Origin: Clostridium sp. 'deep sea' | GTDB taxonomy: Bacteria; Bacillota; UBA994; PWPR01 | DNA length: 64,000 nt | Assembly: GCF_014931565.1 (NCBI RefSeq) | Contig: NZ_CP063353.1 | Location: 372,001-436,000 of the forward strand | Direction of reading: 5' to 3' | In this document: one piece after another, positions 1 to 64,000 of the stretch | Layout of the letters: every line of letters begins with the position of its first letter | Numbering within the stretch: the stretch's first letter is position 1 | The notes under the pieces: generated by a model | What the model was told of the DNA's origin: nothing | The model's input: the letters and a program-made list of their open reading frames with translations, nothing else | The model's database searches: none | Program-made: the position numbers and the translations under genes

Positions 1-351
1 ATGAGATTTATTAAAAAGGTCAAATTTTCAGCTATGCATATCTTTAGATTTTCAACACGGCCAGGTACTAAAGCTGCAAAAATGAAGAATAAAGTTCATG
101 GTGATATTGTAAAATCACGTAGTGATTTACTGCATAAAGTAGCAATAGAGCTTAAACAAAAGTATGAAAAAGCTATGTTAAACAAAGTTTATGAGGTATT
201 AGTTGAAAAATGTAATGAGCATTATTGTGAGGGACATGCAGAAAACTATGTTAATGTTCATATAGATAATACTAATATTGAAAAAAATAGTTTAATTAAA
301 GTACAAATTATCCAAACTAGTACTTACTGTGTAAAAGGTATTATGTTATAA
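1..351 (+). CDS. mtaB: MtaB tRNA methylthiotransferase, C-terminal part (cut by window edge)
   Basis: C-terminal 116 residues of a protein resembling the radical-SAM tRNA methylthiotransferase MtaB (YqeV), which converts t6A37 to ms2t6A37 in tRNAs reading ANN codons. The visible part has the end of the radical-SAM domain with the family signature HIFRFSTRPGTKAA (about residues 13-26), followed by a TRAM-like segment with GHAENYVNVHI. The catalytic CxxxCxxC and N-terminal domain would lie left of the window, so the ATG at position 1 is probably an internal methionine. The gene ends 35 bases before the HIT gene, probably in the same operon. Identification rests on the RPGTKAA and NYV motifs and on the usual position upstream of rpsU. 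Confidence 0.8.
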   Translation: MRFIKKVKFSAMHIFRFSTRPGTKAAKMKNKVHGDIVKSRSDLLHKVAIELKQKYEKAMLNKVYEVLVEKCNEHYCEGHAENYVNVHIDNTNIEKNSLIKVQIIQTSTYCVKGIML

Positions 352-386
352 TACTAAAGATATTGTTATGAGAGGAGGGGTAGGTC

Positions 387-716
387 GTGTCTGAATGTTT
401 ATTCTGTCGTATAGTAGCAGGAGAAATACCTGCAGATATCATATATTCAGATGATGAAATTCTTGCGTTTAAGGATATTAATCCTGTCGCTCCTATACAT
501 ATATTAATTATTCCAAAGATTCACATAACTTCTCTTGCAGATGTAAAGGAAAATGATGTATCATTAATAGGACGAATTATGGGCAGGATTTCTTTAATTG
601 CTAAAGAGCATTGCCCAGACGATAATTACAGGGTTGTAACAAATGTAGGTGAGAATGCAGGTCAAACAGTACCTCATTTACATTTTCATTTGTTAGGAGG
701 ACGAAAATTTGATTAA
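387..716 (+). CDS. hinT: HIT family protein (histidine triad nucleotide-binding, HinT-type)
   Basis: 109-residue histidine-triad hydrolase of the HinT branch, which acts on purine nucleoside phosphoramidates and AMP-lysine adducts. The triad HLHFHLLGG is at about residues 97-105, the N-terminus has the CLFC zinc-type pair (residues 4-7), and the family core I[FI]xDD..AFKDINPVAP is present. The GTG start follows a strong GAGAGGAGGGG ribosome site. It sits between mtaB and rpsU, the standard Firmicutes arrangement. Length and motifs are typical and nothing is missing; the physiological substrate is not known for this family in Firmicutes. Confidence 0.93.
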   Translation: MSECLFCRIVAGEIPADIIYSDDEILAFKDINPVAPIHILIIPKIHITSLADVKENDVSLIGRIMGRISLIAKEHCPDDNYRVVTNVGENAGQTVPHLHFHLLGGRKFD

Positions 717-741
717 CCAGCAGGTTAGTAAAAATTTTTGT

Positions 742-770
742 TTGACAGTATTAGAGTATATATATATAAT
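742..770 (+). promoter_or_regulatory. Sigma-A promoter of rpsU
   Basis: Perfect TTGACA at 742-747 and TATAAT at 765-770 with a 17-base spacer, starting about 45 bases before rpsU. It gives rpsU its own strong transcription in addition to read-through from hinT. Confidence 0.85.
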
Positions 771-817
771 AGATTGGGGTTATCCCATGGCTATTTCCGG
801 GAGGGGGGTTAAGGCAG

Positions 818-1003
818 ATGGCAGAAGTAAAGGTCGGTAAGAACGAAAGTTTAGACCAGGCTCTGCGCCGATTTAACCGGGAATGCCGTAAGGCTGGTAT
901 TCTTAAAGAAGTGCGCAGAAGAGAGCATTATGAAAAGCCTAGTGTTAAGCGCAAAAAGAAGGCTGAAGCGGCACGTCGCAAAAACACTCGTAAATCTTTT
1001 TAA
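818..1003 (+). CDS. rpsU: 30S ribosomal protein S21
   Basis: 61-residue small-subunit protein bS21, which binds near the 3' end of 16S rRNA and the anti-Shine-Dalgarno region. The sequence begins [20 protein letters not shown] and ends in the very basic tail typical of the family (RRKNTRKSF). A G-rich ribosome site (GGGAGGGGGG) precedes the ATG by about 8 bases. It is driven by its own perfect promoter and closed by a hairpin terminator, so it is essentially monocistronic here. Length and sequence are normal. Confidence 0.98.
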
Positions 1004-1062
1004 TTAAACAATAAATTTAGCAAATGTTATTTTTATTGAAAAACAAATTAAATTAGTATTAT

Positions 1063-1096
1063 AGCCCGGTTAATACCGGGCTTTAATATTTTTATA
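1063..1096 (+). terminator. Rho-independent terminator after rpsU
   Basis: Eight-base stem AGCCCGGT / ACCGGGCT (1063-1070 and 1075-1082) with a TAAT loop, followed by a T-rich tail. Confidence 0.9.
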
Positions 1097-1132
1097 ATAA
1101 ACTAAGTTTACTAGGATTACACTTGTACATTC

Positions 1133-1161
1133 GTAATATAGTATGCCTTGTTATCATATTT
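1133..1161 (+). promoter_or_regulatory. Possible sigma-E promoter of yqfCD
   Basis: GTAATAT at 1133-1139 and CATATTTA at 1154-1161, spaced 14 bases, resemble the mother-cell sigma-E pattern (xATA near -35, CATAnnnT near -10). In Bacillus subtilis yqfC and yqfD belong to the sigma-E regulon. The match is by eye only. Confidence 0.4.
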
Positions 1162-1184
1162 ATATTTTATAACGAGGTGATATT

Positions 1185-1484
1185 TTGAAAAATAGTAAAA
1201 GAATAGACCGCTTAAAAGCTAATATCGCAGGTACCTTTGATATTCCAATTGATGTAGTTCTGGATATGCCTCGAGTAACAGTAATTGGTAGTATGCAAAT
1301 CTATATAGAAAATCATCAAGGAATTATATTTTATAATGATGACATTATTAAATTAGCTTTTTCAGAAGGGGTAATAGTAATAACTGGTGATGGCTTAACA
1401 ATTAGAGTAATAAATATTGATGAAATGATTATTGATGGAGATATAACTAAAATACATTTTGAGGCATGTGCTAAACATGAGTAA
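1185..1484 (+). CDS. yqfC: Sporulation protein YqfC
   Basis: 99-residue member of the YqfC/YabP family of small sporulation proteins. The family hallmark is the sequence IENHQGIIFYNDD in mid-protein followed by a short beta-rich C-terminus with GDGLTIRVI and GDITKIHFE. It starts at TTG 1185, preceded by AACGAGGTGA. In Bacillus the gene is expressed in the mother cell under sigma-E; molecular function is not established. The next gene, yqfD, overlaps its last 8 bases, so the two are translationally coupled. Confidence 0.88.
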   Translation: MKNSKRIDRLKANIAGTFDIPIDVVLDMPRVTVIGSMQIYIENHQGIIFYNDDIIKLAFSEGVIVITGDGLTIRVINIDEMIIDGDITKIHFEACAKHE

Positions 1485-2643
1485 AATTCTAAAATACAAT
1501 AATGGTTATGTTAAAATAAAAGTTGCAGGAAAGTTTCCAGAGCGTTTCATTAATTTATGTATAGTAAAAGGTATTGAAATATGGGGTTTAAACTACCAAA
1601 ATAACTTTATTGAACTATATACCTCTATAGATGGCTTTAAAAGAATGAGACCAATTTTAAAAAATGCTAATTGTAGTGTTAAAATATTAAAGAAAAAAGG
1701 CTTGCCATTTATTATTGACAATATGTTAAGATACAAGTGGTTAGTAGGTTGTTTAGTTATACTAATTTTGGCTGGTATTTTTAGTAGCTTTTATGTATGG
1801 ATTATAAACATAAATGTTCCCCAAAACTATGATTCAAGTAAGATTCAGCGTATTGTAGCTAGTGCTGGCTTAAAGAGAGGCACATTACGATCAAACATAA
1901 ACATTAGGGACATTAATAATGCTCTTAAAAGTGAGTTCCCAAATATACGATGGGTAGATATAAAATTAAAGGGTGTTAAGGCTCAGGTTAATATTGAGAT
2001 AAGTCCTATTAATCATAGTGGCAAAATTAAAACTGGAGATATTGTAGCAACTAGAGACGGCTACATTGAAGAGATAATAGTACTAGATGGAACAGCTAGA
2101 GTAAAAGACGGCGAAATAGTTGTTGGTGGTCAAATAATAGTAGAAGGAAATGTTTACAGCGAAGATAAATACTTACATAGTGTTCAAGCTAGGGCAATAG
2201 TAAAAACTGTTACTTGGTATTATGGTAATGGTTTAGCAAGTCAAGAATATATAGAACTACACAATACAGGCAGAAAAAAAACAGAGTTTGTTCTTAAATA
2301 CAATAACAAAGAAAGCCATATTTATGGTGACAGAAATGACTTTAATTTATATAAGTTTTATGAGTATAGTTACCCGCTAAAATGGAGGAATATTTCTGCA
2401 TCTGTCGAAGTGGTTAAGCGTGTTTATTTAGAGCAAAAAGCAGTTAAAGTTAGCTTAAACTCCACTGAAATTAAAGAAAAGGCTCAAAATCAAGCGCTAG
2501 CAAGTGCCTTAAATCAAGTGGGGCCAATAAGTTCACCCGTTGAGGTTACTTATAAATATATAGATTTAGGAAATATGCTGTATGCTGAGGCAATAATTAA
2601 AGCACATGAAAACATAACGCAGTTTCGTTATCATCATAGATAG
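1477..2643 (+). CDS. yqfD: Sporulation protein YqfD
   Basis: 388-residue membrane-anchored sporulation protein of the YqfD (SpoIV-like) family, needed for efficient sporulation in Bacillus. I choose ATG 1477 (MSKILKYNNGYVKIKV), which matches the family N-terminus, over an in-frame TTG at 1459. The N-terminal third has the cytoplasmic YqfD domain, one hydrophobic segment near residues 87-108 (WLVGCLVILILAGIFSSF) is the membrane anchor, and the rest is an exported domain rich in beta strands. It overlaps yqfC by 8 bases and is followed by phoH after 11 bases, so it is read as part of the same operon. Confidence 0.88.
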   Translation: MSKILKYNNGYVKIKVAGKFPERFINLCIVKGIEIWGLNYQNNFIELYTSIDGFKRMRPILKNANCSVKILKKKGLPFIIDNMLRYKWLVGCLVILILAGIFSSFYVWIININVPQNYDSSKIQRIVASAGLKRGTLRSNINIRDINNALKSEFPNIRWVDIKLKGVKAQVNIEISPINHSGKIKTGDIVATRDGYIEEIIVLDGTARVKDGEIVVGGQIIVEGNVYSEDKYLHSVQARAIVKTVTWYYGNGLASQEYIELHNTGRKKTEFVLKYNNKESHIYGDRNDFNLYKFYEYSYPLKWRNISASVEVVKRVYLEQKAVKVSLNSTEIKEKAQNQALASALNQVGPISSPVEVTYKYIDLGNMLYAEAIIKAHENITQFRYHHR

Positions 2644-2654
2644 GAGGCCATGTT

Positions 2655-3626
2655 TTGGCAAATGTAATTGAGAAAAGACTATTTATTCGTACTATGGATG
2701 AGATGCGAAAGTTATTTGGTGAAAGAGACGTATTTCTCAAAAATATCGAAGATAGCTTTCATGTTAAAATGGTCACTCGTGAGAGTGAGATTATAATTGA
2801 TGGAGAGAATGAGTCAGTAGAAAAAGCTGAGGGTGTTTTACGTCAATTGTTAACATTAATCAGAAATGGGCAAATAATAGAAGAACGAGATGTTGTATAC
2901 GCCATAAGAATGTTTTTGGAAAACGAAAGCATAGATTTAACAAGCCTCTCGGATGATGAGCTTGTGATAACCTCAAGAGGCAAAGTAGTTAGCCCAAAAA
3001 CTAAAGGACAGCAGAAATATGTTGAAAGTATTAGAAACAATACTTTAGTTTTTGGAGTAGGGCCAGCTGGTACTGGTAAAACATATCTTGCAATAGCAAT
3101 GGCAGTTGCTTCATTACGAAATAGAGAGGTAAGTAGAATTGTTTTAACTAGACCTGCCGTAGAGGCTGGTGAAAGATTAGGCTTTTTACCAGGTGACTTA
3201 CAGGCTAAAATAGATCCCTACTTACGTCCTCTCTATGATGCATTATATGATATTATGGGTGCTGAACAGTTTGTAAAGTATCTTGAAAAAGGTGTGATTG
3301 AGGTTGCTCCATTAGCCTACATGAGAGGTAGAACTCTAGATAATAGCTTTGTAATACTTGATGAGGCTCAGAACACTACAAAAGAGCAGATGAAAATGTT
3401 TTTAACAAGGCTTGGCTTTGGTTCTCAGGCAATTGTTACGGGAGATATAACTCAAACAGATTTGCCAAGAGATCGAAAATCTGGCTTAAAAGAGGCCGTA
3501 AAAATACTAGATAAAGTAAAAGATATTGGTATTGTATTCTTAACTGAGAAAGATGTAGTAAGACATGCTTTAGTTCAGAGAATTATAAAAGCCTATGAGA
3601 AAAGTGAGCGCTCTAGAAAGCGCTAA
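2655..3626 (+). CDS. phoH: PhoH-like ATPase
   Basis: 323-residue PhoH/YlaK-type P-loop protein. Walker A GPAGTGKT lies at about residues 135-142 and Walker B FVILDEAQ at about 231-238; the N-terminal third is the KH-like segment that goes with this subfamily. PhoH partners YbeY in ribosome and RNA quality control in many bacteria, and ybeY is two genes downstream here. The start is TTG 2655 behind AGGAGG. Length is typical. The exact reaction (RNA helicase or nuclease activity) is inferred from the family, not visible here. Confidence 0.93.
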   Translation: MANVIEKRLFIRTMDEMRKLFGERDVFLKNIEDSFHVKMVTRESEIIIDGENESVEKAEGVLRQLLTLIRNGQIIEERDVVYAIRMFLENESIDLTSLSDDELVITSRGKVVSPKTKGQQKYVESIRNNTLVFGVGPAGTGKTYLAIAMAVASLRNREVSRIVLTRPAVEAGERLGFLPGDLQAKIDPYLRPLYDALYDIMGAEQFVKYLEKGVIEVAPLAYMRGRTLDNSFVILDEAQNTTKEQMKMFLTRLGFGSQAIVTGDITQTDLPRDRKSGLKEAVKILDKVKDIGIVFLTEKDVVRHALVQRIIKAYEKSERSRKR

Positions 3627-3638
3627 GGAGATACTAAA

Positions 3639-5753
3639 ATGACAGAGTTTATTAAAGATGTAAAAAGAATATTTAATAAATATTTTTTAAGAAAACCCAA
3701 TGTTCAGCGGCTGTTGTTGGGCTTTATAACCTATGTAATAATTCTGTCTACATTAATATTATCTGTTGTTCCTGCTGAGGTAAACATTAATATTGGACAA
3801 GTTAGTTCCCGTACAATTTATGCACCAATTACTTTTGAAGATGAAATTGCTACTGAAAAAGCTCGTAATCAAGCAGAGCTACGTGTTAATGATCAGTATG
3901 TGCGTGATCGTAATTTAGAGCAACAGGTTTACGATAATATGGCAACAATAGGATCATTAATTATTGAAAATAAAAGTTTAAGTATAAAAGATTTAAGATC
4001 AGCCTTAATTGAAAAATTACCAGATGATATAGACTCAAAAACAGATATAATTTCGGACAATACGCTTTATTATATAGTAGGACTAGAAGCAGATTATATA
4101 AATGAGTTAAATGATGCTGCTCAAAATGTGTTAAGTGAGGTTTATAAAGAAACCATAATAACAGCTGAGAGTGGATTAGCTTTAATCCAGCATAATGTAA
4201 CCCAGTTAAGTTATACAATACCTGAAAAAATATATGTAGAAAGTCTTGTAAAATCAGTTTTTCAACCGAGTTCAGCTTATAGTGAAGCTAAAACAGCTGC
4301 TCAAAAAAAAGAAGCAAGACAAAATGTAGCACCAGTTATGATTCATAAAGGGGATGTGCTTGTTACTAAAGATCAAGTTATAACTGATCAAATATACTCG
4401 TATTTAGAGAAATCTGGCTTACTGAGCAATATGCGCAGAACCCAAATGGTTTTGGGTGTGACAATTTATTTGTTGCTTATATTTATTGTTGTTGTAGCAC
4501 TTCTTAAAATATTCTGCAAATCAGTCTTTAATAAAGTGATTTCGTTATTAATGTTAGCACTCATTATGATAGTTTGTGTACTAATTACAACAGTAATAGT
4601 TCCGTTTTCACCTCTATTTGTGGTTAGTGTAACTGTTGGAGTATTAATTACTGCCTTATTAGATTGGCAGGCTGCCTTAATCTCTGTATTAGCATATAAC
4701 TTTATAATAGCACCCATGATCATAGATACTTCTTACGCCTTAATAATATCCCTAATTACTGGTGTAACATCTATTGTAAGTAGTTATAAAATGAGTCAGA
4801 GAGCAGATATGATTAAGGTTGCTTTATATGTAGCTGCAATTAGTGGTTCTACAGTAGTTGCAAGTAACTTAATAATTGGTTCGGAGCTAAGTGTAGTTGC
4901 AAACTCTGCGTTATTAATAATTCTTAGTAGTATAGCTATGGTAATTATAGCTATTGGTTCTTTGCCATTGTTAGAAAATACTTTTGGCATTATTTCTACG
5001 ATAAGACTGCTCGAATTATCTAACCCCAACAGACCTTTATTGCGAAAACTATTATTAGAAGCACCAGGTACCTATAATCACAGTATAGTTATGGGTAACT
5101 TAGCTGAGGCAGCTGCCGAGGCTGTTGGTGCTGATCCATTACTTGCTAGAGTTGGCGCATACTATCATGATATTGGTAAGCTTAAACGTCCAGGTTTTTT
5201 TGTTGAAAATCAATTAGATGGAAATAATCCGCATGACAAATATACACCATCACTAAGTGCCTTAGTTATTATGTCTCATGTTAAAGATGGCGTTGAACTA
5301 GCTAAAGAAGAAAAACTTCCTGAGCAGGTTATTGATATGATTAAACAACATCATGGTACAACATTAGTAAGTTATTTTTATCATAAAGCAGTTAACCAAA
5401 ACGAAAGTGAAGATAGTATTAGGGAAGCAGATTATAAATATGATGGACCTCGCCCTCAAACTAAAGAGGCTGGGATCATTATGTTGTCTGATGCAATTGA
5501 AGCTGCTGTAAGGTCACTTAAGCGTCGATCACCAGCTAAAGTAGAAGAGGTTGTTAGAAAGATAATAAAATCTCGTTTACAAGATGGAGAATTAGACGAG
5601 TGTGACTTAACCATGAGAGATTTAGAAAAGTTAGCTGAAACATATATAAGAGTTCTTTCAGGGGTTTATCACAATAGAATCGCCTACCCAGAAAGAAGTA
5701 TAGCTGACCTCGAAAGGAGTAAAAAACTTGGTAGAAATTCAAATATTAAATAA
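3639..5753 (+). CDS. pgpH: PgpH/YqfF-type 7TM-HD c-di-AMP phosphodiesterase
   Basis: 704-residue membrane protein of the 7TMR-HD family. One N-terminal membrane segment (about 24-45) is followed by an exported domain (about 50-265), a block of hydrophobic helices (about 275-460), and a cytoplasmic HD domain with the metal-binding HDIGK near residue 510 and further His residues (MSHVKDG, KQHHGTT). PgpH hydrolyses c-di-AMP to pApA in Listeria and Bacillus. The last 26 bases overlap ybeY. Position between phoH and ybeY is the standard one. Confidence 0.93.
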   Translation: MTEFIKDVKRIFNKYFLRKPNVQRLLLGFITYVIILSTLILSVVPAEVNINIGQVSSRTIYAPITFEDEIATEKARNQAELRVNDQYVRDRNLEQQVYDNMATIGSLIIENKSLSIKDLRSALIEKLPDDIDSKTDIISDNTLYYIVGLEADYINELNDAAQNVLSEVYKETIITAESGLALIQHNVTQLSYTIPEKIYVESLVKSVFQPSSAYSEAKTAAQKKEARQNVAPVMIHKGDVLVTKDQVITDQIYSYLEKSGLLSNMRRTQMVLGVTIYLLLIFIVVVALLKIFCKSVFNKVISLLMLALIMIVCVLITTVIVPFSPLFVVSVTVGVLITALLDWQAALISVLAYNFIIAPMIIDTSYALIISLITGVTSIVSSYKMSQRADMIKVALYVAAISGSTVVASNLIIGSELSVVANSALLIILSSIAMVIIAIGSLPLLENTFGIISTIRLLELSNPNRPLLRKLLLEAPGTYNHSIVMGNLAEAAAEAVGADPLLARVGAYYHDIGKLKRPGFFVENQLDGNNPHDKYTPSLSALVIMSHVKDGVELAKEEKLPEQVIDMIKQHHGTTLVSYFYHKAVNQNESEDSIREADYKYDGPRPQTKEAGIIMLSDAIEAAVRSLKRRSPAKVEEVVRKIIKSRLQDGELDECDLTMRDLEKLAETYIRVLSGVYHNRIAYPERSIADLERSKKLGRNSNIK

Positions 5754-6168
5754 TCAAGAGGATGTTGAGCTAAGTGCAGACATATTAGATGAGTTAAAAA
5801 GCACTGCGCTAGAGATTGCTAATATACTTAATATTAACAATAAAGTGATTAGTATAGTGTTAGCAAATAGTGATATAATCAAAACACTTAATTGTCAATA
5901 CAGAGATAAAGACTATGTTACCGATGTATTGTCATTCCCGCTGTCAGCAGTAGATAGTAATGAAGAAATGTTGGGTGAGATTATTATATGTGCTAAAGTA
6001 GCTAAGGAGCAAGCAAAAGAGTATAATAATAACCTTAAACAAGAACTTAGTTTTTTGATTTTACATGGAATACTCCATTTATGTGGTTATGACCACGATG
6101 AAAGTCATAGTGGAGAGATGAGAGAAAAAGAAAAAGAAATTACTGAGAGGCTTTCATTAAAAAAATAG
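5728..6168 (+). CDS. ybeY: Endoribonuclease YbeY (rRNA maturation factor)
   Basis: 146-residue zinc-dependent RNase involved in 16S rRNA 3'-end maturation and ribosome quality control. The three zinc histidines are in HGILHLCGYDHDE near residues 112-124 (H-x3-H-x5-H pattern). The TTG start at 5728 lies inside the end of pgpH and has AAAGGAGT nine bases upstream, implying translational coupling. Length is typical of the family. Confidence 0.95.
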   Translation: MVEIQILNNQEDVELSADILDELKSTALEIANILNINNKVISIVLANSDIIKTLNCQYRDKDYVTDVLSFPLSAVDSNEEMLGEIIICAKVAKEQAKEYNNNLKQELSFLILHGILHLCGYDHDESHSGEMREKEKEITERLSLKK

Positions 6169-6179
6169 GTAGTGATTTT

Positions 6180-6542
6180 TTGAAAAATAAAAATTTTATA
6201 GATTCTTTAAAGAATGCAGCTAAAGGTGTAAAAAATACAGGACTTACTGAAAAGAATTTTCAAAGGCAGTTATTGATTGTAGCTTTACTATTTATATCTG
6301 TAATAGTACTAAGAGTTACAGGAACAGAGTTGGCTTTAATCATCCTAACTACTGGGTTTGTATTATCTGCTGAGCTTTTTAACACAGCCATAGAAAAGTG
6401 GGTAGATTTGATTAGACCAGAGTATCATACTTTAGCTGGTCATATTAAAGACGTTGCTGCTGGAGCCGTTTTATTGGCTTCTATTACAGCAGTTTTAGTG
6501 GGTTTAATAGTATTTATTCCACGAATATTACTATTAATATAA
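6180..6542 (+). CDS. dgkA: Undecaprenol/diacylglycerol kinase (DgkA family)
   Basis: 120-residue integral membrane kinase with three hydrophobic helices (about 30-48, 50-70, 93-118) and the family signature ELFNTAIEKWVDL at about residues 65-77. In Gram-positive bacteria this family phosphorylates undecaprenol, feeding lipid carrier to cell-wall synthesis. It starts at TTG 6180, 11 bases after ybeY, and the order ybeY-dgkA is conserved in Firmicutes. Confidence 0.93.
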   Translation: MKNKNFIDSLKNAAKGVKNTGLTEKNFQRQLLIVALLFISVIVLRVTGTELALIILTTGFVLSAELFNTAIEKWVDLIRPEYHTLAGHIKDVAAGAVLLASITAVLVGLIVFIPRILLLI

Positions 6543-6619
6543 AAAAGTGATGAAGGTAACATGTAAGTACTTCGTAAAACAATTTTGCAAGATGTTTTAC
6601 AGGTGTATGGAGGAGAAAA

Positions 6620-7648
6620 ATGCGTATTCCCAAGTTGTTAATAGTTTTTTTAGCGCTATTAATGGTTATTAATTCAGTAGTTTTATTAAGATCATTTAAT
6701 CTTATTAGTTTACCAGGAGAAGTATCTAGTATTGATATGGCACGTGCTGGTACCACAGCTATGATATCTTACCTTAGAAATTATGCTACTGATTTAAAAG
6801 TTCATAATAATGCAGCTGTTAAAGATAGCATTGGTTTGTTTCAATATAAAATTGAAACTGCTAAAACCGAGGATGAACTAGCCCAAATAGTAATTATTGA
6901 GAGTAGATTAGTGCAAGAAACAATTGTTAGAGAGACCGAGAATAATCGTAATCAAATTATTCTTAACATAATTAGTACCGATGAAAATTTGCAAAGAGTA
7001 AAAGATAAAGAGACTATTTTTGTTTGGGCAGATAATGAAAATGGTATTCAAGTTAGAGATGGAAGTGGTGTTTTAACCAAACAAACCATTGAAATGTTAA
7101 AAAGCTCGGATGCACTGCCTACAATATTTAGTGAAGTAGCAGTGGGTGTAGAGTCTGGCGTTCCTAAAGTTTTAAACTATAGGCGTGTTTATGATAGACT
7201 AGGCTCATTAGAGAATGAGGTCGCCTTATTGCAACAAAACCTTATTGATAGAGAGTCTTTTGCAGGTTTGCGACCAATGGTTGGAGAGGGTCTTGAGATT
7301 AAAATATACGACAAAGAAGGCGGATATCAAGCCCATGAAATTGTGCATGACTCCGACATAAGAGATATGTTGAATGAACTATATTCAGCGGGTGCCTTGG
7401 GTGTAAGTGTTGGAGGACAAAGAATTATTACAACATCACCAATTAGATGTGTAGGAGCAGTTGTTTTAGTAAATTACACACCAATTGCAGTTGACCCTGT
7501 TGTTATAAACGTAGTAGGTGACCCTATAAAGCTTGAAAGTAGTTTAGAGATTATCAAAAACACCTTAAAATTAGTTAAAGGCATGGAGATAGAAATTACG
7601 AAATCAGAGAATATTATATTACCTGCATATAAAAAAGCAATGCCTTAA
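6620..7648 (+). CDS. DUF881 family membrane-anchored protein
   Basis: 342-residue protein with one N-terminal membrane anchor (about residues 5-24) and an exported region. The C-terminal part carries the DUF881 signature: ...DSDIRDMLNELYSAGALG followed by GGQRIITTSPIRCVG and TPIAVDPVVINVVGDP. A region around residues 195-215 could be a short coiled coil. DUF881 proteins usually sit near division genes and have no defined function; here it is placed between dgkA and cdd instead. The ATG at 6620 has GGAGGAG upstream. The N-terminal two thirds are less conserved, so only the C-terminal domain is a firm assignment. Confidence 0.75.
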   Translation: MRIPKLLIVFLALLMVINSVVLLRSFNLISLPGEVSSIDMARAGTTAMISYLRNYATDLKVHNNAAVKDSIGLFQYKIETAKTEDELAQIVIIESRLVQETIVRETENNRNQIILNIISTDENLQRVKDKETIFVWADNENGIQVRDGSGVLTKQTIEMLKSSDALPTIFSEVAVGVESGVPKVLNYRRVYDRLGSLENEVALLQQNLIDRESFAGLRPMVGEGLEIKIYDKEGGYQAHEIVHDSDIRDMLNELYSAGALGVSVGGQRIITTSPIRCVGAVVLVNYTPIAVDPVVINVVGDPIKLESSLEIIKNTLKLVKGMEIEITKSENIILPAYKKAMP

Positions 7649-7738
7649 TAGTTTAGCAAATAGATATTGAACTTAGTGTTTAAGGTTTAATTACTCTATT
7701 ATTAAAAATAATTAACAGTATGAAGCAGGAGGGTTTTT

Positions 7739-8134
7739 ATGAATGAGAGGTTGTTTAATGCCGCTAAACAGGCATTAGAAAAAGCATATTGCCCATACTC
7801 AAAGTATCAGGTAGGGGCTGCGTTGTTAACTGATACTGGAGAGATATTTAGTGGCTGTAATATTGAAAACGCCTCGTATGGTTTAACAGTTTGTGCGGAA
7901 AGAGTAGCGTTGTTTAAGGCTAAAAGTGAAGGATATACCAATATAAAAGAACTTGTTGTAATGATTAAAGGGGATGTTTTGCCTTCTCCATGTGGAGCCT
8001 GCCGACAAGTTATTGTGGAGTTAGCCCCAAACGCAAAAATTGTTTTAGCAACAAATACAGGAAAATATGAAATAAAAACAGTAGATGAACTGCTACCCTT
8101 CTCTTTTAATAAAAGCAGTTTAAGTGAGGTATAA
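7739..8134 (+). CDS. cdd: Cytidine deaminase
   Basis: 131-residue tetrameric-type cytidine deaminase of pyrimidine salvage, converting (deoxy)cytidine to (deoxy)uridine. Zinc ligands and catalytic glutamate are in CAERVAL (about 52-58) and PCGACRQ (about 86-92). It follows an AGCAGGAGGG ribosome site. The final A of its TAA stop is the first base of the era ATG, a tight coupling that is common in this cluster. Confidence 0.95.
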   Translation: MNERLFNAAKQALEKAYCPYSKYQVGAALLTDTGEIFSGCNIENASYGLTVCAERVALFKAKSEGYTNIKELVVMIKGDVLPSPCGACRQVIVELAPNAKIVLATNTGKYEIKTVDELLPFSFNKSSLSEV

Positions 8135-9024
8135 TGAACAAAAAAAAATCGGGATTTGTAGCTGTAGTAGGTAGACCCAATGTTGGTAAATCAACTTTTT
8201 TAAACAAAGTTATGGGACAAAAGGTATTAATAGAGTCATCTAGGCCTCAGGCTACGCGTAATAAGATAAGTTGTATTTATAATGATGATAAAGGGCAGAT
8301 AGTATTTTTAGATACCCCAGGTATTCATAAACCACATCATAAATTAGGGCAGGTATTAGTTGACCATGCAAAAGGTAGTTTAAAGGGTGTAGATGTTGTA
8401 TTATTTATGGTAGAGCCAGATGAAGAAATTGGTATAGGTGATAAGTATATTGCCAACGTATTAAAAGATATTTCTATACCAATAATACTCTGCGTAAATA
8501 AAATTGACTCGATAAATAGTACAAAAATAATACCCCTGCTAAATGAGTGGAAAAATATTTTAGATTATACTGAAATAATACCAATTTCAGCAAAAAACGG
8601 TGAGGGTGTTAATAAAGTAATTGAACTAGTATATAGCTTTTTATCTGAAGGACCACAGTACTATCCTGATGATATGTTAACAGACAAATCCGAAAAGTTC
8701 ATTATTGCTGAAATGATTAGAGAGAAAGTATTTAATAAAACCAAAGAAGAAGTACCCTATTCAGTTGCGGTTGATATTAGATCCTTTACAGAAAAAAATG
8801 GTAGACTGTATATAGCTGCTGACATTATTGTAGAACGTAATTCACAAAAGGGAATTATTATCGGTAAACAGGCCTCCATGATTAAAAGAATAAAACTGGA
8901 GGCAAGGAAAGACATAGAGAGATTTATGGGTTATAAAGCTGATTTAGAATTACATGTAAGACATAAAAAGGATTGGCGAAATAAGAATAATATATTAAGA
9001 GATTTAGGTTACAGTAAGGAGTAA
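8134..9024 (+). CDS. era: GTPase Era
   Basis: 296-residue ribosome-assembly GTPase that binds the 3' end of 16S rRNA. G1 GRPNVGKS near residues 13-20, G3 DTPGIHKP, G4 NKID and the C-terminal KH domain with GKQASMIKRI are all present. It shares one base with the preceding cdd stop. Together with ybeY and recO this is the classic Firmicutes cdd-era-recO arrangement, here with deoC inserted before recO. Confidence 0.97.
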   Translation: MNKKKSGFVAVVGRPNVGKSTFLNKVMGQKVLIESSRPQATRNKISCIYNDDKGQIVFLDTPGIHKPHHKLGQVLVDHAKGSLKGVDVVLFMVEPDEEIGIGDKYIANVLKDISIPIILCVNKIDSINSTKIIPLLNEWKNILDYTEIIPISAKNGEGVNKVIELVYSFLSEGPQYYPDDMLTDKSEKFIIAEMIREKVFNKTKEEVPYSVAVDIRSFTEKNGRLYIAADIIVERNSQKGIIIGKQASMIKRIKLEARKDIERFMGYKADLELHVRHKKDWRNKNNILRDLGYSKE

Positions 9025-9028
9025 ACTT

Positions 9029-9670
9029 ATGAAATTAAACAATTTTATTGATCACACTTTTTTAAAAGCTACAGGCACAAAAGATGTAATTAAGAACTTA
9101 TGTGAAGAGGCAAAGCAATATAAGTTTAAGGCTGTATGTGTTAATCCAATGTGGGTAAAATATGCTTCTGAGTTGCTTAATAATACCGATGTTGAAGTGG
9201 CTACAGTGATTGGTTTTCCGTTAGGTGCTACTACAACTGCTGCTAAAGTGGCTGAAACAAAACAGGCAATAGCAGATGGTGCTACAGAGATAGATGTAGT
9301 ATTAAGTATTGGGAAACTCTTAGATGGTGATTTTGATCACGTGAAACAGGATTTAACTGAAGTCGTTAAAGCATCAGCTTCATATCCAGTAAAGGTAATT
9401 ATTGAGGCAGCATTGTTAAATAAAGATCAAAAAATTAAAGCTTGTGAATTATCTAAAGAGGCTGGAGCAGCTTATGTTAAAACATCTACAGGGTTCTCAA
9501 CTGGTGGAGCAACTGTAGAAGATGTTGCTTTAATGAGAAAAGTGGTTGGTGCAAGCTTAGGTGTTAAAGCCTCTGGTGGGGTTCGTAATGTAGAGCAAGC
9601 TAAACAGATGATAAAAGCTGGAGCTACAAGAATAGGAACTAGCTCAGGCATAAAAATGGTAACAGAATAA
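9029..9670 (+). CDS. deoC: Deoxyribose-phosphate aldolase
   Basis: 213-residue class I aldolase that splits 2-deoxyribose-5-phosphate into acetaldehyde and glyceraldehyde-3-phosphate. Family motifs: FIDHTFLK at the N-terminus, ATVIGFPLG, EIDVVL, KVIIEAALL and the Schiff-base region AYVKTSTGFSTGGAT (about 149-163). Four bases separate it from era and seven from recO, so it belongs to the operon and pairs functionally with cdd in nucleoside breakdown. Confidence 0.95.
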   Translation: MKLNNFIDHTFLKATGTKDVIKNLCEEAKQYKFKAVCVNPMWVKYASELLNNTDVEVATVIGFPLGATTTAAKVAETKQAIADGATEIDVVLSIGKLLDGDFDHVKQDLTEVVKASASYPVKVIIEAALLNKDQKIKACELSKEAGAAYVKTSTGFSTGGATVEDVALMRKVVGASLGVKASGGVRNVEQAKQMIKAGATRIGTSSGIKMVTE

Positions 9671-9677
9671 GCATATT

Positions 9678-10421
9678 GTGAATAATTTAAAAGCAATAGT
9701 GCTAAAAGCTGAAAAACGAAATGAGCATGATTATTTACTAGTTTGTTTAACTGAAGAGCTTGGTAAAATTTATGTATTAGCACCAAGAGGAGCAATTAAA
9801 AATAATCCTCTAAAATCATACTGCCAAGTTCTTTGTAATGGACTTATTAATGTAAGAAAGTGTAAATACTCTGATAACCTTTATTATTTAAATCAAGCAG
9901 AGATATTAAATAACTATAAGCTAATAAAGCAAAATGAGCTAAAACTAGCCTCTGCAGGCTACCTAACAAATACTATTGCAGACTTAGTTGATATAACCGA
10001 AAAAGATAACTTTAGTTTTTATTTGTTAACCGGATTTTTAAACGCCTTAAACTTACTTAAAACAGATAATGAGATTAATTTTTTACATTGTTATATTCTT
10101 ATAAAAGTTATAGAACATCATGGAATAGCATGTAATCCAAAATACTGTGGTAATTGTGGTGATAAATTATTTAACAAAAATATTTATTTAAGTGCAGATA
10201 AAGGGTTATTTTTATGTGATAAATGTAAAACTAGTAATAGTAAACTTATACAGAATGATTTTAGCACTATTTGGAGTAACCTTGCTAATATTAACTTGGC
10301 TCAAAACAAATGGTTTGATATTCCAAAAAACTTTATAATTGATCTTGAATACTACTTAAAAATTTTAATTGGAAAAGAGCAAAATGGGGCTACCTATTTA
10401 AAATTGATAAGGGGATATTAA
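9678..10421 (+). CDS. recO: DNA repair protein RecO
   Basis: 247-residue recombination mediator that loads RecA with RecR. The N-terminal OB-fold begins with NLKAIVLKAEKRNEHDYLL, and the zinc module is visible as CNPKYCGNCGDKL and FLCDKC at about residues 153-182. The GTG start at 9678 has only a weak ribosome site and lies 7 bases after deoC. Sequence is AT-rich and divergent in the C-terminal half, as usual for RecO. Confidence 0.92.
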   Translation: MNNLKAIVLKAEKRNEHDYLLVCLTEELGKIYVLAPRGAIKNNPLKSYCQVLCNGLINVRKCKYSDNLYYLNQAEILNNYKLIKQNELKLASAGYLTNTIADLVDITEKDNFSFYLLTGFLNALNLLKTDNEINFLHCYILIKVIEHHGIACNPKYCGNCGDKLFNKNIYLSADKGLFLCDKCKTSNSKLIQNDFSTIWSNLANINLAQNKWFDIPKNFIIDLEYYLKILIGKEQNGATYLKLIRGY

Positions 10422-10433
10422 CTGGAGGTAATA

Positions 10434-10832
10434 ATGACTAATTTAACACTCGATAAAATTGATTTAGTTAGAGAAAGAACTGGGGCTTCTTATCAGCAGG
10501 CTGTAGAATTACTTACTGAGAATGAAGGAAATGTGATAGAAGCAATTATTTCGTACGAAAATAGCAACCTCACTGAAGATAAAATAAATAACAATTTTAG
10601 TAAAAAAATTGAAAACATTGAGGTGTCTGGTGGTAAGCTAGTAGAAAAAGTTAAAAGCCTACTTCACGAAGGTAATGTTACCAGAATATCTATTAAAAAA
10701 GACGATGAAATTGTATTAAATATTCCAGTTAACTTTGGTATAGCTGCCGTTGTGTTAGCTCCATTTTTATCTGTATTGGCTGGCATTGCAGCTGTAGCAA
10801 CATCATGTACAATAATAATTGAAAGAAAATAA
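10434..10832 (+). CDS. UBA-like / DUF4342 domain protein
   Basis: 132-residue protein. The N-terminal 45 residues look like the UBA-type three-helix fold of EF-Ts (LDKIDLVRERTGASYQQAV, EGNVIEAI), and the C-terminal 75 residues are DUF4342: GGKLVEKVKSLLHEGNVTRI, then a hydrophobic stretch PVNFGIAAVVLAPFLSVLAG that may touch the membrane. It follows recO after 12 bases with a CTGGAGGT ribosome site and ends at the operon terminator. Function of DUF4342 is unknown. Confidence 0.8.
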   Translation: MTNLTLDKIDLVRERTGASYQQAVELLTENEGNVIEAIISYENSNLTEDKINNNFSKKIENIEVSGGKLVEKVKSLLHEGNVTRISIKKDDEIVLNIPVNFGIAAVVLAPFLSVLAGIAAVATSCTIIIERK

Positions 10833-10860
10833 AAAAGGGTCGATGACCCTTTTTTATTTT
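10831..10860 (+). terminator. Terminator after the recO / DUF4342 operon
   Basis: Ten-base stem AAAAAGGGTC / GACCCTTTTT with a GAT loop, overlapping the stop codon, followed by more T. Confidence 0.9.
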
Positions 10861-11072
10861 GGGGTGGGCTTACTTCGTATCGCGGTTTGGATATTTCACT
10901 TTATGAAATATGGTTTGGGTTCACTACGTTCACGGTTTGGGCTAGCGCGGATAATGCGATGCTTTAGCGAGCATATGTTTCCGTGAGCAGAATGCGAACC
11001 CACCCCGTAATTCATTTATGAATTACCCAAACCGCGAAGTCAAAGACGAGCCCAACGCTGTTCCGCAGGAAC
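10861..11072. repeat. Modular GC-rich repeat array, copy A
   Basis: About 210 bases of sequence much richer in G and C than its surroundings, lying between a terminator and ccpN. It begins GGGGTGGG and consists of GGTTTGG/GGGGTGG-type delimiters separated by short words, several of them palindromic (ATATTTCA...TGAAATAT, TAATTCA...TGAATTA). The right half carries the complementary delimiters CCCACCCC and CCCAAACC. The same words occur in copies D (23519-23790), B (55481-55757) and C (63490-63637). No credible ORF lies in it. Confidence 0.8.
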
Positions 11073-11137
11073 ACTTACATTAAAACTATATTTTTGCTAT
11101 TATATAAACTGTAATGTCATACTAGGGGGAGATAAAA

Positions 11138-11770
11138 ATAGAGCTATCAGATCGACAAAAAACAATAATTTCTATTGTAAAGAGAAATGGCCCAATAAAG
11201 GGTGAAGATATTGCCGATAATTTAGACTTATCTAGAGCTGCATTGCGTGCTGATTTAGCTATTTTAACTATGACAGGTTATTTAGAAGCTAGACCACGCG
11301 TGGGTTATATGTATTCGGGTAAAACTGTTAACTCACTTATTGCAGATAGAGTTAAACAAACTAAGGTTGGTGAAATTAAGTCTGTACCTGTTGTTGTAAA
11401 TAGTAATCAAAGTATTTATGACGCAGTGGTAACAATATTTTTAGAGGATGTAGGAACGTTATTTGTAATTAATAATGATGGATTCCTAGAGGGTGTTGTT
11501 TCACGAAAAGACTTACTTAAATCTATGCTTGGTAATTCAAATTTAGATAAAATCCCTATAAGTATAATTATGACAAGAATGCCCAATGTTCATGTTACAA
11601 CAGAAACAGAATCTGTTTGGGAGGCTGCACGTAAAATTACAGAATATGAAATAGATAGTCTTCCTGTTATACGTGAAGTGGAAAATGATTTATATAAAAG
11701 CTATAAAGTAATAGGTAGAATTTCTAAAACAACTATTACAAAACTCTTTGTAGAATTAGGTTGCAGGTAA
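11138..11770 (+). CDS. ccpN: CcpN/YqzB-type transcriptional regulator (HTH plus two CBS domains)
   Basis: 210-residue repressor of the CcpN type: winged-helix domain (about residues 1-60, IVKRNGPIKGEDIADNL, GYLEARPRVGYMY) then two CBS domains that sense adenine nucleotides. In Bacillus CcpN represses gluconeogenic genes and sits next to the PPDK regulator yqfL, exactly as here. The reading frame is open from 11126 but contains no ATG, GTG or TTG until 11243, inside the HTH. The family N-terminus (I-E-L-S-D-R-Q) and the GGGGGA ribosome site at 11125-11130 fix the start at an ATA codon, 11138-11140. Confidence 0.85.
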   Translation: MELSDRQKTIISIVKRNGPIKGEDIADNLDLSRAALRADLAILTMTGYLEARPRVGYMYSGKTVNSLIADRVKQTKVGEIKSVPVVVNSNQSIYDAVVTIFLEDVGTLFVINNDGFLEGVVSRKDLLKSMLGNSNLDKIPISIIMTRMPNVHVTTETESVWEAARKITEYEIDSLPVIREVENDLYKSYKVIGRISKTTITKLFVELGCR

Positions 11771-11784
11771 TGAAAGGAGTAGTT

Positions 11785-12588
11785 ATGACCAATACATGTG
11801 TTATCTATGTGTTATCTGATTCAATTGGTGAAACTGGCGAACGAGTTTTAAGGGCTGCTGGTAGCCAATTTGATGGTTATGACATAGTTTTTCGCCGATT
11901 TCCTTATGTAACAGGAGAAGGCGTATTAAGACAAATTTTAAATGAAGCAGCAATAGAGGCGGACATTGTGGCTTATACGTTAGTAGTTCCTGGTTTATCA
12001 CATTTCTTAGAGCAGTATTCTAAAGATAAAAAGTATAAAACTATTGACATTTTGGGTCCTGTAATACATACTATAAACTCTGTTGTAGGATGGGAACCCA
12101 AAAATGAACCTGGTTTGTTACATGCACTTGATGAAGAGTACTATAGACAGGTAGAGGCCGTGGAATTTGCTGTTAAATATGATGATGGAAAAGATCCAAG
12201 AGGTCTATTAAGTGCAGATATAATTCTAATTGGAGTATCCAGAACATCAAAAACACCTTTAAGCATGTATTTGGCACATAGAGGGTACCGAGTAGCCAAT
12301 GTTCCTTTAATGCCTGAAGTTGAGCCTCCAGAAGAACTTTTTGCAGTTGATAAACGCAAGGTTATAGGTTTAATGATAAAACCTCAGGTGCTAACAGAAA
12401 TAAGATGTGAGAGGTTAAAGGCTTTAGGTTTAGGACGGGGTGCTAGTTATGCAGATGATAATAGAATTAGAAATGAACTTGACTATGCTAAAGTTATAAT
12501 GCAAAACATAGGATGCCCTGTAATTGATGTTACTCATAAGGCTGTAGAAGAAACAGCAAGTATTATTATGGAATTGTATAAAATATAA
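11785..12588 (+). CDS. ppsR: Pyruvate, phosphate dikinase regulatory protein (PpsR/DUF299)
   Basis: 267-residue bifunctional kinase/phosphorylase that controls PPDK or PEP synthetase by ADP-dependent phosphorylation of a threonine and its reversal. The N-terminus YVLSDSIGETGERV and the P-loop-like GVSRTSKTPLS (about residues 151-161) are diagnostic, as is MPEVEPPEELF. I choose ATG 11785, behind GAAAGGAGT, over an upstream in-frame TTG. It follows ccpN by 14 bases, linking PEP/pyruvate control to the CcpN regulator. Confidence 0.93.
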   Translation: MTNTCVIYVLSDSIGETGERVLRAAGSQFDGYDIVFRRFPYVTGEGVLRQILNEAAIEADIVAYTLVVPGLSHFLEQYSKDKKYKTIDILGPVIHTINSVVGWEPKNEPGLLHALDEEYYRQVEAVEFAVKYDDGKDPRGLLSADIILIGVSRTSKTPLSMYLAHRGYRVANVPLMPEVEPPEELFAVDKRKVIGLMIKPQVLTEIRCERLKALGLGRGASYADDNRIRNELDYAKVIMQNIGCPVIDVTHKAVEETASIIMELYKI

Positions 12589-12779
12589 ATAAATTTTAAT
12601 GATTTAATTCATTTTTTTAATTAATAATGTTAACTCTGTTAACTTTTACAAGAGTGCTTCTATTAGCATTCTTGTTTTGTTGTTTAATGTTCTAAAAAAA
12701 GAAATTTGGGTTTAGGAAGGAAAAACACAGTGTTTGTTGTATATAAACATAATACATAATAATGTTAGGTGGGATTATT

Positions 12780-13787
12780 ATGTCTATACGACAAGACTAC
12801 GAAAAAAGAGAACTGAATAACTTATCACCACAAGCATGTGCAGCTATTCATAGCCGAGGACGACGTTTTCCTGAAGAACAATGTGAAATTCGAACCTGTT
12901 TTCAAAGAGATAGGGATAGAATTTTGCATAGCAAGTCTTTTAGAAGACTAAAACATAAAACTCAGGTATTTATTTCACCAACTGGTGATCATTACAGAAC
13001 TCGTTTAACACATACTTTAGAGGTTTCCCAAATTGCTAGAACTATAGGTAGAGCACTTAACTTAAACGAGGATTTAATTGAGGCTATTGCTTTAGGCCAT
13101 GATTTAGGCCACACACCATTTGGACATGCTGGTGAGGAAGTTTTAAGTAGTATAATGCCTTGTGGTTTTAACCATAATGAACAGAGTTTACGTGTAATAG
13201 ATGTTTTATCTGGTGGTAAGGGTTTAAACTGTACGTATGAAGTTAGGGATGGTATTTTAAACCATACTGGCCCTGTAAAACCTTTTACCCTAGAGGGTCA
13301 AATTGTTAAAATTGCTGATAGGATTGCCTATATTAATCATGATATAGATGATGCTATTCGGGGTGGAGTAATTACCTCAAATATGTTACCAAAAGAGCAA
13401 ATTGAAATACTTGGAGATTCTCATAGCAAACGTATTAATACAATGGTAACAGATATTATTTATGCTAGTAAAAAAAGCAAAGAAATAATAATGAGTGAAA
13501 AAATTTTTAAGGCAATGGATAAACTTAGAGACTTTATGTTCGATAAAGTATATATAGGTAGCATTGCAAAAACGGAAGAGATTAAGATAAGAGAGATAAT
13601 TTATAAGGTATACAATTATTATATTAGTGATACTAGTAAATTACCTTTAGAAGAACAGCAAAGGCTTTCTATAGAAAAAGACTATGTTATTGTTGGTGAT
13701 TATATTAGTGGAATGACAGATAGATATATTTTAAAGCTTTATCAGCTTCTATTTTTACCGAAGCCATGGCCGATATTTTCACTATAA
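12780..13787 (+). CDS. dgt: Deoxyguanosinetriphosphate triphosphohydrolase-like HD protein
   Basis: 335-residue HD-domain dNTPase of the Dgt family, which removes the triphosphate from dNTPs. HD motifs: RLTHTLEVSQIAR (about 80-92) and ALGHDLGHTPFGHAGE (about 111-126), then NHDIDDAI. ATG 12780 behind TTAGGTGGGA is the start; another ATG 18 bases upstream is less well placed. Ends 33 bases before dnaG, the usual neighbour in Clostridia. The last residues (KPWPIFSL) look slightly shortened relative to typical family C-termini. Confidence 0.92.
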   Translation: MSIRQDYEKRELNNLSPQACAAIHSRGRRFPEEQCEIRTCFQRDRDRILHSKSFRRLKHKTQVFISPTGDHYRTRLTHTLEVSQIARTIGRALNLNEDLIEAIALGHDLGHTPFGHAGEEVLSSIMPCGFNHNEQSLRVIDVLSGGKGLNCTYEVRDGILNHTGPVKPFTLEGQIVKIADRIAYINHDIDDAIRGGVITSNMLPKEQIEILGDSHSKRINTMVTDIIYASKKSKEIIMSEKIFKAMDKLRDFMFDKVYIGSIAKTEEIKIREIIYKVYNYYISDTSKLPLEEQQRLSIEKDYVIVGDYISGMTDRYILKLYQLLFLPKPWPIFSL

Positions 13788-13820
13788 GTTTAGTTAATAT
13801 CTTAGAAAAGATGTGAAAGA

Positions 13821-15596
13821 ATGACCTTTGAAGGAAACGATAATGTCCAAAATGTAAGAGAGAGAGTAAATATAGTAGATATTATTTCTCGCTATGTAAC
13901 TCTTGAAAAATCAGGGAAAAAATATAAAGCTTTATGTCCTTTTCATGGAGAAAAGACTCCATCTTTTTATGTTGACCCTAGTACAGGACTGTATTACTGT
14001 TTTGGATGTCAGCAGGGTGGAGATGTTTTTACCTTTTTGATGAATATTGAGGGGTGGAATTTTGTTGAAACTTTAAGGTTTTTAGCCGATGAATATAATG
14101 TTGAGTTAGTTCAAAGTAATGTTAAATATAGTAGAACAGACAAGCTATTTAAAGTTAACAATATGGTGCTTGATTTTTATATAGGTCAGCTGCAGGAATC
14201 TAATGGTAAAGTAGCCTTACAGTATTTGCAAAGAAGAGGTTTTACTCTGGATACCATAAATGAAGCACAACTAGGTTATGCTTGTAATGGTTGGGCAAAC
14301 TTAGTAAATTATTTTAGACAGCAAAAAATTCCTTTAAAAATTGCCTATGAAATAGGACTGTTAAGTGTTAGTAATAATACAGCAAACAGCGAAGTAAGGT
14401 ACTATGATAAGTTTAGAAATAGAATTATTTTTCCAATAAAAGACATCTTAGGTAGGATTGTTGGCTTTGGAGGTAGAACAATAGGTGATGGTCAACCTAA
14501 GTATTTAAACTCTCCTGAAACGACACTTTATCATAAGAGTAAGTCACTTTACGGCATATATAAGGCTAAGTCAAGTATAAAGGATTCAAAAGTGGCGATA
14601 ATTATGGAAGGATACATTGATGTTTTAGCGGCATGGCAAGCAGGTGTAACAAATGCAATTGCTACCTTAGGAACATCATTTACAATTGAGCAAGCTAAGC
14701 TTTTAAAAAGATATGCTGAGACATGTGTGCTTTGTTACGATGGAGATAAAGCGGGATTGAAAGCAACCCAAAAGGCTGTGTCGATGTTAAGACAAGTAAA
14801 CATGGATGTTAAGGTTATTTCTTTACCGGATAGTTTAGATCCTGATGACTATATTAAGAAGTATGGTGCACTAGAGTTTAAAAAACAAATAATGAATAAT
14901 TCAGGAAATGCTTTTGACTTTTTAGTTATAACTGCTGAAAAGAAATATAACCTAAACAATAACGAAAGCAAACTTCAGTTTGCAGCAGAACTAGTAAGTT
15001 TAATATCTAAAGTAGAAAATCACATAGAACAAGCAGGATATATAGCTAGGTATGCAGAAAAATATAACTTGGACAAAAAAGCTTTAGAACTCGAAGTGCA
15101 ACGTTATAAAAAAAACGTAGCAACTGCATATAAAAGAGATACTGTTAATACTAACAGAAATATAAATAATAACTCTCACAAGGCAGATAAAGTTCGTAAT
15201 GCAGTGAACAAAAAAGAAAGGAAGTTGCTTCGGTTGTTAATAAACTCTCGTAACGAAGTGGCTGAGAATATTTTTTCTAATAGTACTCATGTGACTATTT
15301 ATGGATTAATTCAAAACACTAAATGGGATACACCAAAAGACTTAGTTGCTGTATGTCAATCCGAAAAAGAAAAACAAATTCTTGCTAGTATTTTAATGAT
15401 AGATGAGGATTATGAAACGGAACAAGAATTGATACAGCAATTGAGTAATTTTAAGATAGAGAGAAAAATAACAGCATTAAGAAAAAAAATAAAAGAGGTT
15501 GTAAGCATTGGTGAAGACCCAAGTGACTTATTGAAGGACTTTAGTAAACTTGAGAGAGCGCGAGCGCAGCTTTTTAAAGAAGATGATTTAGTATGA
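13821..15596 (+). CDS. dnaG: DNA primase
   Basis: 591-residue replicative primase. Order of domains: CHC2 zinc finger ([24 protein letters not shown], about residues 39-72), RNA-polymerase core, TOPRIM with [13 protein letters not shown] (about 258-270) and LCYDGDKAG (about 305), and a divergent C-terminal DnaB-binding region. Part of the macromolecular-synthesis operon dgt-dnaG-rpoD; rpoD begins 19 bases downstream. Confidence 0.97.
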
Positions 15597-15615
15597 TAGG
15601 AAGGGAGAGGCTATT

Positions 15616-16701
15616 ATGAGCGGAAAGAATAAAAACGACATACGTAAAGAAACTATAAAAGAGCTTCTAGATAAAGGTCGTGAAAAAGGTAGCCTTACTT
15701 ATGATGAAATTACAGATGCATTGCAAGATATTAATTTGACAGTAGATCAAATTGAAGCATTGTATGATGATATATCTGAATTAAACATCGAGTTAGTTGA
15801 GGAAGATGCAGTAGAGGAAACTCCAGATGAAAAAAAGATTATCTCTATTAAAAATGATTATCTTGCTAACATAAAAACCAATGATCCTGTAAGAATGTAT
15901 TTAAAGGAAATTGGAAGAGTTCCTCTCTTAACAGCTAAAGAAGAAGTTGAGCTAGCAAAATTGATGGAAGATGGTAATTTTTCAGCGAAGAGAAAGCTAG
16001 TTGAGGCTAACTTAAGATTAGTTGTTAGTATTGCAAAAAGATATGTAGGAAGAGGCATGCAGTTTTTAGATTTAATTCAAGAAGGAAACTTGGGTTTAAT
16101 GAAGGCTGTTGAGAAATTTGATTATACTAAAGGATATAAATTCAGTACTTATGCAACATGGTGGATAAGACAAGCCATAACAAGAGCTATTGCAGATCAA
16201 GCAAGAACGATAAGAATTCCAGTTCATATGGTAGAAACAATCAATAAGCTTATTCGAATTTCCAGACAACTCTTACAAGAGATTGGTAGAGACCCTACCC
16301 CTGAAGAAATTGGTAAAAAAATGGGGATACCAGAAGAGAAGGTTCACGAAATACTTAAAATTGCTCAGGAGCCTGTGTCTTTAGAAATTCCAATTGGAGA
16401 AGAGGAAGATTCTCATTTGGGAGACTTTATAGCAGATGATGATGCTATTGCTCCTGCTGATGCTGCAGCTTACGAACTATTAAAGGATCAATTAAACGAG
16501 GTTTTAGATACCCTTACGGATCGCGAGCAAAAGGTATTAAAACTAAGATTTGGTCTTATGGATGGTAGAGCTAGAACACTAGAAGAAGTTGGAAAACAAT
16601 TTGGTGTTACTAGAGAGAGAATTCGCCAAATAGAAGCCAAAGCCTTAAGGAAACTGCGTCATCCAAGTAGAAGTAAACAGTTAAAAGATTTTTTAGAGTA
16701 A
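15616..16701 (+). CDS. rpoD: RNA polymerase housekeeping sigma factor SigA
   Basis: 361-residue primary sigma factor. Region 1.2 ([17 protein letters not shown]), region 2 ([34 protein letters not shown]), region 3, and region 4 with the [23 protein letters not shown] are complete; region 1.1 is short as in Firmicutes. The ribosome site AAGGGAGAGG precedes ATG 15616. The many perfect TTGACA-17-TATAAT promoters in this window are its targets. Confidence 0.98.
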
Positions 16702-16707
16702 AAACTA

Positions 16708-16736
16708 TTGACATTAGCCCGTTTTACAGCTATTAT
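16708..16736 (+). promoter_or_regulatory. Sigma-A promoter of carAB
   Basis: TTGACA at 16708-16713 and TATTAT at 16731-16736 with a 17-base spacer, immediately after rpoD and upstream of the PyrR attenuator. Confidence 0.75.
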
Positions 16737-16749
16737 GCATATGACTCGT

Positions 16750-16890
16750 CTTTTAAATAAGCCCGAGAGGTTTGAAAAGACAAAATAAAGTCACCATATA
16801 GTCCTTTTAAAGCAATCCAGTGAGGTTGATAAGGGGTAGTTGTTAGTACGCTTATTATAAGCCCCTGTCGATCATTGGCAGGGGCTTTTT
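16750..16890 (+). promoter_or_regulatory. PyrR-type attenuator leader of carAB with two PyrR-binding loops
   Basis: The leader carries two sequences matching the PyrR anti-antiterminator loop consensus (ARUCCNGNGAGGYU): AAGCCCGAGAGGTT inside a GTCTTTT/AAAAGAC hairpin, and a perfect AATCCAGTGAGGTT at about 16813-16826 inside a CCTT/AAGG hairpin. An intrinsic terminator follows at 16859-16890 (GCCCCTG / CAGGGGC, then TTTTT). In Bacillus, UMP-bound PyrR stabilises the loop and lets the terminator form, lowering pyrimidine gene expression. pyrR itself is not in this window. Confidence 0.85.
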
Positions 16891-16913
16891 GGTATACTAG
16901 GAGGTAACTTTAA

Positions 16914-17987
16914 GTGAAACAAGCCAAGCTTATACTTGAAGATGGAACAATATTTTATGGAGAAAACTTTGGATTCACTGGCGATACAGATGGAGAGGTT
17001 GTTTTTAATACCTGTATGACAGGGTATCAAGAAATAATTACAGATCCCTCTTACCGCAATCAAATAGTTACATTAACATACCCTCTTATAGGCAACTATG
17101 GATTTACAGAACATGATAAAGAATCATTACAGCCTCAAATAAAAGGCTTAATAGTTAAGAAAATATGCCATGATCCTAGTAACTTTAGGTCTGAATGTGA
17201 GATTGCTGAGTACTTGCAAAAAAACGAAATAGTTGCAATTAGCAATATAGATACTAGAGCTTTAACTAAAAAATTACGCAATAAAGGTACTATGAAAGGT
17301 TTAATAACCTCAAAATCTTTAAGTAAACAAGAAATTGAAGCTGAAATAGCAAAACTAAGAATAAAGTCAAGTACTGATTTAGTAGCAGAAGTTACAACCA
17401 AGACTAAATATAAAATGGGTAGTGGTGACAAAAAAGTAGTAATACTTGATTGTGGCATGAAAAGAAATATAGCACGGTCATTAGTAGAGCGTGGCTGTGA
17501 GGTAACAGTGGTTCCTGCTCATACTACTTCCCAAGATATTCTTAATATGAACCCACACGGAATAATACTTAGTAATGGTCCTGGAGATCCAGAAGATGTA
17601 CCTTACGTTATTAATACAGTAAAAGATCTCCTTGGGAAAAAACCTATATTTGGTATATGTTTAGGTCATCAAGTGTTAGGTTTAGCTTGTGGAGCAAAGA
17701 CTTATAAATTGAAATTTGGTCATCGAGGCGGTAATCATCCAGTTAAAGATTTTACCAATAACAGAATATATATAACATCTCAAAATCATGGTTATGCTAT
17801 TATAGATAACTCACTTAACAATACAGATTTAGAAATAACTCATGTAAACCTCACAGATAATACAGTTGAAGGAGTCAGTCATAAAATATACGAAGCTTTT
17901 TCAGTGCAATATCATCCTGAGGCAGCACCCGGACCCGAAGACTCAAAATACTTGTTTGATAAATTTGTAGCTATGTTAAAAAAATAG
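16914..17987 (+). CDS. carA: Carbamoyl-phosphate synthase small subunit
   Basis: 357-residue glutamine amidotransferase subunit. It supplies ammonia to CarB for carbamoyl phosphate used in pyrimidine and arginine synthesis. The catalytic cysteine is in [10 protein letters not shown] (about residues 241-250) and the His/Glu pair in [10 protein letters not shown] (about 333-342). It starts at GTG 16914 after AGGAGGTAAC. carB follows 11 bases later. The PyrR leader upstream indicates pyrimidine rather than arginine control. Confidence 0.97.
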
Positions 17988-17998
17988 GGGGAAAAACT

Positions 17999-20900
17999 AT
18001 GCCTAAAAGAGAAGATATTAAAAAAGTAATGGTAATAGGTTCAGGACCAATTATTATTGGTCAGGCAGCAGAATTTGATTATGCTGGCAGTCAGGCATGT
18101 AGAGCCTTAAAAGAAGAGGGGATAGAGGTTGTACTTGTAAACAGCAACCCTGCTACCATCATGACTGATAGTGACATGGCAGATAGGGTTTATATTGAGC
18201 CAATTTCAGTTGAATTTATTTCCCAAATATTAAAAAAAGAAAAACCTGATGGTCTGTTACCAACTTTAGGTGGTCAAATAGGCTTGAATATGGCAATTGA
18301 GCTAGCTAACTCTGGGGTATTGAATGAACTAGGAATAGAGCTCTTAGGTACTCAGTTAAATACCATAGAAAAAGCAGAAAATAGAGATTTGTTTAAGCAA
18401 CTTATGGAGGAAATAGGTGAGCCTGTTTTACAGAGCAGAACAGCAGAAACAATTGAACAGGCCTTAGAGATTGCCCGGGAAATCGGTTATCCTATAATAG
18501 TTCGACCAGCTTTTACGATGGGTGGTACTGGTGGAGGAGTAGCAGAAACAGAAGACGAGCTAGAACAGATAGCCTTAAGAGGCTTTAAACATAGTAAAAT
18601 AGGTCAGATTTTAGTAGAGCGCAGTGTAAAGGGTTGGAAAGAGATTGAGTATGAAGTAATAAGAGATGCCAATAGTAACTGCATTACTGTTTGCAATATG
18701 GAAAACATAGATCCAGTAGGAATACACACTGGAGACAGTATTGTAATAGCACCTAGCCAAACACTATCAGACAAAGAATATCACATGTTACGTAACGCCT
18801 CCCTAAAAATAATAAATGCACTAGGGGTTGAGGGTGGCTGTAATGTTCAATACGCCCTAGATCCCCATAGTTTGCAATACTATTTAATAGAAGTAAACCC
18901 ACGGGTAAGCCGTTCTAGTGCTTTAGCCTCTAAAGCTACAGGTTACCCTATTGCAAAAGTTGCTACCAAAATAGCTTTAGGTTATAACCTTGATGAAATA
19001 GAGAACAGCATAACAAACAAGACAAAAGCCTGTTTTGAGCCTGCTCTAGACTATGTGGTAGTTAAAATACCCAGATGGCCTTTCGACAAATTTCACTATG
19101 CAAATAGGACTTTAGGTACTCAAATGAAAGCTACTGGTGAAGTTATGGCCATAGACAGAACCCTTGAATCGGCTTTGCTTAAAGCCGTAAGGTCGCTAGA
19201 AATTGGCGTGAGTGGTTTTGCCTTAAAGGAAGTTGCTGCATTGAATGATACAGAGCTTCAGGTATTATTAGTAAACCCAGATGATAGAAGATTATTTGTA
19301 CTTGCTGAGTGTTTACGGAGAAATTATTCACTTGAAAGATTAAATAGATTAACTGGCATTGACTACTTGTTTTTAAGGGCTTTTAATAACATTATTAAAG
19401 CAGAACAGCAATTGCTAAGGTATGGTTTAACAACTGGTTTACTAACTGAGCTTAAACAGTTAGGATTTGCTGATAAAGAAATTGCTAAATTAAGCCATAA
19501 GAGTGAAGTTGATATTAGAGAAATGAGAAAAGAGATTGGCTTAAACTCTGTTTATAAAATGGTAGACACTTGTGCAGGTGAGTTTGAAGCAACTACTCCT
19601 TATTTTTACTCAAGTTATGATAAATATAATGAGGCACTACCAAATCAAAACAAAAAAGTAGTAGTGTTAGGATCTGGACCAATAAGAATAGGGCAAGGGA
19701 TAGAGTTTGATTACTGTAGTGTGCATTCCGCATGGGCTTTAAAAGAGGCTGGTTACGAGTCATTAATTATTAATAATAACCCAGAAACAGTGAGTACAGA
19801 CTTTGATACATCTGATAGACTATATTTTGAGCCTCTTACTGTAGAGGATGTGCTAAACATTATAGAGCTAGAAAAGCCAGAAGGAATTGTAGTACAGTTT
19901 GGTGGTCAAACAGCTATTAACCTAGCAAGGCCATTAGCTGAAGCAGGTGTAAAGGTTTTAGGAACCTCCGTAGATAATATTGATATCGCTGAAGATAGAG
20001 ACAGATTTATCACTAAGCTAGATGAACTAAATATACCCTATCCTAAAGGTGGAACATCAAAATCGATAACTAAAGCTTTAACAATAGCTAATGAAATTGG
20101 CTACCCAGTACTAGTGAGACCATCTTATGTTTTAGGTGGAAGGGCAATGGAGGTTGTGTATAACGATAAAGATCTCAAAAAATATATGCAAACTGCCCTA
20201 GATACAGCGGAAAATCAAACCATTTTAATCGATAAATATGTGTTTGGCAAAGAGGTAGAGGTAGATGCTATTTCAGATGGTGAGACAGTAATTATACCAG
20301 GTATTATGGAGCATATAGAACGCTCTGGAGTTCATTCAGGAGATAGTATAGCGGTTTATCCAACTAGAACTATTACTGATAAAGCAATTGAGAAAATAGC
20401 AGACTATACCCTAAAGCTGGCTAAGTCACTAAATATAATTGGCTTAATGAATATTCAATACATTGTAGATGGTGAAAACGTTTATGTTATAGAGGTTAAT
20501 CCACGATCAAGCCGTACCATACCATATCTTAGTAAGGTAACTGATGTTCCTATGGTAAAGCTAGCAACCTATGCTTTACTGGGTAAAAAACTAGCTGATT
20601 ATGGTTATAAGAGTGGAGTTGTAAAAAATAAGAATCTCTATGCTGTAAAAGTACCAGTATTCTCTTTCTCTAAGTTAACTGAGGTAGATACTAATCTAGG
20701 TCCCGAAATGAAATCTACTGGCGAGGTATTAGGTCTTGATAAAGACTATTATAATGCCCTTTATAAAGGATTAATCGGCGCAGGCATAGATTTACCTCGC
20801 AATGGAACAATTTTAGCTACCATTGCCAATAAAGATAAAGATGAAGTAATTCCTTATATAAAGCAATTTGCAGATTTGGGCTTTAATATTGTGGCAACTA

Positions 20901-21199
20901 GTGGTACAGCTGTAGCACTTAAAGAGTATGGGGTTAATGTAATGCAAGTTAATAAAATTTCTGAAGGCTGGCCCCACGTTGTAGATTATATTAAAAACAA
21001 TAAAATTCAAATTGTAATAAACACCTTAACCAAAGGTAAAGTATCAAGTACTGATGGCTTTAAAATACGGAGAGCTGCTTCCGAAATGGGTCTGCCTTGT
21101 TTAACATCACCAGATACAACCAAGGCAATTTTACAGGTTATGAAAAAAGTGCACAGCGAAGATATAGGAGTTATGGCATTGCAAGAATATGTATTATAA
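17999..21199 (+). CDS. carB: Carbamoyl-phosphate synthase large subunit
   Basis: 1066-residue synthetase made of two homologous ATP-grasp halves (each beginning with [13 protein letters not shown] or [13 protein letters not shown]), an oligomerisation domain between them, and a C-terminal MGS-like allosteric domain (from about residue 935). The glycine-rich ATP loops ([23 protein letters not shown]) and carboxylate triads ([30 protein letters not shown]) are intact. Full length for the family; ends in a strong terminator. Confidence 0.98.
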
Positions 21200-21216
21200 A
21201 TCTTAGGATAATTTTT

Positions 21217-21249
21217 AACAACAGGGTCGCAAACGCAACCCTGTTGTTT
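21217..21249 (+). terminator. Terminator after carB
   Basis: Eleven-base stem AACAACAGGGT / ACCCTGTTGTT with a short loop and following T. Confidence 0.88.
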
Positions 21250-21346
21250 ATTTATGATATCTATAGTATAGTTATCCTTTGTAAGGTTAGCATTAATAAT
21301 AACGTTACTGACACAAAAACTTATTTAGGATTGGTTAAGGTTTAAG

Positions 21347-22042
21347 ATGATTAAATTATCAAAAAGGTTGCAAGCTGTCGCTAACATGATGCCAAAATGT
21401 GAAAGCATGGCAGATATATGTTCAGATCATGCTTTTTTACCTATCTACCTCGTTCAAAATAATATCTGTAAAAATGCCATAGCAGGTGACATAGCTAAAG
21501 GGCCTTGCGAACAAGGAGAACGACAGGTAAAAAAATACCAACTATCAAACAATATTGAAGTAAGATGTGGCTCAGGCCTAACGGTATTGCGAAAAAAAGA
21601 AGTTAATGGTGTTGTTATTGCTGGTGTAGGTGGTGCAACAATTATTGAAATATTTGATAATAGAAGAGAAATAGTTTCTACTTTAGATTTCTTAGTATTA
21701 CAGCCTCAAAATGCCTATGGTGCTTTGCGAGAATACCTAGCTCACAATGGTTTTTCAGTTATTAATGAAAGTTTAGTTATTGAAAATGATATAGTTTATC
21801 AAATTTTACTAGTTAAAAAAGGCAAAATGAAAATTAACTCTTGGCTAGAAGCAGAATACGGTAAAATCAATATCTTAAGCAAATCAGCAGAATTACATTA
21901 CCTATTAAACCTGGATTTAAAGCATTACAAAAAAGTATTAAACCAGTTAAAATCTGCAAAAACAACTACGTTATATGACAAAATATCACACATTATGGCT
22001 ATAATTGAAGATATAGAAAAACTGTTAAGTGACATGAAATAA
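21347..22042 (+). CDS. trmK: tRNA (adenine(22)-N1)-methyltransferase TrmK
   Basis: 231-residue SAM-dependent methyltransferase of the TrmK (YqfN) family, which makes m1A22 in tRNA. The N-terminal RLQAVANM, the SAM motif ADICSDHAFLPIYLV (about 23-37), the acidic AGDIAKGPC, GVVIAGVGG and VLQPQNAYGALREYL are all characteristic. It normally stands between rpoD and a Nif3-like gene; here carAB lies between it and rpoD and no Nif3 gene follows. Confidence 0.92.
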   Translation: MIKLSKRLQAVANMMPKCESMADICSDHAFLPIYLVQNNICKNAIAGDIAKGPCEQGERQVKKYQLSNNIEVRCGSGLTVLRKKEVNGVVIAGVGGATIIEIFDNRREIVSTLDFLVLQPQNAYGALREYLAHNGFSVINESLVIENDIVYQILLVKKGKMKINSWLEAEYGKINILSKSAELHYLLNLDLKHYKKVLNQLKSAKTTTLYDKISHIMAIIEDIEKLLSDMK

Positions 22043-22146
22043 TAGAATACCTAAAAATATTTTGTTATTCGTCAACTTTTTACAAATTACGCAATAAAAA
22101 TGCGCTATTTTTAGTATATGCATAGAAATCTTATGGGGGTAACCAT

Positions 22147-22857
22147 ATGTATCAACAAATTCTAATATTGCATGAAGTTCAAGAGCTAGATAAACAAATA
22201 GATAGGGTAAGGAAAGATGTTGAGTTATTAAAGAATGATCCCCGGCTAAAAAAAATGAAAGAGTATCAGTGTAGTTTTGGTGAGGTTTGGGAAAACACTC
22301 ATAATGAATTGATTGTAAGTAAGAAGAAACTAAAAACAGCTGAGTTAAATTTAGTTGAAGTATCTCACCATTTAGATCAAATTGAAAACAAAATTTATGA
22401 CAGTAAAACAACCAGTAAAGAGTTAGAGTATATGTTAAAGGAAAAAGAAAATAATTTAGCTTTAGGAAATGAATTAGAAAATAATATAATAATACTGCTA
22501 GAGGAGATTGATCAAAAAGAAAGTCTACATATTGAGCAAAAAAATGTTTTAAGAGATATCAATAAAAAAATTGCAGAAATTGAGCAAAGTATAAAACAAG
22601 AAGAAGTAAAACATAATGAAAATATTTTGCAGTTAGAGAAGCTTAAAGCATCTAAAGTTGTAGAGTTAAATGATAAATTAAAAAAAGAATATAAAAATAA
22701 AAGAAAAAAACTAAAAAATGAAATTGTAAGTATAGTAATGGAAAACCAAGTATGTGGTGGTTGCCATATTAAAATATCCAATAATATTAATAAAAAAGTA
22801 GTTGGCAAAAAGGTAGTTAGATGTGAAGGCTGTGGCCGGTATTTAATTACTATGTAA
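22147..22857 (+). CDS. Coiled-coil protein with C4-type zinc ribbon
   Basis: 236-residue protein: a long charged coiled coil (about residues 1-190) followed by a C4 zinc ribbon with CGGC (about 203-206) and CEGC (about 226-229). This is the DUF164/zf-RING_7 family present in most Firmicutes and Actinobacteria, usually next to trmK and rnpB, as here. The function is not established; a nucleic-acid role is inferred from the zinc ribbon and context. ATG 22147 follows GGGGGTAACC. Confidence 0.85.
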   Translation: MYQQILILHEVQELDKQIDRVRKDVELLKNDPRLKKMKEYQCSFGEVWENTHNELIVSKKKLKTAELNLVEVSHHLDQIENKIYDSKTTSKELEYMLKEKENNLALGNELENNIIILLEEIDQKESLHIEQKNVLRDINKKIAEIEQSIKQEEVKHNENILQLEKLKASKVVELNDKLKKEYKNKRKKLKNEIVSIVMENQVCGGCHIKISNNINKKVVGKKVVRCEGCGRYLITM

Positions 22858-22862
22858 TGGCT

Positions 22863-22882
22863 CCCGTAACCTTTACGGGACC
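22863..22882. terminator. Hairpin between convergent genes (possible terminator)
   Basis: Stem TCCCGTAA / TTACGGGA between the ends of the zinc-ribbon gene and the minus-strand Met/Cys-rich gene. The T-run is imperfect on the plus strand and absent on the minus strand. Confidence 0.5.
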
Positions 22883-22895
22883 CTAATCCAACTTT

Positions 22896-23102
22896 TTATT
22901 CTGTTCCACTCTTCATACAATACATATCATAAACACGTTTCATGGCATTGTAATCACGATGACGACAACGAGACATTAGTTTGCACCACTCTTCAACTTC
23001 CATATTTGGAGCGTAACCAGCCATCTCGTGAAACATCTTATATTCCATATGGGCATTGTGCATCATTTTATTTAACATTTTGCACCATTCACAAGCTTTC
23101 AT
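22896..23102 (-). CDS. Small Met/Cys/His-rich protein, unknown
   Basis: 68-residue protein on the minus strand with 12 methionines, 5 cysteines (residues 4, 7, 40, 46, 62) and 4 histidines. CEWC near the N-terminus and EWCKLMSRC in the middle suggest a metal- or disulfide-bonded helical hairpin. It has an excellent ribosome site (AAAGGAGGTGAACTA before the ATG at 23102), which makes it a real gene. It lies 33 bases downstream of the Arg-tailed gene, probably one operon. I recognise no family; a spore-coat or metal-binding role is only a guess from composition. Confidence 0.75.
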   Translation of the reverse strand: MKACEWCKMLNKMMHNAHMEYKMFHEMAGYAPNMEVEEWCKLMSRCRHRDYNAMKRVYDMYCMKSGTE

Positions 23103-23135
23103 TAGTTCACCTCCTTTAAAGAGATAAATATAGCT

Positions 23136-23435
23136 TTACCTTCTACGTCTACGTCTACGCCTTCTACCTCTTCGGTATCTTCTTCTGTAGTAAGGGGGAT
23201 ACCGCCTTCTGTAGTAATAATAAGGGCGAGAGTAAGCGCTAAAGAGCAATAACAAAGGAAGCCAACCTATAAAACTAGACTTGTATTCTTCTTTTTGATT
23301 AATTTGATTCTGAATACTTTGGTATTTGGCCGGAAACTTACCTCCAGAGTATTTTCCAGTTTTAGTATCAAACTTATCAATATTTTGCCCAACCCAATCT
23401 AAAAAGTCAGGTGGGAACTTAACTTTTTGGCTTAT
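23136..23435 (-). CDS. Small protein with Tyr/Arg-rich tail, AUA start, unknown
   Basis: 99-codon frame on the minus strand. The N-terminal half is hydrophilic (SQKVKFPPDFLDWVGQNIDK), a short hydrophobic stretch follows (FIGWLPLLLLFSAYS), and the last 33 residues are almost only Arg, Tyr and Pro, ending in nine consecutive arginines. The frame opens just after a TAA and has no ATG, GTG or TTG near its beginning; AGGGGGTGA sits seven bases before an ATA codon at 23435-23433, which I take as the start. Composition resembles basic spore-coat or DNA-binding proteins. Not in a family I can name. Confidence 0.65.
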   Translation of the reverse strand: MSQKVKFPPDFLDWVGQNIDKFDTKTGKYSGGKFPAKYQSIQNQINQKEEYKSSFIGWLPLLLLFSAYSRPYYYYRRRYPPYYRRRYRRGRRRRRRRRR

Positions 23436-23518
23436 GATGTCACCCCCTAATTATTAGATTTACAGTTTAGTATATTGTTGCACAGTACAAACTGTGCATA
23501 ATAGCAAAAGATTTTTTA

Positions 23519-23790
23519 GGTGGGGGCTCCCCTAAGGGGTCACGGTTTGGATTTGAGTTTCGCTCTACATGGGGTTGGTTTTGACAGGTCAAAACGGGGT
23601 GGGTTCACTTTATTATTATGTTTTATAAGGTAATGATTTTATTACGCTACGCTCCATAAAACATATAGTTCACGGTGGAGATTTGCTTTGCAAATGGATA
23701 AGTACGTAGCACTTTGCTTACGTGATATAGTATTTCTATTAAATAATGCGTTGCGAAGCGAGCAGCCAAAACCGTGAGCAAAGCGAGCCT
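23519..23790. repeat. Modular GC-rich repeat array, copy D
   Basis: About 270 bases upstream of rnpB made of delimiters (GGTTTGG, GGGGTTGG, GGGGTGGG) alternating with words such as TTTTGACAGGTCAAAA and ATTTGCTTTGCAAAT (both palindromic) and ending in CCGTGAGCAAAGCGAGCC. The same words recur in copies A, B and C. No ORF is supported inside it. Confidence 0.78.
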
Positions 23791-23794
23791 AGAG

Positions 23795-23823
23795 TTGACT
23801 TTTCAAGCAAGCTGTGCTACATT
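23795..23823 (+). promoter_or_regulatory. Promoter of rnpB
   Basis: TTGACT at 23795-23800 and TACATT at 23818-23823 with a 17-base spacer, ending about 9 bases before the RNA. Confidence 0.65.
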
Positions 23824-23831
23824 ATCTTATG

Positions 23832-24187
23832 CTTGTTAAGTAGACTGAGTAATCGCAGGTACAGTGCTGCAAAGCCGTACTCTGAGGAAAGTCCGGGCTC
23901 CATAGGGCAGGATGCTTGATAACGTCAAGTGGGGGTAACCCTAAGGATAGTGCCACAGAAATAAACCGCCAACATAGTTGGTAAGGATGGAACGGTTGAG
24001 GTAAGAGCTCACCAGCGATTAGGTGACTAATCGGCTAGGTAAACCCCATCTGGAGCAAGACCTAATAGGAAGAAGATAAGGATAGCCCGTCCAGTTCTTC
24101 GGGTTGGTCGCATGAAGTGGCAGGCAACTGTCATTCAAGATAGATGATTACTCACGACAGAACCCGGCTTATAGGTCTACTTTCAAG
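23832..24187 (+). ncRNA. rnpB: RNase P RNA (rnpB)
   Basis: Catalytic RNA of RNase P, which trims tRNA 5' leaders. The universal core GAGGAAAGTCCGGGCTCC lies near the 5' side and ACAGAACCCGGCTTATAG near the 3' side. The ends pair as helix P1 (CTTGTTAAGTAGAC with GTCTACTTTCAAG), which fixes the boundaries. At about 356 nt with this architecture it looks like the ancestral A type rather than the Bacillus B type, but that needs a covariance model to confirm. Own promoter and own terminator. Confidence 0.93.
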
Positions 24188-24219
24188 TAAAAATAACATA
24201 AACTTAACATAATAATCTG

Positions 24220-24245
24220 CCGACCATCTTTGGTCGGATTTTATT
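24220..24245 (+). terminator. Terminator of rnpB
   Basis: Seven-base stem CCGACCA / TGGTCGG with a TCTT loop, followed by ATTTTATTT. Confidence 0.85.
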
Positions 24246-24430
24246 TATTATGAGTTTACTGCTTGTACTTTTAAGTTATTGGTTACCATAACAATTGCAG
24301 GCCTCTATACTTCGAGAATATTAATTAGCTAAAATACATATTTTTATCGCAATAAGCTTGGTAGAAGTTTATGTTTTGGGTGCCTCAAAATTGGGAATGA
24401 TAGTAATATACAAATTTTGAGGTGTACTAT

Positions 24431-25471
24431 TTGAATAAGCTACTTAGCAAATTAAAACAACCACAACGGGTATTAAAAATACTATTTATAGTATTAGTGA
24501 TAACCTTCATGATATCATCGAGGTCAATTATTTTTTATACCCTAAAAGGTGTAACTTGGTCCTTTATTTTGGCTTATTTGTTAGCACCAATTGTTTATGA
24601 ATTTGAAAAAAGAGAGTGGCCTCGATTTTTAGCTGTGCTAATAATATGGCTGCTTATTGTTATTACAATTCTTATAATAATAGCCCTATTAATACCCATA
24701 ATATTTAAACAGATAAGCTTAATAACAAATCAATGGGAAATATTTAGTGTAAATTCACAGCTCAGTGTAAAGATAACTAACCTAATACCAGTTTCAATGC
24801 AAAATATCTTTATAGAGCAGTGGAGATCTTTGCCTGTCCTTTTCTCACAGTATATAAATCATTTAATGTCGTCTAATATACTAGATGACTTAGCAATAAT
24901 TGTTGTAATACCAGTATTAAGTTTTTATATGATGTTAGAAAGAGAAAAATGGTACTTAGCATTACAACATTTATTACCCAAACGATGGAGATCAAACGCA
25001 AACGTTTTAGGGAGAAGACTAAATATTGTTATTGGTCGTTGGATACGTGGTCAGGTGCTAATTAGTTTTATGGTATTTTTAACAACATTTTTTGGCATAT
25101 CCATAATAGGAGCAAAATATGCCCTGCTACTTAGTACAATTAATGGGTTATTTAACTTTATTCCTTATTTCGGAGCAATAATTAGCATAGGCTTAGGCAC
25201 TTTTATAACCTTCTTATCAAATGTAGATTACATCTGGCCAATAATATTTTTGCTTTTAGCTACTCAAATAGTAAAAAGCATGATTTTAACGCCGATAATT
25301 ATAGGTAGGAGAATAAACCAAAAACCAGCTGCTGTGTTAATAAGCCTGCTAATTGGTTGGCAGTTCATGGGAGTAGCTGGATTTTTAATAGCAGTGCCTG
25401 TATTAGTATTGTTAAAAATCTTAATAAGTTTCTTTGCAAGTGTTAAGTTAAAAAGAAAGTACTTAAAATAA
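24431..25471 (+). CDS. AI-2E family transporter (YtvI-like permease)
   Basis: 346-residue membrane protein of the AI-2E/PerM superfamily with about seven to eight hydrophobic helices. Family features: GVTWSFILAYLLAPIVYEFE near the N-terminus, a long middle region, and the C-terminal NFIPYFGAIISIGLGT. The TTG at 24431 is seven bases after GAGGTG; an in-frame GTG nine bases upstream overlaps that ribosome site. The substrate cannot be deduced; members include sporulation-linked YtvI and Na+/H+ antiporters. It stands alone between rnpB and the CNNM genes. Confidence 0.85.
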   Translation: MNKLLSKLKQPQRVLKILFIVLVITFMISSRSIIFYTLKGVTWSFILAYLLAPIVYEFEKREWPRFLAVLIIWLLIVITILIIIALLIPIIFKQISLITNQWEIFSVNSQLSVKITNLIPVSMQNIFIEQWRSLPVLFSQYINHLMSSNILDDLAIIVVIPVLSFYMMLEREKWYLALQHLLPKRWRSNANVLGRRLNIVIGRWIRGQVLISFMVFLTTFFGISIIGAKYALLLSTINGLFNFIPYFGAIISIGLGTFITFLSNVDYIWPIIFLLLATQIVKSMILTPIIIGRRINQKPAAVLISLLIGWQFMGVAGFLIAVPVLVLLKILISFFASVKLKRKYLK

Positions 25472-25625
25472 ATTAGTAATAAAAGGCAGTATATCAGAAG
25501 AATAACTCAAAATTACTTGTGATTCTTGATTAGAACTTGTATTATATTATGGTATAAATATAGTTTTTTATATTTATATAAATCAAATTATTGAAAAAAG
25601 TTTTTTTTTATGGAGGGAGAAATAG

Positions 25626-26696
25626 TTGGAAGACCCTGGGAGTAGTATGTTGTCACTATTAGTATTAGTAGTATTATTGGCATTATCAGCTTTGTTTTCT
25701 GGTTCAGAAACAGCCTTTTTTGGGCTAAGTCCTTATAGAATAAGAGAACTAAAAGATGGAGGGCATAAAAAGGCTCAGCAAGTAAGCTCTTTGTTAGATA
25801 AGCCAAATACTTTACTAACAACATTGTTAGTTGGAAATACTGCAGTAAATATTGCTTTTACTAGTATGTTGACAGTTATTGTATTAAAGATAAGTTCTGG
25901 TTGGTTTTCAAATGAAATAGGAAATCTTTTGGCAACTATATTAGTAACAGTAATGTTATTAATATTTGGTGAAGTTACACCAAAGGCATTGGCTGCCCAT
26001 AAATCTGAGTGGTTTGCTTTTAGTGTTGTATCACCTATACAATGGATTGGCTTAATTCTTAAGCCTATAACATTCTTAGTTGATGGAATTCACAGTTTCG
26101 TATTAAAACTATCAGGTAATAAAGATGGTAGCTTTAAAAATTCTATTGTAACAGAGGAGATAATTAAAACAGCTGTTACAATTGGTGAGGAATCGGGTGC
26201 AGTAGAAACAGATGAAAAAGATATGATTATTAATATCTTTAAAAGCACAGATACGTTGGTTTCTAAAGTAATGATTCCAAGAAAAGAAATGATTTGTATT
26301 GGTGAAGAAGAAACACTAAAAACAGCAGCTAAAATACTCTCAGAAGAAGGCATTTCAAGAATGCCTGTAATATCAAACAAGTCAGATTCAGAATTTGTTT
26401 GTGGGGTATTATACGCCAAAGATTTATTGCCTCCACTAAGGCAACAGCTGTATAAAACTCCAGTAGCTCAGTATATGAGAGCTGCCCACTTCTGTAGACC
26501 ACAGCAAAAAGTAAGTGAGCTATTAAATGAAATGAAAGAGATTAGTAGACATTTATCTATTGTTCGAGAAAGTAATGGCAAAATTGTAGGCTTAGTAACT
26601 TTAGAAGACTTACTTGAAGTAATAGTGGGCGATATTATGGATGAACATGATTATGAGGATTTATTAGCAGTTCAATCAGAAGGAGGGCAAGGATAA
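25626..26696 (+). CDS. CNNM/CorC-type transporter paralogue 1
   Basis: 356-residue protein with an N-terminal CNNM (DUF21) membrane domain (about residues 8-200; ALFSGSETAFFGLSPYRIR, VGNTAVNIAFTS, FGEVTPKALAAH) and a CBS pair (about 215-340). It ends straight after VTLEDLLEVIVGDIMDEHD and so lacks the C-terminal CorC/HlyC domain that the next gene has. Proteins of this family handle Mg2+ or other divalent cations, or Na+. The stop codon overlaps the start of the paralogue by one base, so the two are co-translated and may form a heterodimer. Confidence 0.9.
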   Translation: MEDPGSSMLSLLVLVVLLALSALFSGSETAFFGLSPYRIRELKDGGHKKAQQVSSLLDKPNTLLTTLLVGNTAVNIAFTSMLTVIVLKISSGWFSNEIGNLLATILVTVMLLIFGEVTPKALAAHKSEWFAFSVVSPIQWIGLILKPITFLVDGIHSFVLKLSGNKDGSFKNSIVTEEIIKTAVTIGEESGAVETDEKDMIINIFKSTDTLVSKVMIPRKEMICIGEEETLKTAAKILSEEGISRMPVISNKSDSEFVCGVLYAKDLLPPLRQQLYKTPVAQYMRAAHFCRPQQKVSELLNEMKEISRHLSIVRESNGKIVGLVTLEDLLEVIVGDIMDEHDYEDLLAVQSEGGQG

Positions 26697-27961
26697 TGAC
26701 CCCTTCTGTAATAATGAAAATAATTTTATTTGTACTGGCCTTTGCAGCAAGATCATTTTTTGCTGGTTCAGAGATAGCATTTTTATCGGTAGATAGACTT
26801 GCTGTGAGAAATAGAGCAAGAAGTGGTCATAAAGATGCAGTACGTTTAGATAAACTTATAGGTGATATGCAGCGGCTAATTAGTATAGTGCTGATAGGCA
26901 CAAATCTATCAGGAGTACTAACTACTGTTTTAGCAACAAGTATCACATTAGAGTTAGCACTTTTTGGTGATAAAGGAGTAGCTGTAACAACTATAATCAT
27001 GATATTTTTAGTACTGATTTTTGGTGAAATATTACCCAAAAATTACTGTGGCAGACATGCAACAACCTTATCATTAAAAATTACAAAATATATAGAATGG
27101 TGTGGTAAACTATTTGCACCTTTTGTATATGTATTTAATAAACTAAATAAATTATTGTTAGGAAAAGAAATGGAAGAAGACTCATCTGGTTTAAACCTTA
27201 CTGAGGAATCCATTAAAACAATGGTTACTATTGGTGAAGAAGAGGGCGATGTGTTAGAGGCAGAGCGCGATATGATATATGGAGTGTTTGATAGTAGCGA
27301 AACACACCTTAAAGAGATAATGATACCGCGTGTTGATATAGTGGCTGCAGATATTGACGATGGCTTTAATAATATAGTGGATAAAATAATGGAAACAGGA
27401 TTTTCTCGTATTCCAGTATATGAAGAGACCATAGATAATATCATAGGTTTTGTTAATGCTAAAGATGTACTAGAGGTATTACTAGAGCCTAGCAAAGTAG
27501 CTGTTAACCTGCGTGGGCTTTTAAGAGAACCCTATTTTGCTCCCGAAACACGATTAGCAGGAGATTTATTGCACGAGTTAAAGGAGCATGGCATACATGC
27601 TGCAATTGTATTAGATGAATACGGTGGAACTGGTGGGTTAGTTACCTTAGAAGATATTTTAGAAGAGATAGTTGGCGAAATTCAAGATGAATACGATGAT
27701 GATTTGCCAGAGGTAGTTAAACAACAGAATGGAGATGTAACTCTCGATCCGCGAGTAAGTTTAGAGAAAATACAAGAAGACTTAAATATCAGCTTTACTA
27801 GTGAAGAGGTAGAAACTTTATCAGGGCTCATATATGAACGTTTAGGTAAAGTACCAGATGAACAAGAAATAATAGTATTTGATGAATTAGGTGTTTCAGT
27901 TATTATTTTAGAGGTAGATGGTAATAAAATCGAACGAGTAAAAATAGTTCATAATAAGTAA
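26696..27961 (+). CDS. CNNM/CorC-type transporter paralogue 2 (with CorC_HlyC domain)
   Basis: 421-residue full-length CNNM protein: membrane domain with FFAGSEIAFLSVDRLAVRN and FGEILPKNYCGRHA, CBS pair (MIPRVDIVAADID, RIPVYEETIDNIIGFVNAK, VTLEDILEEIVGEI), then a CorC_HlyC domain (about residues 345-420). Start ATG shares a base with the stop of paralogue 1. Likely a divalent-cation exporter or related transporter. The old name hemolysin for this family is not supported. Confidence 0.9.
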   Translation: MTPSVIMKIILFVLAFAARSFFAGSEIAFLSVDRLAVRNRARSGHKDAVRLDKLIGDMQRLISIVLIGTNLSGVLTTVLATSITLELALFGDKGVAVTTIIMIFLVLIFGEILPKNYCGRHATTLSLKITKYIEWCGKLFAPFVYVFNKLNKLLLGKEMEEDSSGLNLTEESIKTMVTIGEEEGDVLEAERDMIYGVFDSSETHLKEIMIPRVDIVAADIDDGFNNIVDKIMETGFSRIPVYEETIDNIIGFVNAKDVLEVLLEPSKVAVNLRGLLREPYFAPETRLAGDLLHELKEHGIHAAIVLDEYGGTGGLVTLEDILEEIVGEIQDEYDDDLPEVVKQQNGDVTLDPRVSLEKIQEDLNISFTSEEVETLSGLIYERLGKVPDEQEIIVFDELGVSVIILEVDGNKIERVKIVHNK

Positions 27962-27984
27962 ATAACATCTATATATTAACTTAA

Positions 27985-28022
27985 GAGAGGCAAACTAACT
28001 GTAAAAGGTTGGTTTGCTTTTA
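27985..28022 (+). terminator. Terminator after the CNNM pair
   Basis: Stem GCAAACTAAC / GTTGGTTTGC (27988 onward) followed by TTTTAT. Confidence 0.82.
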
Positions 28023-28163
28023 TGTTTATGGTTAAGTTTTACTAGGTAAACTAAATACAGTAAATATGGGTAACATAACTGAATGTAAAAGCATATTAAA
28101 AAGAAGATTAAGTACACATTATATATAATTTATGATAAAATTCATGAAATTATAAAAAATCAA

Positions 28164-28192
28164 TTGTCAAAAACCCGTATATAAAGTATAAT
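28164..28192 (+). promoter_or_regulatory. Promoter of glnN
   Basis: TTGTCA at 28164-28169 and TATAAT at 28187-28192 with a 17-base spacer. A second TATAAT at 28220-28225 could serve an alternative start. The 140 bases before it (28023-28163) are AT-rich with no ORF or recognisable nitrogen-control operator. Confidence 0.65.
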
Positions 28193-28268
28193 ATCTCTAA
28201 TATTATTCGTGTTTTCGTGTATAATACGGTGAATATGCTAATAATTATTCGTTTAAGGGGGAAAAAAC

Positions 28269-30362
28269 ATGACTTATAAAGTAAACTTAGAAAACATATT
28301 TGAAATAAATGTGTTTAGTGACTCTGTAATGAAGGCTCGGTTACCAAAAAACATCTATAGATCATATCGTCAAACAATAGATAACGGTATTGCTTTAGAT
28401 TCACATGTAGCTGATGTAATTGCAACAGTAATGAAAGATTGGGCTATTGAAAGAGGAGCTACCCATTACTGTCACTGGTTTCAGCCAATGACAGGGTTAA
28501 CTGCTCAAAAACATGAAGCCTTTTTAACACCTACCCAAGACGGAATATTAGCACAATTTTCAGGAAAAGAATTAATTAAAGGTGAGCCAGATGCTTCTTC
28601 ATTTCCTAATGGTGGAATAAGGTCAACATTTGAGGCAAGGGGTTACACAGCGTGGGATTGTACATCTCCTGCATTTGTAAAAGAAGGAATACTTTGTATA
28701 CCTACAGCTTTTTGCTCATACTATGGTCATGCCTTAGATAAAAAAACACCATTACTGAAGTCGATGGAGTCGTTATCTACAGAGGCAGTAAGAATAGTTA
28801 AGCTATTTGGTAATGATAGTGCGAAAAAAGTTATTCCAACAGTAGGGGCAGAGCAAGAGTATTTTTTAGTAGATAAAAAACATTATAATGAAAGACCAGA
28901 TTTAATTTACACAGGCAGAACATTGTTTGGTGCTATGCCACCTAAAGGTCAAGAGTTAGATGATCACTATTTTGCTACAATAAAAGAGCGAATTCATAAC
29001 TTTATGTTTGAACTAGATCAAGAGCTATGGAAGCTAGGTGTTGCAGTTAAAACAGAGCATAATGAAGTTGCTTTAGGTCAATTTGAACTAGCTCCTTTAT
29101 TTAGTACAACTAATGTTGCAACAGATCAAAACCAGTTAGTAATGGATGTATTAGACCGTGTTGCTAATAGACATGATTTAGTATGTTTATTACATGAAAA
29201 ACCTTTTGCTCGAATGAATGGATCTGGTAAACATGTGAACTGGTCTTTAAGTTGTGATGGAGATAATATTCTAGAGCCAGGAGATAATCCACAAAATAAC
29301 TTAAGATTCTTATTATTTTTAAGTGCTATAATTAAAGCAGTTGACAAATACCCTGAACTGTTGAGATTTGCTGCTTCTACACCAGGCAATGATTATCGCT
29401 TAGGTGCTGCAGAGGCTCCCCCTGCAGTTATATCAATATTTTTAGGACAACATCTAACAGATATATTAGCTAAGTTTGCTTCTGGTGTTGATGTTGACAA
29501 TACTGAGAAGAATGTACTAAAGTTAGGTGTAACAACAATTCCAGAGTTTGAACACGATACAACAGATAGAAATAGAACCTCACCATTTGCTTTTACAGCC
29601 AATAGATTTGAGTTTAGAATGGTTGCATCATCTATGTCTATTGCTGGACCATGTACGGTTCTTAATACAATTGTTTCTGGAATACTTGCTGATTTTGCAG
29701 ATAGACTCGAGAACTGCCACAATTTAGAGGCAGAAGTAATAAAAATAATTGGTGAAGTTTACAACGAACATGGCAGAGTAATATTCAATGGTGATGGTTA
29801 CTCTGAAGATTGGAAACTTGAGGCAGAGAGAAGAGGTTTGCCTTGTATCAATTCATTTATAGAATCAGTTCCACATTTAATTGCAGAAAAATCGTTGCAG
29901 TTATTTGAAAAAATGAATGTGTTGTCGGCTGATGAACTTGAGTCTCGGTACGAGATACATGTTGAGAATTATATTAAAAAAACCAGAATAGAAGCCCTAA
30001 CTATGTGTGATTTAACAACACGTTATATCATACCTGCTATTGATGAGTATCTTTTTCAATTAGGAGCAGTGTACCAAAAACTTAGTGATGTGGGAACTCA
30101 AAGTTATTTAACTATTCAAAAAAATAAGATAGAGATAATTTGCAAATACTACAGCAAGCTCACAGAAAATTGTGATAGAATTAGTAGCCTATTAAGTGAG
30201 TCTACATGTAAAAATGATTATTATGCTGAGGGAGAGTTTTTGCGTTACTCGGTAGTACCAGAAATGGAAAAACTACGTGAAATTGTTGATACACTAGAAA
30301 AAATGGTGGACAAAAAAGTATGGCCATGGCCAGGTTACGATGATATTTTATTTGCGTTATAG
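28269..30362 (+). CDS. glnN: Glutamine synthetase type III
   Basis: 697-residue type III glutamine synthetase (GlnN), the large form found in Clostridia, Bacteroides and cyanobacteria; it makes glutamine from glutamate, ammonia and ATP. Visible signatures: THYCHWFQPMTG (about 57-68), AEQEYFL glutamate-binding region, KTEHNEVALGQFELAP, the NRTSPFAF segment and the long C-terminal helical extension unique to type III. It stands alone with its own promoter and terminator. Length is within the usual 680-730 residues. Confidence 0.95.
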   Translation: MTYKVNLENIFEINVFSDSVMKARLPKNIYRSYRQTIDNGIALDSHVADVIATVMKDWAIERGATHYCHWFQPMTGLTAQKHEAFLTPTQDGILAQFSGKELIKGEPDASSFPNGGIRSTFEARGYTAWDCTSPAFVKEGILCIPTAFCSYYGHALDKKTPLLKSMESLSTEAVRIVKLFGNDSAKKVIPTVGAEQEYFLVDKKHYNERPDLIYTGRTLFGAMPPKGQELDDHYFATIKERIHNFMFELDQELWKLGVAVKTEHNEVALGQFELAPLFSTTNVATDQNQLVMDVLDRVANRHDLVCLLHEKPFARMNGSGKHVNWSLSCDGDNILEPGDNPQNNLRFLLFLSAIIKAVDKYPELLRFAASTPGNDYRLGAAEAPPAVISIFLGQHLTDILAKFASGVDVDNTEKNVLKLGVTTIPEFEHDTTDRNRTSPFAFTANRFEFRMVASSMSIAGPCTVLNTIVSGILADFADRLENCHNLEAEVIKIIGEVYNEHGRVIFNGDGYSEDWKLEAERRGLPCINSFIESVPHLIAEKSLQLFEKMNVLSADELESRYEIHVENYIKKTRIEALTMCDLTTRYIIPAIDEYLFQLGAVYQKLSDVGTQSYLTIQKNKIEIICKYYSKLTENCDRISSLLSESTCKNDYYAEGEFLRYSVVPEMEKLREIVDTLEKMVDKKVWPWPGYDDILFAL

Positions 30363-30381
30363 ATATTTATAAACATAGAAG

Positions 30382-30412
30382 TGAAAGCGAACCCTCGAGG
30401 TTCGCTTTTTTT
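30382..30412 (+). terminator. Terminator after glnN
   Basis: Nine-base stem AAGCGAACC / GGTTCGCTT followed by TTTTT. Confidence 0.88.
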
Positions 30413-30597
30413 GATGTTTAAATAACTGAGAGGTTGTTTGATATGTTAGCCTGATTGGTAGGGGGAAACCTTGTGTTCGTTCTATCTTGTATTGGTCTGA
30501 GTTTGACCTCTGTTACAATCTCATTTAGTTTGTTATAATTATAATTGTTCATTAATAAATAATAAAATACATCCGTATCTATAGAAGGGGTGGCTAA

Positions 30598-31998
30598 ATG
30601 TTAACCAGAGATATGCTAACAGGCTCTGAGGCTTTAAAAAACTATTCTGTAGCTGTAGTTGGTCTTGGAGTGAGTAATATACCTGTAATTAGGTTTTTAA
30701 ATAACTATGGAGCAAAAATAACAGCTTGTGACCGTAAGGAAAGAGAGCAACTAAGTTCTAGTATTATTCAGCTAGAAAAACAAGGTGTGGAGGTAATAAG
30801 TGGCTCTAACTACCTAGATGTTTTGTATGATAGAAGATTTGATTTAATAGTGAGATCACCTGGTATAAGGCCAGATATAAAACAGTTTGTTTATGCTGTA
30901 AGTAATGGTGCCACGCTTACAAGTGAAATAGAGCTAGTATTTGAATTGTGTAAAGCTCCAATTATAGGGGTAACCGGTAGCGATGGCAAAACAACCTCTA
31001 CAACATTAGTAGCTCTTATGTTAGAACATAGTGGTTATAGTGTTCATTTAGGCGGAAATATAGGTACACCCCTAATTGAGGAGGTTTTAGATTATCAAGA
31101 AAATGATAGAGTAGTATTAGAGTTGAGTAGTTTTCAATTAATGACAATGAAAAAAAGTCCACAATATGCTTTAATTACAAATCTAAGTCCAAATCACTTA
31201 GATTACCATAAATCTTATCAAGAATATGTTGATGCTAAAAGTAATATATATTTATGGCAAAAGAATAATCATGCTTTGGTTTTGAATCTTGACAATGCAG
31301 AGACTTCTTTAATAGCAAAATTGGTTTCGCAAAGAGTAAAAATGTTTAGTAGACATAAAACTGTAAGTGAGGGTGCCTGTTTAATTGAGAGTGAACTAAC
31401 GTTAATTGAGAACAGCTGTAAATACCCTATTTGTAAACAAAATGAAGTTAAACTTGTGGGTTTACATAATATTGAAAACATACTAGGGGCTGCAAGTTTG
31501 GCATTTTCAGCTGGTGCAACGTTAGAGTCAATACGAAAAGTAGCCATAAGCTTTACTGGTGTAGAGCATCGTATTGAGTATGTTAAGGAACTAAATGGTA
31601 TAACCTTTTATAATGATAGCATTGCAAGTTCACCTACTCGAGCTATAGCTGGTCTAAATTCATTTACTGATAATATTGTTTTAATAGCAGGTGGTTCCGA
31701 TAAATATGTTCCTTTTGATAACTTTGGAGAGGTAGTTGCTAATCGAGTAAAATCTTTGGTTCTATTGGGTAAAACTACAGACAAAATTTATACATCTACG
31801 GTAAATGCATTAAAGAAACAGAGTAAAGAAATGACTATTAAAAAAACACAATCATTAGAAGAGGCAGTTAAAACCGCCTATAATTTAGCTGAGAGTGGTG
31901 ATGTTGTATTATTATCACCAGCGTGTGCATCTTTTGATATGTTTAAAAACTTTGTTGAAAGAGGCAATCTATTTAAACAATACGTACAATCATTATAG
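30598..31998 (+). CDS. murD: UDP-N-acetylmuramoylalanine-D-glutamate ligase
   Basis: 466-residue Mur ligase that adds D-glutamate to UDP-MurNAc-L-Ala. N-terminal Rossmann domain (VVGLGVSNIPVIRFL), ATP loop GVTGSDGKTTST (about 124-135), central LELSSFQLMT and TNLSPNHLDYH, and C-terminal domain with NDSIASSPTRAIAGL and SPACASFDMFKNFVERG. It is detached from the usual mur-fts division cluster and is monocistronic here. Confidence 0.96.
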   Translation: MLTRDMLTGSEALKNYSVAVVGLGVSNIPVIRFLNNYGAKITACDRKEREQLSSSIIQLEKQGVEVISGSNYLDVLYDRRFDLIVRSPGIRPDIKQFVYAVSNGATLTSEIELVFELCKAPIIGVTGSDGKTTSTTLVALMLEHSGYSVHLGGNIGTPLIEEVLDYQENDRVVLELSSFQLMTMKKSPQYALITNLSPNHLDYHKSYQEYVDAKSNIYLWQKNNHALVLNLDNAETSLIAKLVSQRVKMFSRHKTVSEGACLIESELTLIENSCKYPICKQNEVKLVGLHNIENILGAASLAFSAGATLESIRKVAISFTGVEHRIEYVKELNGITFYNDSIASSPTRAIAGLNSFTDNIVLIAGGSDKYVPFDNFGEVVANRVKSLVLLGKTTDKIYTSTVNALKKQSKEMTIKKTQSLEEAVKTAYNLAESGDVVLLSPACASFDMFKNFVERGNLFKQYVQSL

Positions 31999-32052
31999 GT
32001 ACAATAACTAGCATAATGTGTAAAAAAAATATAAAAAATTTGGGAACATGTG

Positions 32053-32081
32053 TTGACATTTTAAATATATTTAGCTATAAT
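32053..32081 (+). promoter_or_regulatory. Promoter of the tRNA array
   Basis: Perfect TTGACA (32053-32058) and TATAAT (32076-32081), 17-base spacer, ending 20 bases before the first tRNA. Confidence 0.88.
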
Positions 32082-32101
32082 TAATCTCGCCGCTGTGGCA
32101 A

Positions 32102-32177
32102 GGGCGAATAGCTCAGTTGGGAGAGCACCTGCCTTACAAGCAGGGGGTCACAGGTTCGAGCCCTGTTTCGCCCACCA
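32102..32177 (+). tRNA. tRNA-Val(TAC)
   Basis: 76 nt cloverleaf, acceptor GGGCGAA/TTCGCCC, anticodon loop CTTACAA, encoded CCA end. Confidence 0.97.
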
Positions 32178-32183
32178 AATAGT

Positions 32184-32261
<78 letters not shown>

Positions 32262-32284
32262 AATAACTTTGTCACACATAATAA

Positions 32285-32360
32285 GGCGCGGTAGCTCAGT
32301 TGGTAGAGCGGGGGACTGAAAATCCCTGTGTCGGCGGTTCGATTCCGCCCTGCGCCACCA
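32285..32360 (+). tRNA. tRNA-Phe(GAA), copy 1
   Basis: 76 nt, anticodon loop CTGAAAA, TTCGATT T-loop, encoded CCA. Identical to copy 2 at 32907. Confidence 0.97.
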
Positions 32361-32369
32361 AGTAAATAT

Positions 32370-32444
32370 GCGGAAGTAGCTCAGTGGTAGAGCATCGCCT
32401 TGCCAAGGCGAGGGTCGCGAGTTCGAATCTCGTCTTCCGCTCCA
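32370..32444 (+). tRNA. tRNA-Gly(GCC), copy 1
   Basis: 75 nt, anticodon loop TTGCCAA, encoded CCA. Identical to copy 2 at 32991. Confidence 0.97.
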
Positions 32445-32450
32445 TTTTAC

Positions 32451-32524
32451 GGCGGCATGGCCAAGTGGTAAGGCAGAGGACTGCAAATCCTTTATCCCCA
32501 GTTCGAATCTGGGTGCCGCCTCCA
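32451..32524 (+). tRNA. tRNA-Cys(GCA)
   Basis: 74 nt, anticodon loop CTGCAAA, acceptor GGCGGCA/TGCCGCC, encoded CCA. Confidence 0.97.
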
Positions 32525-32537
32525 TAAAAGTAAATAA

Positions 32538-32626
32538 GCCTGGGTGGCGAAATTGGCAGACGCAAGGGACTTAAAATCCCTCGGTGAGTGATCACCGTGT
32601 CGGTTCGAGTCCGACCCCAGGCACCA
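32538..32626 (+). tRNA. tRNA-Leu(TAA), copy 1
   Basis: 89 nt with long variable arm (CGGTGAGTGATCACCG), anticodon loop CTTAAAA, encoded CCA. Confidence 0.97.
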
Positions 32627-32636
32627 ACTTTTTTAG

Positions 32637-32712
32637 GAGGACGTAGCTCAGCTGGGAGAGCGCTACCCTGACACGGTAGAGGTCACGTGTTCAAGTCACG
32701 TCGTTCTCACCA
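32637..32712 (+). tRNA. tRNA-Val(GAC)
   Basis: 76 nt, anticodon loop CTGACAC, acceptor GAGGACG/CGTTCTC with one G-T pair, encoded CCA. A second valine isoacceptor, separate from the TAC gene at the head of the array. Confidence 0.93.
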
Positions 32713-32792
32713 TAAAGTAGGCAAATCTATATACATAGATTTTTTTTTTGGCATTAAATCAGTAAAAAGAATAATATTGTACTAAAAAATAA

Positions 32793-32881
32793 GCCTGGGT
32801 GGCGAAATTGGCAGACGCAAGGGACTTAAAATCCCTCGGTGAGTGATTACCGTGTCGGTTCGAGTCCGACCCCAGGCACCA
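32793..32881 (+). tRNA. tRNA-Leu(TAA), copy 2
   Basis: 89 nt; differs from copy 1 by one base in the variable arm (GTGATTACCG instead of GTGATCACCG). Confidence 0.97.
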
Positions 32882-32906
32882 AAATAAAAATAGTATTAAT
32901 ATACAT

Positions 32907-32982
32907 GGCGCGGTAGCTCAGTTGGTAGAGCGGGGGACTGAAAATCCCTGTGTCGGCGGTTCGATTCCGCCCTGCGCCACCA
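32907..32982 (+). tRNA. tRNA-Phe(GAA), copy 2
   Basis: 76 nt, identical by eye to copy 1. Confidence 0.97.
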
Positions 32983-32990
32983 AGTAATAT

Positions 32991-33065
32991 GCGGAAGTAG
33001 CTCAGTGGTAGAGCATCGCCTTGCCAAGGCGAGGGTCGCGAGTTCGAATCTCGTCTTCCGCTCCA
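32991..33065 (+). tRNA. tRNA-Gly(GCC), copy 2
   Basis: 75 nt, identical by eye to copy 1. Confidence 0.97.
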
Positions 33066-33074
33066 TTTTAATAA

Positions 33075-33163
33075 GCCTGGGTGGCGAAATTGGCAGACGC
33101 AAGGGACTTAAAATCCCTCGGTAAGTGATTACCGTGTCGGTTCGAGTCCGACCCCAGGCACCA
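33075..33163 (+). tRNA. tRNA-Leu(TAA), copy 3
   Basis: 89 nt; variable arm TAAGTGATTACCG differs by one further base from copy 2. Confidence 0.97.
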
Positions 33164-33167
33164 AAAA

Positions 33168-33200
33168 ACTACGTATGAAAATGTGTAGTTTTTTTTAATA
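33168..33200 (+). terminator. Terminator of the tRNA array
   Basis: Stem AAACTAC / GTAGTTT closing a loop of about 13 bases, followed by a run of T. Confidence 0.8.
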
Positions 33201-33450
33201 AAAAATTTCCATTTTTAAAAAGTAGCTAGCTATGTACACTTTATGAGTTAATTAACATTATAATAAGTATAGATATTCGTATTCGAGACTTAATTACAGA
33301 ACATGAATATTTATATTGTTCTAAATTTCTTACTAACTAGTTTAAAATATGAACAAAAATTTTAAAAAAAATTAAAGTAAAAAAATGATATATAATGAAT
33401 ATGTTAGCATGAAAATAAGGAATTAATTTTGATTTTTTTTCCTATTATAT

Positions 33451-33487
33451 GCACGTTTTGCCTACTTTTTTTTTATTTTATAATAGA
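33451..33487 (+). promoter_or_regulatory. Promoter-like box upstream of ytxC, shared with the sigma/M23 cassette
   Basis: GCACGTTTTG at 33451-33460 is identical over 10 bases to the box before the M23 gene (57359), and TAATAGA follows 30 bases after its start (31 in the other two copies). The remainder of the 33201-33590 gap is very AT-rich; I see no ORF or stable RNA in it. Confidence 0.45.
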
Positions 33488-33604
33488 GGGATTTTAAATA
33501 TTGCATTATATTACTATAACGCCTTATTTTTTATAAGCGTTTTAAGAATATTGTATTTAATCGTCTGGCAATAATACATGTACGTGTAGAAAGGAGTGGG
33601 CAGC

Positions 33605-34477
33605 GTGGATATTGCATATATTGGAACAAGTGCCCCAATTGGTGCTATATGGAAAAGCTTATCGGGAAAGTTACAAAACTACTCTAAAACTAATTACCCT
33701 TTAAAAATGGAACAGATGCCGTTACGTGACTTAGAAATGATAAGGTTTAGCTTAGATGATGTCGCTGCCAATTCAGAAGTTCAACAAATAGCTCGTCAAT
33801 TTATTGCTAGTGCTTTAGCTGATATTATAATTGAACATTTAGAGCCAAGAATTATTTGGCATATAATCAATCAAGATTATGTTCAATATACATCATCTGA
33901 TAGGGCTAAAATATTTATACTTACACAAAAAAAATTACATAAAAGCTTATCTTCATCAGTAAACGAAAAAGATAATATGCTGAGACGTAATCGAGTTTTA
34001 TACGCTTTGCTCGAGTATTTTGCAGATAATGATACTCTAATACTAGAGGGCTTTATAAACTTTAGACTAAGACCATATCTTGAACAACTACGTAAATATA
34101 CAGATAATGCTTTACAAGAGCTTTTACTTAGTAGAGAAAAAGAGGAGTTTACTAAACTTCTTCAATATTTCTACCAACTACAAAGCAATAAAGTGCCGTG
34201 TATACACGTAGTATTCCAAAAGGATGGTCAGTTTAAACTTTATGATAAAGATGAAAACTCATTACAAAAATTATGGGATGCAAAAACGCAAAAGCTGAAA
34301 AGTGTTGGAATCTCAATGGACGATATGTTATTAAGTGTTTTAATAAAAATGGCACCAAGTAAACTAGTTATTCATAATAAAGGAAATGTAAGTAAAGACT
34401 TACTTGAGCTATTAAATAGAATATTTAAAGACAGAATAGTCATATGTAATTCATGTAAATTATGTACTCAAAATTAA
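33605..34477 (+). CDS. ytxC: Sporulation protein YtxC
   Basis: 290-residue YtxC-family protein, found only in spore formers and placed next to thrS in Bacillus, as it nearly is here. The family core is EGFINFRLRPYLEQLRKYTD followed by LLSREKEEFTKLLQYF (about residues 150-195), and a Cys pair lies at the C-terminus (CNSCKLC). I choose GTG 33605, eight bases after AAGGAG, over GTG 33596, which overlaps that site. Function unknown. Confidence 0.85.
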   Translation: MDIAYIGTSAPIGAIWKSLSGKLQNYSKTNYPLKMEQMPLRDLEMIRFSLDDVAANSEVQQIARQFIASALADIIIEHLEPRIIWHIINQDYVQYTSSDRAKIFILTQKKLHKSLSSSVNEKDNMLRRNRVLYALLEYFADNDTLILEGFINFRLRPYLEQLRKYTDNALQELLLSREKEEFTKLLQYFYQLQSNKVPCIHVVFQKDGQFKLYDKDENSLQKLWDAKTQKLKSVGISMDDMLLSVLIKMAPSKLVIHNKGNVSKDLLELLNRIFKDRIVICNSCKLCTQN

Positions 34478-34551
34478 AGATCGCTTTTACCAAAAAAGTG
34501 TGTTAAAGTATCTATGGAATTTTAACATCATGTAAGAGCGAGGAAAAAAAA

Positions 34552-35460
34552 GTGACAAAAGACAAAAAAGGATTTCTGGTAATTGCTGTTTCATCTATTG
34601 GATTTGGGACCTTAGGAATCTGGAGTAAATTGGGTTATGATGCTGGTTTATCACCGCTTGAGTTATTAACTATGAGATTTACTTTTGCAGCTGTTTTATT
34701 GTGGATATATGCTTTAATTAAGCATAGAAATGAAGTAAATATTGGTTTTGTTAATATGGCTAAATTGTTTGTACAAGGTGGAATAGCATATGCTTCTACT
34801 TCAATTGCATATTTTTATGCTTTAAAATATTTGCCAGTTTCATTAACAGCTATACTATTTTACTTACATCCTATATACACTTTTTTTATTACAATCGTTA
34901 TGTTTAAAGAAAAAATATCTTTAAAACGATGGGGAGCATTATTACTTACTTTTGTAGGTATACTATTATTAGTTGGAATTAGCAGTGGCCACTTTGATTA
35001 TAAAATGATTGGTGTCTACTTAATTATTGTAAGCGGTCTATGTTACTCAATATTTGCAATTACAAATCAAGCCTTTAAAGCGGATTGTGATGGATATATA
35101 TCAACAGTATATTCAGTAAGCTTTTGTGCTTTAACGTTAAATATTATTACTAGACCAGGAATTAGTTTATGGACATCACTTGATATGTCACAATGGTTAG
35201 TTGTTTTGGGTATCGCATTCTTTGGTACTGTTGTGGGCATGTTTGGACTTATAGTAGGTATAAGATTGGTAGGTGCAGCAGCAGCTTCTATTTATAGCTC
35301 AATAGAACCTTTATCTGCTTCTATATTTGCATTGTTGTTACTTAAAGAAAATTTAAGTGTAATGCAACTTATTGGCGGCATTATGGTTTTGTTGGGAGTT
35401 ACAGTAATTAAAATGGAACAGTCAACTAAATCTGTAACAACTCAAAGTGCAGTCGATTAA
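34552..35460 (+). CDS. EamA/DMT family transporter
   Basis: 302-residue ten-helix drug/metabolite transporter with two EamA repeats (about 8-140 and 155-292). Typical landmarks are GFGTLGIWSKLG, YFYALKYLPVSLTAILFYLHP at the end of repeat 1 and SIEPLSASIFALLLLKE at the end of repeat 2. Starts at GTG 34552 behind GAGCGAGG. Substrate unknown; amino acid or metabolite export is usual. It separates ytxC from thrS. Confidence 0.9.
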   Translation: MTKDKKGFLVIAVSSIGFGTLGIWSKLGYDAGLSPLELLTMRFTFAAVLLWIYALIKHRNEVNIGFVNMAKLFVQGGIAYASTSIAYFYALKYLPVSLTAILFYLHPIYTFFITIVMFKEKISLKRWGALLLTFVGILLLVGISSGHFDYKMIGVYLIIVSGLCYSIFAITNQAFKADCDGYISTVYSVSFCALTLNIITRPGISLWTSLDMSQWLVVLGIAFFGTVVGMFGLIVGIRLVGAAAASIYSSIEPLSASIFALLLLKENLSVMQLIGGIMVLLGVTVIKMEQSTKSVTTQSAVD

Positions 35461-35479
35461 ATTTAAAATCTCGTATAGG

Positions 35480-35508
35480 TTGACATTGAATATAAGAAAA
35501 TTTATAAT
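35480..35508 (+). promoter_or_regulatory. Promoter of the thrS T-box transcript
   Basis: TTGACA (35480-35485) and TATAAT (35503-35508), 17-base spacer. Confidence 0.85.
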
Positions 35509-35515
35509 AGTGAGA

Positions 35516-35770
35516 AATAGACAATAGGTAATGCGAAGGACAGTAGCTATTCAATAAATTATAAAAGAGAGATACAGGTAGCTGAAAATGTATTATAATT
35601 TTGTTTAGTGAAGACCACCTTCAAACCTTTTAGCTGAAATCTTTGGAGAATAAGCTAAAACGTTTGCTACGTTACAGCATCGAGTTGCTAAATAAATAAA
35701 AAATTTATTTAGAAAAAGAGTGGAACCGCGAATAACTCGTCTCTTTATTTAAGAGACGAGTTTTATAATT
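35516..35770 (+). promoter_or_regulatory. T-box riboswitch (Thr) upstream of thrS
   Basis: The leader contains the T-box core AGAGTGGAACCGCG (35717-35730) followed by the terminator AACTCGTCTCT / AGAGACGAGTT with T-run. A threonine specifier ACC is at about 35614-35616. Uncharged tRNA-Thr would pair with specifier and T-box bulge and allow read-through into thrS. Confidence 0.92.
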
Positions 35771-35788
35771 TTAAAGGAGGATTTATCG

Positions 35789-37708
35789 ATGAATAAAATA
35801 ACAATAACCTTAAAAGACGGATCACAAAGAAGCTATGATAAAGGCATAACTGCAATGCAAATTGCTAAAGATATCAGCTCTCGGTTAGCAAAATCTGTAG
35901 TTGCAGCAAAAGTAAATGACAAATTAGTTGATAGTAATTTTGAGATACAAAACGACGTATCTTTAGATTTAATTACAATCAATGAAGCTGAAGGACTGGA
36001 TATATTTCGCCATAGTAGCGCTCATATTATGGCTCAGGCTGTTAAAAACCTTTGGCCTGATGCAAAGCTTGCTATTGGTCCTTCAATAAAAGATGGATTC
36101 TATTATGACTTTGATATGGAGCATCGTTTAGTTCCTGATGATTTAGTTAAAATAGAAGCAGAGATGAATAAGCTAATTAAACAAGACTTAAAATTTACAA
36201 GACATGAGCTTTCTAGAGAAGAAGCAATGAAGTTGTTTAAAGAAAAAAATGAGCCTTATAAAATTGAGTTAATTAAGGATTTACCAGAAGATGCTATTAT
36301 AACTTATTATGACCAAGGCGATTTCCTAGATCTATGTGCTGGTCCCCATATTCCTGGAAGTAAAAAAATTAAAGCAATAAAATTAATGAGTATAGCTGGA
36401 GCATATTGGAGAGGTGATGAAAAGCGTCCTATGTTGCAGCGTATCTATGGCACTTCTTGGGAGAAAAAAAGCCATTTAGAAGAATATTTACATCGTATAG
36501 AAGAGGCAAAAAGAAGAGATCATCGTAAATTAGGTAGGGAGCTAGATTTATTTAGTCTTAATACCGAGTTTGCACCTGGTTTTCCATTTTATCATGGCAA
36601 GGGTATGATTGTACGTAACATTTTAGAAGAGTACTGGCGTATCAAGCATGATGAGTATGGTTACGAAGAAATTAGAACACCAGTTATCATGAATCAAGTA
36701 CTATGGCAGTTGAGTGGTCATTGGGATAACTATAGAGAAAATATGTATACAACTGAAATCGATGATAATATGAGTTGCATAAAACCTATGAACTGCCCAG
36801 GCAGTATGTTAGTTTACAAAACAAAGATGCATAGTTATCGTGATTTACCATTAAGAATGTGTGAGTTAGGCTTAGTGCATAGACATGAATTATCGGGTGC
36901 TTTACATGGTTTAATGCGTGTACGTGCTTTTACTCAAGACGATGCCCATGTTTTTATGTTACCTAGTCAAATTGAGCAAGAAGTAGATAGTGTTATTAGC
37001 TTAGTGGATGATATCTATAAGGTATTTGGATTTGATTATCATGTAGAGCTTAGTACCAAACCTGAAAAAGCAATAGGTAGTGATGAGGATTGGGAATTTG
37101 CCACAGATTCATTAAGGAACGTTTTAGAAAAAAGAAACATGAACTATATAGTTAATGAAGGAGATGGAGCATTTTATGGTCCTAAAATCGATTTTCATTT
37201 AACAGATTCATTAGGCAGAACATGGCAGTGCGCTACAATTCAACTCGATATGCAAATGCCTGAGAGATTTGAGTTAGAGTATGTTGGTGAAGATGGCCAA
37301 AAACATAGACCTGTAACTATTCACAGAACAGTTTTAGGTAGCTTTGAGAGATTTTTTGGGGTTTTAATAGAGCACTATGCAGGAGCATTTCCAGTTTGGT
37401 TAGCTCCAGTTCAAGTACAAGTTATACCAATTACAGATAGACATGCTCAGTATGCTTTAGAGGTAGCTAACAAAATAAAAGAAACTAAAATAAGAGTAGA
37501 GGTAGATACACGTAAAGAAAAAGTTGGCTTTAAAATTAGAGAAGCACAGCTTCAAAAAATACCTTATATGATTATTATTGGAGACAAAGAGGTTGAAAAT
37601 AACAATGTAGCTATTAGACAAAGATCTGAGGGTGACGTAGGTAGCATGGAATTAAATAATTTCATTGACTTGGTATTAGAAGAAATAAAAAATAAGAAGA
37701 TAAATTAA
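35789..37708 (+). CDS. thrS: Threonine-tRNA ligase
   Basis: 639-residue class II synthetase. Domains: TGS (1-62), second additional/editing domain with HSSAHIMAQAV and CAGPHIPGSKKI (about 63-230), class II core (about 240-535; MNCPGSMLVYK, RVRAFTQDDAHVF, HRTVLGSFERF) and anticodon-binding domain (about 540-639). Preceded by AAAGGAGG and the Thr T-box. Full length. Confidence 0.98.
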   Translation: MNKITITLKDGSQRSYDKGITAMQIAKDISSRLAKSVVAAKVNDKLVDSNFEIQNDVSLDLITINEAEGLDIFRHSSAHIMAQAVKNLWPDAKLAIGPSIKDGFYYDFDMEHRLVPDDLVKIEAEMNKLIKQDLKFTRHELSREEAMKLFKEKNEPYKIELIKDLPEDAIITYYDQGDFLDLCAGPHIPGSKKIKAIKLMSIAGAYWRGDEKRPMLQRIYGTSWEKKSHLEEYLHRIEEAKRRDHRKLGRELDLFSLNTEFAPGFPFYHGKGMIVRNILEEYWRIKHDEYGYEEIRTPVIMNQVLWQLSGHWDNYRENMYTTEIDDNMSCIKPMNCPGSMLVYKTKMHSYRDLPLRMCELGLVHRHELSGALHGLMRVRAFTQDDAHVFMLPSQIEQEVDSVISLVDDIYKVFGFDYHVELSTKPEKAIGSDEDWEFATDSLRNVLEKRNMNYIVNEGDGAFYGPKIDFHLTDSLGRTWQCATIQLDMQMPERFELEYVGEDGQKHRPVTIHRTVLGSFERFFGVLIEHYAGAFPVWLAPVQVQVIPITDRHAQYALEVANKIKETKIRVEVDTRKEKVGFKIREAQLQKIPYMIIIGDKEVENNNVAIRQRSEGDVGSMELNNFIDLVLEEIKNKKIN

Positions 37709-37798
37709 TTCCAATAAAACATTAAATTACATTTAATTACTATGCAATATCTTCGAGAATGAGTAGATACTATTACCGTACTGATCTTGGAGGTATTT

Positions 37799-37966
37799 AT
37801 GAAAAAAAGTAATGTGCGTTGGTTGCTTGAGAATAGACCTATTGAAAACAATTATACAGCAGCATGGGCAGGTATTAATAGTCAGATAAAGGGCTCTAAA
37901 GTAGCTGTTCCAAGTTTGCAAGATGTAATTGATGCTAAAGAATGGGTTGATTCAAACCACAAATAA
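37799..37966 (+). CDS. DUF3787 family (CDIF630_02480-type) spore-surface-like small protein
   Basis: 55-residue protein on the plus strand. Its core PIENNYTAAWAGINSQIKGS and VAVPSLQDVIDAKEWVDSN match the DUF3787 pattern (hydrophobic TAAWA, VxIPSxxxVxxAKEWVD) known from Clostridia, where one member is reported on the spore surface. It has a CTTGGAGGT ribosome site, and a terminator stem begins at its stop codon, so it is a compact monocistronic gene. Family assignment is from memory of the motif. Confidence 0.75.
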   Translation: MKKSNVRWLLENRPIENNYTAAWAGINSQIKGSKVAVPSLQDVIDAKEWVDSNHK

Positions 37967-37998
37967 ATAAGGGCTGCTTAGGCAGCCCTTATTTATTT
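37965..37998 (+). terminator. Terminator after the DUF3787 gene
   Basis: Long stem AAATAAGGGCTGC / GCAGCCCTTATTT, overlapping the stop codon, with a short TTAG loop. Confidence 0.88.
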
Positions 37999-38147
37999 GT
38001 GGAAAAAATTAAAGTTTTTTTATTCACCTAAAACGTCAAATTACGACAATAAAATAATGAGTTAAATGGTAATATGTAGATGAAGATGCTTAATTATATT
38101 ATTGAGCAATTCATTAATTTAATTTAATTTAAGGAGGGATTAACAGT

Positions 38148-38258
38148 ATGAAGTTTTTATTAGAGCCTAATAGTAGGGGCACATATTATTTTATAGATCA
38201 TTCTAAAATATGTGGTGTTCACACAGATAAATGTCCTTATTGGCAAACGGCGTGTTAA
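38148..38258 (+). CDS. Cys-patterned micro-peptide 1
   Basis: 36-residue peptide beginning MKFLLEPNSRG and ending KICGVHTDKCPYWQTAC, a C-x6-C-x6-C pattern with the last cysteine as C-terminal residue. Strong ribosome site AAGGAGGG ten bases before the ATG, own terminator downstream. The second half is nearly the same as in peptide 3 (CGVHTxxCPYxxxxC). The layout of a short conserved N-terminus plus a Cys core is that of a ribosomal natural-product precursor or a secreted disulfide peptide; no maturase is in the window. Confidence 0.75.
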   Translation: MKFLLEPNSRGTYYFIDHSKICGVHTDKCPYWQTAC

Positions 38259-38325
38259 TATAATATTTTACAACATAGTGATCAATAAAAATTTAAAATA
38301 TACGTAAATTACTTAATATAATATA

Positions 38326-38367
38326 AAGCAGAGTAGATCGTATTTAAACTCTGCTTTTTCTTTTTTT
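38326..38367 (+). terminator. Terminator after micro-peptide 1
   Basis: Stem AAGCAGAGT / ACTCTGCTT followed by a T-rich tail. Confidence 0.8.
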
Positions 38368-38546
38368 AAATCACTATAATTGCTTATGTAATTAAAAACA
38401 GAATTTATAATGTTACAAACTAACAAAGGAATCAACAAATATCGACACGTAATATACTTTAATAATGTTAATATATACCTGTAATTACAAATTACAAAAA
38501 ATAGGTTAAATAAAACTTATAAGATTATATTAAGGAGGTGAATTAA

Positions 38547-38663
38547 ATGACATATTTAGTAGATCCAAGCAAAAAAAATGCAGATATTAACTATGATACT
38601 AAAGTTAAACTCTCAGATATTTGTATTGTTTTTGATCGTGTGTGTAAAGTAGTTGCATGCTAA
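38547..38663 (+). CDS. Cys-patterned micro-peptide 2
   Basis: 38-residue peptide starting MTYLVDPSKKNAD and ending CIVFDRVCKVVAC (C-x6-C-x4-C, C-terminal Cys). AAGGAGGTGAATTAA precedes the ATG. It shares the N-terminal M-x-[FY]-L-x-[DE]-P pattern and the SD[IV]C approach to the first Cys with the two neighbours, but the core is diverged. Confidence 0.72.
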   Translation: MTYLVDPSKKNADINYDTKVKLSDICIVFDRVCKVVAC

Positions 38664-38738
38664 GCTAAATAAAAAAATATTTTTTACTTTAATAAGTAAA
38701 AATGTTATAAGAAATTTTATAAAAAGGAGGTAAATCAT

Positions 38739-38855
38739 ATGGTATTTTTAATGGATCCTGGTAAAGCTACAGGAAGAAACACTCTTGATACTGATTTGTC
38801 AAAAGTTTGTGGAGTTCACACTAATCGTTGTCCTTATTATATTACCCTATGTTAG
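38739..38855 (+). CDS. Cys-patterned micro-peptide 3
   Basis: 38-residue peptide starting MVFLMDPGKATGR and ending KVCGVHTNRCPYYITLC (C-x6-C-x6-C). Ribosome site AAAAAGGAGG. Only 75 bases after peptide 2, so those two are probably co-transcribed and end at the terminator at 38912. Confidence 0.75.
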   Translation: MVFLMDPGKATGRNTLDTDLSKVCGVHTNRCPYYITLC

Positions 38856-38911
38856 TCAGCTATTAAAAACGGGTGAATAGTACCCAAATTGCTCATTTTA
38901 ATAACGATGTA

Positions 38912-38947
38912 AAGATACCTACTTAAATTGTAGGTGTCTTTTGTTTT
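38912..38947 (+). terminator. Terminator after micro-peptides 2 and 3
   Basis: Stem AAGATACCTAC / GTAGGTGTCTT followed by TTGTTTTT. Confidence 0.85.
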
Positions 38948-39132
38948 TATAGTAAGGTAAATATTTTTAAATTAAATAATAAAAATACTTACGGGTTAGG
39001 GGTAAGATATGAGTAAAAGTAAAGCAAAGTAGCGCTTGACAGCAGATTTCTAAGATATATAATTAAACAAATTGGGAGATAGCTAGTAAAGAGCAAGTAT
39101 AATTATATTGTATAGGTAAGAGGAGAATTGCA

Positions 39133-39723
39133 GTGAGAAAAGTTTTGTTAGTAATATCTATAAGTATATTGCTTTTATGCTATGTACTTACTAAAGGTGA
39201 ATCAACTAGCAATAATTATTTTTTTAGTAATGATGTGGAGCAAGTTAATTATCAAGGTAAATTTTTATTTGCAAGTTACAATGAACAAGATATTATTTTG
39301 TTTGTGAATGAAGTTGTAAAACATAAAGAAGGAATATTGTATCAACTAAAATTAAATACTGATGAGGTACTAAACGAAGAAAGACTAATAATAGGTTATT
39401 TTTACATAACAAAAGACTGTATTTATAAAATAAATCCTACAGAGGAAAATTTAAATCAAGTTAATAAAAAAGCAGAAATACCTGCTGATAGTGTTATAGT
39501 TTGTCAGGAAACAGCAGTAAAAGATTCAGTTGCAGAAACAGAAAAAGGTTTTCACAGTTATATAACTGTAAATGATAATAAATGTGTATATCATAGTTAT
39601 AATAATGGTACTGAAACAGGTTATTATGAGACTTTTGTTTGGGAAAAGAATAAAGGTTTAGTTCATTACAAAAGTGGTTATGGTGCGGAGTTAAATTCAA
39701 TAGAATTAAATATTATAGAATAG
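39133..39723 (+). CDS. Membrane-anchored or secreted protein of unknown function
   Basis: 196-residue protein starting at GTG 39133 behind AAGAGGAG. Residues 3-20 form a signal or anchor (VLLVISISILLLCYVL), the rest is exported, acidic and beta-rich with four to five cysteines. No family recognised. It sits between the Cys-peptide genes and infC on its own, so a link with the peptides (for example as an accessory exported protein) is only a positional guess. Confidence 0.65.
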   Translation: MRKVLLVISISILLLCYVLTKGESTSNNYFFSNDVEQVNYQGKFLFASYNEQDIILFVNEVVKHKEGILYQLKLNTDEVLNEERLIIGYFYITKDCIYKINPTEENLNQVNKKAEIPADSVIVCQETAVKDSVAETEKGFHSYITVNDNKCVYHSYNNGTETGYYETFVWEKNKGLVHYKSGYGAELNSIELNIIE

Positions 39724-39774
39724 GTTTAGTAAGATTTTTTTGTAGACACATCATAAATAATATTGACTATTGTA

Positions 39775-39803
39775 TTGACATAGATTAAACTTTATGGTAA
39801 CAT
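39775..39803 (+). promoter_or_regulatory. Promoter of infC-rpmI-rplT
   Basis: TTGACA (39775-39780) and TAACAT (39798-39803), 17-base spacer. Confidence 0.7.
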
Positions 39804-39809
39804 TCTTAT

Positions 39810-39930
39810 GTTATATGAGAGCAAGTAGAGGCCACCGCTTCTCACCTTATGAGAGTATTATGAGGTTATTAATAATTAAATCCGTATTTTAATTAATAAT
39901 TACAGGTGGCGTTGCTACCTGTTTTTTATT
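39810..39930 (+). promoter_or_regulatory. L20-type leader/attenuator of infC-rpmI-rplT
   Basis: About 120-base leader with complementary segments (GAGAGCAAGTAGAGG..CCGCTTCTCACC) and a terminator hairpin ACAGGTGGC / GCTACCTGT followed by TTTTTT at 39902-39927, directly before infC. In Firmicutes this operon is repressed by excess L20 acting on such a leader; the assignment to that class is from position and structure. Confidence 0.7.
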
Positions 39931-39946
39931 TTAGGAGGTGTAAACT

Positions 39947-40462
39947 ATCAGTCGAGAACTGGAAATTAATAATCAAATTAAAGCCCGAGAGTTAAGAGTT
40001 ATTGATAGCGATGGAGCTCAACTTGGGGTGATATCTTTTGACGAGGCTATGAAAATTGCCACTGAACAAAGATTAGATTTAGTTATGGTGTCACCACAAG
40101 CAAGTCCACCTGTTTGCAAAATATTAAATTACGGTAAATATAAATATGAGCAAAGCAAGCGTGAACGTGAAGCAAGAAAAAAACAACATATTGTGAATTT
40201 AAAAGAAATTCGATTATCTCCAACTATTGAAGAAAATGACTTAATGACAAAAGCTCGAGCAGCAAATAAATTTTTAGAAGCTGGCAACAAGGTAAAATTA
40301 ACAGTTCGATTTAGAGGTAGACAGATTGTTCATAGTGAACTTGGTAAAAAAGTACTTATTAAATTAGGTAATCAATTACAAGAATTTGGTAAACCTGATT
40401 CAAAGATTAAAATGGAAGGGCGTAACATGACAGTTGTTTACAGCCCATTACTCAAAAAATAG
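39947..40462 (+). CDS. infC: Translation initiation factor IF-3
   Basis: 171-residue IF-3. The N-terminal domain begins SRELEINNQIKARELRVID and the C-terminal domain ends MTVVYSPLLKK. The frame is open upstream of the first ATG (40028), and the family N-terminus plus AGGAGGTG at 39933-39940 place the start at an ATC codon, 39947-39949. Rare AUU/AUC starts on infC are known from other bacteria, where IF-3 discriminates against its own start codon and so limits its own synthesis. Confidence 0.93.
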   Translation: MSRELEINNQIKARELRVIDSDGAQLGVISFDEAMKIATEQRLDLVMVSPQASPPVCKILNYGKYKYEQSKREREARKKQHIVNLKEIRLSPTIEENDLMTKARAANKFLEAGNKVKLTVRFRGRQIVHSELGKKVLIKLGNQLQEFGKPDSKIKMEGRNMTVVYSPLLKK

Positions 40463-40479
40463 AGGGAGGCCAATAGCTT

Positions 40480-40680
40480 ATGCCTAAGATGAAAACTAAG
40501 CGTGGTGCAGCCAAGAGAATGAAAGTTACCGCTGGTAAAAAAATTAAGAGACATAAAGCATATTCAAATCACCGAGCTATGCGTAAAGGTTTACGCCAGC
40601 GTAAAGATTTACAAAAAGGTACTTATGTACACGAGAGTAATGTAAAAACAGTAAAAAAATTATTACCTTATCAATTTTAG
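40480..40680 (+). CDS. rpmI: 50S ribosomal protein L35
   Basis: 66-residue bL35 starting MPKMKTKRGAAKRMKVT, with the usual basic composition. GGGAGGC precedes the ATG; 17 bases after infC and 23 before rplT, the standard three-gene operon. Confidence 0.97.
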   Translation: MPKMKTKRGAAKRMKVTAGKKIKRHKAYSNHRAMRKGLRQRKDLQKGTYVHESNVKTVKKLLPYQF

Positions 40681-40703
40681 GTTGACGCAGGGAGGATTAT
40701 AAT

Positions 40704-41060
40704 ATGGCACGAGTACGCAAGAGCGTTAAATCAAGACAACGTAGACGTAAAATACTAAAAGCTGCTAAAGGCTTTAGAGGTGCACGCAGTCGTCACCTAA
40801 GAATGGCTAAACAAGCTGTAACACGAGCATTAACTAATTCTTATCGTGACCGTCGTCGTAGGGCAAGAGATTTCCGTAAGTTATGGATTACAAGAATTAA
40901 TGCTGGTGCAAGAATGAATGATATCACATACAATCGTTTAATGCATGGATTAAAGCTAGCCAATGTTGATATTAATAGAAAACAATTAGCTGAATTAGCA
41001 GTTAATGATAAAGCAGCTTTTACTCAATTAGTAAATGTAGCTAAAGAAGCTTTACAATAA
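40704..41060 (+). CDS. rplT: 50S ribosomal protein L20
   Basis: 118-residue bL20 starting [16 protein letters not shown]. It binds 23S rRNA and in Firmicutes represses its own operon through the leader upstream of infC. Complete and of typical length. Confidence 0.98.
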
Positions 41061-41123
41061 ATATAAGGGTAAGTCTTCGTTCCACGAAGGATTGCATAAT
41101 TGCATCGATATCTTTATCATGCG

Positions 41124-41176
41124 AATAAATCTCCCAAAAGACAATACAGTGGTATGTCTTTTGGGAGATTTTTCTT
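41124..41176 (+). terminator. Terminator after rplT
   Basis: Very strong stem AATCTCCCAAAAGAC / GTCTTTTGGGAGATT followed by TTTCTT. Confidence 0.92.
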
Positions 41177-41811
41177 ATTCCTAATTAATGAAATTCTATG
41201 AGCTACCACATAATGTTTCATTACGTCAACCATCTAATTCTAAAATTTTATCGTGTGGTGAGGATGCATCTAAACACATATAATCCCAAGATATGTTCAT
41301 TGCTAGACAGCAGTTATAAATATACAAGAAAATCTGTTGTCAATCAACCATTAAGAAAAGTATGAAAGTACTTATTGAAATCAGCAAACATATACTAAAT
41401 GAAATGTTAACAGATTTGCTAATAACATAGTTTTATTATATTATTACTAATTAATGAGATATAGCGTCGCTATGTCCTATTATTCTAAGATATACTACAT
41501 ATTGAACTAAAAAATAAATAATAATAATCAATCAATAGTTGTATTACGATGTTTAGTATATCTTTTTGCTACTATAGTATTCTGATGGCTTTAATTCTAT
41601 GATTGTAAGTTATTGAATTAACTACATACAAAAAAAATAGCCAATAAACCTTAAGATACAGTTTTTCAAAACTGGTAAAATAAATATCATTTCTACTAAC
41701 TAACTACAAATTTATAATTCTCTACAAATATAATAAAATCTATCAGCAAGATGTCCACACAATTCAAGAATAGCCGTCTGGCATCCGAATGCGATTGAAA
41801 TGAGGTAACTG
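41177..41811. other. AT-rich gap without a recognisable gene
   Basis: About 635 bases of AT-rich sequence between the rplT terminator and the ABC genes, with many stops in all frames and no tRNA or riboswitch motif that I can see. A short palindrome ATATAGCGTCGCTAT occurs near 41460. It may contain the promoter of the ABC operon and decayed sequence. Confidence 0.6.
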
Positions 41812-43503
41812 ATGTACAAAAAAATGCGCATGGCTATGCGATATATGAAACCATTTACGCTGCAAATTATCGGATTGTTCTTGATACTCATTGTTAGTGT
41901 CAGCTTAAAGTTTATGCTTCCCAGACTTGCTGGTTCTTATTTAGATGGACTTAACAGTGGTCAGATTACACTTGCAATTCCTATATTTTATATTCTTTTT
42001 ACTATAATTAGAGAATTTCTTAATGTTGTCAATACTTTTATAAGTGAAACGATTGGTTGGCATGCATCAAACAGGATGAGACTAGTTTTATTCAGGCACA
42101 CTGTTTCACTTGATATGGATTATCACAAAAAGAATCTAAGTGGGGAGATTATAGAACGCATTGATGGTGATGTGAGCTTTCTTGCCAATTTCTTCTCCAC
42201 TTTTTTTATTAACCTTATAGGAAGTTTACTGATGATAGGTGGTATATTAGTCTATTTCTATTTTTACAGCATAGAGCTAGGAATACTTTTTACGATAATA
42301 CTAACTGGAATTATGCTGATCTTTTATCTGCCAAGAAAAAAAATAACTTCCCTATATATGCAGATGCGTGAGGCGGAAACCACCCAATTTGGCTACATAG
42401 AAGAACATATAAGGGGAGAAGAAGACATAAGGGGTATTGGCAAACAGGAATATACTCGCCACTTATTGTCGCGTATACTAGACAAAACTCACAAAATTAC
42501 AGTTAAGGCACGCTTTATAGGAAATATACCTTTTACCGGTTTATTTACATTGCTTAACATAGGCGATGTGCTATCCATTGCAATTGGGGTAGTGCTTTAT
42601 CTTAGCAATGATATTTCTATTGGAACAATTTATACTTTCATCAGCTATGTTGGATTATTGAGTACCCCAATCTGGATTCTCAGAGTAGAAATTGATCATA
42701 TGCAAAAAATAATGGCGGCAATGAACCGAATTTACTCCCTGCTCGATATCAAGTCCTCAATTAGTTCTGGTAAGTTAAACCTTTTAAAAAATAGCCCTGT
42801 ATCAGTGGACCTTGAGAATGTGTCGTTTTCGTATGTGAAAAATCAGACCGTGCTAAAAAATATTAATTTACACATTGAAAAAGGAAAGGCTGTTGGGGTG
42901 GTTGGAAAAACAGGCAGTGGCAAAACCACACTGATGAACCTGTTAGCCAAACTGTGCCAAACTGAGCAAGGAGCAATCAAAATTAATGGTGTGGATATCC
43001 GAGAGTATAACCTAGATACCTATTACCAAAGTGTATCATTTATAGGGCAAAGTGCGAGCATTATTAGTGGAACCCTAAGGGAAAACCTAACCTATGGAAT
43101 GCCGCTAACACAAGATAGCGATATTATCAAGTCTCTTTACCTTTTTGGAATGGATCACTGGTATAAAACATTGAAAGATGGACTAGACACAGTAATTAAC
43201 GTAAATAGCATTTCTGCAGGAGAGGCTCAGCTTATAGCGTTGGCAAGGCTTTCTTTACAAAAACCTTCTCTTATACTACTTGACGAGATTACTTCTTACG
43301 TAGATCCCAAGACAGAAAAAATGATTCAGTCTGCTATTAAAGCAATGATAAAGGAGAGAACAATCATTATCAACGCCCACAGAATTACCACACTGGAGAT
43401 TGTTGATGAAGTGGTTGCTCTAAGGAATGGCACCCTAGTAGGTCACGATTCGCGCAGTGGTTTTACAGACGAGATGCTCAAGGAGTTGATTACCGATGCT
43501 TAA
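41812..43503 (+). CDS. ABC exporter half 1 (permease-ATPase; consensus catalytic site)
   Basis: 563-residue fused exporter half: six-helix transmembrane domain (about residues 1-300) and nucleotide-binding domain (about 330-555) with Walker A GKTGSGKTT, Walker B SLILLDEIT including the catalytic Glu, and H-loop INAHRITT. Its signature is a degenerate ISAGEAQ. The second gene overlaps its last 8 bases. Codon use looks less AT-biased than in neighbours (more CTG, GGC, CGC), suggesting acquisition. Substrate unknown; peptide export is common for such pairs. Confidence 0.9.
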   Translation: MYKKMRMAMRYMKPFTLQIIGLFLILIVSVSLKFMLPRLAGSYLDGLNSGQITLAIPIFYILFTIIREFLNVVNTFISETIGWHASNRMRLVLFRHTVSLDMDYHKKNLSGEIIERIDGDVSFLANFFSTFFINLIGSLLMIGGILVYFYFYSIELGILFTIILTGIMLIFYLPRKKITSLYMQMREAETTQFGYIEEHIRGEEDIRGIGKQEYTRHLLSRILDKTHKITVKARFIGNIPFTGLFTLLNIGDVLSIAIGVVLYLSNDISIGTIYTFISYVGLLSTPIWILRVEIDHMQKIMAAMNRIYSLLDIKSSISSGKLNLLKNSPVSVDLENVSFSYVKNQTVLKNINLHIEKGKAVGVVGKTGSGKTTLMNLLAKLCQTEQGAIKINGVDIREYNLDTYYQSVSFIGQSASIISGTLRENLTYGMPLTQDSDIIKSLYLFGMDHWYKTLKDGLDTVINVNSISAGEAQLIALARLSLQKPSLILLDEITSYVDPKTEKMIQSAIKAMIKERTIIINAHRITTLEIVDEVVALRNGTLVGHDSRSGFTDEMLKELITDA

Positions 43504-45121
43504 ATACTGCTGGTCTGTTATTAAAAAAAATGGCGGGATGTACTTTTTAGCTCTGTTCATTGAACTGGTGTTTTACGGGGGAAGTTTATTATGCAGTGGA
43601 TTGATTCGCAGGGACCTTTTTTATGCACTTGAAAACAAGGAAACACTTTTTGGTTTCTCTATTACACTCATGCTAATACTTATAGGTATGCTTCCAATTC
43701 TCGTAAATTTAGGGAAGCAGGTCAATGAATATTTAATCACCTCTTCAGTAACACGTTTTGGAAATACGATGAAGCAAGATCTTTATAGAAAATCAATAGA
43801 ATTAAAAATAGCACGCAAAGGAAGAATTGGATCTACTGAGTGTATTAACTACTACCGTGGTGATGTCAGTATCTTAACAAAGTTTATTGAGCAATTTATT
43901 GATTTGATACCAAAAGTCATCATGTCAGTTGCTGCATTGTTTATTTTAGTAAACATAAACGCGCTTTTTACTGTTATCAGCCTTATTCCCATTATTGTTA
44001 TTGTTGGTCTTTCCAAGCTTTTACAAAACAAGATTACAAACTACAGAAACAATGCAAGATTGGCAACGGGGTCCACAGTTGAATATATAGGCAATGTATT
44101 TAATAATATTGAAAGCTTCAAAGTAATGCCTGTAAAAGAAATGATGTATAAAAAATATAAAGATGTATGTAGCAAGCGCAAAACTGATCAAACGAAGGAC
44201 AAGTTGTTAGGGGCAATGTTAAGAGCTGTATCAATAGGAATGATGGATATAGTTTTGGGTGTTATTTTACTATTGATTGGATTGCGTTTTTTCAGTGAGT
44301 CTTTTTCAATTGGGGATTTTACTATCTTTCAATCTTATTTTTATTTTCTAACCATGCTCCCAGGTATAATTGGGAACCTTTTTAAAAGCTACATTCAAGC
44401 TGGTATTTCATACAGGCGTTTGGAAAATGTAGCAGGAGGCCAGTTAGCGTCTAAAATAATAGATAAAAGGAAAGGTATCAAAAAGGTATTGTGTAACGGA
44501 TATCAGGTAACAGTAAGGTATGAAACGGATACTGTGGTAAAGGATATAAGATTTCCAATCAAGCCAAGTGAATTAGTGGTAATCAGCGGAAAAACAGGAT
44601 CAGGCAAAACGACCATTATTAGAGGTTTGGCAGGAGAATGGAATGAGAAAGTACAAGTTTCCTTTACAAAAGCACAGAATACGGTCAAAGATAGTTACCT
44701 GATACCTCCAGTTGCCTGTTATGTACCTCAGAAAAATTATCTCTTTAGTGATACGCTGATAAATAACATTTGCATGGGTAAAAAAGAGAATATTTCCTTA
44801 ATCCATAAAATTCTCTATCAAGTGGATTTTGAAAATGATTTAAAAACACTTGAAAAGGGTCTTTATACGCTAGTTGGTAACAATGGAGCCAAACTATCTG
44901 GGGGGCAAAGAAAAAGGATAGCCTTAGCAAGAGCCTTATATGCTAATCCAGCAGTTCTCTTACTTGATGATTTTACAGCAGGGTTGGATGTAAATACCAG
45001 AGATCAGATCATAGATAGACTAGTATTATCTAAGCAGTATATCATTATTGCGTCTTCTAATGAAGAAGAGATAATACAGAAAGCGAATGTGCATATCGAC
45101 TTGGATAAAGGGGTTATTTGA
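43496..45121 (+). CDS. ABC exporter half 2 (permease-ATPase; degenerate catalytic residues)
   Basis: 541-residue partner half. NBD: Walker A SGKTGSGKTT, canonical signature LSGGQRKRIALARA, Walker B AVLLLDDFT with Asp in place of the catalytic Glu, and no histidine in the H-loop (ASSNEEE). Combined with half 1 this gives one consensus ATP site (Walker A/B and His of half 1 with LSGGQ of half 2) and one degenerate site, the known asymmetry of heterodimeric ABC exporters. Overlaps half 1 by 8 bases. Confidence 0.9.
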   Translation: MLKYCWSVIKKNGGMYFLALFIELVFYGGSLLCSGLIRRDLFYALENKETLFGFSITLMLILIGMLPILVNLGKQVNEYLITSSVTRFGNTMKQDLYRKSIELKIARKGRIGSTECINYYRGDVSILTKFIEQFIDLIPKVIMSVAALFILVNINALFTVISLIPIIVIVGLSKLLQNKITNYRNNARLATGSTVEYIGNVFNNIESFKVMPVKEMMYKKYKDVCSKRKTDQTKDKLLGAMLRAVSIGMMDIVLGVILLLIGLRFFSESFSIGDFTIFQSYFYFLTMLPGIIGNLFKSYIQAGISYRRLENVAGGQLASKIIDKRKGIKKVLCNGYQVTVRYETDTVVKDIRFPIKPSELVVISGKTGSGKTTIIRGLAGEWNEKVQVSFTKAQNTVKDSYLIPPVACYVPQKNYLFSDTLINNICMGKKENISLIHKILYQVDFENDLKTLEKGLYTLVGNNGAKLSGGQRKRIALARALYANPAVLLLDDFTAGLDVNTRDQIIDRLVLSKQYIIIASSNEEEIIQKANVHIDLDKGVI

Positions 45122-45330
45122 TCTGAGTAAGCCATACATGAATTTGAATCAGCAAGTAAAGCAAAATACAAAAGTCTAGGTGTACTCACTTTAGTTCGTA
45201 GTGAGTAACCAGGCTTGACCTTGTTACAATTAAAACTTGAGAACCTTTATAATAAGGGATCTGTTAATACTAGTAATTAATAACATACTACGTTATAATG
45301 AATAAATATCTATTTTAATGAGGATTAAAG

Positions 45331-45883
45331 ATGATAAATATAAGAGATGCAACTGAGCAAGATATAGTTGGTATGGCAGAAGTACATAAAAAAACTTGAC
45401 AAACTACCTATGCAGGTATTTTACATAAAGATTTTCTGGATAATTTATCAGTTAAAAACTCCATTAAGGGGATTAGCAAAACAGTAAGCAATAAATATGT
45501 TATCTCAATTGTTGCTGAATATAAAGCTAAAATTATTGGTTTTGCCTGTGCAGGTAGCAATAGAAATCCTAAGTATTGTCAGTTTGAAGGTGAGTTGTTT
45601 GGTATATATTCTTCGAGAACATGCCCGACATGGCTTAGGTAAAAGAATGTTTAAAAAAATAGTTAAAAGCTTACAAGAACAGGGTAAAGACAGTATAATT
45701 ATTTGGATGTTAAAGGGTAATAGTGCAGAATACTTTTACAAAAAAATGTCCACAGTAAAAGTTGGAGAAGAAGTAAAAATTATTGGTGGTAAAGAGTATC
45801 CAATAATTGCTTATGGAATGAAAGATACTAAAAAATTTTTGACTGCTAAATTAGCAATGTATATAATACATTTAATGGGATAA
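45331..45883 (+). pseudogene. GNAT acetyltransferase, broken by a stop and a frameshift
   Basis: Begins MINIRDATEQDIVGMAEVHKKT, the typical start of a GNAT N-acetyltransferase, but codon 23 is TGA (45397-45399) where the family has Trp (T-W-Q-T-T-Y-A-G). A second lesion lies near 45605-45612, where two bases are missing from a TATATA run; the rest (LREHARHGLGKRMFKKIVKS and onward) is in another frame. Ribosome-site remnant GAGGATTAAAG precedes the ATG. Two independent lesions make a pseudogene much more likely than recoding. Confidence 0.8.
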
Positions 45884-45897
45884 AGGTGGTGCAATAA

Positions 45898-47262
45898 ATG
45901 ACTGATGCGAATCAAAGTATAGATCACATAGAAAGAAGAGGTAGTTTAATATCTCAAATGAAGCCTGCGCAAATACTTGCTCTTGGGTTCGCAATTTTAA
46001 TATTAATTGGTGCGATATTATTATCGCTACCTATATCAGCAAAAGAGGGTAGCCTACCCTTTTTAGATGCTCTATTTACATCAACATCAGCTGTATGTGT
46101 AACTGGATTAATTGTGGTAAATACTAGTGAATTTTTCTCTACTTTTGGTCAGTTTATAATTATGTTATTGATCCAATTTGGTGGCTTAGGAATAATGACT
46201 ATGGCAACTATGGTAGCATTGGCTATTGGTAAAAGAATAAGCTTAAAAGAACGTTTATTAATGCAAGAGGCTTTAAACACCTTTAGCATGGAGGGTTTAG
46301 TAAAGCTAACCTTAGTTATAGTTAAAACTACCTTGCTGATTGAGGGTATTGCGGCTGCTATCTTAACTATCAGATTTTTACCTATTTATGGAATGCCTAA
46401 TGCATTAGGATTAGGTGTTTTTCACTCAATCTCAGCCTTTTGTAATGCTGGTTTTGATTTATTTGGTAACAGTTTAGTTGGATTTGCTGATGATATTGTG
46501 GTTAACCTAGTAATAACAGCACTGATAATTATGGGTGGTATAGGATTTAGTGTAATGGTAGATATTTATTATCGTAGAAAATTTTCTGCTTTTTCATTAC
46601 ATACTAAAATTGCACTTACAATGACACTAACTTTATTAGTTTTTGGTACCATAGTGTTTTTTGCTTTAGAGTATAATAATCCAGCTACCTTAGGAACAAT
46701 GTCAGTAAAAGGCAAGGTGCTTTCTTCCTACTTTTTATCTGTTACTCCAAGGACAGCTGGCTTTAACACTGTAGACACAGGTAGCTTAACTACTGCTACA
46801 TTATTTATAACAATTATATTAATGTTTATAGGTGCTTCTCCAGGAAGTACAGGTGGTGGTGTTAAAACAACAACGACAGGTGCTCTATTATTTATGATTG
46901 GGTCTGTTATACGAGGTAAAGGTGATGCAAATATTTATGGTAGAAGAATTCCTCAAGATACAATCAACAAAGCCTTTACAATAGTGTTTATATCGTTGGC
47001 ACTAGTTTTATTAGTAACAACGATACTAACAATAACTGAGCAACTGCCGTTTTTAGATGTATTTTTTGAAACCATGTCAGCTTTTGGAACAGTCGGTTTG
47101 AGTACTGGCATAACTAGTTCTCTTAGTTACTTTGGAAAAATAACTATAATTTTAACCATGTTTGTGGGCAGAGTTGGCCCTATGACTTTAGCAGTTGCTT
47201 TTGCTCGACAAGTTAAAAATCAGGCTATTAGATATCCCGAAGAAAGAATAGTTGTTGGTTAG
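45898..47262 (+). CDS. ktrB: Potassium uptake transporter, KtrB/TrkH family
   Basis: 454-residue K+ channel-like subunit with four M1-P-M2 repeats. Filter-type loops are visible as TSTSAVCVTGLIV, SISAFCNAGFDLFG, SVTPRTAGFNTVD and MSAFGTVGLSTGI. ATG 45898 behind AAGGTGGTG. The regulatory subunit follows 8 bases later. The pair imports K+ (often with Na+) gated by nucleotide binding to the cytoplasmic ring. Confidence 0.95.
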   Translation: MTDANQSIDHIERRGSLISQMKPAQILALGFAILILIGAILLSLPISAKEGSLPFLDALFTSTSAVCVTGLIVVNTSEFFSTFGQFIIMLLIQFGGLGIMTMATMVALAIGKRISLKERLLMQEALNTFSMEGLVKLTLVIVKTTLLIEGIAAAILTIRFLPIYGMPNALGLGVFHSISAFCNAGFDLFGNSLVGFADDIVVNLVITALIIMGGIGFSVMVDIYYRRKFSAFSLHTKIALTMTLTLLVFGTIVFFALEYNNPATLGTMSVKGKVLSSYFLSVTPRTAGFNTVDTGSLTTATLFITIILMFIGASPGSTGGGVKTTTTGALLFMIGSVIRGKGDANIYGRRIPQDTINKAFTIVFISLALVLLVTTILTITEQLPFLDVFFETMSAFGTVGLSTGITSSLSYFGKITIILTMFVGRVGPMTLAVAFARQVKNQAIRYPEERIVVG

Positions 47263-47270
47263 GTGATTAA

Positions 47271-47921
47271 ATGAAACAATATGCAATTATTGGTATGGGC
47301 CGCTTTGGAAGAAGCGTAGCTCATACCTTAAATGACTTAGGTTATCAAGTATTAGCTATAGATAACAACAGTAAAAAAGTTAATAAAGTGTTACCAAGTA
47401 TTACTAGAACTGTTGAGTGTGATGCAACAATAGAGTCAGCTTTAAGAGCCTCTGGTATTAAAGCATGTGAGGTTGTTGTAGTTGCAGTTGGTTCAATAAC
47501 ATCTGCTACTCGTATTATAACACTATTAAAAGATATGAATATTAAACACATAATTGCTCGGGCAGATAATTTGTTAGATAAAAGAATACTCAAGGCTGTT
47601 GGCGCAGATAAGATAGTATTGCCTGAATATGATATGGGAAAAAGACTAGCACGTAGCATTTCTGCGCCCAATTTAAAAGAGTTTATTGAATTAAGTAAAA
47701 CTATTGGTATTGTAGAATTTACGCCATTTGAGAGTATGATTAATAAAAGTATTAGAGAGTTAGACTTACAAGCAAAGTATGAAGTATCAGTTGTGGCTAT
47801 AAAGAGTAATAATAATGAACTAAATTTTAACCCTTGTAGTGCTGATTTAGTAAAAGAAGAGCAAAGCCTTTTACTAATTGGTGACATTGCTAAGTTGCAA
47901 AAACTGCGGGAGTTAAACTAA
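47271..47921 (+). CDS. ktrA: Potassium uptake regulator, KtrA/TrkA family
   Basis: 216-residue cytosolic RCK subunit: N-terminal Rossmann domain with GMGRFGRSVAHTL (about 8-20) and AIDNNSKKV, and a C-terminal RCK_C domain (about 130-216). Forms an octameric ring on KtrB dimers. In some Firmicutes this domain also binds c-di-AMP, which the window's pgpH degrades. The stop overlaps the next start (TAATGA). Confidence 0.95.
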   Translation: MKQYAIIGMGRFGRSVAHTLNDLGYQVLAIDNNSKKVNKVLPSITRTVECDATIESALRASGIKACEVVVVAVGSITSATRIITLLKDMNIKHIIARADNLLDKRILKAVGADKIVLPEYDMGKRLARSISAPNLKEFIELSKTIGIVEFTPFESMINKSIRELDLQAKYEVSVVAIKSNNNELNFNPCSADLVKEEQSLLLIGDIAKLQKLRELN

Positions 47922-48700
47922 TGAAAGAGATAATTATTAACACTACTAATAAAAACATTAAATTAATCAATAGCTTAAAAACCTCAAAGGGTAGAAAAAA
48001 AGCTAATAAAATATTAATTGAAGGTTTTCGTATGGTTAAAGATGCTCTTGAAAATGAAGTTGTTATAAGTGAAATTTTTTATAGTGAGCAGTTTATTGAA
48101 AAAGAAAATTACTGTGTTATTTCAAATTTAATAACCCATAATACTAAACAACATATACTAAGTACTAAGCTATTTAATATGGTTAGTGATACAGTGCATA
48201 ACCAAGGTGTTTTAGCGATTGCCCAAAAACCTTTATACAGTATTAATAAGAACAACTGTAATATATTAGTGATAAACAATGTTCAAGATCCTGGGAATTT
48301 AGGGACATTGATACGAACAGCTGACGCATTTAAAATTAATCAAATTTTAGTCACCAAAGGTAGTTGCGACGTATACAATCAAAAAACCTTAAGAAGCACA
48401 ATGTCTTCAATATTTAATATACCAATTGTTTATGGATTAAGTTCAGTAGAAATTATTGATTTCTTAAAACACAATAACATAAAAATAATTACATCTTCTT
48501 TAACAGAAGCTAGTGTAGAGCTTAGTAGGGTTAATAGAACTAATAACTATGCTATTGTATTAGGTAATGAGGGTAATGGAGTAGAAGATATTTGGCAACA
48601 ACATGCTGATATAGTAGTGAAAATACCAATGTATGGAAAAGTAGAGTCACTTAATGTGGCAATAGCAGGCAGTATTATAATGTATCATTTTAGTTGTTAA
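47921..48700 (+). CDS. TrmH/SpoU family RNA 2'-O-methyltransferase
   Basis: 259-residue SPOUT methyltransferase with an N-terminal RNA-binding domain (SpoU_sub_bind) and the knotted catalytic domain: NVQDPGNLGTLIRTADAF (about 119-136), VLGNEGNGV (about 206-214) and IPMYGKVESLNVAIAGSI (about 230-247). It sits immediately upstream of pheS, as ysgA does in Bacillus. Target nucleotide unknown. Confidence 0.93.
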   Translation: MKEIIINTTNKNIKLINSLKTSKGRKKANKILIEGFRMVKDALENEVVISEIFYSEQFIEKENYCVISNLITHNTKQHILSTKLFNMVSDTVHNQGVLAIAQKPLYSINKNNCNILVINNVQDPGNLGTLIRTADAFKINQILVTKGSCDVYNQKTLRSTMSSIFNIPIVYGLSSVEIIDFLKHNNIKIITSSLTEASVELSRVNRTNNYAIVLGNEGNGVEDIWQQHADIVVKIPMYGKVESLNVAIAGSIIMYHFSC

Positions 48701-48722
48701 TAGCTATAATATATGATATAAT
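48694..48722 (+). promoter_or_regulatory. Promoter of the pheST T-box transcript
   Basis: TTGTTA (48694-48699) and TATAAT (48717-48722), 17-base spacer, overlapping the end of the methyltransferase gene. Confidence 0.7.
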
Positions 48723-48734
48723 ACAAAAAAAATT

Positions 48735-48977
48735 TATATACATCATGGCAAAGAAGTGGACTAGTAATTGCTAACTAGTTTTGGAAAGGAAAAGTAAACC
48801 TTTGACTGAGAGTTTACTGCAAAATTAGGTAATGAATTCACCATGGAGCTAAAAGCTGAACTAACAGTAGGCTTTTTCGGTTAAATCCGTTATAATTGTT
48901 GAGGTGGGTTACTATATGTAATCAAGCCGGGTGGTATCGCGTACTGTTTTCGTCCCTGCACGAAAGCAGTTTTTTAG
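48735..48977 (+). promoter_or_regulatory. T-box riboswitch (Phe) upstream of pheST
   Basis: T-box core GGGTGGTATCGCG at 48929-48941, terminator ACTGTTTTCGT / ACGAAAGCAGT with TTTTTT to 48977, and a phenylalanine specifier TTC at about 48837-48839 within GAATTCACC. Confidence 0.92.
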
Positions 48978-49076
48978 TTTAAACATTTTTATGTGTTTAG
49001 CTAAATAGCTGAGGGCATTAATATAAATTAAACTATTTAAAATATTTTCAGCTTAAAATATGAAAGGGTGACTTTA

Positions 49077-50099
49077 ATGGAAATTAGATTAAATGAACTA
49101 AAAAAAATAGCCTTAGAGAAGCTACAAAATGCTAACTCTTTAGAGCATTTAGAAGAGATTAGAGTTCAGTATTTAAGTAAAAAAGGTGAACTGCGACAAG
49201 TGCTAAGAGGTATGGGTAAACTCGATGCAACTCAAAGACCTATTATAGGTAAACTAGCAAATGAAATCCAAAATGGATTAGAATCTGTATTTAATAATAA
49301 AGTAAACCAATTAAATGAACAGCATAAACAGCAGAGATTAGCAGAAGAAACTTTGGATATTACACTGCCAGGTAAAAAACCACAACAAGGTCACAGGCAC
49401 CCCTTAAATATGATTTATGAAAACATGGTAGATATTTTTGTTGGTATGGGGTTTGAGGTGCGAGAAGGTCGTGAAATAGAGACTGACTACTACTGTTTTG
49501 AGGCCCTTAATATTCCTAAAAATCACCCAGCCAGAGATATGCAAGATACTTTTTATATAAATGATGATGTAGTTTTAAGAACCCATACATCACCAATGCA
49601 AATCCATACAATGGAAGAAAAACAGCCAAATGAACCTGTTAAAATTATTTGTCCTGGTAGAGTATATAGAAGAGATGATGATGCAACTCACTCACCTATG
49701 TTTCATCAAATTGAGGGTTTAGTTGTAGGTCCAAATATTACAATGGCAGACCTTAAAGGAACGCTAGAGGAATTTTTTAGACAAATGTTTAGTGTGGATA
49801 CAAAGGTTCGATTAAGACCTAGCTATTTTCCGTTTACAGAGCCTAGTGCAGAGGTTGATATTACATGTGTTTTTTGCAAAGGCAAAGGATGTAAAACCTG
49901 TAAACAGACTGGTTGGATAGAGGTATTAGGATCTGGCATGGTACACCCAAATGTTTTAAGAAACGTTGGTTATGATCCAGAACAGGTATCAGGATTTGCA
50001 TTTGGCATGGGTATTGATAGAATGGCAATGCTTAAACTGGGCATTAATGACTTAAGGCTATTGTTTCAAAACGACCTACGCATGATAGAACAGTACTAA
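49077..50099 (+). CDS. pheS: Phenylalanine-tRNA ligase alpha subunit
   Basis: 340-residue catalytic subunit. N-terminal coiled coil (about 1-90), class II core with MHTSPMQIHTM-like TSPMQIHT, GRVYRRDDDATHSPMFHQIE and FGMGIDRMAML, plus a CVFCKGKGCKTC cluster as in many Firmicutes. I choose ATG 49077, eight bases after AAAGGGTG, over GTG 49068. Followed 13 bases later by pheT. Confidence 0.97.
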   Translation: MEIRLNELKKIALEKLQNANSLEHLEEIRVQYLSKKGELRQVLRGMGKLDATQRPIIGKLANEIQNGLESVFNNKVNQLNEQHKQQRLAEETLDITLPGKKPQQGHRHPLNMIYENMVDIFVGMGFEVREGREIETDYYCFEALNIPKNHPARDMQDTFYINDDVVLRTHTSPMQIHTMEEKQPNEPVKIICPGRVYRRDDDATHSPMFHQIEGLVVGPNITMADLKGTLEEFFRQMFSVDTKVRLRPSYFPFTEPSAEVDITCVFCKGKGCKTCKQTGWIEVLGSGMVHPNVLRNVGYDPEQVSGFAFGMGIDRMAMLKLGINDLRLLFQNDLRMIEQY

Positions 50100-50112
50100 G
50101 GAGTGTTAAACT

Positions 50113-52539
50113 ATGTTGATTTCATATAATTGGCTGAAAGAATATGTTGATATAAAGATAGATGCCTACGATTTAGCTAAGAGACTTACAGATGCAGGCG
50201 TTGTGGTAGATAACATCTATGACCAACAAGCAGGCTTTGATTTTTGTGTGGTAGGTAGGTTAAATGAAGTAGTGCGTCACACTAATTCAGATAAACTGTG
50301 GCTTTGTCAGGTTGATGTAGGAGAAGAAACCGTACAAATAGTGACTGGTGCCCAAAATGTAAAGCAAGATCAACTTGTACCAGTGGCAAGAGTGGGTGCT
50401 AACTTACCTAATGGAGTTAAAATAAAGAAATCTAAGCTAAGAGGCGTAGACTCATTTGGTATGTTAATTTCACTTGAAGAACTAGGTTATGATAACAAGG
50501 TAATGCATCAAGAAGAAAAAGAAGGTATATTTATTTTACCAAATAATATAGCACAACCTGGTACACCCTTAAGCAAAGTTTTTGATAGGGAAGATTATTT
50601 GTTAGAGCTTGACTTAACCCCAAATAGAGCAGACTGTAGCTCTGTCGTTGGTTTAGCATATGAGGTAGCTGCTCTTTTAGGAGGAGAAGTAAAGTTACCC
50701 TCATACTATGTAGATAAAAAAGATAATAATTTAGCTCAAGAATTAATTAAAATAGCTATTGAAGATAGTGATTTATGCTGTCAATATAGTGCCAGAGTTA
50801 TTAAAGACATAAAAGATGGTCAGTCTCCATTTTGGATGCAAAATAGGCTAAGACATGCTGGCATGAGACCAATAAGTTTAATAGTTGACATAGCAAATTA
50901 TGTTATGATTGAGCATGGTCAGCCTCTGCATACCTTTGATTATCATAAAATAGAAAATCAACAAATAATAGTACGTAGAGCTAAAGAAAATGAACAAATT
51001 ACAACCCTAGATGAAGTACAAAGAAAGCTCAATACAAATGACTTAGTTATAGCTGATGATAAACAGGCTGTAGCAATAGCTGGTGTAATGGGTGGCTTTA
51101 ATAGTGAAGTAACAAATGAAACAAAAACTATTCTACTTGAGTCTGCCTGTTTTACAGGACCTAGTATAAGAAGAACATCTCGTTCTTTAGGTTTAGCTAG
51201 TGAGGCTTCTTCAAGATTTAGTAAAGGAATTGAGCAAAGCCGTGTACTGCATGGTCTCAATCGTTTTGCTTATTTAATAGAGCATTTAAATGCTGGTACA
51301 GTTGTAAATGGAGTAGTCAGCGATATTAAAAGTGTTGAACAAGAGGTTGAAATACTCTTTAATCCACAACAAGCCTCAGCTGTAGCCGATGCTAATATAC
51401 CAACTGAGGAAATGGTAGCTTATTTTCAAAAACTTGGCTTTTCAGTAAAGCAGCAAAATTCCAACTTGCTAGTAACTATTCCTACACGACGTCCGGATAT
51501 AACAACTAAAATAGACCTAGTTGAAGAGGTTTTGAGACTACGTGGATATGATAAAATTGGTTCAACATTACCCCATATAGAGGAGTCTGGAAAGCTACCA
51601 ATGCCAATAAAAAACAGGCGTTTAGCACGTACTACTCTTAGGGGACTTGGTGTTAGTGAAGTTGTAGCTTTGGCATTTCACGGTGAAGAAGAACTTAACA
51701 ATTTAAAGTTGTCAAAAAACGATAAACTTAAAAGCTATATTAAAATTAGCAATCCCTTATCAAGTAATCAAAGCATAATGCGAACCTCTATGTTACCGGG
51801 TTTATTACAAGCCGCTAAATATAACTTAAATCGGCAGCAAGCCAGTGTGTGTATCTCTGAAATAGGAAGAGTATTTCATAAAGTAGAAGATAGGGAGTTA
51901 CCTATTGAAAATGAAATGATTGGCATTTTGGCTGGTGGCCCAATTGGAGAAAAAGAATGGCATAAAAAAGAAGTAGCTAATTACGATTTTTATAGCGTGA
52001 AAGGAATTGTAGAGTGTTTATTTGATGCCTTTAAATTAACACCTAAATATGAAAGATTTACAAGACCTTATCTTCATCCTGGCAGAGCAGCTAAGATAAG
52101 TTTAGGTAAAAATGAACTAGGTTATCTTGGGGAGTTACATCCAGATGTAGTTGAGGGTTTAGGAATAGAATCGGATATGAAACTAATCTATGCAGAACTT
52201 AATTTGCATACTATAAATGGGTTTATTAAAGAAACAATTAAGTATAAACAAATAGCACCATATCCAGCAGTAGAAAGAGATATGGCTATAGTTTTAGCTA
52301 ATAGCTGTGAAGCTAGCACAATAATTGCTATCGCTAAAAAAGCTGCTGGTAAATTGTTAGAGAATGTTAATATCTTTGATATTTACCAAGGAAAACAAAT
52401 TGGCGAAGGCAATAAGTCATGCGCCATAAAATTGCGATACCGGGCTAAAAATAGAACTTTGACAACTGAAGAAGTAAATGAAGCACATACTAAAGTGCTT
52501 AAAGCGATGGAAGAAAAGCTGGCAGCTCAGTTAAGATAA
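50113..52539 (+). CDS. pheT: Phenylalanine-tRNA ligase beta subunit
   Basis: 808-residue beta subunit: tRNA-binding OB fold (about 40-155), B3/B4 editing domain, B5, catalytic-like core, and C-terminal ferredoxin-fold anticodon-binding domain (about 705-808, PYPAVERDMAIVL). Start ATG 50113 behind AAGGAGTG. Full length for the family. Confidence 0.97.
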   Translation: MLISYNWLKEYVDIKIDAYDLAKRLTDAGVVVDNIYDQQAGFDFCVVGRLNEVVRHTNSDKLWLCQVDVGEETVQIVTGAQNVKQDQLVPVARVGANLPNGVKIKKSKLRGVDSFGMLISLEELGYDNKVMHQEEKEGIFILPNNIAQPGTPLSKVFDREDYLLELDLTPNRADCSSVVGLAYEVAALLGGEVKLPSYYVDKKDNNLAQELIKIAIEDSDLCCQYSARVIKDIKDGQSPFWMQNRLRHAGMRPISLIVDIANYVMIEHGQPLHTFDYHKIENQQIIVRRAKENEQITTLDEVQRKLNTNDLVIADDKQAVAIAGVMGGFNSEVTNETKTILLESACFTGPSIRRTSRSLGLASEASSRFSKGIEQSRVLHGLNRFAYLIEHLNAGTVVNGVVSDIKSVEQEVEILFNPQQASAVADANIPTEEMVAYFQKLGFSVKQQNSNLLVTIPTRRPDITTKIDLVEEVLRLRGYDKIGSTLPHIEESGKLPMPIKNRRLARTTLRGLGVSEVVALAFHGEEELNNLKLSKNDKLKSYIKISNPLSSNQSIMRTSMLPGLLQAAKYNLNRQQASVCISEIGRVFHKVEDRELPIENEMIGILAGGPIGEKEWHKKEVANYDFYSVKGIVECLFDAFKLTPKYERFTRPYLHPGRAAKISLGKNELGYLGELHPDVVEGLGIESDMKLIYAELNLHTINGFIKETIKYKQIAPYPAVERDMAIVLANSCEASTIIAIAKKAAGKLLENVNIFDIYQGKQIGEGNKSCAIKLRYRAKNRTLTTEEVNEAHTKVLKAMEEKLAAQLR

Positions 52540-52611
52540 ACTCTAGTGTTAATGAATTGCTTCTGCTATAATGTAAATAATAGTTCTTATAATTCTAGTG
52601 GGAGGATAAAG

Positions 52612-52914
52612 ATGGGAGAAAATAGAAGCATATCTGTAAATATTTATGGGCATTCATATCGATTGCGAAGTCCTCAAGGTGAAAACCATATTAGTGAGCT
52701 TGCAACTGAATTAAATGGTAGAATGCACGAAATTGCTAATATTACTCCAGAGCTATCCACACATCAAGTTGCTGTACTTGCTGCTTTAAGAATACTAGAA
52801 GAACTAAATGAACTAAAAGATGAGTATGCAAAAGGCTTTCAATTAGCACTCTTTAAGGATTTTAAACATCAGGCGGTACAGGAAACATTGGGTGGACTAA
52901 AAAAGCAAAAATAG
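52612..52914 (+). CDS. zapA: Cell division protein ZapA
   Basis: 100-residue FtsZ-ring-associated protein: N-terminal beta domain (SISVNIYGHSYRLRSPQGENH) followed by a dimerising helix (about 35-85). I choose ATG 52612 behind GTGGGAGGA; an upstream in-frame TTG-initiated extension has no family similarity. Location between pheT and mutS2 is the standard Firmicutes order. Confidence 0.9.
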   Translation: MGENRSISVNIYGHSYRLRSPQGENHISELATELNGRMHEIANITPELSTHQVAVLAALRILEELNELKDEYAKGFQLALFKDFKHQAVQETLGGLKKQK

Positions 52915-52930
52915 TTAACATCAAACAACA

Positions 52931-52978
52931 AACTGCTGAAACAATAGCTTAGGCTAATAAGTTTCGGCAGTTTTTTAA
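52931..52978 (+). terminator. Terminator after zapA
   Basis: Stem AACTGCTGAAAC / GTTTCGGCAGTT with one G-T pair, followed by TTTT. Confidence 0.82.
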
Positions 52979-52980
52979 AT

Positions 52981-53010
52981 TTGAGCAAAACATATACTTT
53001 GAAGTATAAT
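52981..53010 (+). promoter_or_regulatory. Possible promoter of mutS2
   Basis: TTGAGC (52981-52986) and TATAAT (53005-53010), 18-base spacer. Confidence 0.6.
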
Positions 53011-53060
53011 AGTAAGGTGCTCTGGCTGGTATAGAAGAATGTATAAAGAGGTGAGTATAA

Positions 53061-55442
53061 GTGGACAAAAAATCTATAAATACCTTGGAATTTTATAAAA
53101 TAAAAAATAAGCTAAGTGAATATGCCTTTAGTGTAATGGCAAAAAATCTAATAGAGAATTTAGAAATATACAAGGATATAGAGATAGTAAAATACCAACA
53201 AAAGGCGACTAGTGAGGCCCGATTTTTAATTTCTACCGATAAATTTACTTTAAGAGGACTAAAAGACTGTAGACCAACTTTAGAAAGAGCAAGAATAAAT
53301 GCCGTACCAAGTATAGAAGGATTATTGAACATGTCTTCTACCTTAAAGTGTTTTGCTTTTGCTTTAAAAGTTATACGCCGAAATAATGATAAAGCCCCGT
53401 TAATGAATGAGCTTACTGTTGGCATAGATGAGCTAAAATTTATAGCTAAAGATATTGATAGGTGTATAGATGAGAGTGGATTTATCCTAGACTCTGCAAG
53501 CAGTATGTTAGGTGAAATAAGACGACAAATTCGAAGAATTGAGAGCCAAGTTAAAAACAAGCTTGATTCAATTGTGAGCTCTGCTACACTTAGTAAATAT
53601 CTACAAGAAAAACTTGTTACAATGAGGCAAAATAGGTATGTTGTACCTGTAAAATATGAATGTAGACAACAGGTACCAGGAATTATTCACGATAAATCAG
53701 CAAGTGGTTCTACTCTCTTTATTGAACCAATGGCGGTTGTTGAGCTTAACAATAAACTACGAATGTGGGAGCAAAAAGAGCAGAAAGAAATAGAGCGTAT
53801 TTTAAGAGAGCTAGGAGATGTTTTATATAGCTATTATGAAGACCTAGGCACTATTATAGATCTTTGTATTGTATTAGACATCTTGTACGCTAGGGGACAA
53901 CTTAGCCTTTACATGGGTGGTGTTGAACCCAAGATTAATAATAATCAGTATATTAACTTAAAACAGGCTCGACACCCTCTAATACCCCGTAAAGAGGTTG
54001 TACCAATAGATGTAGAGCTAGGAGAAGAGTTTCAGGCTTTAGTTATAACGGGACCTAATACAGGTGGTAAGACTGTTACTTTAAAACTAGTTGGTTTACT
54101 ACAGCTTATGGCGCAAGCGGGACTACATATTCCTGCTAATATAAACTCCGAGGTTAGTATTTTTAATAACATATTAGCAGACATAGGTGATGAGCAAAGT
54201 ATAGAGCAGAGCCTCAGTACTTTTTCATCACATATGACCAATATAATAAGACTATTAGATGAAGCTGACGATAAATCACTGGTTTTATTCGATGAATTGG
54301 GGGCAGGAACTGACCCAGTTGAGGGTGCAGCTTTAGCTATGTCTATAATAGATGAATTAATTCTAAATGGAACCTATGTAATTGCTACAACACACTATAG
54401 TGAGCTAAAAGCATATGCCTATAACCATCATAAAATTACAAACGGTTCAGTAGAATTTGATGTAGAAACATTAAGGCCAACTTACAGATTGCTAATTGGT
54501 GTACCCGGAAGAAGTAATGCTCTATTAATTGCTAAAAGATTAGGTCTACAGCAAGAAGTTATAAATGGAGCAACTAAATATATTAGTTCTGAAGAAAAAC
54601 ACGTGGAAAACATGATATCGGAGCTTGAGGACAATAGAAAGAAAGCAGAGAATGCCTACCTAGAGGCAGATAAAATTAGACTGCAAAATAAAAAACTACA
54701 CGAAAAATACCAGCAAAAAGTTGCTAAGCTACAAGAGCGCGAAAAAGAACACAAGCAAAAAGCAATTGACGACGCAAAACAATATACCAAAAATGTAAAA
54801 AGAGAGCTAGATGAGTTAATTGCCAACCTTAGAGCAGAATTTGCTAATATTAAAGATAGAAGTGATCTGGAAGAGAGTATTAAAGTAACCAGACAATTAT
54901 TAGGTGAAGTTGAAATTAATATTCATGAAGATGATAAAAAAATAGTGAACAAGAAACAATTGCCACCTAAAAAAGTTAAAAAGTCTACTACAGGAGAAAT
55001 AAAAAAAGATATGCATGTACGCCACCTACAGTGGAATAGAGAGGGCGTAGTAGTATCAGAAATTAACGATAAGAAACAAGTTCAGGTTCAGTTTGGTTCA
55101 ATGAAAATGTGGGTAGATGTTAATATTTTAGATGAAATACAAAAACCACAAAAGAAAAGCTCTGGTGTTATAATAACCAGAAATCAATCTGTAAAAATTG
55201 GTTTAGAGTTAGATATAAGAGGAAAAACAATATCTGAAGCTGAACAGGAAATTGATTTATACCTCGATAAAGCTATATTAGATGGTAGAAAAGAAGTTGG
55301 TATTATACATGGTAAAGGTACTGGTGCCCTAAGAAAAGGCGTAAGAGAATACCTGCAAAACCATCCACAAGTTGTAACAATGCGTTATGGAGTAGCGGCT
55401 GAAGGCGGTTATGGAATAACCATTGTTGAGTTAAATAAGTAA
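53061..55442 (+). CDS. mutS2: Endonuclease MutS2
   Basis: 793-residue MutS2: core and lever region, ATPase with Walker A GPNTGGKT (about 332-339) and LVLFDELGAGTDPVEGAAL, long coiled coil (about 510-640), KOW-like linker and C-terminal Smr nuclease domain (LDIRGKTISEAE and IHGKGTGALRKGVREYL, about 715-793). Acts on branched DNA and, in Bacillus, on collided ribosomes. GTG start behind AGAGGTGAG. Confidence 0.96.
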   Translation: MDKKSINTLEFYKIKNKLSEYAFSVMAKNLIENLEIYKDIEIVKYQQKATSEARFLISTDKFTLRGLKDCRPTLERARINAVPSIEGLLNMSSTLKCFAFALKVIRRNNDKAPLMNELTVGIDELKFIAKDIDRCIDESGFILDSASSMLGEIRRQIRRIESQVKNKLDSIVSSATLSKYLQEKLVTMRQNRYVVPVKYECRQQVPGIIHDKSASGSTLFIEPMAVVELNNKLRMWEQKEQKEIERILRELGDVLYSYYEDLGTIIDLCIVLDILYARGQLSLYMGGVEPKINNNQYINLKQARHPLIPRKEVVPIDVELGEEFQALVITGPNTGGKTVTLKLVGLLQLMAQAGLHIPANINSEVSIFNNILADIGDEQSIEQSLSTFSSHMTNIIRLLDEADDKSLVLFDELGAGTDPVEGAALAMSIIDELILNGTYVIATTHYSELKAYAYNHHKITNGSVEFDVETLRPTYRLLIGVPGRSNALLIAKRLGLQQEVINGATKYISSEEKHVENMISELEDNRKKAENAYLEADKIRLQNKKLHEKYQQKVAKLQEREKEHKQKAIDDAKQYTKNVKRELDELIANLRAEFANIKDRSDLEESIKVTRQLLGEVEINIHEDDKKIVNKKQLPPKKVKKSTTGEIKKDMHVRHLQWNREGVVVSEINDKKQVQVQFGSMKMWVDVNILDEIQKPQKKSSGVIITRNQSVKIGLELDIRGKTISEAEQEIDLYLDKAILDGRKEVGIIHGKGTGALRKGVREYLQNHPQVVTMRYGVAAEGGYGITIVELNK

Positions 55443-55478
55443 AATAGTTGCCCTGCAGGGGGCAACTATTTTTTATTT
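55441..55478 (+). terminator. Terminator after mutS2
   Basis: Stem AAATAGTTGCCC / GGGCAACTATTT around CTGCAG, followed by TTTTATTT. Confidence 0.88.
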
Positions 55479-55480
55479 AA

Positions 55481-55757
55481 CGGGGTGGATATTTCACTTT
55501 GTGAAATATGGGGTGGACTCGCCTTTGGCATCGTGGGGTGGGTAGTTGATAAGTCAACTACGGGGTGGGTTCGCCTTGCTCACGGACTTTATGCTCGCTA
55601 TCGCGTCGCAATTATCACGTAAACAAAGTGATACGTTGCAAAGCAAATCCCCACCGCGCGAACGGGTGAGCCCAAACCGTTTTGCCCTAACAAACCCACC
55701 CCACGAAGATTTTAAGCGAGTCCAACCCAGAATTGCCTGCAATTATCCACACCAAAA
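55481..55757. repeat. Modular GC-rich repeat array, copy B (left flank of accessory island)
   Basis: GGGGTGG delimiters at 55482, 55510, 55535 and 55562 (every 25-28 bases) alternate with words ATATTTCACTTTGTGAAAT, ACTCGCCTTTGGCATCGT, TAGTTGATAAGTCAACTA and TTCGCCTTGCTCACGG. The right part carries complementary delimiters and, at 55666-55706, 41 bases identical to 63547-63587 in copy C. Small ORFs called here on both strands are spurious. Confidence 0.85.
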
Positions 55758-55765
55758 AAGGGGCA

Positions 55766-55808
55766 GTCGGGAAATGACTAAAAACAGTTTCCCGGCTGTT
55801 TTTATTTA
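55766..55808. terminator. Terminator-like hairpin after repeat copy B
   Basis: Stem AGTCGGGAAA / TTTCCCGGCT with an A-rich loop, followed by GTTTTTATTT. Confidence 0.75.
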
Positions 55809-55930
55809 GAATTGTTTAGATTTCAATAAAAATTCAAATTTAAAATTTGATATTATGGTAATAATTAGGTAGTGAGCTTAATTTAAAGTACAACAAATAA
55901 GCTTAAAAATAGACTAGAGCAAAAATTGAA

Positions 55931-56345
55931 TTAAGATGCTTTTATCTCGTATTTTAAGAGTTGATTAGTCATGAATCTATGATATTTATTAATATTTTTA
56001 GCAAATACATAGAATAGTATTTCTTTATACACTTTCTCTTGGGAGCGATTATTAAACCTTCTAAAACCATTATTTTCTATTCATTTCCTAAAAAAGAACC
56101 TTCTGTTTCAATAGAACGAATAACTCTATTAATACCTTGGTCACTTTGTATTAAACTATCCGATGTGACATTAAGCCTTTCCCAAGTATATTTATTCTCA
56201 ATTTTTATTTTTATTTATGTCTTTTTCTGTGTACTTATATAAACATTTTTTATGTGAACAACCATCACAACTTTGGCTACGATACACTTACTTCTTTTTA
56301 TGCAAGTTTTGTATTTTTGCTAAGAGCATAACAACTTAATTAACA
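55931..56345 (-). pseudogene. Remnant of an IS1182-type transposase, C-terminal part
   Basis: Minus-strand pieces in different frames read like the C-terminal third of IS1182-family transposases: YRSQSCDGCSHKKCLYKYT (Cys cluster), then SDQGINRVIRSIETEGSFL, then NNGFRRFNNRSQEKVYKEI continuing to a stop at 55931. At least two frameshifts and several stops separate the pieces; the N-terminal and DDE part is not visible. The rest of the 55.8-56.6 kb gap is AT-rich with no supported gene. Confidence 0.72.
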
Positions 56346-56471
56346 GTTCTCCACAAGTTCTTAGTTTATACCCAATCGATGTTTGGGCATATAAAGTATT
56401 AATGAAATAATAATCTCTAATTATTAAAATAATATTATTCTAATATTTTTTAATATTACTGTTATATTTAT

Positions 56472-56511
56472 GCACATTTTTCTTTTCTTTTTGCCTTTTT
56501 AATATTAGATA
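56472..56511 (+). promoter_or_regulatory. Promoter-like box before the split-sigma operon
   Basis: GCACATTTT at 56472 with CTTTTTAA 23 bases and TATTAG 31 bases downstream of its start; the same elements at the same distances precede the M23 gene (57359). Ends about 80 bases before the sigma gene. Confidence 0.55.
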
Positions 56512-56588
56512 GTTTATTTTTAGTTGAGCTATAAATTTAGATCTCTGTATTTACATATTAAAATTAACTAATAATTTAATTTAAGGAA

Positions 56589-56999
56589 GTGATTTTTATA
56601 TTAGTTACAGACAGACAATTCTTGAGTTATATAAAGATATGCTTAAAGGGCAAAACTATTCGTTTTAAAAAACATATTAATGATTATTACTCTAAAGAGC
56701 TTTTAATTTTAAACTCTAAAGTGGAAAAAGAAGCTTTTGAAATATTAGAATTATTACCTGATGAATCAATACAAGATTTTTTTTATTGCTTTAGCAAAGA
56801 AATACTGCATAAATTTCTTAAAAACATACTATCTACCAGAGAACATAAAGTCATTACCCTAACAGTAATTGAGAATAGAACAGATGAATCAGTAGGAGGT
56901 AGTTTAAATATTTCTCGATCTACAGTATCTAGAGTACGTAAAAAAGCTTTGAATAAGATCAAGATAAATCTTAAAAAAGGAGGTATGTTTTGTGGATGA
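56589..56999 (+). CDS. Sigma-70 region 4-like DNA-binding protein (SigO-type half sigma)
   Basis: Up to 136 residues. The C-terminal 45 residues form a sigma region 4 helix-turn-helix (STREHKVITLTVIENR, then SVGGSLNISRSTVSRVRKKA); the N-terminal part is basic and helical, with no recognisable region 2. This is the layout of SigO (YvrI) in Bacillus, which works with RsoA. GTG 56589 lies inside the ribosome site AAGGAAGTGAT; an ATA at 56598 is better spaced and may be the true start. The YvrJ gene overlaps its end by 8 bases and the region 2-like gene follows. Confidence 0.7.
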   Translation: MIFILVTDRQFLSYIKICLKGKTIRFKKHINDYYSKELLILNSKVEKEAFEILELLPDESIQDFFYCFSKEILHKFLKNILSTREHKVITLTVIENRTDESVGGSLNISRSTVSRVRKKALNKIKINLKKGGMFCG

Positions 57000-57150
57000 A
57001 ATGTTAAAGTCAATAGGTAATTTTGGATTTCCTATTGTAATAACTATCTACTTATTAGTACGAATTGAAGGTAAACTTGAGCAATTAAGGTTATCTCTAC
57101 TTGAGCTAACAGAGAGTATTAGAGATCTAAAATATCTTAAGGTTGATTAA
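56992..57150 (+). CDS. yvrJ: YvrJ family protein (holin-like single-span peptide)
   Basis: 52-residue peptide starting at GTG 56992 behind AAAAAGGAGGT: MDEMLKSIGNFGFPIVITIY, one membrane helix (about 8-25), then a charged helix (RIEGKLEQLRLSLLELTESI). This matches the YvrJ family (GFPIxVxxYLLxRxE). The architecture also resembles BhlA/UviB bacteriocin-linked holins. It overlaps the sigma gene by 8 bases and ends one base before the region 2-like gene, so all three are one operon. In Bacillus yvrJ lies next to sigO-rsoA. Confidence 0.78.
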   Translation: MDEMLKSIGNFGFPIVITIYLLVRIEGKLEQLRLSLLELTESIRDLKYLKVD

Positions 57151-57151
57151 T

Positions 57152-57346
57152 ATGAAATTCACTGAACTTATAGAAGAAATTCAAGTCACAGACAATGAAG
57201 TTGCATGGCAAAAAATGCTTGATAAATTAGAACCTTTAATTAATTCTCTCTCAAGATATGTCCCCTCACAATATCGTGATGACCTAAGACAAGTACTCTA
57301 TATAGAAGTAATAAGAGTTGTTAGAAGCTTTAAACTTGAAAAATAA
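57152..57346 (+). CDS. Sigma region 2-like small protein (RsoA-type)
   Basis: 64 residues: helix LIEEIQVTDNEVAWQKMLDK, then LEPLINSLSRYVPSQYRDDL and RQVLYIEVIRVVRSFKLEK. The string PLIxxxSRYxxxxxxDDLxQxxxIxxIRxVxxF follows sigma factor region 2.1-2.2 (PLI...R...EDLxQE...F), which binds the beta' clamp helices; DNA-melting region 2.3-2.4 is missing. This is what RsoA provides for SigO in Bacillus. I choose ATG 57152 over an upstream in-frame TTG. Short length and weak ribosome site lower the certainty. Confidence 0.68.
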   Translation: MKFTELIEEIQVTDNEVAWQKMLDKLEPLINSLSRYVPSQYRDDLRQVLYIEVIRVVRSFKLEK

Positions 57347-57358
57347 ATATTAAAATTT

Positions 57359-57398
57359 GCACGTTTTGTTGTTGACGATGTCTTTTAAGTAATAGAAA
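57359..57398 (+). promoter_or_regulatory. Promoter-like box before the M23 gene
   Basis: GCACGTTTTG at 57359-57368, CTTTTAA at 57382 and TAATAGAAAG at 57390; distances of 23 and 31 bases equal those at 56472. Matches at 14 of 18 positions over the downstream block. Confidence 0.55.
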
Positions 57399-57435
57399 GC
57401 TAGTTTTCAAAATAAATACTAAGGAGATGTTATTT

Positions 57436-58275
57436 ATGGCATTACAATTAAGTTACGGTGTTCGGTTTATGGATCAGAAGGCAGTTAACGATCTTATTAA
57501 TTGTGGGTTTATACCACAAAATGTTGGAGAAGTTATTAATGGTAACATAACTATGAGATCATATACCTATTTTACACCGTATTATCCTCTAGATGATACT
57601 GCTTATGTTAATAATGATAATGGACAATTAAGTTATATAGGAAATTGGGTTAGGACAGATATTGCGAATGCAAACCCTATAGGTCCTAGGGAGTATTATT
57701 TACATCCACCGGTTGCATTTGAGGATATTAAAAACTATAATTGTGTAGAAACGGCAGGATATCCAAAATATCCAAGGGGAAGTCGTCATAAAGGAGTAGA
57801 TTGGGCGAACGGAATCTATAACCTAAATATTGATGTATGTGCAGTTGATTACGGTAGAGTCTTAGAGGTACGAGATGGTTGTAATTGCAAATACTTTGAT
57901 AAAGATGGAGACGGAAAAAGAGATAATGTAGTTGGAACTAATTGTGGAACTACTTATCATTCTGGAGGTAATAAGGTACGTATAATGCTAAATGATGGTA
58001 CTATAGTTGACTATATGCATCTAAAAGAGAATTCCATATGTGTTGTTAAGGATGATTATGTTAACCCAGGTGATAAAATTGGTGTTTTAGGTACTACTGG
58101 AAGAAGTACCGGACTACATCTGCATTTTCAAAGAAACAATGCGAATGATGATCCAATATCCCCATACAAACATCTCATAATGTTTTACGATATAAATGAA
58201 AATATAGAACCAAACTGGAAGATTGCTAAGCAATCGGGAAAAACCTATACCCTTAATCAACTTCTATTACTTTAA
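57436..58275 (+). CDS. M23 (LytM-type) metallo-endopeptidase without signal peptide
   Basis: 279-residue protein. The C-terminal two thirds form an M23 peptidase: zinc ligands H118 and D122 in SRHKGVDWA, H195 in DYMHL, and H228/H230 in TGLHLHFQ. Such enzymes cut peptidoglycan cross-bridges. A calcium-loop-like DKDGDGKRD (155-163) and several Cys are inserted in the domain. The N-terminal 100 residues are not recognised, and there is no signal peptide or membrane helix, so export would need another route. ATG 57436 has AAGGAGAT eight bases upstream. It has the same promoter-like box as the split-sigma operon. A decayed IS follows its stop by about 24 bases. Confidence 0.85.
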   Translation: MALQLSYGVRFMDQKAVNDLINCGFIPQNVGEVINGNITMRSYTYFTPYYPLDDTAYVNNDNGQLSYIGNWVRTDIANANPIGPREYYLHPPVAFEDIKNYNCVETAGYPKYPRGSRHKGVDWANGIYNLNIDVCAVDYGRVLEVRDGCNCKYFDKDGDGKRDNVVGTNCGTTYHSGGNKVRIMLNDGTIVDYMHLKENSICVVKDDYVNPGDKIGVLGTTGRSTGLHLHFQRNNANDDPISPYKHLIMFYDINENIEPNWKIAKQSGKTYTLNQLLLL

Positions 58276-58299
58276 TAAAAAAGCGCATGCAATATGAAC

Positions 58300-59489
58300 T
58301 GAACCATAATAAGTAGACACAGAAAAAGAGTCACTAGGCATGATTTCTATATTCATTAGGAGTCATGCCATTTAATTTTAATTGAGGTCTATCACAATTA
58401 TAAAACTCAATATAATGATTTACCCTTGAAACCAAATCATCTTGACAAGAAGGAATGCAAAACTTAAGATCTTCAGATTTCATGTGTGAAAAGAAAATTT
58501 CACAAGGTGAATTATCTAAACAATTACCCTTACGAGAATTACTAGGGATCAGCTTATTATTAGTGAGTAGTATTTAAATTTCTTAAGAGTGTGTTGATAG
58601 CCCTAATCAGGATGAAGAATAGCTCCAGCAAGAACATTTCCGAATTTATCAATCAACATATTCATGTATCAAAAAGTAATTTATAGTTGTTAAATTAGAG
58701 ATATTATATGCTAAAATTGAATTATTATAAAGGTCTTTAATAACGCTAAGATATAATCGACCACTTTTGTGGTATATATAGCTAATATCAGTAACAATTT
58801 TTGTAATGGTGAACAAGCTCTAAAATCTCTGGTTAAGAATGTTTGGTGAAACAATCTGTTTTTCTGTTCCTTATAAGGTGTCGTATATCGATACCTTTTT
58901 TTCTTATTAGTGATTTTAGTCCAAGGATTCTCATGTATTGATAAGTTGTTTTAGGGATAATTATTAGCCTATCCTTCCGTTTAAGTTGCATGGTCTATAA
59001 CAGATCTTTTGGCCATTTATTAAAGATTTCTTTTATAAGATCTACAACATTAAGATAAAAACATAGAGCTTTTATAGAGTATTTGTCCAATGCATGAATT
59101 ATAGAGATTTAAGGAAATGGTATGTGATATTCTGAAAAAGTATCATGCTTCTAAGACAACTAGGATAGCTATAAGGGATCTCTTAGTCTCATGCTTTTAT
59201 AACTTATTGTCTTGGGTCTACCCGGAGATTTAATACCTTCGTTTTTCTAATAGAAAATATGTTCCTCCAAATTCTTATAGCTGATTTTTTCATACTGGTC
59301 GGTTATTCTGTACATTAAATTTTATAGCTACTGCTCTATAACTAGCATACTCTCTACTTAAATATGCTTTGGTAATTTATTTTTTCAACTCTTGTGTGTA
59401 AATCGTGTATTTCTGCTCTCTAATATAAAAATCTCCTAAAGTAATTTTACCACGACTCTTTTTTCACCGTATCTATTTTCGGAGGTTCA
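58300..59489 (-). mobile_element. Decayed IS3-family (IS150-type) insertion sequence
   Basis: About 1.19 kb between imperfect inverted ends (TGAACC...GAAAAAGAGTC at 58300 and its counterpart ending GGTTCA at 59489). The minus strand reads, in broken frames, as the C-terminal integrase of an IS150-type OrfB: SRKGNCLDNSPCEIFFSHMK, then SEDLKFCIPSCQDDLVSRV, NHYIEFYNCDRPQLKLNG and MTPNEYRNHA. Many stops and frameshifts throughout mean it cannot transpose by itself. No clear target duplication. Confidence 0.8.
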
Positions 59490-59635
59490 TTTATTTAAGT
59501 GGCTCTTTTTTTAATCAGTAATTACTAATAATATAACCATTTTATAAAAATATTCATTACTGATACCATATATCTTATTTATTTGATATAATCAATATAT
59601 ATTACCAACTAGACTTTTATTGAGGTGACCATGCC

Positions 59636-61462
59636 ATGAAAAACCATATTACAAGTTCAATTATATTTGTTATTTTAATTATATCGCTACTTACAGCCTG
59701 CCAACCAAGCATAGAATCTCAACTACAAACCATGGGCTATCAATATAACAAAGAAAGCTTTTTTAAGAGTATTAAGCAATGCGATATAGGAGCAGTTAAG
59801 TTATTTATCGAAGATGGATTTGATGTAAACATTTTTGATTCTAAGAATAAAAGTCTTCTTTACTATGCTGTAGATTCTGAATCAGAAGAGATTGTTAATT
59901 TACTAATTGAAAATGGTGCTAATATAAATTCATCAGACTGCCCTTTGGAAGCAGCTTGTAAAAGAATTAATTTAACAATAGTAAAACTATTGTTGAATAA
60001 TGGAGCTAGGTTAGATTTATCACCTAAACCGTTAAATGCAATAATTACAAGAAATATTGCAATTGCTGAACTCCTTCTTAAAAATGGAGCTGACCCAAAT
60101 TATTTTTGTACACCAATGGCAATAGAGCTAGCTACTCAAGATAACTATACTGAAATGATTAAATTACTAATTAAGTACGGTGCAGAGTTAAATAATATTG
60201 CTAATCCGTTAAATGAAGCTATCCAAAAAAATAATATAAAAATAACAAAATTACTTTTAGATAGTGGAGCTGACCCGAATAATGCACTTAAAAAACTCCC
60301 TTTACAATCAGCAATTGATAACAATAATCTTGAGATATTTAATTTACTTGTTGAATATGGTGCCGATGTTAATAAAATTAAAAACTCTGGTTTTTACCAT
60401 AAAGATTTGTTTAATTTGGGCTACATGTTTAATGAAGATAATTATATTAAAAGCTTACATGATGGTAACTATGAAGCAATCAAACTGTTTTTAATTGAAG
60501 GATTTGACCCTAACTTAGAGATTAATTACGATAGATTTCCAATAATAGTTGCAACTGAAAAACAAAGAAAAGACTTAATAACATTACTGTTAGACTATGG
60601 GGCAAATATTAATATATGTGGGTTTTACTTAAATACAGCATTGTATGAAGCTGTTTCTTCTGAAAATATTGAAATAATTCAATACTTAATTGAGAAAGGG
60701 GCTAACCCAAGTGATGGTATTGCTTGCGCAGTTAGTAAAGATAATATTGATTTAGTAAAGTACTTTTTAAACTTAGGAGCTAACCCAAATGCAGGTTTCC
60801 CTGCATCTGCTTTTATAATTGCTACAGAAAAAGAAAACTATGAAATGATGGAGCTATTATTATTCAATGGAGCAGATATTGAAGACAAGGTTGAATCTAA
60901 TTATGCGAACTACTCTAGTGCTTTGGAAATCGCTACCTATAATAACAAATTGGAACTTGTACAATTTCTAGTTGAGAATGGGGCTAATTATGAAAGGTGC
61001 TTAACAAATGCTATTGCAGGAGAAGCAGTTGAAGCTTTTCATTACTTTATTCACTTTGGTGCAGACCCTAATAAGAGTGGTGATTTACCTCTCCCAATTT
61101 GTCAAACAGCCTGCATGGGTAATATTGAGTTCTTAGATATATTGCTTAAAAACGGAGCAGAAATAGATAAATATGCAACTAATGATCCTTATAGAACAAC
61201 AGCTATTAGTGAAGCAGCTAAAAATGATTATTTAGATATTGTTAAGTTTTTAGTAAAAAACGGTGCAGATATTCATAGAACAGATGCAGCTACCCCTTTA
61301 GTAACTGCTGCTGAAATGGGCAGAATAGAAGTCGTTAAATATCTTTTAGAACAAGGTGTAGACATTAATATTAAGAATCATTTAGGCAAAACAGCTCTAG
61401 AGGTCGCAAAATCGTATAGACAACAAGTAATGATTGATTTTCTAGAGTCTTATGCAAAATAA
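59636..61462 (+). CDS. Ankyrin-repeat lipoprotein 1
   Basis: 608-residue lipoprotein: signal peptide with lipobox LLTAC (Cys about residue 21), then about 18 ankyrin repeats (pattern A...N..IxxLLLxNGADxN). A capping motif LQTMGYQYNKESFFKSIKQC after the lipobox recurs as LGYMFNEDNYIKSLHDGNYE near residue 260, so the protein consists of two modules. Anchored on the outer face of the membrane it would bind other proteins; partner unknown. Nearly identical at its N-terminus to the next gene. Confidence 0.88.
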   Translation: MKNHITSSIIFVILIISLLTACQPSIESQLQTMGYQYNKESFFKSIKQCDIGAVKLFIEDGFDVNIFDSKNKSLLYYAVDSESEEIVNLLIENGANINSSDCPLEAACKRINLTIVKLLLNNGARLDLSPKPLNAIITRNIAIAELLLKNGADPNYFCTPMAIELATQDNYTEMIKLLIKYGAELNNIANPLNEAIQKNNIKITKLLLDSGADPNNALKKLPLQSAIDNNNLEIFNLLVEYGADVNKIKNSGFYHKDLFNLGYMFNEDNYIKSLHDGNYEAIKLFLIEGFDPNLEINYDRFPIIVATEKQRKDLITLLLDYGANINICGFYLNTALYEAVSSENIEIIQYLIEKGANPSDGIACAVSKDNIDLVKYFLNLGANPNAGFPASAFIIATEKENYEMMELLLFNGADIEDKVESNYANYSSALEIATYNNKLELVQFLVENGANYERCLTNAIAGEAVEAFHYFIHFGADPNKSGDLPLPICQTACMGNIEFLDILLKNGAEIDKYATNDPYRTTAISEAAKNDYLDIVKFLVKNGADIHRTDAATPLVTAAEMGRIEVVKYLLEQGVDINIKNHLGKTALEVAKSYRQQVMIDFLESYAK

Positions 61463-61472
61463 TTTTAGTTTG

Positions 61473-61495
61473 AGGAACGCATGCAATGCGTTCCC
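61473..61495 (+). terminator. Hairpin between the ankyrin genes
   Basis: Perfect stem GGAACGCAT / ATGCGTTCC with a GCA loop; no clear T-run, so a weak terminator or RNA-stability element. Confidence 0.5.
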
Positions 61496-61548
61496 ATAAT
61501 TTTAAAGAAATCATTTCTTTCACCAAATATCCTTAGGGTGGTTACATA

Positions 61549-63379
61549 ATGACATTACGTTTGTTTAAAATATTATCCTTAATTATTGTTACTCTTATCT
61601 TCATAGCCTGCCAACCAAGCATAGAATCTCAACTACAAACTATGGGTTATCAATATAACAAAGAAAGCTTTTTTAAGAGTATTAAGCAATGTGATATAGA
61701 AGCAGTCAAATTATTTATCGAAGATGGATTTATGAAAAAAATTACTAAAAACCAATGTACCTTAACAATTGCAATAAGTACAAAATCTACTGAGCTTATT
61801 AAGTTACTTATTGAAAATGGTGCTGATGTTAATTCATCGTCTAAACCTCTAGAAACTGCTATATCCTATGGTAATTTTTATGTTACTAAATTATTAGTCG
61901 ATAATGGTGCTGATATTTTACATAATGATAGGTGTTTATATAATGCAGTTAAAATAAATAATTATGATATTATTGAGTTTCTGCTTAAAAAAGGAGTAGA
62001 CCCAAACATAACAACTCAACCCATGCCCATAGAATTAGCTGTAAAAAATAATAATATTGAAATATTGAACCTACTATTAAAACACGATGCTAAATTGAAT
62101 GGCATTGCAAACCCTCTAATAATAGCTATTAGCAATAATAACCTAGAAATGATTACTATTAATTGACAAAGGTGTAGATATAAACAAAGGAGTAGATACA
62201 ACACCAATAGAATTGGCAATTGATAAAAATCACTTTGAAATAGTTAAACTTCTTTATAACAATGGAGCAGATATTAGTAGCATTAAAAACGAAGGGGTTT
62301 TTCATAGTAAAGCCTTAAAATTAGGATACAAATACAACAATGAAGGCTTTGAAAATAGTCTAAGAAATGGCGATTATGATGCTATCAGCTTTTTCCTAAG
62401 AGAGGGATTTGACTCTAATTTAAAATTTGATTTACATGATTATCCAATTACAATTATCGCAGAACACTGTGATACTAAACTGCTAAAACTACTACTTAAA
62501 AATGGTGCAGATATAAACTCTTTGGGTTTCTACGGTAACACTGCATTATCCACTGTGGTCCAAAAAAATAATACACAAATAGTAAATTTTTTAATTGAAA
62601 AAGGAGCGAATGTTAATCTTGGTTTTGGATTACCTTTAACTCTAGCGGTAGATAACAAAAATACTGAAATAGCTGAGATACTATTAAAACATGGAGCTGA
62701 CCCAAATAAAGGGTGGGAAGATTATCCTATTAACGATGCAACTGGTAATGAAGATTTGAGTATGATTAAATTATTATTGAAATATGGTGCCGATCTAAAT
62801 GTATCTAGTTATTCAGACTATAAGGGTTCTGGTGCATTAAACACAGCTGCTGCAACAGGAAACTTAAACCTAGTTAAGTTTTTAATCAATGAAGGTGCAG
62901 AATTAGATATGATGAGCTGTTTATCTTTATCTTTAGCAGCTAAGTCTGGCGCATTAGATATTGTTAAATATTTGATTTCACTTGATGCTCAAGTGAACAA
63001 TAATACAGTTTTTACTCCTTTGTATGCTGCAGCATATAGTGGTGAGTTAGATATAATACAAGTTCTTATCTCCTGTGGGGCTGATATAAACAAACCCTCT
63101 GGCGATGACCTAAAGACAACTCCCTTATGTATAGCTTCAAGATTTGGTCATCTTAATGTAGTTAAATACCTCATAGAACAAGGTGCAAAAGTAAACCTAC
63201 CTAGTTTAAATAGTCCACTTATATTTGCAACTGAAGAAAACCAAATAGAAGTAGTTGAATATCTATTAGATGCAGGTGCTGACATAACTAAAAAAAATAT
63301 TCAAGGAAAAACAGCCATAGATATTGCGACTAAAAAAGGTTTTAATGAAATAATGCTCTTAATTAAATCTCATAACTAA
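61549..63379 (+). pseudogene. Ankyrin-repeat lipoprotein 2, split by a frameshift
   Basis: Paralogue of the preceding gene with its own lipobox (LIFIAC) and repeats. The first frame runs 61549-62166 (205 residues) and stops after NNNLEMITIN; the second frame (62213-63379 by its first ATG, but in homology from about 62160, IDKGVDINKG) continues the repeats for 388 residues. Two bases appear lost near 62155 (ATTACTATTA where ATTAAACTATTA is expected). About 130 bases after the lipobox are almost identical to gene 1. Could be a recent pseudogene, a phase-variable state or a sequencing error. Confidence 0.8.
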
Positions 63380-63489
63380 ACCACAGGTTGGAATGGAAAC
63401 CAACCCCTACATTCAAATAATTTCAATCTATTTGTAGTAGAATGTATTGTGAATTAGTAGCATCTGCAAGCCATGTTTATATCTCGGCG

Positions 63490-63637
63490 CTACAAAGTGA
63501 AACGTATATTCAACCATTTGCAAAGCAAATCCCCACCGCGAACGAGGTGAGCCCAAACCGTTTTGCCCTAACAAACCCACCCCACGATGCCAAAGGCGAG
63601 TCCACCCCATAATTGCCTACAATTATCCAAACCAAAA
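63490..63637. repeat. Modular GC-rich repeat array, copy C (right flank of accessory island)
   Basis: Direct-orientation counterpart of the right half of copy B; 63547-63587 is identical to 55666-55706. It also contains, reversed, the unit between two GGGGTGG delimiters of copy B (ACTCGCCTTTGGCATCGT). ORFs called across it are spurious. Confidence 0.85.
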
Positions 63638-63664
63638 AAATCGCTCTTGCGAGCGATTTTTTGT
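63634..63664. terminator. Bidirectional terminator
   Basis: Stem AAAATCGCTC / GAGCGATTTT with a TTGC loop flanked by A-run and T-run, serving the minus-strand penicillin-binding protein gene. Confidence 0.88.
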
Positions 63665-63665
63665 T

Positions 63666-64000
63666 TTAGTTTCCACCATCAGCTGGTGGGTTATTTGGAT
63701 TTGGATTATCTCCATCATTAGGGTCGTTAGGGTCTGTTGGATCAGTTGGGTTACTAGGGTCCGTTGGATTATCAGGATTATTAGGATCTGTAGGATTATT
63801 TGGGTCTACAGGAGGGGTAACCCCAGTGTGTAGAGTACATGTATGTTTAGGTAACTCCCAAACTGAATCCTTAGGTAATTGTAATGGATTACCCTTTATA
63901 TCATATCTATCATAATCAGTTTCTCTAACAAACCTCTGTCTTAACACCACTGACTCAGCAGGACAATTTGGTCCAGCTAATTGACTGGTATCTTTACAAA
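63666..64000 (-). CDS. Class A penicillin-binding protein, C-terminal part (cut by window edge)
   Basis: Last 111 residues or so of a minus-strand gene that starts beyond the window. The visible part reads KDTSQLAGPNCPAESVVLRQ, then WELPKHTCTLHTG, the cysteine-containing C-terminal pattern of PBP1A-type transglycosylase/transpeptidases, followed by a 50-residue tail of Pro/Asn/Asp/Thr repeats (NPTDPNNPDN...) ending PPADGGN. The tail is an exported low-complexity wall-spanning extension like those of other Gram-positive PBPs. Catalytic domains are outside the window, so the call rests on the C-terminal pattern. Confidence 0.65.
   Translation of the reverse strand, partial: CKDTSQLAGPNCPAESVVLRQRFVRETDYDRYDIKGNPLQLPKDSVWELPKHTCTLHTGVTPPVDPNNPTDPNNPDNPTDPSNPTDPTDPNDPNDGDNPNPNNPPADGGN

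Follow-up and report, generated by a model that had tools for sequence, protein, structure and literature searches.

Among described systems, those closest to the locus reported here combine a dedicated regulator, a small membrane protein and an enzyme or cargo. The clostridial modules UviA-UviB-amidase-Bcn5 and TcdR-TcdE bring together a sigma factor, a holin, and an amidase or cargo (PMC9527704). In Bacillus subtilis, yvrJ belongs to the SigO-RsoA regulon (PMC8103513), and beyond its listing as a target of this factor we found no function assigned to YvrJ in the literature. Type 10 secretion in Serratia and Salmonella relies on a holin and a wall hydrolase, and the signal-less hydrolase depends on the holin (PMC13284979).

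The locus lies in the window, the whole 64,000-nucleotide stretch of Clostridium sp. 'deep sea' DNA that was analysed. We read it, with moderate confidence, as a domesticated phage-type holin/endolysin cassette on a bacterial chromosome with its own two-part sigma factor. Direct reading of the window finds four genes, all on the + strand, together with the following elements:

56470..56504, + strand: two-block element resembling a promoter, ahead of the operon, ATGCACAT-N14-TGCCTTTTTAATA, 84 nt upstream of the annotated start
56589..56999, + strand: SigO-like half, a sigma region (3-)4 DNA-binding protein of up to 136 aa (Sigma70_r4, 5.6e-9)
56992..57150, + strand: YvrJ, 52 aa, with one short hydrophobic helix, holin-like (PF12841, 2.5e-18)
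57152..57346, + strand: RsoA-like half, a protein of 64 aa (counted from the ATG) with sigma region 2 (HTH_16, 7.1e-5)
57357..57391, + strand: two-block element resembling a promoter, ahead of the M23 gene, TTGCACGT-N14-TGTCTTTTAAGTA
57436..58275, + strand: M23 endopeptidase without signal peptide, ~279 aa (Peptidase_M23, 3.5e-13)
58334..58991, - strand: degraded IS3-type transposase (rve) fragments with interrupted frames, bounding the cassette (rve_2, 2.6e-9; rve, 0.003)

Our re-reading of the region agrees with the gene order, coordinates and spacing given in the earlier note. The yvrJ ORF overlaps the region 4 gene by 8 bases and a 1-base gap separates it from the region 2 gene, while the ATG of the M23 gene (57436) lies 89 bases past the region 2 stop codon and follows a correctly spaced Shine-Dalgarno sequence, AAGGAG. 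A longer M23 ORF starting at 57427 is possible, and the GTG start of the SigO-like half, which overlaps its own Shine-Dalgarno sequence, is uncertain. None of the identity matches of the window proteins was at chance level. The cassette region had no Rfam match, and a scan for the sigma-70 consensus returned a count equal to the shuffle mean. Downstream, at 59636-63379, lie genes for ankyrin-repeat proteins in duplicated and partly broken copies, one with a lipoprotein-like N terminus, and with a 127-nt block repeated at 95% identity. A GC-rich dispersed repeat, perhaps a MITE, flanks the cassette and the ankyrin genes at 55504-55706 and 63546-63614 (42 nt identical, and a 40-nt inverted match of 98%).

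Sequence profiles and predicted structure identify a SigO/RsoA-type two-part sigma factor, in line with the earlier note: the 136-aa protein is its region 4 half and the 64-aa protein its region 2 half. In addition to the Pfam match of the larger protein, a profile of its region 4 family found sigma-28 in the PDB (1.9e-9). The HTH_16 match of the smaller protein reaches 23.3 bits against a Pfam cut-off of 22. Profile A1, built from five RsoA-like proteins of the 64-aa family, found sigma region 2 in the PDB (1l0o_C, 9.4e-5; 2map, 8.3e-4) and also matches region 2 of full-length sigma factors (180-290 aa) in most of the 398 genomes, across the phylum. The AlphaFold model of the 64-aa protein has a pLDDT of 92.5 and superposes in Foldseek on region 2 of SigE and SigB with TM-scores of 0.74-0.83 and a probability of 1.00; the E-values are weak, as expected, because only 64 residues are compared. 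We infer that the two halves bind each other.

Single window proteins used as phmmer queries missed every sig/RsoA relative, and these were reached only through HTH_16 genes adjoining yvrJ genes. The same sig-YvrJ-RsoA operon occurs in L107, L108, L109 and L111, and L213 (Lysinibacillus mangiferihumi), L178 and L180, the last a copy of L108, have it as well. In the Bacillales-type locus L170, whose RsoA matches the window 64-aa protein by BLAST (3e-6), sig-RsoA is divergent from YvrJ-OxdC-YvrL, with YvrL assigned by position and general appearance and without a profile. This gene order is that of B. subtilis.

Some of these loci have features of their own. L107 carries a second RsoA copy (4072-5052) with its own GGTTGAAA...TTAGTAGAA element, which precedes a 229-aa signal-less protein of no assigned family. 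In the GC-rich split-sigma locus L178 (801-1904), the downstream gene encodes a 368-aa signal-less protein that is rich in beta-type and Cys sequence and belongs to no Pfam family. In L077 (1492-2150), a Tn916-like element has genes for a region 4 and an HTH_16 protein, overlapping by 4 bases in a SigO/RsoA-like layout, with integrase and Xis-like genes alongside; Tn916-type Orf7/Orf8 may be a two-part sigma factor too.

The 52-residue peptide is a YvrJ, as the earlier note had proposed (65.8 bits against a PF12841 cut-off of 29.5), with a hydropathy peak at residues 7-23. The description 'holin-like' in the title of that note went beyond what the window alone shows. The match of the peptide to the PHROG_4898 'holin' is weak (1.6e-4), and homology between YvrJ and the BhlA holins (PF10960) is unsupported (hhalign probability 14.5%). 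As YvrJ is not demonstrably homologous to BhlA, 'works like a holin' is a functional claim only. A literature search found no report of holin activity for any YvrJ, and a text search of the literature naming YvrJ found none joining it with 'holin'.

We surveyed 142 occurrences of YvrJ, including the window. The downstream partners included Amidase_2 in 16 cases and one divergent case, M15 in five, Amidase_3 and NAGPA-like proteins in three each, GH24 in two, and OxdC and M23 in one each, the M23 being that of the window. Over 141 loci, wall-hydrolase families account for 32 of the 272 genes within 600 nt of yvrJ versus seven of the 1143 farther away (odds ratio 21.6, Fisher p 1e-17); the ratio and p-value are optimistic because the adjacent genes were part of the material for the HMMs and because related genomes were compared, but the direction of the association is clear. 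All 32 hydrolases are encoded on the strand of yvrJ and lack a hydrophobic segment at the N terminus. These counts and the phage loci described below support the part of the earlier note's interpretation in which YvrJ is a lysis-type partner of a signal-less wall hydrolase. The note's expectation that M23 adjoins yvrJ in relatives was not borne out: no other cellular locus of the survey has M23 beside YvrJ, and other signal-less wall enzymes are found there instead, while one viral contig has M23 two genes away. Rather than a conserved M23, YvrJ has an exchangeable partner enzyme (Amidase_2, Amidase_3, M15, GH24, NAGPA-like, OxdC). Many YvrJ loci are without an adjoining hydrolase; a ComK-like gene is present in 31 of the 142 and RecD2 in 11.

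Many Bacillota carry a cluster of DUF1659, DUF2922, YvrJ, sometimes a signal-less Amidase_2, and a ComK-like regulator (L045, L046, L051, L059, L060, L061, L125, L193, L200 and others). A recD2 or comF-like gene often adjoins it, and a full-length sigma factor is sometimes found upstream. A link of this cluster to competence or DNA release is possible.

Members of the YvrJ family are encoded beside endolysins in phages, as holins are. In Bacillus phage KonjoTrouble, gp33, annotated 'holin', sits between two endolysins (gp32-gp34) and is a YvrJ by Pfam, at a score just under the cut-off (1.3e-6, 28.3 bits). In the prophage-like loci L115, L116 and L126, YvrJ directly precedes GH24 or M15 enzymes, and in viral contigs L272-L274 it is followed by a ~110-aa membrane protein and then by Amidase_2 or M23.

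Other membrane proteins occupy the position of YvrJ beside some sigma halves. In L172, a 103-aa membrane protein that matches the PHROG_1299 holin (6.4e-4) is encoded together with RsoA, sig and an Rv2525c-type hydrolase that has no signal. Nearby are genes for another signal-less hydrolase of this type and for a PG_binding_1 protein without a signal; a similar element precedes each of these three enzyme or binding-protein genes, and a genome-wide search with the exact pattern returned two of these sites. In G034, RsoA, sig and BhlA lie downstream of a YkuD/LysM-looking protein. In L161 and L163, and similarly in L162, RsoA-sig is followed by a ~105-aa protein with three TM segments, which resembles a protein encoded between BhlA and Amidase_2 in the prophage-like L263.

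The window M23 protein is an endolysin-type hydrolase without an N-terminal signal or anchor. Its zinc-ligand motifs, HxxxD (RHKGVDW) and HLH, were read by eye and are intact, and its nearest solved relatives in a PDB profile search are lysostaphin (3e-9), LytM and zoocin A. The N-terminal part of ~110 aa has no assigned family. The protein was called signal-less on a hydropathy criterion: its maximum 17-residue hydropathy is 0.71 and it has no N-terminal hydrophobic segment, whereas three other M23 proteins examined from the same genome have N-terminal values of 2.6-3.1. Both the ligands and the missing signal peptide had been noted before, and ordinary signal peptides on M23 homologues had been named as counting against the proposal; the window enzyme is without one, unlike these three. 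Close relatives of it were not found in viral contigs. An AlphaFold model of M23 alone had a pLDDT of 35 and was set aside.

Computational evidence supports a promoter-like element common to the operon and the M23 gene, as would be expected if, as proposed earlier, the two-part sigma factor acts on both units. The two upstream regions have a 50-base ungapped match in common (p ~0.03 from shuffles), with two clear blocks, ATGCACAT/TTGCACGT and TGCCTTTTTAATA/TGTCTTTTAAGTA, 14 bases apart. Sixteen of the 21 block positions are identical, and the score is reached by none of 400 shuffles. Among 47 gene upstreams of the window, that of M23 scores best for the operon element; in a real-DNA null, the score of the M23 match was reached by 9 of 2785 window pieces. 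Searching the whole 3.83-Mb genome with up to three mismatches returned the operon and M23 sites as exact matches, which they are by construction as the pattern was drawn from them, and two poor others; a reversed-control pattern gave no match.

Comparable elements are found elsewhere. In L108, GGTTGTTA-N14-TGTCTTTTATATA is identical at all 21 positions before the sig-YvrJ-RsoA operon and the NAGPA-like enzyme, and with up to three mismatches it occurs at three sites in the 4.3-Mb genome, all within 6 kb. L107 has its own element common to the operon and the downstream enzyme (0/150 shuffles, 2/711 real-DNA pieces), as does L172 with its different membrane protein (0/150 and 0/711). L111, where Amidase_3 lies ~0.5 kb beyond sig-YvrJ-RsoA, has no common element (p 0.72). 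When six promoters were searched for a simple 13-base motif, 7 of 40 shuffles did as well, so that the result was not significant. A two-block EM model outscored each of 200 shuffles, but with the window sequences in another register; we therefore relied on the per-locus shuffle tests and real-DNA nulls.

A mechanism can be proposed on this basis. The region 4 and region 2 proteins would have to act together as a SigO/RsoA-type sigma factor, whose holoenzyme would recognise TGCAC.T-N14-TGYCTTTT.A.TA and drive transcription of its own operon, by autoregulation, as well as of the M23 gene. Also made from the operon would be YvrJ, a one-helix membrane peptide working like a small holin, through which the signal-less M23 enzyme would pass the membrane to cut the wall. 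The outcome could be lysis of some cells or wall opening in living ones. Gene association suggests this role for YvrJ, which on this reading would move the M23 enzyme.

Three other explanations bear on these observations. YvrJ might be a membrane regulator, an anti-sigma factor or tether of the split sigma, with the co-regulated M23 reaching its substrate by cell lysis or non-classical export. Anti-sigma genes often lie relative to sigma genes as yvrJ does here, between and overlapping the sigma halves, and the sig-YvrJ-RsoA pairing recurs in several families. We nevertheless regard this as unlikely, given that most YvrJ genes surveyed have no adjoining split sigma, that YvrJ adjoins endolysins in phages and prophages, and that a PHROG holin or BhlA replaces it beside some split-sigma pairs. 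Distinctly unlikely is a chance neighbourhood, in which the M23 gene would have come to lie downstream of a SigO-YvrJ-RsoA operon to which it is unrelated, in a region strewn with IS sequences. The adjoining IS3 remnant, the absence of YvrJ from the same-genus genome G001 and the lack of conservation of M23 at this position elsewhere would fit such an event; the promoter element common and unique to the operon and the M23 unit argues against it, as do L107 and L108, where operon and enzyme gene are arranged alike, the signal-less enzyme is a different one and each locus has a shared promoter of its own.

The enzyme could also be a lysostaphin- or zoocin-like bacteriolysin directed at competitors, with YvrJ as exporter and the two-part sigma as switch, in a bacteriocin cassette of the UviA-UviB-Bcn5 type. 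In favour of this, lysostaphin and zoocin A are the best matches of M23 among solved structures, different loci carry different enzymes, and signal-less clostridial bacteriocins occur alongside a sigma factor and a holin of the BhlA type (PMC9527704). However, no immunity gene is seen, partners elsewhere are mostly phage-type endolysins, OxdC and NAGPA-like proteins rather than bacteriocins, and the producer's own wall is an equally good target, which makes this explanation, too, rather improbable. Under the preferred reading of a domesticated holin/endolysin cassette, the outcomes may include lysis of part of the population, opening of the wall without lysis, as in type 10 secretion (PMC13284979), or release of a lysostaphin-like bacteriolysin.

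Taken across loci, a wider interpretation is conceivable, although we put it forward tentatively and think it less probable than not. Wall enzymes that are folded and lack a signal (phage-type amidases, M15, M23, GH-like, and OxdC in Bacillus) would be exported by a route widespread in bacteria, with YvrJ as its small holin and SigO/RsoA-type sigmas as its dedicated switch, and YvrJ, BhlA and the 3-TM PHROG holin would be interchangeable. For OxdC, a SigO target, the route to the cell wall appears to be unexplained; should YvrJ be a holin-like exporter, its own function and this route would both become directly testable in B. subtilis. If true, two-part sigmas would be switches of phage-derived lysis/export cassettes across Bacillota, in parallel to UviA/TcdR.

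The earlier note knew of no described system with these parts. As a general statement this is too strong, because UviA/UviB-Bcn5 modules, with a sigma factor, a BhlA-type holin and an amidase, have been described (PMC9527704), though with neither a split sigma nor YvrJ. Those modules and TcdR-TcdE resemble the window in having a dedicated sigma, a small holin and a signal-less wall enzyme or cargo; they use single-chain sigmas and BhlA/TcdE holins, whereas the window has a split sigma and YvrJ and no separate cargo is seen in its cassette. SigO-RsoA (YvrI-YvrHa) of B. subtilis likewise has regions 4 and 2 on separate proteins and yvrJ in its regulon (PMC8103513), but in the window yvrJ is inside the operon, the target is M23 and not OxdC, and YvrL is missing. 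Type 10 secretion also reuses a phage lysis cassette, though in Gram-negative bacteria, with spanins in Serratia and other regulators; the window has a holin-like peptide and hydrolase, with no cargo gene identified. In phage lysis cassettes with YvrJ (KonjoTrouble gp32-gp34, prophage-like L115 and L126), YvrJ similarly adjoins signal-less endolysins, but these lack sigma halves and are set in tail/lysis gene blocks. The cassette suggests a phage-derived route for getting wall enzymes out of the cell, and what it adds to the known systems is a split sigma, YvrJ as the putative holin-like part, an exchangeable signal-less enzyme and a predicted shared promoter.
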